Shown here piece by piece: positions 1-20,723 of a stretch of 20,723 nt of DNA. Within the stretch, counting starts at the first letter, position 1. Each line of letters opens with the position of its first letter. This stretch comes from a virus. Made by a program: the position numbers and the translations under genes. The stretch is taken from positions 1 to 20,723 of the IMG/VR virus record IMGVR_UViG_3300015164_000009. One strand, written 5' to 3'. The notes beneath the pieces were generated by a model that saw nothing but the letters and a program-made list of their open reading frames with translations, ran no database searches and had not been told where the DNA came from.

Positions 1-1568
1 TGCAATCTTTTGTCAATTTGTAATTTCTGTTCCACCATGAAATCATAGATTTCCTGTCTGGAATTCAGCATTCTGGCATCTCGTATTGCGCCTTTTTCAG
101 GTATAATACTGAGTCGTTCCAATCCATCAGTGTATGCTTTTTTAAGCAATGGAATATCCAATGCATGAACTTGAATTGGATCTACTCTATCATCAAGCCA
201 TTTAGGTAATTTCTCAGCCCACCATTGCCGCTTCTCAACAGTCTTGTGTCCAACTCCAAGAATATTGAATGGCATATGTGGATTGTTGTCCATTGGATAA
301 TTCTTATCACCTACTTTGATTCCAGTTTTGGTAAGTTCTATTGTCTGCCCATCTTTCATGTCATCAGTAATGGAAGTAACCGACGGGTGATCATGGCTTA
401 CATTACCAATACCTTCACCATGATTCTTGATGAATGTAACTTGATGATCCCTGAATATTGCATTTTCTTCATCTGAAAGAATACCTTCTTTTTTAAGTTT
501 CTTGGATATATCTTTCAATACTTTTTCTTCTGCTGTAGCAATATTTACCCTTCCTGCTGCAACAGCATCAAGGTAATTATTTAGATTACCTTCCAGGTTT
601 TTCAACTTTGACCCATGAAATATTGACGCTGCGATGGATTGATCACCGCCGGATAATTTACCGAACTCATCGCGAATGTCAAGAGTTAGTTTCGCTCTTG
701 TAGCTTCAGCAGTACGTCCTGCACGCGCAATCAAATCACCAGTTACAGGCAATGCTGGAATGTCATCTAGTTGTTTCATATAGAACAGCAATTTACTAGA
801 TGCAGGAGCATCAGGTGCAGGTACTTTGGTAATAGCATATGGAGATAGTTCAGTAGTTGCTGCTTTACTAGCACCAGAGATTTTATATGCAGTACCAATT
901 CCACTGAATACTGTACCAGCAATTCCACCTACCGCTGTACCAAGTGCGATATTCCAAGTAACATCAGACAATGACATTTCATCCATGATTGGAGATTTGT
1001 ACATTGTAGCTGCTACCATAGTTTCAAAAGCTGCTGATTCGAGAGCGGCCTGTCCAGCACCAGCAGCAAGTGCACGAAGGGTATTAGTTTCAGTCAGTGC
1101 AAAGGCAGATCCAGTTTCTCTGATTGTAGATACTGCATCTGCTAGATATTTAGTTTTGTTTGGTGCAAGTAAACCTAGTGCATTTCCCATATTGGAACCG
1201 AATACGCCTTCTCCAATACTCGCACGGAGCATTGTCTGTCCAGCATTAAGTACTTTTACGCCTGCCATTCCTGGGACAAGAGAACCAGTAACAAATCCAA
1301 TAGTGTCGATTCCGAGTTTATGCTGGTCATAATACTTTCCTAAATCTTCATCATAGGATTGCAATACTTCTTTATACTTGATTCTCTCATTATCCCCACC
1401 GAGCCATGAGCCAACAGTGATTGGAATATTAAGTAATTCTGTAACTGCTGCACCAGCACCAAGAGCAACAGTCTTAGGAATATTCAGCATTGTATCAGTC
1501 CACGATTCATCAGTGGAATTAAGCAATGTATGATTAGATGCTGCAAGTTCGTAAGATGCGAGTTGCAT
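1..1568 (-). CDS. Large putative internal virion (ejection) protein, N-terminal part, cut by the left window edge
   Basis: An uninterrupted minus-strand frame starts at ATG 1568 and stays open for 522 codons to base 1. The start lies two bases after the stop of the preceding gene (TAA-CC-ATG), so translation is probably coupled. The protein begins MQLASYELAASNHTLL. It has Gly/Ala-rich weakly hydrophobic stretches (about residues 33-53, 85-105 and 206-226) that could insert in or cross a membrane, then a charged helical region and a Trp-rich segment (QWWAEKLPKWLDD). It is the third long gene after the nozzle-like gene, the position of T7 gp16, the largest ejection protein. I see no lytic transglycosylase motif in this part. 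The role is inferred from gene order, size and composition; a polyvalent or anti-restriction virion protein is the main alternative. The total length is unknown. Confidence 0.6.
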   Translation of the reverse strand, partial: MQLASYELAASNHTLLNSTDESWTDTMLNIPKTVALGAGAAVTELLNIPITVGSWLGGDNERIKYKEVLQSYDEDLGKYYDQHKLGIDTIGFVTGSLVPGMAGVKVLNAGQTMLRASIGEGVFGSNMGNALGLLAPNKTKYLADAVSTIRETGSAFALTETNTLRALAAGAGQAALESAAFETMVAATMYKSPIMDEMSLSDVTWNIALGTAVGGIAGTVFSGIGTAYKISGASKAATTELSPYAITKVPAPDAPASSKLLFYMKQLDDIPALPVTGDLIARAGRTAEATRAKLTLDIRDEFGKLSGGDQSIAASIFHGSKLKNLEGNLNNYLDAVAAGRVNIATAEEKVLKDISKKLKKEGILSDEENAIFRDHQVTFIKNHGEGIGNVSHDHPSVTSITDDMKDGQTIELTKTGIKVGDKNYPMDNNPHMPFNILGVGHKTVEKRQWWAEKLPKWLDDRVDPIQVHALDIPLLKKAYTDGLERLSIIPEKGAIRDARMLNSRQEIYDFMVEQKLQIDKRL

Positions 1569-1570
1569 GG

Positions 1571-3334
1571 TTATTTAATTGCTCCAGAGACTTCTTGACT
1601 TTGTCCGAATTTCTGGAAATTAGCATACACTTTTCTAGTAAGCCATGCTTGAACTTCAGTCTTATCCATGAAATCGTATTCCTTCTTAGTCATGAATGCA
1701 GCAGTTCCTGCCATTCCAGCGCCAGTTAGTGTAATGCCACCACCTACAATTGGCATGAATGGAGTAGCAGCAATGCCTCCAACCATTACACCAATACCAG
1801 TCAATGCAGCGGGGCCTGAAACACCAGCATCTACTGATGCTTTGAATTTAGATTGCCGTAATCCTGTAATTTTCTGAATCTGCACATTCTCATTATTGAT
1901 TAATGCAGCTTGAATATAGAATTTCTGCAAGAAATCAGTTGCTTCATTAGCAGAAATCTTACGGTCAGTAACTGCTTTAGCAACCATCTCACCTACAATG
2001 TCAGGGTGAGCAGACTGTTTGCGATTACCATCAGTAATCAATGGAGCGATTACTTTTTGAAATACTGGATTGGCTTGCACAGTAGGTGCCAATGCCATAG
2101 TCTCAAATGCAGGTGCTCGCATTGGATTGGTATTGTCATCGCGCTTTACTATTTCGTGCTCTGCAAACCATTTTTTAAACAATTCAGTAGCTTTTAAATC
2201 TCTTGCTTCAGGAGTTTTCTCTAGTTCATCTCCTTTAAGTTTTGCTTCCTGCATCGCAGATATAATGGTTTGCTCATCAGGAGTTTTGGCGCGAATTCCA
2301 TTGCGTGCTCTAAATGCAAGAATCTGTCCTACAGTATCTCCTTGACTGTAAGTTCTTGCAGTGAATGAATCTGGATTGTCCAGAAGCATTCCACGATTAA
2401 TCATATCATCAATACGTTCTTTTTCTTTTTGTGTTACAATGCGAGATTTTAATTGTCCAGTACTTGCAATAAGTGGTAATCCTTCTTTTTGTGCTGCAAC
2501 ATTGTAAAATCTCAATTGCTCAGCTTCTGCAAGAGCAACATCTTTTGTTGCTTTAATTGCAGCAGTTTTTTGTTCAATTACTAATTCTCTTTGTGCTTTA
2601 ATTAGTCGTCTAGATTCTTCAGTGTGGAGATAATTATTATATTCTATTGAAAGTTTCAATGTGCGATCAGTAGCCACCATAGCGGCCTGAACACCATGAA
2701 TATTGCTTTCAATTCCTTTCGCACTGATTGCGCGGCTTTGATTAAGCATATCTTCACTAATGGCACGTTGTCTGTCTACTATTCCAGCAGCATCAATCTT
2801 AGCACGAACTGCTTCAGCAGTAGCAGCAGTATTAGTAACTCCAGAAGTAAGATCATCAAGAGTCTTTTTACTGTTTGCTTGTTTCTCTGAAAGTCCTTTA
2901 AGATGCTGTTCATCCCAGGGAATAGTAAATGCATTTGCAATAGCTTGTAATGGATCATCAAACAATGAAACTGCTTTATCTTTTGCAATTCCATCTGCTA
3001 CTTTGCGCATTTCAAGTCCAGTATCACGAATATCACGAAGCATTATGTCCATAACATTTACACTGGTATCTGGACTCATTCCTGCCGCAGCAGCAGCATT
3101 TGATTTCAATAAATCAGCTTTGAGTTGCTCAGTGTCTTTTAGTTTAATAGTTTCAGGAGTTTCAAGACTATTTCCTATTGTACCTTTTCCAGCACTAACT
3201 GCTTGTTCAGCAAGATTAGTACCAAGAGTGCGATATAATTCCTGCATCTGTCGTGCTTCATCTGCTTGATCTTTAGATGCTATTCCAAGTGCTTTTGGTA
3301 CACTTGGTATCTGAGCGAGCGATGGGCCTGCCAT
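1571..3334 (-). CDS. Putative internal virion (ejection) protein, 587 aa
   Basis: A 587-residue, mainly alpha-helical, Ala/Lys/Glu/Gln-rich protein. The stretch around residues 190-300 is rich in charged residues and fits long helices or coiled coil (for example RRLIKAQRELVIEQKTAAIK). Near the C-terminus, about residues 504-549, is a long Gly/Ala/Met/Ile hydrophobic segment (IGVMVGGIAATPFMPIVGGG) that could form one or two membrane-inserting helices. It starts one base after the 437-aa gene stops and ends two bases before the giant gene starts, so the three form one translational unit. Position, size and a membrane-active segment match T7 gp15-type ejection proteins that leave the capsid and help carry DNA across the envelope. 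I do not recognise a named domain; the function is inferred from context. Confidence 0.6.
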   Translation of the reverse strand: MAGPSLAQIPSVPKALGIASKDQADEARQMQELYRTLGTNLAEQAVSAGKGTIGNSLETPETIKLKDTEQLKADLLKSNAAAAAGMSPDTSVNVMDIMLRDIRDTGLEMRKVADGIAKDKAVSLFDDPLQAIANAFTIPWDEQHLKGLSEKQANSKKTLDDLTSGVTNTAATAEAVRAKIDAAGIVDRQRAISEDMLNQSRAISAKGIESNIHGVQAAMVATDRTLKLSIEYNNYLHTEESRRLIKAQRELVIEQKTAAIKATKDVALAEAEQLRFYNVAAQKEGLPLIASTGQLKSRIVTQKEKERIDDMINRGMLLDNPDSFTARTYSQGDTVGQILAFRARNGIRAKTPDEQTIISAMQEAKLKGDELEKTPEARDLKATELFKKWFAEHEIVKRDDNTNPMRAPAFETMALAPTVQANPVFQKVIAPLITDGNRKQSAHPDIVGEMVAKAVTDRKISANEATDFLQKFYIQAALINNENVQIQKITGLRQSKFKASVDAGVSGPAALTGIGVMVGGIAATPFMPIVGGGITLTGAGMAGTAAFMTKKEYDFMDKTEVQAWLTRKVYANFQKFGQSQEVSGAIK

Positions 3335-3335
3335 G

Positions 3336-4649
3336 TTATGCAGTCCTAGTATAAGAGTTAAGATTCAATATAGTAATAGCTTTACCAATCAACCAACAAA
3401 CTGGCTCACCAATTCGCACGGTGATCATACCAAGAAAATTAGGCATTCCATTGATATGCCGGGCGCGGGCTAATGCAGCAGGAACTACCAATGCAGTAGC
3501 AAGTCTACCAATCCAATCTTTTCTCTGCATCAGTTTAGTATAAGATACTGCCCAAGCACGATAGCCATGAATTGTTTCTTTAGGCATATTAAGAAAATAA
3601 GTTACTCCATCTTTGTACTGGCTGTCTGAAAGAATCTTTCTAGCATTCAGTTCAGTGCAGATTACCCAAGCTGCGGCAGCTAATGGAGCAACTTCTTCAA
3701 AGAATCCAGCTTCAGCAATTCCAGCTGGTAACGCAAAATCTGCTCCAAGAACTGCATCAGCAGCAGCTAAACCTTCTGCACCTGAACCAAAAATAGCTTC
3801 ACCAGCAGTAGAAAGTTCAGCAGTTCCATCAATGCCAGCTCCTACTTCTGCTGCACTTGTTGTATCAACTCCACCACTTCCAGCAGCAACACTAGCAGTC
3901 TCATCAGCCGCAGCAAGAAATGTGTCAGCAATTGGTGTGGGAGTACTGTCAACTATACTAGTTGCCACACTATTATCCACTACATTACCTAATGCATCTT
4001 TGGTGGCAATTTCTCCACCAGTGGTATTGAAATTTGCTCCAAGCTGATCAGCAGGTAGGCCAAAATCTCCTGCATTGCCAGCAGGAGAAGTAGCAACAGA
4101 TTTAGTAACATCATCTTCAAGAAATTTATCTAGTCCTACAAGTTTCTGGAATTTCTTATTGGATAGTACTGCTAATGCCCCAAGTCCAAGTCCAATACCA
4201 CCAGCAGGAGTAGACAGGATTCCTGGTGCTTTTACAGTACTGGTACTAGGAGTAGTAGTTTTAGTAGTTGCTGGCGCAATTGATGTAGTTACTGTAGGTG
4301 TATTTGCAAGAGCCACTTTCTCTGCAATATTGGTTGCATTTTTATTCATCAACTGCATTGTAGTCGCTGAATTATACAATCCAGCAGATTTCTGTCCACT
4401 CATGATTGCAGCAAGTCCTGCAATTCCACCACTACCTTGTCCACTCAATCCACCTTCAGTCATATCTCGCAACATTGCATTAATTGCTTCTGGAGTGAGA
4501 CTGGTACCAGTAATCTTAGTACTGGTTCCACCAGAATCAGTTTCAGTAGATCCACTTTTACTTGTGGTAACAGGAGCCGCACCAAACAGTGTTTTACTGA
4601 ATGCTGCAAGATTAGCTGCAAGGTCTACATTCTCATTCAATGCGCCCAT
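3336..4649 (-). CDS. Putative internal virion protein, 437 aa, with Ser/Thr/Gly/Ala-rich middle and conserved-looking C-terminus
   Basis: I place the start at ATG 4649 (MGALNENVDLAANLAAF) because TCTGGAGCAATC-ATG gives a GGAG ribosome site five bases upstream. The frame extends further to a TTG at 4706 and an ATG at 4703, which would add a hydrophobic leader (LLTYIILFKILISGAI), but those starts lack a ribosome site. Residues of about 25-300 are low-complexity Ser/Thr/Ala/Gly, including a Gly-rich hydrophobic stretch (GIGLGLGALAVLSNKK). The last 110 residues look folded: they begin AAWVICTELNARKILSD, include GYRAWAVSYTKLM and end with a weakly hydrophobic segment with a lone Cys (GEPVCWLIGKAITIL). 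I recall a similar W-x-C-TE-L tail in phage virion proteins but cannot name the family. The position matches T7 gp14, the pore-forming ejection protein, which is only an inference. Confidence 0.6.
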   Translation of the reverse strand: MGALNENVDLAANLAAFSKTLFGAAPVTTSKSGSTETDSGGTSTKITGTSLTPEAINAMLRDMTEGGLSGQGSGGIAGLAAIMSGQKSAGLYNSATTMQLMNKNATNIAEKVALANTPTVTTSIAPATTKTTTPSTSTVKAPGILSTPAGGIGLGLGALAVLSNKKFQKLVGLDKFLEDDVTKSVATSPAGNAGDFGLPADQLGANFNTTGGEIATKDALGNVVDNSVATSIVDSTPTPIADTFLAAADETASVAAGSGGVDTTSAAEVGAGIDGTAELSTAGEAIFGSGAEGLAAADAVLGADFALPAGIAEAGFFEEVAPLAAAAWVICTELNARKILSDSQYKDGVTYFLNMPKETIHGYRAWAVSYTKLMQRKDWIGRLATALVVPAALARARHINGMPNFLGMITVRIGEPVCWLIGKAITILNLNSYTRTA

Positions 4650-4668
4650 GATTGCTCCAGAAATTAAT

Positions 4669-4697
4669 ATTTTAAATAGAATAATATAAGTTAGCAA
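4669..4697 (-). promoter_or_regulatory. Candidate sigma70-like promoter for the ejection-protein genes
   Basis: On the minus strand TTGCTA (4697-4692) is followed by exactly 17 bases and then TAAAAT (4674-4669): 4/6 and 5/6 matches to the -35 and -10 boxes. It sits in a 73-base AT-rich gap (4650-4722), one of the longer gaps in the late block, just before the 437-aa gene. The region is AT-rich, so a chance match is quite possible. Confidence 0.35.
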
Positions 4698-4722
4698 GTT
4701 CATCAATGGAAGTCATTTCAAT

Positions 4723-5178
4723 CTACAACTGTGGCTTCCATAGTAATGTAGTATCACTTTGTGCAATTCCAACTAATTGATTCCCAGGAGTAAGTGTAAT
4801 TGCACCAGCTACAGCAGCGGATAGATAATACTTTGCTGCTGGTGTAAGAGTCCCGCCAGGTAATTCTGGAAATCTATGGCGTATAATGCAACGGCATGAT
4901 TGCCCGGCGCTGACGGTATTTCCAGCCCAACCAATACAAAAATATGTCGGATCAAGTGCTTTACGTAACTTTCCAGTCCCTGCATCATTATATACTGCAA
5001 CAAGCTGACCAGCATTGATTCCTTCGAATGCTGTAAGGATTACTTCATTTACTATGTCATCAAATGCTTGTGCCAGAAGTCGTATTGCATTATATACTAT
5101 TACCAATTCAATATACAATTTTGGATCTTGTGTAAGCGGTTTAGCTGGTAATGCAAGATTCGTAGCATTGCTTCTCAT
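4723..5178 (-). CDS. Small putative virion protein, 151 aa, beta-rich C-terminus
   Basis: The N-terminal half (residues 1-55, with YIELVIVYNAIRLLAQAFDD) looks helical. The C-terminal half resembles the beta-barrel repeats seen in capsid decoration and fibre proteins: GQLVAVYNDAGTGKLRKA, then GGTLTPAAKYYLSAAVAGA and NQLVGIAQSDTTLLW. It begins three bases after the nozzle-like gene ends, so it is translated with it. In T7 the corresponding slot between nozzle gp12 and gp14 holds gp13. I do not know this protein's function; a minor tail or head surface component is likely. It has three Cys residues in a short span (YFCIGW and SCRC). Confidence 0.55.
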   Translation of the reverse strand: MRSNATNLALPAKPLTQDPKLYIELVIVYNAIRLLAQAFDDIVNEVILTAFEGINAGQLVAVYNDAGTGKLRKALDPTYFCIGWAGNTVSAGQSCRCIIRHRFPELPGGTLTPAAKYYLSAAVAGAITLTPGNQLVGIAQSDTTLLWKPQL

Positions 5179-5181
5179 GGC

Positions 5182-6723
5182 TTATCTTGCACCAGAGACA
5201 TTAAATGTAAGTACAATGCTTATTGCATTGAATCCACCTTTTGCAAGTACTGTATGATTCAATGCAGTGTTATGAAATTTATATTCTCTGTATTTTCCTG
5301 TACTAGCAGCTAGATAACCTACAATTGCAGGACTAAAATTTTTACCATCTAGGCATGGCAAATCATACAATGTGAATGTATTTTCTGGATTTACATTTTC
5401 AAATTCAGCACGTTGCAATTGAATCAGTCTGGATCTAACATACTGAAATTTGCCTAATATCATTACTCCATTAGCATTTGGATTATTAATGTCCACATCT
5501 AATACATTAATACTTCCACCGCTACCTAGAAAAGCAATATTCTTTTTCGCTGTTTCTACTGTAAGTCTATTCCATTCAAAACAATCTGTATGATTTATTT
5601 TTACTTTGCCCCACTGTTTATATGCAATGTCATAAATCAATGCGAAATTAAGACTGGAAATACCATATGAAATTACTAAATACCTACTATTTACTACTAC
5701 TAATTTCTTTACAATCAATGCTCCAGCGGTATTTGTAATTGTAAACAAATTAGTAGTTTCATTAAAATCTTCAAAAGTACTTCCACTCAGGAAATCAGTT
5801 ACTTCTGGAAATACTGTACTAGCACTTTTCAGTCCAATCTCTTGCAATCCTGCTGTAGTATACGCATATACTGCACTGGAGTTAGCATTCAATGACACTA
5901 ATGTGGGATCAAGTAATCCATTTGCACCAGTGATTTCAAGAAAATTAAATGGAAATCTTACATTATCTGATGCAGTTCCACCAATAGCATTACCAGTAGT
6001 GAATACAATCATTCCACCAAATACTGGTTCAATGCAAGTAATTTTACCTTTAGCACCTTCTAGCTGGCCCCCACCCGCGCCTGTTGCTAGATCTGGAACA
6101 AAATCGGTCGCTAGTAACGTGCTGCTCCAAAATACAGCACTAGCACTGTATGCAATCATGTATCCATGAACTGGACACACGCCTAAAATATCTCCGGCAG
6201 TAAGGCCGGTTAATGCCTGCACCGCCATTGTATTAGTTGCGAATGTATATACATAGCAAGCAACATTGGAGAAATAGATATAAGTGACACCACCTACAAA
6301 TGCCACTGTCATTTGTTTGCCAGCAATTGTTGCTGCTGCTGGTGCTCCAATTGGCACAGACCAGACAACTGCACCAAATTGCATTACATATAGATTCCCT
6401 GACTTATCTATTGCAAGAGTTGCAGAAGCACCAGTACTGTCTCGCAATATTACTGTTTCATCAAAATTAGTACCAGATGGATATGTTTGTGCAACTACTT
6501 CAGTGAATGAAGTTGCAATATATCCATTGTCTGTAGGCATTACATTGTGGCAGTAATATATCTGTGGAATGCCTTGATTGCTGGTATCTGTAACTGATTG
6601 CTGAATGGCACCAATTGGATTGACTTGATCTGGGCCTTTTACAATGATGCTTCTTCCACTCAATTCAGTGAGGAATGGAAACTGTGATGCTTTCAGATTT
6701 CCACGATATACTACATCAGACAT
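5182..6723 (-). CDS. Tail nozzle / tail tube B-like beta-propeller protein, 513 aa
   Basis: A 513-residue, almost entirely beta protein with many short hydrophobic strands and GNLYV / GVTYIYFS / GMIVFTTGNA type turns, as in propeller-like tail nozzle or DNA-stabilisation proteins of podoviruses (T7 gp12 and P22 gp10-like). The N-terminus SDVVYRGNLKASQFPFLTEL fits a tail-assembly anchor, followed by NPIGAIQQSVTDTSNQGIPQ. Near residue 360, LIYDIAYKQWGKVKINH is typical of these proteins, where a final blade describes a 'what was measured' strand pattern. It lies six bases after the tailspike-like gene. Its ribosome site is weak (AGG five bases upstream), so coupling to the upstream gene probably matters. 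Assignment rests on fold-type pattern and position before the ejection genes. Confidence 0.65.
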   Translation of the reverse strand: MSDVVYRGNLKASQFPFLTELSGRSIIVKGPDQVNPIGAIQQSVTDTSNQGIPQIYYCHNVMPTDNGYIATSFTEVVAQTYPSGTNFDETVILRDSTGASATLAIDKSGNLYVMQFGAVVWSVPIGAPAAATIAGKQMTVAFVGGVTYIYFSNVACYVYTFATNTMAVQALTGLTAGDILGVCPVHGYMIAYSASAVFWSSTLLATDFVPDLATGAGGGQLEGAKGKITCIEPVFGGMIVFTTGNAIGGTASDNVRFPFNFLEITGANGLLDPTLVSLNANSSAVYAYTTAGLQEIGLKSASTVFPEVTDFLSGSTFEDFNETTNLFTITNTAGALIVKKLVVVNSRYLVISYGISSLNFALIYDIAYKQWGKVKINHTDCFEWNRLTVETAKKNIAFLGSGGSINVLDVDINNPNANGVMILGKFQYVRSRLIQLQRAEFENVNPENTFTLYDLPCLDGKNFSPAIVGYLAASTGKYREYKFHNTALNHTVLAKGGFNAISIVLTFNVSGAR

Positions 6724-6729
6724 TGTGGC

Positions 6730-7323
6730 CTATGCTTCTATTTTTATTTGTTGAATTGCACCAGTAGGAAACTGAACACACAATTCTACTTTGCCTGCAT
6801 TAAGCCTAGAAAAGATTCTGCACTTCGATGCTGCTGGTGCTGCTGGTGCAGCAATTGCATCTTGTTCCATGAATGCAGTTTCAATTGCTGCAATATCACC
6901 GTTTACACCATCTACTACTTGTACCATTGGTTGTGCTGCAACACCTTGATCTACTGCTCGTAGTATTACTCCAGTATGTCCTTGAGACCTTATTCCAATT
7001 CCACCTTTTGCTATTGCAGCAGAGCCTTGATCTTTCACTACAAAAGTAATTGCTCCCACTGATCCAATTACAATCAATGTTACATTGTCTGGAATTACCA
7101 AACTACCTTCAGTATATGCAATTCCTGGGCCGATCAATACAAAGCCGCCAGCACCAGATGCAGCAGCCGCAGTAATTGCAAGTCCAATTGCAGTAGTATT
7201 AGCAAGTGCACTTCCTGCTGGCAATGCACCATAATCTGCTGCACTGATTACATCAGTAAGTTTTTCACTGAGAGTTCTTCCACTCGCAAGAGTTACCAGA
7301 TCAGAACCTACTGATGTAGTCAT
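6730..7323 (-). CDS. Short tailspike-like protein with start of a pectate-lyase-like beta-helix
   Basis: Residues 26-85 match the opening of pectate-lyase-superfamily tailspikes: SAADYGALPAGSALANTTAI, then an Ala-rich helix, then GGFVLIGPGIAYTEG and IPDNVTLIVIGS. Such proteins usually continue for several hundred residues of right-handed beta-helix with a catalytic site. Here the chain stops at 197 aa and ends in KVELCVQFPTGAIQQIKIEA, a sheet-like ending common on phage virion proteins. It may therefore be a trimeric adaptor or a shortened spike with no enzyme activity of its own; no catalytic residues can be picked out. The ATG is preceded by AAGGAA seven bases upstream. It follows the lysis cassette and precedes the nozzle-like gene by six bases. 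Confidence 0.6.
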   Translation of the reverse strand: MTTSVGSDLVTLASGRTLSEKLTDVISAADYGALPAGSALANTTAIGLAITAAAASGAGGFVLIGPGIAYTEGSLVIPDNVTLIVIGSVGAITFVVKDQGSAAIAKGGIGIRSQGHTGVILRAVDQGVAAQPMVQVVDGVNGDIAAIETAFMEQDAIAAPAAPAASKCRIFSRLNAGKVELCVQFPTGAIQQIKIEA

Positions 7324-7334
7324 GGTATATTTCC

Positions 7335-7541
7335 TTAATCTTTTTTATGCAATTCAGTCTGCAATACAGCAATCTGTCTATTCAATTCTTCCCATTCTGC
7401 ATCTGTAGGATCACGCTGCTGAACTTGCATTTCTTGCAATTTTGCTTTACCATCAGCAAGTAATGCGATTACGTCCCTACCAGATGAAATCAGGCCGGGC
7501 ACAACACCAAGTAATTGAATAGCATAGGCAAGAGCACCCAT
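7335..7541 (-). CDS. Small hypothetical phage protein, 68 aa, hydrophobic N-terminus and coiled-coil C-terminus
   Basis: The N-terminal 25 residues (MGALAYAIQLLGVVPGLISS) are hydrophobic or amphipathic, and residues 28-66 form a charged helix with RDPTDAEWEELNRQIAVLQ, likely coiled coil. It has a strong ribosome site (AGGAG, six bases before ATG). It is the last gene of the lysis cassette, 12 bases after the lipoprotein. I recall similar small proteins beside phage lysis genes, but no function is known to me. A membrane-associated accessory lysis or virion role is a guess. Confidence 0.6.
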   Translation of the reverse strand: MGALAYAIQLLGVVPGLISSGRDVIALLADGKAKLQEMQVQQRDPTDAEWEELNRQIAVLQTELHKKD

Positions 7542-7553
7542 TTTAATCTCCTG

Positions 7554-7901
7554 TTATTTAACTGCAAGTGATTGAGTAATGGTAGTAAAAGCAGAAACTG
7601 CTTGTTCTGCCGCAGTAATTGCCATTTGCATATTACCGCCACCAGTACGAACAGTTACTTCAGCACCATCCAGCAAAGCTGAAGATGCATCATCTATTTT
7701 TTGCAGTTGTGCTACAATCTTTGGATCAGAGCAAATTTTACTAACAGTAGGACAAGCTGGCAAATGCTTGTATGCTACAGCAGCAGTAAGTGCAACTACA
7801 TAGCTTTGCTTAGCTGCATATACTGCTTGTTGAGGACTTTGTGGAGCAAGCGCACAAGCGGAAAGTACAGCAAATAATGCAATTACTATAATCTTTCTCA
7901 T
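7554..7901 (-). CDS. Phage lipoprotein, 115 aa; o-spanin candidate
   Basis: The N-terminus MRKIIVIALFAVLSAC is a signal peptide with a lipobox (L-S-A-C, lipidation at Cys16), so the mature chain is predicted to be lipid-anchored at the envelope. The mature part is Ala-rich and helical, with two more Cys residues (ACPTVSKIC) that could form a disulfide. The ATG overlaps the stop of the holin candidate (ATGA) and has AAGG seven bases upstream. In a lysis cassette a lipoprotein could be the outer-membrane spanin subunit, but it is longer than usual o-spanins, is not Pro-rich, and no clear i-spanin partner is adjacent. Lipoprotein status is well supported; the spanin role is not. Confidence 0.65.
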   Translation of the reverse strand: MRKIIVIALFAVLSACALAPQSPQQAVYAAKQSYVVALTAAVAYKHLPACPTVSKICSDPKIVAQLQKIDDASSALLDGAEVTVRTGGGNMQMAITAAEQAVSAFTTITQSLAVK

Positions 7902-8215
7902 GGATCTACCTTTTGAGTTGGAACTGCTGTTTCAATTTTATTTATTACCTTACCATCTTCAGCAACAATGGCTGGTTTTACTTCTGTGCCACTTAATGCT
8001 CTAATCGCAGTTGCAGTAGCTGAATTGGAACTGTCCTTATTGAAATATGATTCTACAATTTTCAACATTATAGTACTTAATATTCCAAGAAGTACATTTA
8101 ATACATCTTTATTTGCATCTGGAAAGGGAAAGAAAAAAGCCACATTCAATGAAATGAAATAGCCAATAGTATATAGTATGGAAAGTAAGTCTACAGTTCT
8201 TGGTTGGTAATTCAT
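7898..8215 (-). CDS. Holin candidate, 105 aa, two membrane helices
   Basis: Two hydrophobic helices are visible: residues 9-30 (DLLSILYTIGYFISLNVAFFF) split by a Pro-containing turn (PFPDANKD) from residues 38-55 (LNVLLGILSTIMLKIVESYF). A charged soluble tail follows, with ESYFNKDSSNS, a pattern I associate with phage holin-like proteins in which a Y-F-x-x-S-S segment follows the last helix. It lies two genes downstream of the endolysin gene, between a small membrane protein and a lipoprotein, and overlaps the latter by four bases. The two-helix layout fits a class II holin. No antiholin dual-start motif is seen. Confidence 0.6.
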   Translation of the reverse strand: MNYQPRTVDLLSILYTIGYFISLNVAFFFPFPDANKDVLNVLLGILSTIMLKIVESYFNKDSSNSATATAIRALSGTEVKPAIVAEDGKVINKIETAVPTQKVDP

Positions 8216-8218
8216 GGT

Positions 8219-8392
8219 TTACCGATGCGGCCACCAGTAACCAGAATGATATCCGGAGTAGCCTCCACCAAGCATAAGAATTACTGCAATTACTACAATT
8301 ACCCATACTATATTAGCTGATGGGCCGGGGGCCGGGCTACCAAGAATCCATGATATTACAATAATAAGAATCAGAAGTGAAAGCAGGTCCAT
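8219..8392 (-). CDS. 57-aa two-helix membrane protein in the lysis cassette
   Basis: A complete short gene on the minus strand, ATG at 8392 and TAA at 8219-8221. It has a near-perfect ribosome site (AAAGGAG, six bases before ATG). It begins MDLLSLLILIIVISWILGSP, has a Pro/Gly turn (SPAPGPSAN), a second helix (IVWVIVVIAVILMLGGG) and an aromatic tail ending GYWWPHR. It starts one base after the coiled-coil gene stops and ends three bases before the holin candidate starts, so it fills an otherwise empty gap. The hairpin-like two-helix form with a Gly/Tyr/Trp tail recalls small DUF3309-type membrane proteins; in this position a pinholin or antiholin is plausible but unproven. Confidence 0.7.
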   Translation of the reverse strand: MDLLSLLILIIVISWILGSPAPGPSANIVWVIVVIAVILMLGGGYSGYHSGYWWPHR

Positions 8393-8393
8393 T

Positions 8394-8888
8394 TCAAACT
8401 CCTTTTGCGAGGAAGATAGTCAATGTAATTCCCATACCGATGAAGCTTATTATTGCAGTGATAACTATGCCAATGATCCAGCGCGCATTTACACTAGACA
8501 CATTTGTTGCCAAGTCCTTTCCGAGTACCACGCTTCTACCCTCTCGTAGATCACTGATCTTTTCCTCTATCGCACTGAATCTTGCCTCAGTCTCAGTACG
8601 TGGCATGGTAGCTTTGTTCTGCTCATCCATCTTATGTGCCAAATCGTTGTGAGACTGATTATAAGATTTCTGTGCTTCTTCAGCTTTTACAATGGCTTTC
8701 TCACTTGATGCAAAAGCTCCGTTTGTGAGTTCTTTCTGAGCCGCAAGTGCAGAAGCTACAGCATCACGACTGGCAGTAAACATTCCCATGTAGCGAATGT
8801 CTCGCTCGCCCATCAGTTCACGAAATGATTTAAATTCAGCAATCAATGAATGCAAATCATTAGAGAGTTTCTGTTCGCAAGGATTCAT
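8394..8888 (-). CDS. Coiled-coil protein with C-terminal membrane anchor, 164 aa
   Basis: Residues 1-115 are charged and helical, with Ala-rich heptad-like segments (ASALAAQKELTNGAFASSEK, AIVKAEEAQKSYNQ), then MPRTETEARF (95-104), a linker, and a single strongly hydrophobic segment at 137-161 (WIIGIVITAIISFIGMGITL). I recall the ERD...RY plus M-P-R-x-E-x-E pattern from small phage proteins next to lysis genes; no activity is established to my knowledge. The topology (soluble coil in front, anchor at the end) is the reverse of a normal i-spanin. The ATG overlaps the endolysin stop (ATGA). CpG is commoner here than in neighbouring late genes. Confidence 0.6.
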   Translation of the reverse strand: MNPCEQKLSNDLHSLIAEFKSFRELMGERDIRYMGMFTASRDAVASALAAQKELTNGAFASSEKAIVKAEEAQKSYNQSHNDLAHKMDEQNKATMPRTETEARFSAIEEKISDLREGRSVVLGKDLATNVSSVNARWIIGIVITAIISFIGMGITLTIFLAKGV

Positions 8889-9229
8889 TTTACCCCTTCA
8901 TGTTCCATGCTAAAATGATTTCCATCAGGTCTGGAGAATCTACCACCCCAACGACACAATGGATGTAATGATTCCCAATACACTCCAATTGGTTTATATG
9001 ATTCAGTATTAGTCATATATACTCCATTGATGAATAGATTCAAATCAATTGCAAGTCGTTTTAAATGCAGTGAATTACTAATTCCTTTTCCAGATGCTGC
9101 ATTCAACGCTGCTTGTTCTGGTGTCCTCACCGCCTCACCAAAACTGAATTCATATTCATGTGCATAAGACCAAATGATTAATTGTCCAATTAAGCTAACA
9201 AATAATCTCTGTTTTTCAGACAATGTCAT
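8885..9229 (-). CDS. Peptidase M15-type endolysin (L-alanyl-D-glutamate / D-Ala-D-Ala peptidase family)
   Basis: A 114-residue single-domain enzyme with the signature of VanY/M15 phage endolysins: GEAVRTPEQAALNAASGKGI, then S-L-H55-L-K-R-L-A-I-D62-L, and a C-terminal W-G-G-R-F-x-x-P-D-x-N-H105-F. His55, Asp62 and His105 are the expected zinc ligands, so the protein should cut stem peptides of murein in the periplasm. It has no signal peptide, so export would need the holin. The length is normal for compact M15 endolysins. It overlaps the preceding small gene by four bases (ATGA) and opens the lysis cassette. Confidence 0.85.
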   Translation of the reverse strand: MTLSEKQRLFVSLIGQLIIWSYAHEYEFSFGEAVRTPEQAALNAASGKGISNSLHLKRLAIDLNLFINGVYMTNTESYKPIGVYWESLHPLCRWGGRFSRPDGNHFSMEHEGVK

Positions 9230-9504
9230 TTTACTACTACTTCACTTGAATCTACTGCAACATCTTGCGCGGTGATCACACCTTTCATAACCAATACTGC
9301 TCTTAAATCAGCAACAGTTTCTTCTCTCGACGCTGGTTCTGGTATTGGAATCATTGCTTTATATTCTTCTGAAGATACAATTCTTTCTTCTAAATCTTTC
9401 TTATCAAATCCAGCACCAACTGCATTATCAATCAAAGTGCCTTCAGTAGCATCTGATTGCATTTCAAGTATTTTACCAGTAGATTTTTGTATGCAGATTC
9501 TCAT
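9226..9504 (-). CDS. Small protein following the tail fibre, 92 aa; possible fibre assembly factor
   Basis: I choose ATG 9504 because AGGTGA lies four bases upstream; the frame opens earlier only at a TTG (9522) inside the fibre gene. The ribosome site overlaps the stop codon of the fibre gene (AGG-TGA), so the two are translated together. It begins MRICIQKSTGKILEMQSDAT, then EGTLIDNAVGAGFDKKDLEE, and ends in a charged acidic helical region. I recall similar M-R-I-x-I-Q-x-x-T-G-K openings in small proteins behind phage tail fibres. A chaperone role is inferred from position only. Confidence 0.6.
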   Translation of the reverse strand: MRICIQKSTGKILEMQSDATEGTLIDNAVGAGFDKKDLEERIVSSEEYKAMIPIPEPASREETVADLRAVLVMKGVITAQDVAVDSSEVVVK

Positions 9505-9508
9505 GGGT

Positions 9509-10429
9509 TCACCTGAATGCAAGGTAGCCGCAATTGGCTGTGTTGGTTGGAGTACCAGCTTTAGTCCACGTCAATGTAAAACCATCTGCATCAAAAGAGG
9601 CTATCACTGCGCCATTGCTATTTGCCGACCCAGCATCATCAAACAGATAAATTGCACTTGTCGTTGTTGCGAACGCAACATTATTTGCCGCTATTGCTTC
9701 GTTCACCAGACAAATATTCACTGACCCGTCTGAAAACCCAACACTGCTTGTTTGGGTGCCTCCATTCTGTACATTGCCTAAAAATATGATTGCTTTTGGT
9801 TTAAATCCAATACCAGTATATGCAACATTCCCAGAACCAACTGACATAACTCTAGAGAATGTTCCTGCTTTAAACCAAGTACCTTGCCATTCTGGTAATA
9901 CTCCAGTCGAATGCAACCTAGTCCCTAATGCACCAATTGCAAGTTTCGCAGCAACATCTGCACCTGCACCATAAGTAAGATCACCAGCAGCATCAAATAT
10001 ATCAGGAAATGTGACACCTAATGCTGCTCTTGCAGCAGTTCCAGTAGTGCTTCCAGTTCCTCCAGAAGCAACTGGCAATGGTGCTCCAAGTACAAGAGAA
10101 CCAATACTGCCTGCACCACTTACTGCCAATGTAGGAAATACTCCTGCAACTACTGTACCAGTAATTGCAGTCTGACCTACTGCATATACTATGGTGCCGG
10201 CAGGAACACCGGTCGTAAGTGTGAAACTAGCAGTATCAGTCTCACTATAATCTGCTACTGCTCGCTGTGCCAGTCCAGAAACATACACTTGCAGGGAGCC
10301 AGTACCAGGTACATAAGTGAATCCAGTTAATGGGAATACAGTTTGTCCAGCAGTAGCAACAAATGCTTGAGTCTTGATGCTGGAATTGGCACTTATTGAA
10401 CTTCCCGGTGCCCAAATACTAGCAGCCAT
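9509..10429 (-). CDS. Tail fibre protein, 306 aa, with separate C-terminal receptor-binding-like domain
   Basis: The N-terminal 90 residues look like a virion-attachment domain (FVATAGQTVFPLTGFTYVPG, LQVYVSGLAQR). The middle carries the common fibre motif P-V-A-S-G-G-T-G-S-T-T-G-x-A-A-R-A-A-L-G. The C-terminal 110 residues (from about GTFSRVMSVGSGNV) look beta-rich and lectin-like: IGFKPKAIIFLGNVQNGG, SSVGFSDGSVNICLV and a final FTLTWTKAG. Composition shifts: CpG is common over the last 250 bases of the gene and nearly absent in the 400 before, which suggests that the tip was acquired separately. It lies between the tube/adaptor gene and the lysis cassette. Confidence 0.75.
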   Translation of the reverse strand: MAASIWAPGSSISANSSIKTQAFVATAGQTVFPLTGFTYVPGTGSLQVYVSGLAQRAVADYSETDTASFTLTTGVPAGTIVYAVGQTAITGTVVAGVFPTLAVSGAGSIGSLVLGAPLPVASGGTGSTTGTAARAALGVTFPDIFDAAGDLTYGAGADVAAKLAIGALGTRLHSTGVLPEWQGTWFKAGTFSRVMSVGSGNVAYTGIGFKPKAIIFLGNVQNGGTQTSSVGFSDGSVNICLVNEAIAANNVAFATTTSAIYLFDDAGSANSNGAVIASFDADGFTLTWTKAGTPTNTANCGYLAFR

Positions 10430-10432
10430 GAG

Positions 10433-11032
10433 TTAGTATCCTTGAGCCAGAATGTTATTGTTTCTAAGCAATGTGTATTGCTCAGTAACTTCTTTAGTCA
10501 TCATTGCAGCCTGTTCATCATAGCCAGTCTGCTTGAATATTTTACTGACTGCTTCATACTCTATTGCAAATGGAGCATCTAATGCGATCCAAGAATTGTA
10601 TGATGCTTCAGTAATATCTGGATGTAGATAACAACCAAGAAGCATATATTGATCTTGTGTGTCTGAATGTATTTCCAGACTAGTACCTGCTACATAGCAT
10701 ACATTAGTTCGATCTATGCCATAGGAATCTACTGCAATTGATTTATCTGGAGTTAATACATCAAAGAATATTCCAGGAAGTAATCCAGTACTGTCTAGTT
10801 TCCTTAAATATTTCAACGCTCTCCATCTAGGTACTAGACTTCTATAATCTAAACTCTGACTGTATGCTACTGGATTCCACTGAATTCCAGTTTCAAATAA
10901 ATCTTTAGGATAGAAATCAGTATTATGCGCTTTCAGTGTGGCAGCCTTCACTGCAAGTTTAATCTCAGCGTCCAAATCTGGACGATTGGTCATTACTTTT
11001 ACATCTGCAACCAATTCAGCGAAGGATGCCAT
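10433..11032 (-). CDS. Tail tube A / head-tail adaptor-like protein, 199 aa
   Basis: The protein has the size (T7 gp11 is 196 aa) and look of the podovirus ring protein between portal and nozzle. A helical N-terminus (SFAELVADVKVMTNRPDLDA) includes EIKLAVKAATLKAHNTDFYP and KDLFETGIQWNPVAYSQSLD. A Tyr/Arg-rich beta middle follows (SLVPRWRALKYLRKLDSTG), then TSLEIHSDTQDQYMLLGCYL and a helical C-terminus. I place it by pattern and by its position after the capsid gene. The ATG follows six bases after the 146-aa gene ends. Confidence 0.65.
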   Translation of the reverse strand: MASFAELVADVKVMTNRPDLDAEIKLAVKAATLKAHNTDFYPKDLFETGIQWNPVAYSQSLDYRSLVPRWRALKYLRKLDSTGLLPGIFFDVLTPDKSIAVDSYGIDRTNVCYVAGTSLEIHSDTQDQYMLLGCYLHPDITEASYNSWIALDAPFAIEYEAVSKIFKQTGYDEQAAMMTKEVTEQYTLLRNNNILAQGY

Positions 11033-11038
11033 ACTTGA

Positions 11039-11479
11039 TTATTTTTTGAAATTGATTGAACCAGGTTTCACTGCTGTAGCAGCACCAATTGAATTACTTA
11101 CTGCGGCAGCTACTCCAACAGTACCAGTTCCATGAGGTTTTGCAGGAGTAACATCACTCACTGACTCGCCATTGGCATTAGCGCGGGCTTTATCTGCTTC
11201 ATAATCTGCAATGATTTTCTTTTTCAATACTGCCATTGGATCAAGTTCCAATGAATTAATATTTTCTTGTCCAGCTACTTGCCAAATTGAACCAATTCCA
11301 GCTTTGATTTCAGCTTGCAATTCAGCAATTTCAGATGAAATGTCAGTTCTGTATACTCCACCGAAGAATTCAGCGGTTTTACCAGATTTAAAAATGTAAC
11401 GATGCGCATTCTTGTCAATGAAAAACTGAGCAAGAATTTTTCCTTCGTCTTTGACTACTTCTTTTTTAATTAGGTCCAT
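11039..11479 (-). CDS. Hypothetical late protein, 146 aa
   Basis: The N-terminal 55 residues include a basic/acidic start (LIKKEVVKDEGKILAQFFID) and a beta segment (AHRYIFKSGKTAEFFGGVYR). The middle is helical and charged (ISSEIAELQAEIKAG, LKKKIIADYEADKARANANG). The C-terminal 40 residues look disordered (TPAKPHGTGTVGVAAAVSNS). It sits between capsid and tube genes behind two RNA hairpins and has a good ribosome site (AAGGAAG, nine bases upstream). I do not recognise it; a head completion or capsid accessory role is possible. Confidence 0.6.
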   Translation of the reverse strand: MDLIKKEVVKDEGKILAQFFIDKNAHRYIFKSGKTAEFFGGVYRTDISSEIAELQAEIKAGIGSIWQVAGQENINSLELDPMAVLKKKIIADYEADKARANANGESVSDVTPAKPHGTGTVGVAAAVSNSIGAATAVKPGSINFKK

Positions 11480-11519
11480 TTGAATATACTTCCTTAGTTG
11501 AGTTTTAAATCACGAGGAA

Positions 11520-11547
11520 TGGTGGTTTGTTTATAGTGAAACCACCA
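11520..11547 (-). terminator. Hairpin with 9-bp perfect stem and 10-base loop downstream of the capsid gene
   Basis: TGGTGGTTT pairs with AAACCACCA around a 10-base loop (CACTATAAAC on the minus strand). It is the second of two consecutive stem-loops in the 132-base gap between capsid and the 146-aa gene. No clear U-run follows in the late-mRNA direction, so it may slow or process the transcript rather than end it. It could lower expression of downstream genes or stabilise the capsid mRNA 3' end. Confidence 0.45.
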
Positions 11548-11550
11548 AAC

Positions 11551-11590
11551 AACTCGATTGAGAATCCGAAGAGGAAGAACTCAATCAGTT
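11551..11590 (-). other. Stem-loop just downstream of the capsid gene
   Basis: AACT-C-GATTGAG (11551-11562) pairs with CTCAATC-AGTT (11580-11590): 11 base pairs interrupted by one bulged base, with an inner TCC/GGA pairing in the loop. It lies 22 bases after the capsid stop and directly before the 9-bp hairpin. On the late mRNA it could act as an attenuator, an RNase processing site or a 3' protective structure. Confidence 0.45.
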
Positions 11591-11611
11591 TTCCCAGGGA
11601 CAGCCAGGAGA

Positions 11612-12838
11612 TTAACCAGTTGCACCAGCAGTAAGGCCGTAGATGATCGCATTAGCTGCTGGATTCCGTACTACAGTAGTAAGTTCCGTAGTAAGCGTTC
11701 CACCAACAGCATCAACACCATCATCATTGTCAGTGTTGAAATCTGCACTCTGAGTCTTTCTGTCTCCAAGATATGCAAGACTGAAAGTGCTCAGATCTAC
11801 TACAATTGCCATTGAAGCCCAAATGGTATTGGTATTGAACAGTGGATGCTCAATTACTCTGAATGTGCCACGAGCAGTTTTAAAGGTACTGAATTGCAGT
11901 CCATAACTGGTTGCACCATCTACCATCATGTAAGTACCATTCAATCTGCCAATGTTATTCAACACTCTTTTGGCAGTACCACCAACAAACATAATACGCT
12001 CATTAGCAACTTTCGGATCGGTTGCTTGATTAAATACTGGATCAAGCGCGGCCTCAAGTTGAGTATAAGTGGTAGTAGCACCAGCTACAGTAGTATTGGC
12101 ACCATAACCAGCAGGATACAGCGTAGTGTCAATGATTGCAGCTTGCAGGCCAGCCATAGTACGGAACGGTTGACCATTCCTTGTAGAACTGGATTTCTGC
12201 CCGAAAAATAGAGCCTTCTCAATATCTGCAGCATGAAACGCTGCACAGTCCTGTCTACTTTCTGCTACGTTCGTGTCTCCTGCAATTACCAGAGTTGCAC
12301 GAACTGTATCAGTAATGGCCCAAGTATTCCTGAAAATCTGCGTGTAATTGGTTACCCGAACTGGCGTAACATTCAGTGCATTCGGCCGCACTGAACCTTC
12401 CTCAAACGCATTGCCTACCATCAGGAATACACCAGTACCAGCAGCATCAGTACCAGCAGCCACAGTACCTTGCGCGCGAGATACAGTAAGTTGTGTTGCA
12501 CTAGTTACACCATTCACAATTACGTTCTCACCAAGCATATTAACACCAGGAGTACTGGCGCGGAAAATCATACCCGGCAGAATATTTGCAGTAGATGCTA
12601 CAGTGAATGTAGTGTCAGCAGCAACAACTGCAGCAGTAAGAGTAAATGATGGAAACAGTGCAGTTTTCGCAAAGAATCCATGCTCTACCTGCACCGCAGT
12701 CTCACTAGGCAACATACTAGTAAGTCCGAATAATGGTGCACTACCATTCGGCATCAGCCGGGTGATCATACCAGCAAATGACTTCTTTGCCAGATCAGTA
12801 GCAAAATTACTTGTAGTAAACATTCCAGTGAAAGACAT
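11612..12838 (-). CDS. Major capsid protein (HK97-like fold, DUF5309-like)
   Basis: A 408-residue protein with the pattern I know from DUF5309-type capsid proteins: an N-terminal arm with MPNGSAPLFGLTSMLPS, an inserted beta domain (DTTFTVASTANILPGMIFRA, VNGVTSATQLTVSRAQGT), then GNAFEEGSVRPNALNVTPVR and NYTQIFRNTWAITDTVRATL. A helix with the conserved DIEKALFFGQKSS segment follows, then FVGGTAKRVLNNIGRLNG. It assembles the head shell. It follows scaffold and the 132-aa protein, with GGAG six bases before its ATG. CpG is much commoner here than in several neighbouring genes, which may reflect codon choice in a highly made protein or separate ancestry. Confidence 0.85.
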   Translation of the reverse strand: MSFTGMFTTSNFATDLAKKSFAGMITRLMPNGSAPLFGLTSMLPSETAVQVEHGFFAKTALFPSFTLTAAVVAADTTFTVASTANILPGMIFRASTPGVNMLGENVIVNGVTSATQLTVSRAQGTVAAGTDAAGTGVFLMVGNAFEEGSVRPNALNVTPVRVTNYTQIFRNTWAITDTVRATLVIAGDTNVAESRQDCAAFHAADIEKALFFGQKSSSTRNGQPFRTMAGLQAAIIDTTLYPAGYGANTTVAGATTTYTQLEAALDPVFNQATDPKVANERIMFVGGTAKRVLNNIGRLNGTYMMVDGATSYGLQFSTFKTARGTFRVIEHPLFNTNTIWASMAIVVDLSTFSLAYLGDRKTQSADFNTDNDDGVDAVGGTLTTELTTVVRNPAANAIIYGLTAGATG

Positions 12839-12878
12839 TTGATTCTCCAGTTCTAGTATTTAATGGTTGTATATTGAC

Positions 12879-13277
12879 TTAGACATGAAGCAGCGTGTAA
12901 GTAGCTGCGGCAGTCTTAGTCATATACACTCTACGAGTCGCTGCATTGATAGTTACAAGTCCAGTAAGAGTAAGACCAGCAGCAGTAGTCATAGTTGCAA
13001 CTTGTGCGGCTGTATTAGTGACAGTAAATTGTATGGTGCTACCAATTGGCATATCTGGAAATGCAAGATCAAGAGCAGCACCAGTAGGATAGGTATATGC
13101 CACTGCACCAACAGCGCCAGTAAATACCATTGCACCACTAGCGATTTGACCTGTGGTAACAGTCAAATTACCAGCAGTAGCAACAGCAGCGGAAGGGGCA
13201 CCTGGCATTGCAATTACATCACCAGGAGCAAGTTCACCCCACATTGCACCATTACGAACCAGAACGCTTCTCATCAT
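12879..13277 (-). CDS. Beta-rich small structural protein, 132 aa; head decoration or fibre-like
   Basis: Apart from the N-terminus (MRSVLVRNGAMWGELAPGDV) the chain is made of Thr/Ala-rich beta strands: LTVTTGQIASGAMVFTGAVG, then DLAFPDMPIGSTIQFTVTNT, then LTLTGLVTINAATRRVYMTK and a final TYTLLHV. A 'P-x-G-x-x-x-x-F-x-V-x-N-T ... T-x-x-x-T-G ... R-x-x-x-T-K' order is common in phage head decoration and fibre proteins. It lies between scaffold and capsid. Two ATG codons in a row mark the start; AGAGG lies eight bases before the first. Confidence 0.6.
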   Translation of the reverse strand: MMRSVLVRNGAMWGELAPGDVIAMPGAPSAAVATAGNLTVTTGQIASGAMVFTGAVGAVAYTYPTGAALDLAFPDMPIGSTIQFTVTNTAAQVATMTTAAGLTLTGLVTINAATRRVYMTKTAAATYTLLHV

Positions 13278-13294
13278 GATAGAAACCTCTTAAG

Positions 13295-13310
13295 TTAGTT
13301 AATTAGTTAA
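13295..13310. repeat. Perfect tandem 8-mer (TTAGTTAA x2) in an AT-only gap
   Basis: Two adjacent copies of TTAGTTAA lie in the 46-base gap (13278-13323) between scaffold and the 132-aa gene, which is almost pure A/T. It may just keep the mRNA unstructured before the ribosome site. No terminator or good promoter is seen. Confidence 0.4.
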
Positions 13311-13323
13311 TAAATTAATTCTC

Positions 13324-14085
13324 TTATGCGAACAAACTCCAATCTGTTTCACCTTTACCAGCTTTAGCATCTTTCTCTATTTCAATTTTCTTGGTAAAAG
13401 CAGTACCTAGTTGTTCCACATACTGTTTAGCCATTGCAGTGATTTCCGGCGCAGTTGCATTAGGATACTTTACTGTCATCTGCGCTTCAAGAGCACTGAT
13501 TATTGGCGCTACTGCTGGATTTGCGAAGATTGGATTTTCAGTTCGCAGACTATCAGTAACTGTCTGCCGTTTGATATGCTGAGGAAGTTCTGAGAGGAAT
13601 GTTTCTTTGGATTTAGCTACTGCTTGTTCTACAATCTTTGTAGTAGCAAAGGCAGATTGAGCATAAGCACTTTGCGCTACTTTATTCATTGCTTCCATGA
13701 AAGCCTTACCTGCTGCTTCACCACCACCAGCAATTGCAGCAAGTTGCTCAGGAGATACTACTTTGGCAAAATCAATCTTGCCAGCAGCTTCCATGAATTT
13801 CTTTGGATCAATTGTTCCGAATACACCTGCATTTGGATCTGGTGCATTTGGATCAGTTTTAACAGGTTGCCATAGTTCACTAAATGCCTCAAAGGGAGCA
13901 GGTTCTTTCTTTACTGTAGTATCACCGCCAGTTCCCGGAGGAATAACACCATTAGGTGCAGCACCATCTACTGTATTGGATGGTGCTTCTTTATTAGGTA
14001 AATTACCAGGAGTTCCTGCATTGTTCTGCGGAACTACTACTGGTGCTGATTTAAAGAGACTCATAATTCCACTTACTGCGCCCAT
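13324..14085 (-). CDS. Capsid scaffolding protein, 253 aa
   Basis: It lies between portal and capsid genes, the usual scaffold position. The N-terminal 75 residues are Pro/Gly/Asn-rich and disordered (NNAGTPGNLPNKEAPSN, GVIPPGTGGDTTVKK). Residues of about 90-245 are helical and charged (KKFMEAAGKIDFAKVVSPEQ, AGKAFMEAMNKVAQSAYAQS). A basic region before the C-terminus (TKKIEIEKDAKAGKGETDWS) ends in W-S-L-F-A, much like other podovirus scaffolds, whose basic tail contacts the shell. It has AAGGAA seven bases before ATG. It is expected to guide head assembly and leave the mature particle. Confidence 0.75.
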   Translation of the reverse strand: MGAVSGIMSLFKSAPVVVPQNNAGTPGNLPNKEAPSNTVDGAAPNGVIPPGTGGDTTVKKEPAPFEAFSELWQPVKTDPNAPDPNAGVFGTIDPKKFMEAAGKIDFAKVVSPEQLAAIAGGGEAAGKAFMEAMNKVAQSAYAQSAFATTKIVEQAVAKSKETFLSELPQHIKRQTVTDSLRTENPIFANPAVAPIISALEAQMTVKYPNATAPEITAMAKQYVEQLGTAFTKKIEIEKDAKAGKGETDWSLFA

Positions 14086-14105
14086 GATTCGATTCCTTAT
14101 TTAGT

Positions 14106-14387
14106 TTAAGTTGGATTGTCTTGCGAGGGATTTAATGCTACCTTTTGTGCTGCTGCTGATGCATCAATCAATGCTGTGATTAAATCAATTTGACCTTTTA
14201 AAAATGCTTCTTGTTGAGTATAGCTTAATACATCATTTGGAGTGAATACAAGATTTATTTTCTGTTCTGCTGCATCAGTACGCATATTATGCAATACACC
14301 AAGCTGCATATCATTTAGTATGGTACCAGATAATGTTTCTTCTGTAGTAAGACTGTATCTTGAAAAAGTACTTGGGATTGTTCTCAT
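14106..14387 (-). CDS. Hypothetical protein between portal and scaffold, 93 aa
   Basis: The start overlaps the portal stop by four bases (ATGA), so it is translated with portal. It reads MRTIPSTFSRYSLTTEETLS, then an Asn/Gln-rich helical region with NDMQLGVLHNMRTDAAEQKI, and FTPNDVLSYTQQEAFLKGQI, ending in a disordered tail. Small genes of this size commonly sit here in podoviruses; function is unknown to me. Confidence 0.6.
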   Translation of the reverse strand: MRTIPSTFSRYSLTTEETLSGTILNDMQLGVLHNMRTDAAEQKINLVFTPNDVLSYTQQEAFLKGQIDLITALIDASAAAQKVALNPSQDNPT

Positions 14388-16468
14388 GGTGTTGGTACTG
14401 ATCCAGTTACATTACGGGTAATATTCTGAACTGTATTAGTCACTTTTGGTTCTGCTGCTGGTGCTGCACCACTGCCACCTTGCTTTTTCGGATCGTATCC
14501 ATATTGCTGTGGCATTGGTTGTGGTGGCAATTGTTTCATTATTTCTTGCATTGCTTTTGGATCCATTCCTTTCATAGCACCAGCAAACATCTGCATTGCT
14601 TGTTGCCATTGTGCTAATGCACCTTCATATGCCATTTGTTCTTGACTCTTTTCAAAATCTTGAATCCTACCGCCTTGTGTTTTCATGAAATAGGAAAACA
14701 ACGGTGGCAGATTATATCCTGCTGCAATCTGTGGACTGGAACCAATTACTTGCATTGCAACTTGTAATGTGTCAGAATTAATCAATTTATCAGTTGGAGT
14801 AAGTCCATCACTGACTTTGAAATCCATTACTGCTTTTCTCAATGCTACTGGATCAATCTCTACTACACGCTGCAAATCTTTATTAAATAGACTGATTCCA
14901 CCTTGGTATTGCAATATATTAATTTTCAATATATTCTTCAATGGAGTAAATACTTGATCTTCATATAGCAAACTACACATCTGATCACGGCCATTTGCAT
15001 TGCTCATTACAGACTGAAATTCATGTAATGTCTTATTACCCTTTACAAATTGGCCTTGTCTTACTGGATTCTGTCCAGAGATTAGATTTGCCATTCCCAT
15101 CAATGCTTGTGTTTCTTGTCCAATTATTCCTGCTTGTTCATCACGGAATGGAATTGAATAATATGCATCTTGTACTGGTTTACCATATGCCGAAGGCCGT
15201 ACTGGTATCTTGGCCGCCGGATTTTCACTGTTAATATGTGCCTCTGTTATGCGCGATGGATCATAAATACCCCGATCGCTAATAGCACGACGGCGAGCCG
15301 CAATACTACTATTCCACATAGCAGAAGTAATAGCTTGAATGGGAGCAACATTAGCAGCAAGAGATTTAGTTTGATATTCCAAACCATCCTCAAGAGGTTG
15401 ACCAAATAACATGGGAAGAAAACCATGAGCATTTGTTTGTCTCTCTGCGTAAAGTAATACTTGATGATTTACCCAAATGAATTTCCAAATTTGCGGAGTA
15501 TTAGGTGCTGGTACTCGCATTCCAAAATCACTAGGAAGAATCTTGCCGTACAATGTAGTAACTTCGTACATATTTTTGTATTTGATTTTCGGATCATTGG
15601 AAGCAATACCAGCCCATGCTTCCCAATTAAAATAACCCATCTTGTTATTTACATTCAGTAATGCATCTGGGTTAATATCTGGGATATAAAAGCCGCCCCA
15701 GGATTGTTGATTACTAGTCAATGTGCTACCTTGAGTGCCAACACCAGATTCAAATGCTGCTATAATATTGTCTACCATTTTATCTGGTAGCTTATTGATA
15801 AATGACTTAAGCTGAATCCTGGACATTAATTCAGTGAAACCAGCAAATTCACCTTTCCAGTACATCTCTGAAGGTGCTACACGAGTGTCAAATATTAGAT
15901 TATATGGATCACGGCGGCGTAAAGCATTACCTTCCCAGATCACCTCCTTAGGTTTAGCTTGAGTGGTACTGAATACTAAATCAGTTTCAAGCGCCGCCGT
16001 AACTACACGATCCCAATTTACTTCCATCGCACTGAGATTATACTTGAATCCATCTCTGAAAAATAGCATTAGTTCTCTTACCCAACCACCTACTGAACTC
16101 TGATTCTCTATTACTGTTTCCATCTGTAATGCAGCATCTTCATTTAATGGATTTGCAACTACACCAAATATTGGATGACCAGTAAGAAATACTGATGCTT
16201 GATAAGTTACAGCAGATTCCACCATTGGCATTACTACTGGTACTACCACATTCTGGAATTTGGTAGGATCACCATAGCGATTTGCTATTCTGGCTTTCCA
16301 TTGTTTTTCTGTGTAATCATTCTCACGAATATAATCTAAATCCATTCTGCGCATCTGTTGGCGCAGATTCCAATTCTGTGATTGCAAATTGCACGCTTGA
16401 TGATGGAATTGCAATAATGCTTCCTGAGTCTTTCTAGGAAGAATCATCGGAGTATTAGGTTGTGCCAT
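14384..16468 (-). CDS. Portal (head-tail connector) protein, 694 aa
   Basis: Length and position immediately after the terminase genes identify the portal ring protein. Characteristic segments are NRYGDPTKFQNVVVPVVMPM near residue 65, the Trp/Glu wing region with TLYGKILPSDFGMRVPAPN, an Arg-rich patch (NSSIAARRRAISDRGIYDPS), and the podovirus signature VRQGQFVKGNKTLHEFQSVM followed by SNANGRDQM. The last 90 residues are Met/Gln/Pro-rich (AMQMFAGAMKGMDPKAMQEI) and end in a disordered tail; barrel or internal-tail function is plausible. The start directly abuts the stop of the 115-aa gene (TAA-ATG). Codons for the Arg-rich patch form a CpG-dense island at 15190-15302. Confidence 0.85.
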   Translation of the reverse strand: MAQPNTPMILPRKTQEALLQFHHQACNLQSQNWNLRQQMRRMDLDYIRENDYTEKQWKARIANRYGDPTKFQNVVVPVVMPMVESAVTYQASVFLTGHPIFGVVANPLNEDAALQMETVIENQSSVGGWVRELMLFFRDGFKYNLSAMEVNWDRVVTAALETDLVFSTTQAKPKEVIWEGNALRRRDPYNLIFDTRVAPSEMYWKGEFAGFTELMSRIQLKSFINKLPDKMVDNIIAAFESGVGTQGSTLTSNQQSWGGFYIPDINPDALLNVNNKMGYFNWEAWAGIASNDPKIKYKNMYEVTTLYGKILPSDFGMRVPAPNTPQIWKFIWVNHQVLLYAERQTNAHGFLPMLFGQPLEDGLEYQTKSLAANVAPIQAITSAMWNSSIAARRRAISDRGIYDPSRITEAHINSENPAAKIPVRPSAYGKPVQDAYYSIPFRDEQAGIIGQETQALMGMANLISGQNPVRQGQFVKGNKTLHEFQSVMSNANGRDQMCSLLYEDQVFTPLKNILKINILQYQGGISLFNKDLQRVVEIDPVALRKAVMDFKVSDGLTPTDKLINSDTLQVAMQVIGSSPQIAAGYNLPPLFSYFMKTQGGRIQDFEKSQEQMAYEGALAQWQQAMQMFAGAMKGMDPKAMQEIMKQLPPQPMPQQYGYDPKKQGGSGAAPAAEPKVTNTVQNITRNVTGSVPTP

Positions 16469-16816
16469 TTATTTTTTACTCCACATATTGGATAAAAATT
16501 CAGTTACTTGATCAATCACTGAGGGTGAGGTAGATTCTTGTTTCGGCGCGGTGTTCACATCGGGCGATTCTACTGGCATCAAGTCTGAAACTACTTTCAA
16601 TACTCTATCTCTATTTTCCAATAATCTATCATGCTCTGCTATTAATATCTGCTTCAGTTTTGGATTTTTCTGTTCTGCTATTGCAGTACGCAATTCTGCA
16701 TAATTGGTATCAGACTGATCATGTATGTCATCCATCAATAATTCTGTTGGAGATAGTTGTAATTGTTTTTTCAGATTCTTATCTCTAGTGCTCAATCTAA
16801 TTTCAGGTTGTGGCAT
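16469..16816 (-). CDS. Hypothetical linker gene between large terminase and portal, 115 aa
   Basis: I choose ATG 16816 (MPQPEIRLSTRDKNLKKQLQ). The frame opens earlier only at a TTG at 16888, and that extension would translate an inverted repeat into a hydrophobic leader, so it is probably not used. The protein is charged and helical (LMDDIHDQSDTNYAELRTAI, LKQILIAEHDRLLENRDRVL) with a C-terminal helix (VIDQVTEFLSNMW). Upstream there is only a weak GAGACTGAG ribosome site. I do not recognise it. Confidence 0.55.
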   Translation of the reverse strand: MPQPEIRLSTRDKNLKKQLQLSPTELLMDDIHDQSDTNYAELRTAIAEQKNPKLKQILIAEHDRLLENRDRVLKVVSDLMPVESPDVNTAPKQESTSPSVIDQVTEFLSNMWSKK

Positions 16817-16840
16817 CTCAGTCTCAGTTAATCCATGTTG

Positions 16841-16866
16841 TTGGGATATTGTAAAAACTATCCCAA
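16841..16866 (-). other. Hairpin, 8-bp perfect stem and 10-base loop, after the large terminase gene
   Basis: TTGGGATA and TATCCCAA are separated by 10 bases. The stem begins nine bases after the large-terminase stop codon and ends 24 bases before the next ATG. Like the one after capsid it has a 10-base loop and no U-run of terminator type follows, so attenuation or mRNA processing is more likely than full termination. Confidence 0.4.
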
Positions 16867-16875
16867 GGACATATA

Positions 16876-18438
16876 TTAGAAACAACAATTCACTTCCGCG
16901 GGAAGTACTTGAATCTTTGCATCATCTTGTTGAATTATTTGATTCCATGCTACTACATACTCACCATACAATTCCAATACTTTTGGTGCATAAGTCAACA
17001 AGTCTAATATTCCATCAGTATTATCTCGTCTCATTGGATTGAATTGCATTATCTGCAAAAATACTTCAGACTTGCATTCCGGTGCGATGAAGATTTCACC
17101 AGAGGATAGTCCTTTAAACATAGTCAAGATACGGGAGTTCTTACTGAATCCTCCAGGATATACTTCAACGAATTCTAGTCCTTCTATATTCATCTGCTCA
17201 CATATGAATTTGAACCAATATAATAATGTACTTTGATATGCTACTGATTCACAACAGATCAGTCTGCAATTTTTACTAATTGCAAATTTCAATGCTTCTC
17301 GTATTGTATCACCTGGACTATACCTTGCTTCCAATACTTCGCGCAATACTGGAAATCCACTGAATACTTCGAAATATCCAATTGCTACTGCATCAGAATT
17401 AATCTTACCACTAGAAGGATCAATAAGGATAAAGTTACCGACAGGAATATCTCCATCACGGTAGGGTAATTCTGGTAATTTACTGAGATCAATGAGATGA
17501 TTTTGGCTTGCAGTTTCATCATTTAATACCTCAGCATAGAATACTTCAGGTCTACCCATTGATAGATCATTTTCATATTCTTTAATCAATTGCTTGATTG
17601 GTTGCAATTCTTCCCATAATGAAGAACCATCGGCAAGAATTCCACCAGCGATGAATTTGACCCAATTAGGATTCTTTTTAAGTTTTCTAAGGATTGAGAA
17701 TTTAGTAGGATACATATTTCCTACAAAAATAAATAAACAACCATGAGGCGATTTAGCTTTCATGGCAGTACCCATCATTTCACTTTCTAGTGTCTCAGAT
17801 TGAACTTGACTTTCTGCACATAGTTTTGACTGAATATCATCAAAAAGCATCACATCAGGACGCTCATTTTTCAATGATACACCACGAATTATCTCTACTG
17901 TACCTGCCATGAGGGTAATATTTCTTCCTCTGAATCCGAATTTCTTTAAATCCAGTCGATCTGTTTCTAGTCCTAATCTCCAATCACCAAATGTTTTTCT
18001 TGTATTTTCTTCATTGAGCATATCTGCCACATCAGCAATTATATTATTTGCTTTACCTTGATTTTCACATAATACCAATATGAATTTCTTTCCAGTAAAC
18101 AAAATACAATACAGTATAAACAATTTCATCAACATTGTTTTACCAAAACCACGCGGTAATCCCAATGCTAATTGACTGAAATCACGGCCGCGGCCTGCAT
18201 AGTCTAATAACCAATCCCACACTGCAAGGAATACTGGTGGAAAACTGTATTGATATATCGTAGGCATTGCAAGACCTGCCAAGAAATCAAGAGATTTCTT
18301 GCATAATGCAACTACTTGATCTGCATTGAATGATGCCTCAGTTACACTGGAAGTATCTGGTGCATTCACACCATCAGTAGTTTTCCAAGCATCTAATGCT
18401 TCTACTGAATCGAATCCTAGTTTATTCAGCAGGCTCAT
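16876..18438 (-). CDS. terL: Terminase large subunit (packaging ATPase and nuclease), 520 aa
   Basis: The ATPase and nuclease domains of the DNA packaging motor are visible. Walker A is LPRGFGKT (94-101) and Walker B is VMLFDD (196-201), followed by a coupling motif near FVGNMYPT (238-245). The nuclease half has FILIDPSSG (337-344, Asp340), LICCESVAYQS (393-403, Glu397) and DGILDLLTY (475-483, Asp475), consistent with an RNase H-like metal site. It should bind the portal and cut and pump DNA. The ATG overlaps the stop of the 63-aa ORF (ATGA). N-terminal residues 1-60 look like an added helical region. Confidence 0.9.
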   Translation of the reverse strand: MSLLNKLGFDSVEALDAWKTTDGVNAPDTSSVTEASFNADQVVALCKKSLDFLAGLAMPTIYQYSFPPVFLAVWDWLLDYAGRGRDFSQLALGLPRGFGKTMLMKLFILYCILFTGKKFILVLCENQGKANNIIADVADMLNEENTRKTFGDWRLGLETDRLDLKKFGFRGRNITLMAGTVEIIRGVSLKNERPDVMLFDDIQSKLCAESQVQSETLESEMMGTAMKAKSPHGCLFIFVGNMYPTKFSILRKLKKNPNWVKFIAGGILADGSSLWEELQPIKQLIKEYENDLSMGRPEVFYAEVLNDETASQNHLIDLSKLPELPYRDGDIPVGNFILIDPSSGKINSDAVAIGYFEVFSGFPVLREVLEARYSPGDTIREALKFAISKNCRLICCESVAYQSTLLYWFKFICEQMNIEGLEFVEVYPGGFSKNSRILTMFKGLSSGEIFIAPECKSEVFLQIMQFNPMRRDNTDGILDLLTYAPKVLELYGEYVVAWNQIIQQDDAKIQVLPAEVNCCF

Positions 18439-18626
18439 ATATCTTTGTCAATTCCATTGTAATTATGTCCTATTCTCTGTGCTGGTTCCTTACTCTCACT
18501 AAATACACCCAGAAGTAATATTCTTGCAGCAGCTTTATTCGCTGCCAGCAATTGTTTCTTCTTGGCCTCAACCTGCGCCATTTCTGCTTCTTTCTCTAGT
18601 ATCTTCAATGGCAAGTTCATTAACAT
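18435..18626 (-). CDS. Small charged helical protein, 63 aa, overlapping the terminase small subunit gene
   Basis: It begins MLMNLPLKILEKEAEMAQVE, continues with AKKKQLLAANKAAARILLLG and ends GHNYNGIDKDI. AAGGAA four to five bases before the ATG is a good ribosome site, although it lies inside the upstream gene: the two overlap by 59 bases in different frames. The stop overlaps the large-terminase start (ATGA). It may be a packaging accessory protein or a linker for coupled translation. The ATG lies in a run of seven A bases (minus strand), which could also be a slippage site. Confidence 0.6.
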   Translation of the reverse strand: MLMNLPLKILEKEAEMAQVEAKKKQLLAANKAAARILLLGVFSESKEPAQRIGHNYNGIDKDI

Positions 18627-19161
18627 TTTTTTCCTTAGATAGCTTTTCTAATGCATGGGATTGTATTGTTAGCAGATTTTGCTCGTTCCCTTCTGATCCT
18701 ACTGTAACAACTTGGCCTTGAATATTTGTCTGAAATTTGTTTATAATCTGTACTGGGACTACCAGTTGTATCACTGCTTGTTTTTCAATCATTGCTTCTG
18801 GTGTGCTGGCCCCGCGCCTTTTTGCATTATTAATTACCGCAATTGCTTTAATTATTTCCATTGGACGATGCATTAATGGAATACAGTCATCTATTAATTT
18901 TTTAATCAATACATCTTCAGCACTGTCATATGCATCATCGCGATCATTGTGTTTTGCTAGATTTTTGTACCGCAATTCTGCTACTTTTGCAGCAAAATTC
19001 TCATCAGACAACAGTTGACTGATTCTTGCCTTACTTATTCCTAAACTATCAGCCACCGCAGTGGGTGCAATACCACTACCTAGCAGTTTCAATGCTCTTT
19101 CATCGGTAATACTAAGCAATGGGGCCGGGGTGTTCATCGCAGTGTCATTCATTACCTGCAT
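18568..19161 (-). CDS. Terminase small subunit-like protein with helix-turn-helix, 197 aa
   Basis: Residues 20-50 form a helix-turn-helix: ERALKLLGSGIAPTAVADSL then GISKARISQLLSD, the DNA-binding form used by small terminase subunits. The middle is helical (DSAEDVLIKKLIDDCIPLM, RPMEIIKAIAVINNAKRRG), suited to ring formation, and the tail has a beta segment (IQLVVPVQIINKFQTN) followed by a charged region. The position, first in the late block and just before the large subunit, supports the assignment; a DNA-binding regulator is the alternative. AAGAG four bases before the ATG is the likely ribosome site. Confidence 0.75.
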   Translation of the reverse strand: MQVMNDTAMNTPAPLLSITDERALKLLGSGIAPTAVADSLGISKARISQLLSDENFAAKVAELRYKNLAKHNDRDDAYDSAEDVLIKKLIDDCIPLMHRPMEIIKAIAVINNAKRRGASTPEAMIEKQAVIQLVVPVQIINKFQTNIQGQVVTVGSEGNEQNLLTIQSHALEKLSKEKNVNELAIEDTRERSRNGAG

Positions 19162-19270
19162 TATGCTCTTTATAGCATCAGGACTCAGGGGAAGTTAGTT
19201 TCTTTATGCCAAATCTAGCATTTAGGATACACGCGCCATAGGAACTCAAAAAGGCTTCCATCCCCCGGCA

Positions 19271-19367
19271 GTTAGTGAGTGCTTACTGCGGAATGTTAGT
19301 GAGTGCTTACACTGACAAGGATGCAAGGATGATTCAGCGCCTCGATGTGAGTACTTACACTGACAAG
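19271..19367. repeat. Three spaced copies of a near-palindromic 12-mer, 24 and 48 bases apart
   Basis: GTTAGTGAGTGCTTAC occurs at 19271 and 19295; the third copy reads GTGAGTACTTAC (19347-19358). Copies two and three are followed by ACTGACAAG. GTGAGTACTTAC is a palindrome except for one pair, as expected for a dimeric regulator site. Spacings of 24 and 48 bases keep both helical face and reading frame. Operators, replication iterons or a short repeated peptide are all possible. Confidence 0.6.
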
Positions 19368-19395
19368 TAGCTGACTGGATACCTGCTAGGACATG

Positions 19396-19424
19396 GTTAT
19401 AGCTGTATGCCTATACAGTGTCGC
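19396..19424 (-). promoter_or_regulatory. Weak candidate late promoter with an inverted repeat filling its spacer
   Basis: On the minus strand GCGACA (19424-19419), 17 bases, TATAAC (19401-19396): 4/6 and 5/6 matches to sigma70 boxes. The spacer is almost exactly the inverted repeat CTGTAT-AGGC-ATACAG, where a regulator could sit. The start would lie about 230 bases before the first late gene, with the three repeats inside the leader. The boxes are weak. Confidence 0.3.
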
Positions 19425-19486
19425 TAGAATCAACAGTCTCAACACGCTGTAAGGCATTGATTCTATTGTGTTTTGTGCTGTCAATG

Positions 19487-19514
19487 TTGATATTTCAACG
19501 TGTAAGCATATTGT
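19487..19514 (+). promoter_or_regulatory. Weak candidate promoter for the plus-strand genes
   Basis: TTGATA (19487-19492), 16 bases, TATTGT (19509-19514): 5/6 and 4/6 matches to sigma70 boxes, reading towards the 204-aa gene. The -35 box overlaps the inverted repeat GTTGA-N4-TCAAC (19486-19499), a possible repressor site. Confidence 0.3.
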
Positions 19515-19647
19515 GTGCCAGATGGTCAGGCATAACTCATTGATATTGCAGCGGAATATAAATTAGTTCATGGCGGATTGGTGGCATGGGAGTTGCATAT
19601 AGTAGTATGTGCATATTGCACGACTAACTAAACAGGAGACTAGAACC

Positions 19648-20262
19648 ATGTTGTATCCAGTGATAGCGAGTAAAGACCTTGCCAAGACCATTCCTGAAGG
19701 AATGACAGTGTTCAGTGTTTCAAGGAATGATGGTAAGAAAGGAAAGAGCGGGATTGTCTGTGTCGCGCCAGGAATTAGCGAAGCGGTGCGGAATGTGTTT
19801 GTGTCCAGTGCTGAGGGTGTTGCGTTCGTGCAAGATCAAATGGAATGGCTGAAGTCCAAAGTCATCAGTGCCATTCACGCGAAAGGCAATACGGTGCATG
19901 ACGAGAATACAGGTATTACTGCCATTCTCGCGCAAGCCAGACTGGAAACGGAAAGCCAGAGAATGACCAAAGAGGCAATCGAAGTCTGGTTCGATGCTGA
20001 TTTGGCTCCGCTGGTTGCAGGTCGCATCACTGCCAAAATGGTTGGCATTGCGGCAGACAAGGTAGAAAAGCTGGTCGCAGGGTACAAAGGGAAATTCGCC
20101 AGTCTGAGCGGCAGAGATGTTTCCCTTGCTCCTGAAGTCAAGGCGCAGATGTTGAAAGCATTGGAACTGCTGCCGGAAGATTACGACCATGTAATCGCGG
20201 TCAAGGTAGCTGAGAAGCTGAATAGCATCAGTGAGGCGACAGAAACACTTGCGGCATTGTAG
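19648..20262 (+). CDS. Protein of unknown function, 204 aa
   Basis: I choose ATG 19648 (MLYPVIASKDLAKTIPEGMT); AGGAG ends nine bases upstream, whereas the longer frame starts only at a GTG (19609). The N-terminal 60 residues look beta-rich (TVFSVSRNDGKKGKSGIVCV), and from about residue 60 the chain is helical and charged (GVAFVQDQMEWLKSKVISAI, ILAQARLETESQRMTKEAIE). There is a short beta/helix stretch RITAKMVGIAADKVEKLVAG near residue 130, and the tail is helical (LKALELLPEDYDHVIAVKVA). No catalytic motif or membrane segment is visible. Base composition is GC- and CpG-richer than the late block. The ribosome leader (AACAGGAGACTAGAACC) resembles that of the next gene, so both may belong to one early or middle group. 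Confidence 0.75.
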   Translation: MLYPVIASKDLAKTIPEGMTVFSVSRNDGKKGKSGIVCVAPGISEAVRNVFVSSAEGVAFVQDQMEWLKSKVISAIHAKGNTVHDENTGITAILAQARLETESQRMTKEAIEVWFDADLAPLVAGRITAKMVGIAADKVEKLVAGYKGKFASLSGRDVSLAPEVKAQMLKALELLPEDYDHVIAVKVAEKLNSISEATETLAAL

Positions 20263-20270
20263 GGCAGTAG

Positions 20271-20306
20271 CATAAGGTCAGGATACTTCGGTATCCTTTC
20301 CTTATG
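20271..20306 (+). terminator. Strong two-part hairpin with UUCG loop between the plus-strand genes
   Basis: CATAAGG-TC-AGGATAC-TTCG-GTATCCT-TT-CCTTATG: seven plus seven perfect base pairs split by a 2x2 internal loop, closed by C(UUCG)G, an unusually stable tetraloop. It starts eight bases after the stop of the 204-aa gene. No U-run follows, so it may be a weak or factor-dependent terminator, or an RNase III-type processing site that sets the ratio of the two genes. Confidence 0.65.
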
Positions 20307-20358
20307 TACTGTACGCCAGGAATTAGAATCTATATCTTGAAACTAGGAGACAAATCCA

Positions 20359-20723
20359 ATGCATGAAATTGAAAAGTATGCATTAGCAGACAAGCTAATG
20401 CGGGAAGTGTGGCAGAATTATAGTGTGGTATATGGAGTAAAAATGCCAAGCTATCCGCAGTTTGATGCGACTAGCAAGGCAATGGGAACCGCAGGGTTTT
20501 ACTATTTCAACAGCCGCAAAGTCTGGATTAATCTTGCGTTCTATCAGGGTGGTGATACAACAGACTTGCGTGAAACAATAGCGCATGAGTTGGCGCATCA
20601 CTTGTGCAGAATGATGTTTCCAAATGCGCCACAAGCACATGGCCCACAATTTAAAAACATCATGCAAAGTATTGGCTATGATGGTAATAGATGCCATAGT
20701 ATGAATGTTGCAATGGCAAGGAA
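20359..20723 (+). CDS. SprT-like zinc metalloprotease, N-terminal part, cut by the right window edge
   Basis: The frame opens at ATG 20359 with AGGAG nine bases upstream and runs for 121 codons to the window end. H76-E77-L-A-H80 in AHELAHHL is the HExxH zinc site, followed by H94 in AHGPQFKN, the third ligand in the H-G-x-x-F-K arrangement of SprT/Spartan proteins. Upstream, VWINLAFYQ and TDLRETIAHELAH fit the family's strand-helix order. SprT-like proteins are zinc proteins; Spartan cuts DNA-protein crosslinks, but the role in phages is unknown. A C-terminal zinc ribbon would lie beyond the window. Confidence 0.85.
   Translation, partial: MHEIEKYALADKLMREVWQNYSVVYGVKMPSYPQFDATSKAMGTAGFYYFNSRKVWINLAFYQGGDTTDLRETIAHELAHHLCRMMFPNAPQAHGPQFKNIMQSIGYDGNRCHSMNVAMAR

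Follow-up and report, generated by a model that had tools for sequence, protein, structure and literature searches.

Nucleoid occlusion in Escherichia coli involves the TetR-type protein SlmA, for which ChIP provided a 12-bp binding consensus, GTGAGTACTCAC, and 50 chromosomal sites, none of them in Ter, according to a review (PMC3116907). SlmA bound to SlmA-binding site (SBS) DNA is described as antagonising FtsZ assembly (PMC4117426), and tandem or paired SBSs carried by multicopy plasmids are reported to block E. coli division together with SlmA (PMC3573117, PMC4117426). In the plasmid experiments described, cells holding a two-SBS plasmid and a SlmA expression plasmid were extremely filamentous, and colony formation on an SBS plasmid was blocked at about four-fold SlmA, i.e. 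above its native level (PMC4117426). The SBS oligonucleotide given for SlmA in vitro is AAGTAAGTGAGCGCTCACTTACGT (PMC9974302), and the primer listed for E. coli SBS17 displays the same outer repeats around another centre, real SBSs being therefore degenerate (PMC4117426). In Caulobacter, MipZ is said to fill a role similar to that of SlmA (PMC3116907). Phage-borne SBS arrays were named in none of the titles and abstract openings among the matches listed from open-licence PMC articles.

The DNA analysed here, hereafter the window, is the whole stretch of 20,723 nucleotides of a viral record. Its gap between the leftward terS (open reading frame up to 19161) and a rightward gene (ATG at 19648) holds three palindromic 12-mers, read on the plus strand with start-to-start spacings of 24 then 48 bases (Table 1). 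An earlier note made from the same letters had pointed to these copies at 19275, 19299 and 19347 and to the ACTGACAAG directly following palindromes 2 and 3; all are present as described. Dinucleotide shuffles (n = 400) gave a mean of 0.07 matches to the pattern GTNAGYRCTNAC per window and zero pairs within 100 bp, and the whole 20,723-base record contains no further match to this pattern beyond the three copies, which are a genuine array. The divergent gene flanking the array had no PHROG match and no Pfam match above the cut-off. Further right, a SprT/metalloprotease-like gene (20359-20723, with HELAHH; PHROG 87, E 0.0025) is cut by the right edge of the window.

Table 1. Palindrome array of the window and its surroundings (window positions)
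Feature	Position	Strand	Sequence or match
terL, large terminase	16876..18438	-	PHROG 38, E 4.5e-38
terS, small terminase	18568..19161	-	PHROG 16503, E 3.9e-5; N-terminus HTH-like by eye
Conserved core, presumed genome end / cos-like element	19223..19266	-	GGGGG ... CCTTTTT ... GCGCG ... TATCCTA
SBS-like palindrome 1	19275..19286	.	GTGAGTGCTTAC; 20-mer 19271-19290 GTTAGTGAGTGCTTACTGCG; 2 mismatches to GTGAGTACTCAC
SBS-like palindrome 2	19299..19310	.	GTGAGTGCTTAC; 20-mer 19295-19314; 2 mismatches to GTGAGTACTCAC
SBS-like palindrome 3	19347..19358	.	GTGAGTACTTAC; 20-mer 19343-19362; 1 mismatch to GTGAGTACTCAC
Divergent 204-aa gene	19648..20262	+	function not assigned; flanks array's other side

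Searching with the large terminase matched 58 viral loci. In the 50 loci, window included, that had sufficient upstream sequence, the density of GTRAGYRCTYAC (at most 2 mismatches) at 600-1400 bp upstream of terL was about fivefold that of the remaining sequence (1.27 vs 0.25 per kb). Likewise, GTNAGYRCTNAC with at most 1 mismatch occurred within 260 bp beside the conserved core in 19 of 67 loci vs 19 of 1094 control windows, these 67 core loci deriving from 82 reduced via shared 12-mers, with the core placed by hand in 8 of the 82. Copies were mostly clustered: of the 61 exact copies in 20 records with arrays, 59 lay within 200 bp of another and 2 were isolated, the reversed-pattern control giving 1, and in nine whole records clusters accounted for 24 of 27 copies, two of the three singles standing at the same place upstream of terS (G003 and G012). 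The stretches of 10 named relatives contained no array, and DNA searches in named phages returned no match for the window stretch, for one array flank or for one array (the latter by blastn). In G328, the array region appears twice, slightly different, near either end of a single 39.8-kb phage contig (C1:1697-1745 and 39665-39709), perhaps reflecting an assembly running beyond the genome end.

Copy number and spacing differ among the relatives. Counting exact copies only, the 11 adjacent pairs of the window-family loci (the window's two included) are spaced by 24 to 70 bases, both orientations of the palindrome occur, and the DNA outside it is not kept. The majority word of the 26 exact copies, whose positions had not been preselected by the two-palindrome pattern described below, is GTAAGYACTCAC, one mismatch away from GTGAGTACTCAC, with a flank, TAAC, kept on the terS side only. 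The palindrome was retained in relatives, a point that the earlier note had proposed to check, but its 24-base spacing is not general. That note had also raised a 25-codon leader peptide (19293-19370, MLVSAYTDKDARMIQRLDVSTYTDK), whose frame is open in the window as it stated. In relatives the palindrome is kept and the frame is not, and only 3 of the 11 spacings are multiples of three; with both orientations in use and variable surrounding DNA, the peptide was rejected because frame and spacing are not kept, and we give it almost no credence. That the palindrome recurs in a constant position, with variable spacing and flanks, is what its proposal of a dimeric DNA-binding protein would lead one to expect, and this part of the proposal probably holds, in contrast to the iteron, phage repressor operator and peptide options attached to it.

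The same palindrome was recovered far beyond the window's relatives. A search for two palindromes close together, in which one copy per locus had position 3 fixed as G and position 6 as T, retrieved at least 120 viral stretches; those among the matches listed include 119 new loci, 96 of them distinct. Among these listed matches, a single one (L082) has the window-type terminase, 38 loci (30 distinct) encode an epsilon15-like TerL, and 33 (26 distinct) a second TerL family whose nearest named-host relatives are Caulobacter phages. In all the listed loci of both families (38 of 38 and 33 of 33) the array lies upstream of terL and transcription runs away from it. Again among the matches listed, 34 of 38 epsilon15-like, 23 of 33 Caulobacter-phage-like and 9 of 11 window-type loci have a G-run no more than 60 bp from the array, towards the terminase. 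Three TerL families that are unrelated to one another thus have the palindrome upstream of their terminase, often in 2-6 copies. A less biased search with the 20-bp palindrome alone again yielded at least 120 viral stretches, of which 97 were new loci and the rest already known ones. Among these 97 listed loci, a second 12-mer lies within 150 bp in 36, and none so near in 61; in 33, one of four queries matched a TerL, in some cases weakly (down to 25% identity), with the site upstream of it in 33 of 33 (32 distinct) and a G-run in 23. Other palindromes occupy comparable places: L201, L205, L213, L255 and L275 display additional ones beside their SBS arrays (e.g. TTGTTGCA-N-TGCAACAA-like, GCACCA...TGGTGC), and a phage devoid of SBS-like sites (L397:1900-2130, MW202483) has a ATGTTTACATAAACAT-type array that immediately precedes G-rich DNA, on the upstream side of the terminase genes.

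The majority 12-mer of the 359 phage copies from these 119 loci (among matches listed) is GTGAGTACTCAC itself, partly by selection, since the search prescribed the G and the T of positions 3 and 6 in one copy per locus. Outside these fixed positions, the extended 20-bp consensus of the other families, GTWAGTNAGYRCTNACTWAC, has outer flanks GTW/WAC that the search left free (among matches listed), and it fits the in-vitro SBS oligonucleotide at 20 of 20 positions. A centre-swapped 20-mer used as control retrieved 14 viral stretches vs at least 120 for the phage 20-mer, and within the 119 array loci 0 vs 129 (among matches listed). At the two variable half-site positions, Watson-Crick combinations amounted to 127 vs 156 expected over the 359 copies (among matches listed); this lack of excess rules out a hairpin and indicates a site in duplex DNA. 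The window itself departs further from the model: its copies differ from GTGAGTACTCAC by 1-2 bases. Its best 20-mer (palindrome 1) has 6 mismatches out of 20 to the in-vitro SBS, the next best places in the window having 7, and copies 1 and 2 carry GTTA on one side, with TWAC on the other side in none of the three. As this 20-bp measure barely beats background, the case for SBSs in the window relies on the 12-mer and on its family. Overall, the sequence comparisons make it likely that the sites are SBSs, a confidence that we lowered because the majority word of the window family is GTAAGYACTCAC and a single flank is kept.

On its terminase side the array adjoins a conserved core, 50-135 bp away and upstream of terS, in which a G run, CCTTTTT, a stretch often containing GCGCG, and TATCCTA follow one another; in relatives it continues with CTAAACTTTTT, a piece that the window does not have. 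A distantly related phage, Polaromonas phage Tiera (33% identity in terL), has a linear record ending in ...TGTATCAA and starting with TAGGCC...CTAAACTTTTT. Joined together, these ends give the core, cut about at TATCCTA, and the end of the record aligns at about 19222/19223 of the window. PhageTerm was run for genome-end determination in the Tiera paper, whose section on this phage does not name the packaging type. Contigs ending within 60 bp of the core numbered 4 of 65 vs 0.58 expected (after exclusion, from 73 contigs, of the 8 in which the core was not located). The joined Tiera ends reproducing the core and the contig ends exceeding expectation are our reasons for taking the core as the probable genome end, of cos-like type, which would place the array 50-135 bp inside the presumed right end. 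Against this assignment, records of PaP2 type begin elsewhere than at the core, a close PaP2 relative is reported as terminally redundant, and for PaP2, PaMx41 and Tiera a comparison of pieces from both ends of the record revealed no terminal repeats. Alternatively, the array may sit where it does just because a compact genome has its principal non-coding stretch there.

Such a position raises the question of a packaging signal, in which the palindromes would be cosB- or cosQ-like sites for TerS or for a packaging cofactor. They adjoin the presumed genome end, three TerL families have them upstream of their terminase, and TerS presents an HTH-like region by eye. Against this, the palindrome is optional, being found at 19 of the 67 core-bearing loci, the core is retained where it is missing, the HTH regions of TerS look alike by eye with and without it, and the terminases that share it are unrelated. 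TerS sites were rejected on account of this optional character, and a packaging role appears improbable. Iterons of a phage replication origin would account for the spaced repeats and for the A/T-rich stretch that lies beyond the G-run in one family; yet no common initiator was found across the array-bearing families, and in Tiera the record ends at the adjacent core, leaving this origin very improbable.

A more serious competitor is an operator array of another TetR/AcrR-type regulator, from host or phage, controlling the divergent early promoter. The palindromes lie between divergent genes, and the same stretch is rich in other sites: a palindrome matching TGANAATNATTNTCA, which we take to be the Fur-box consensus, occurs with at most 2 mismatches in 30 of 67 loci, within 260 bp of sequence beside the core, vs 22 of 1094 control windows, and SBS-like and Fur-box-like sites stand together in 10 of the 67. 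The region beside the core looks like a place where several host proteins would bind, and for this reason control of a neighbouring promoter stays among the rivals. Fur-box-like palindromes of TGAGAATNATTCTCA type were seen about 17-48 bp upstream of the core in L054, L166, L092, L060, L018 and others. The bacterial side offers further arguments for an operator, as 76 of the 85 stretches with the two-palindrome pattern across 257 Gb of genome sequence from bacteria and archaea are actinobacterial by title, and palindromes lie near TetR-like genes weakly similar to SlmA in G032, G038 and G042 (77.7, 77.3 and 49.1 bits). The latter, of GTWAGT...ACTWAC type (G032:C1:2128146, G038:C7:125261, G042:C27:34097), are possibly operators of a related regulator; the actinobacterial group comprises paired AGTGAGTNCTNACT-type sites in Streptomyces, Actinomadura, Saccharothrix and others (L313-L396).

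Several observations go against this operator. The AGYRCT centre of the phage sites is specific, as the centre-swapped control indicates, copies of unrelated families have the G-run on the same side, the sampled chromosomes have no excess of sites, and no common phage regulator was found. By eye, no common DNA-binding protein was recognised in 14 records and the window (phmmer, ORFs of at least 50 aa), nor any DNA-binding candidate when three array-bearing records and the window were compared with four records without exact copies. An operator of a phage repressor was rejected, since the carriers have no recognised common phage-encoded repressor; the iteron and repressor options of the earlier note gained no support, no DNA-binding protein common to the TerL families having been recognised by eye. 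Taken together, we regard an operator of another regulator as rather unlikely, although less so than packaging sites or iterons.

Host genomes also bear on the question of SlmA. One array-bearing phage contig, the epsilon15-like L386, lies in a betaproteobacterial MAG (G028). Of 60 genomes from the family to which this MAG belongs, 52, itself included, encode SlmA with a score above the curated cut-off, vs 1 of 14 control genomes, and a SlmA of this family matches solved SlmA structures, including a 21-residue segment compared with 4gct. On chromosomes around the MAG, SBS patterns showed no excess in sets of 299, 120, 60, 60 and 274 bacterial genomes: 4 single matches were counted in 298 genomes (MAG left out), the 120 genomes gave fewer than the reversed control, and no single genome stood out in the sets of 60, 60 and 274. 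An operator belonging to the sampled host family or class was rejected for want of site excess in these five sets. Sites may be few or degenerate on the sampled chromosomes, or the hosts may lie elsewhere.

Considering these results together, we favour, with slightly better than even confidence, the interpretation of the array as phage-borne SBSs next to a packaging-start element, by which host SlmA would be recruited and division blocked. The sites, their recurrence in place and sequence across unrelated phage families and their match to published SBSs are its basis, along with the SlmA genes of the MAG with the array-bearing contig and of most of its sampled relatives; from these we infer binding, activation, division block and phage benefit. 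Several observations weigh against this interpretation: the deviating copies of the window and the majority word of its family, the lack of SBS excess on the sampled chromosomes, the proximity of one TerL family to phages of Caulobacter with its MipZ, the lack of arrays in the 10 named relatives and of named phages among the blastn matches, the 61 of 97 listed loci with no second copy nearby, the extra SlmA of the plasmid experiments, and the Fur-box-like sites, which would equally suit a regulatory region of general kind. Host SlmA would bind the phage palindromes and, once there, antagonise FtsZ polymerisation; by analogy with the described plasmids, an action of the sites through SlmA on FtsZ seems somewhat more plausible than not. 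As the phage genome multiplies, the increasing number of sites would draw SlmA off the nucleoid onto phage DNA, Z-ring assembly would be blocked, and the infected cell would not divide through replicating phage DNA. Three sites on an assumed tens of genomes per cell would exceed the roughly 50 sites of E. coli. If, as under lambda-type packaging, the terS end were packaged first, the array end would be the first to enter the next cell. Neither SlmA as the likely binder nor the site beside a genome end was foreseen by the earlier note.

More generally, and more tentatively, unrelated aquatic phages could use SBS arrays beside their genome ends, by DNA alone, to turn the nucleoid-occlusion guard into a division block on entry and multiplication. 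If true, this would represent a strategy of host takeover that relies on cis DNA and not on a phage protein; the SBS plasmids already offer its laboratory analogue, and the reason why phages block division would become directly testable. Phages that may engage SlmA could also be recognised by this sequence signature, and further clusters of palindromes near phage ends, the Fur-like boxes among them, could by extension be landing sites for host proteins.

Compared with known systems, the array resembles the chromosomal SlmA sites of E. coli by its palindrome, GTGAGTACTCAC, and, in the other phage families, by the outer GTWA/TWAC repeats of the in-vitro SBS. It differs by the 1-2 bases separating the window copies from the consensus and by its arrangement, the phage sites being grouped in a segment of about 150 bp next to the genome end, whereas those of E. 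coli are scattered outside Ter. With the plasmids pUC-2xSBS and p2SBSK it shares two or more SBSs on a multiplying replicon, but it is natural phage DNA, and the plasmid effect came with extra SlmA. Lambda Kil and other FtsZ-inhibiting phage proteins have the same presumed aim, a block of host division during infection; in the present case, the phage protein is replaced by a DNA site, which would act through a protein of the host. Finally, lambda cos, with its cosN/cosB layout, also combines repeated protein sites with the genome end and terS, but the array of the window lies across the presumed cut from terS, is optional within its family and is common to phages with unrelated terminases.
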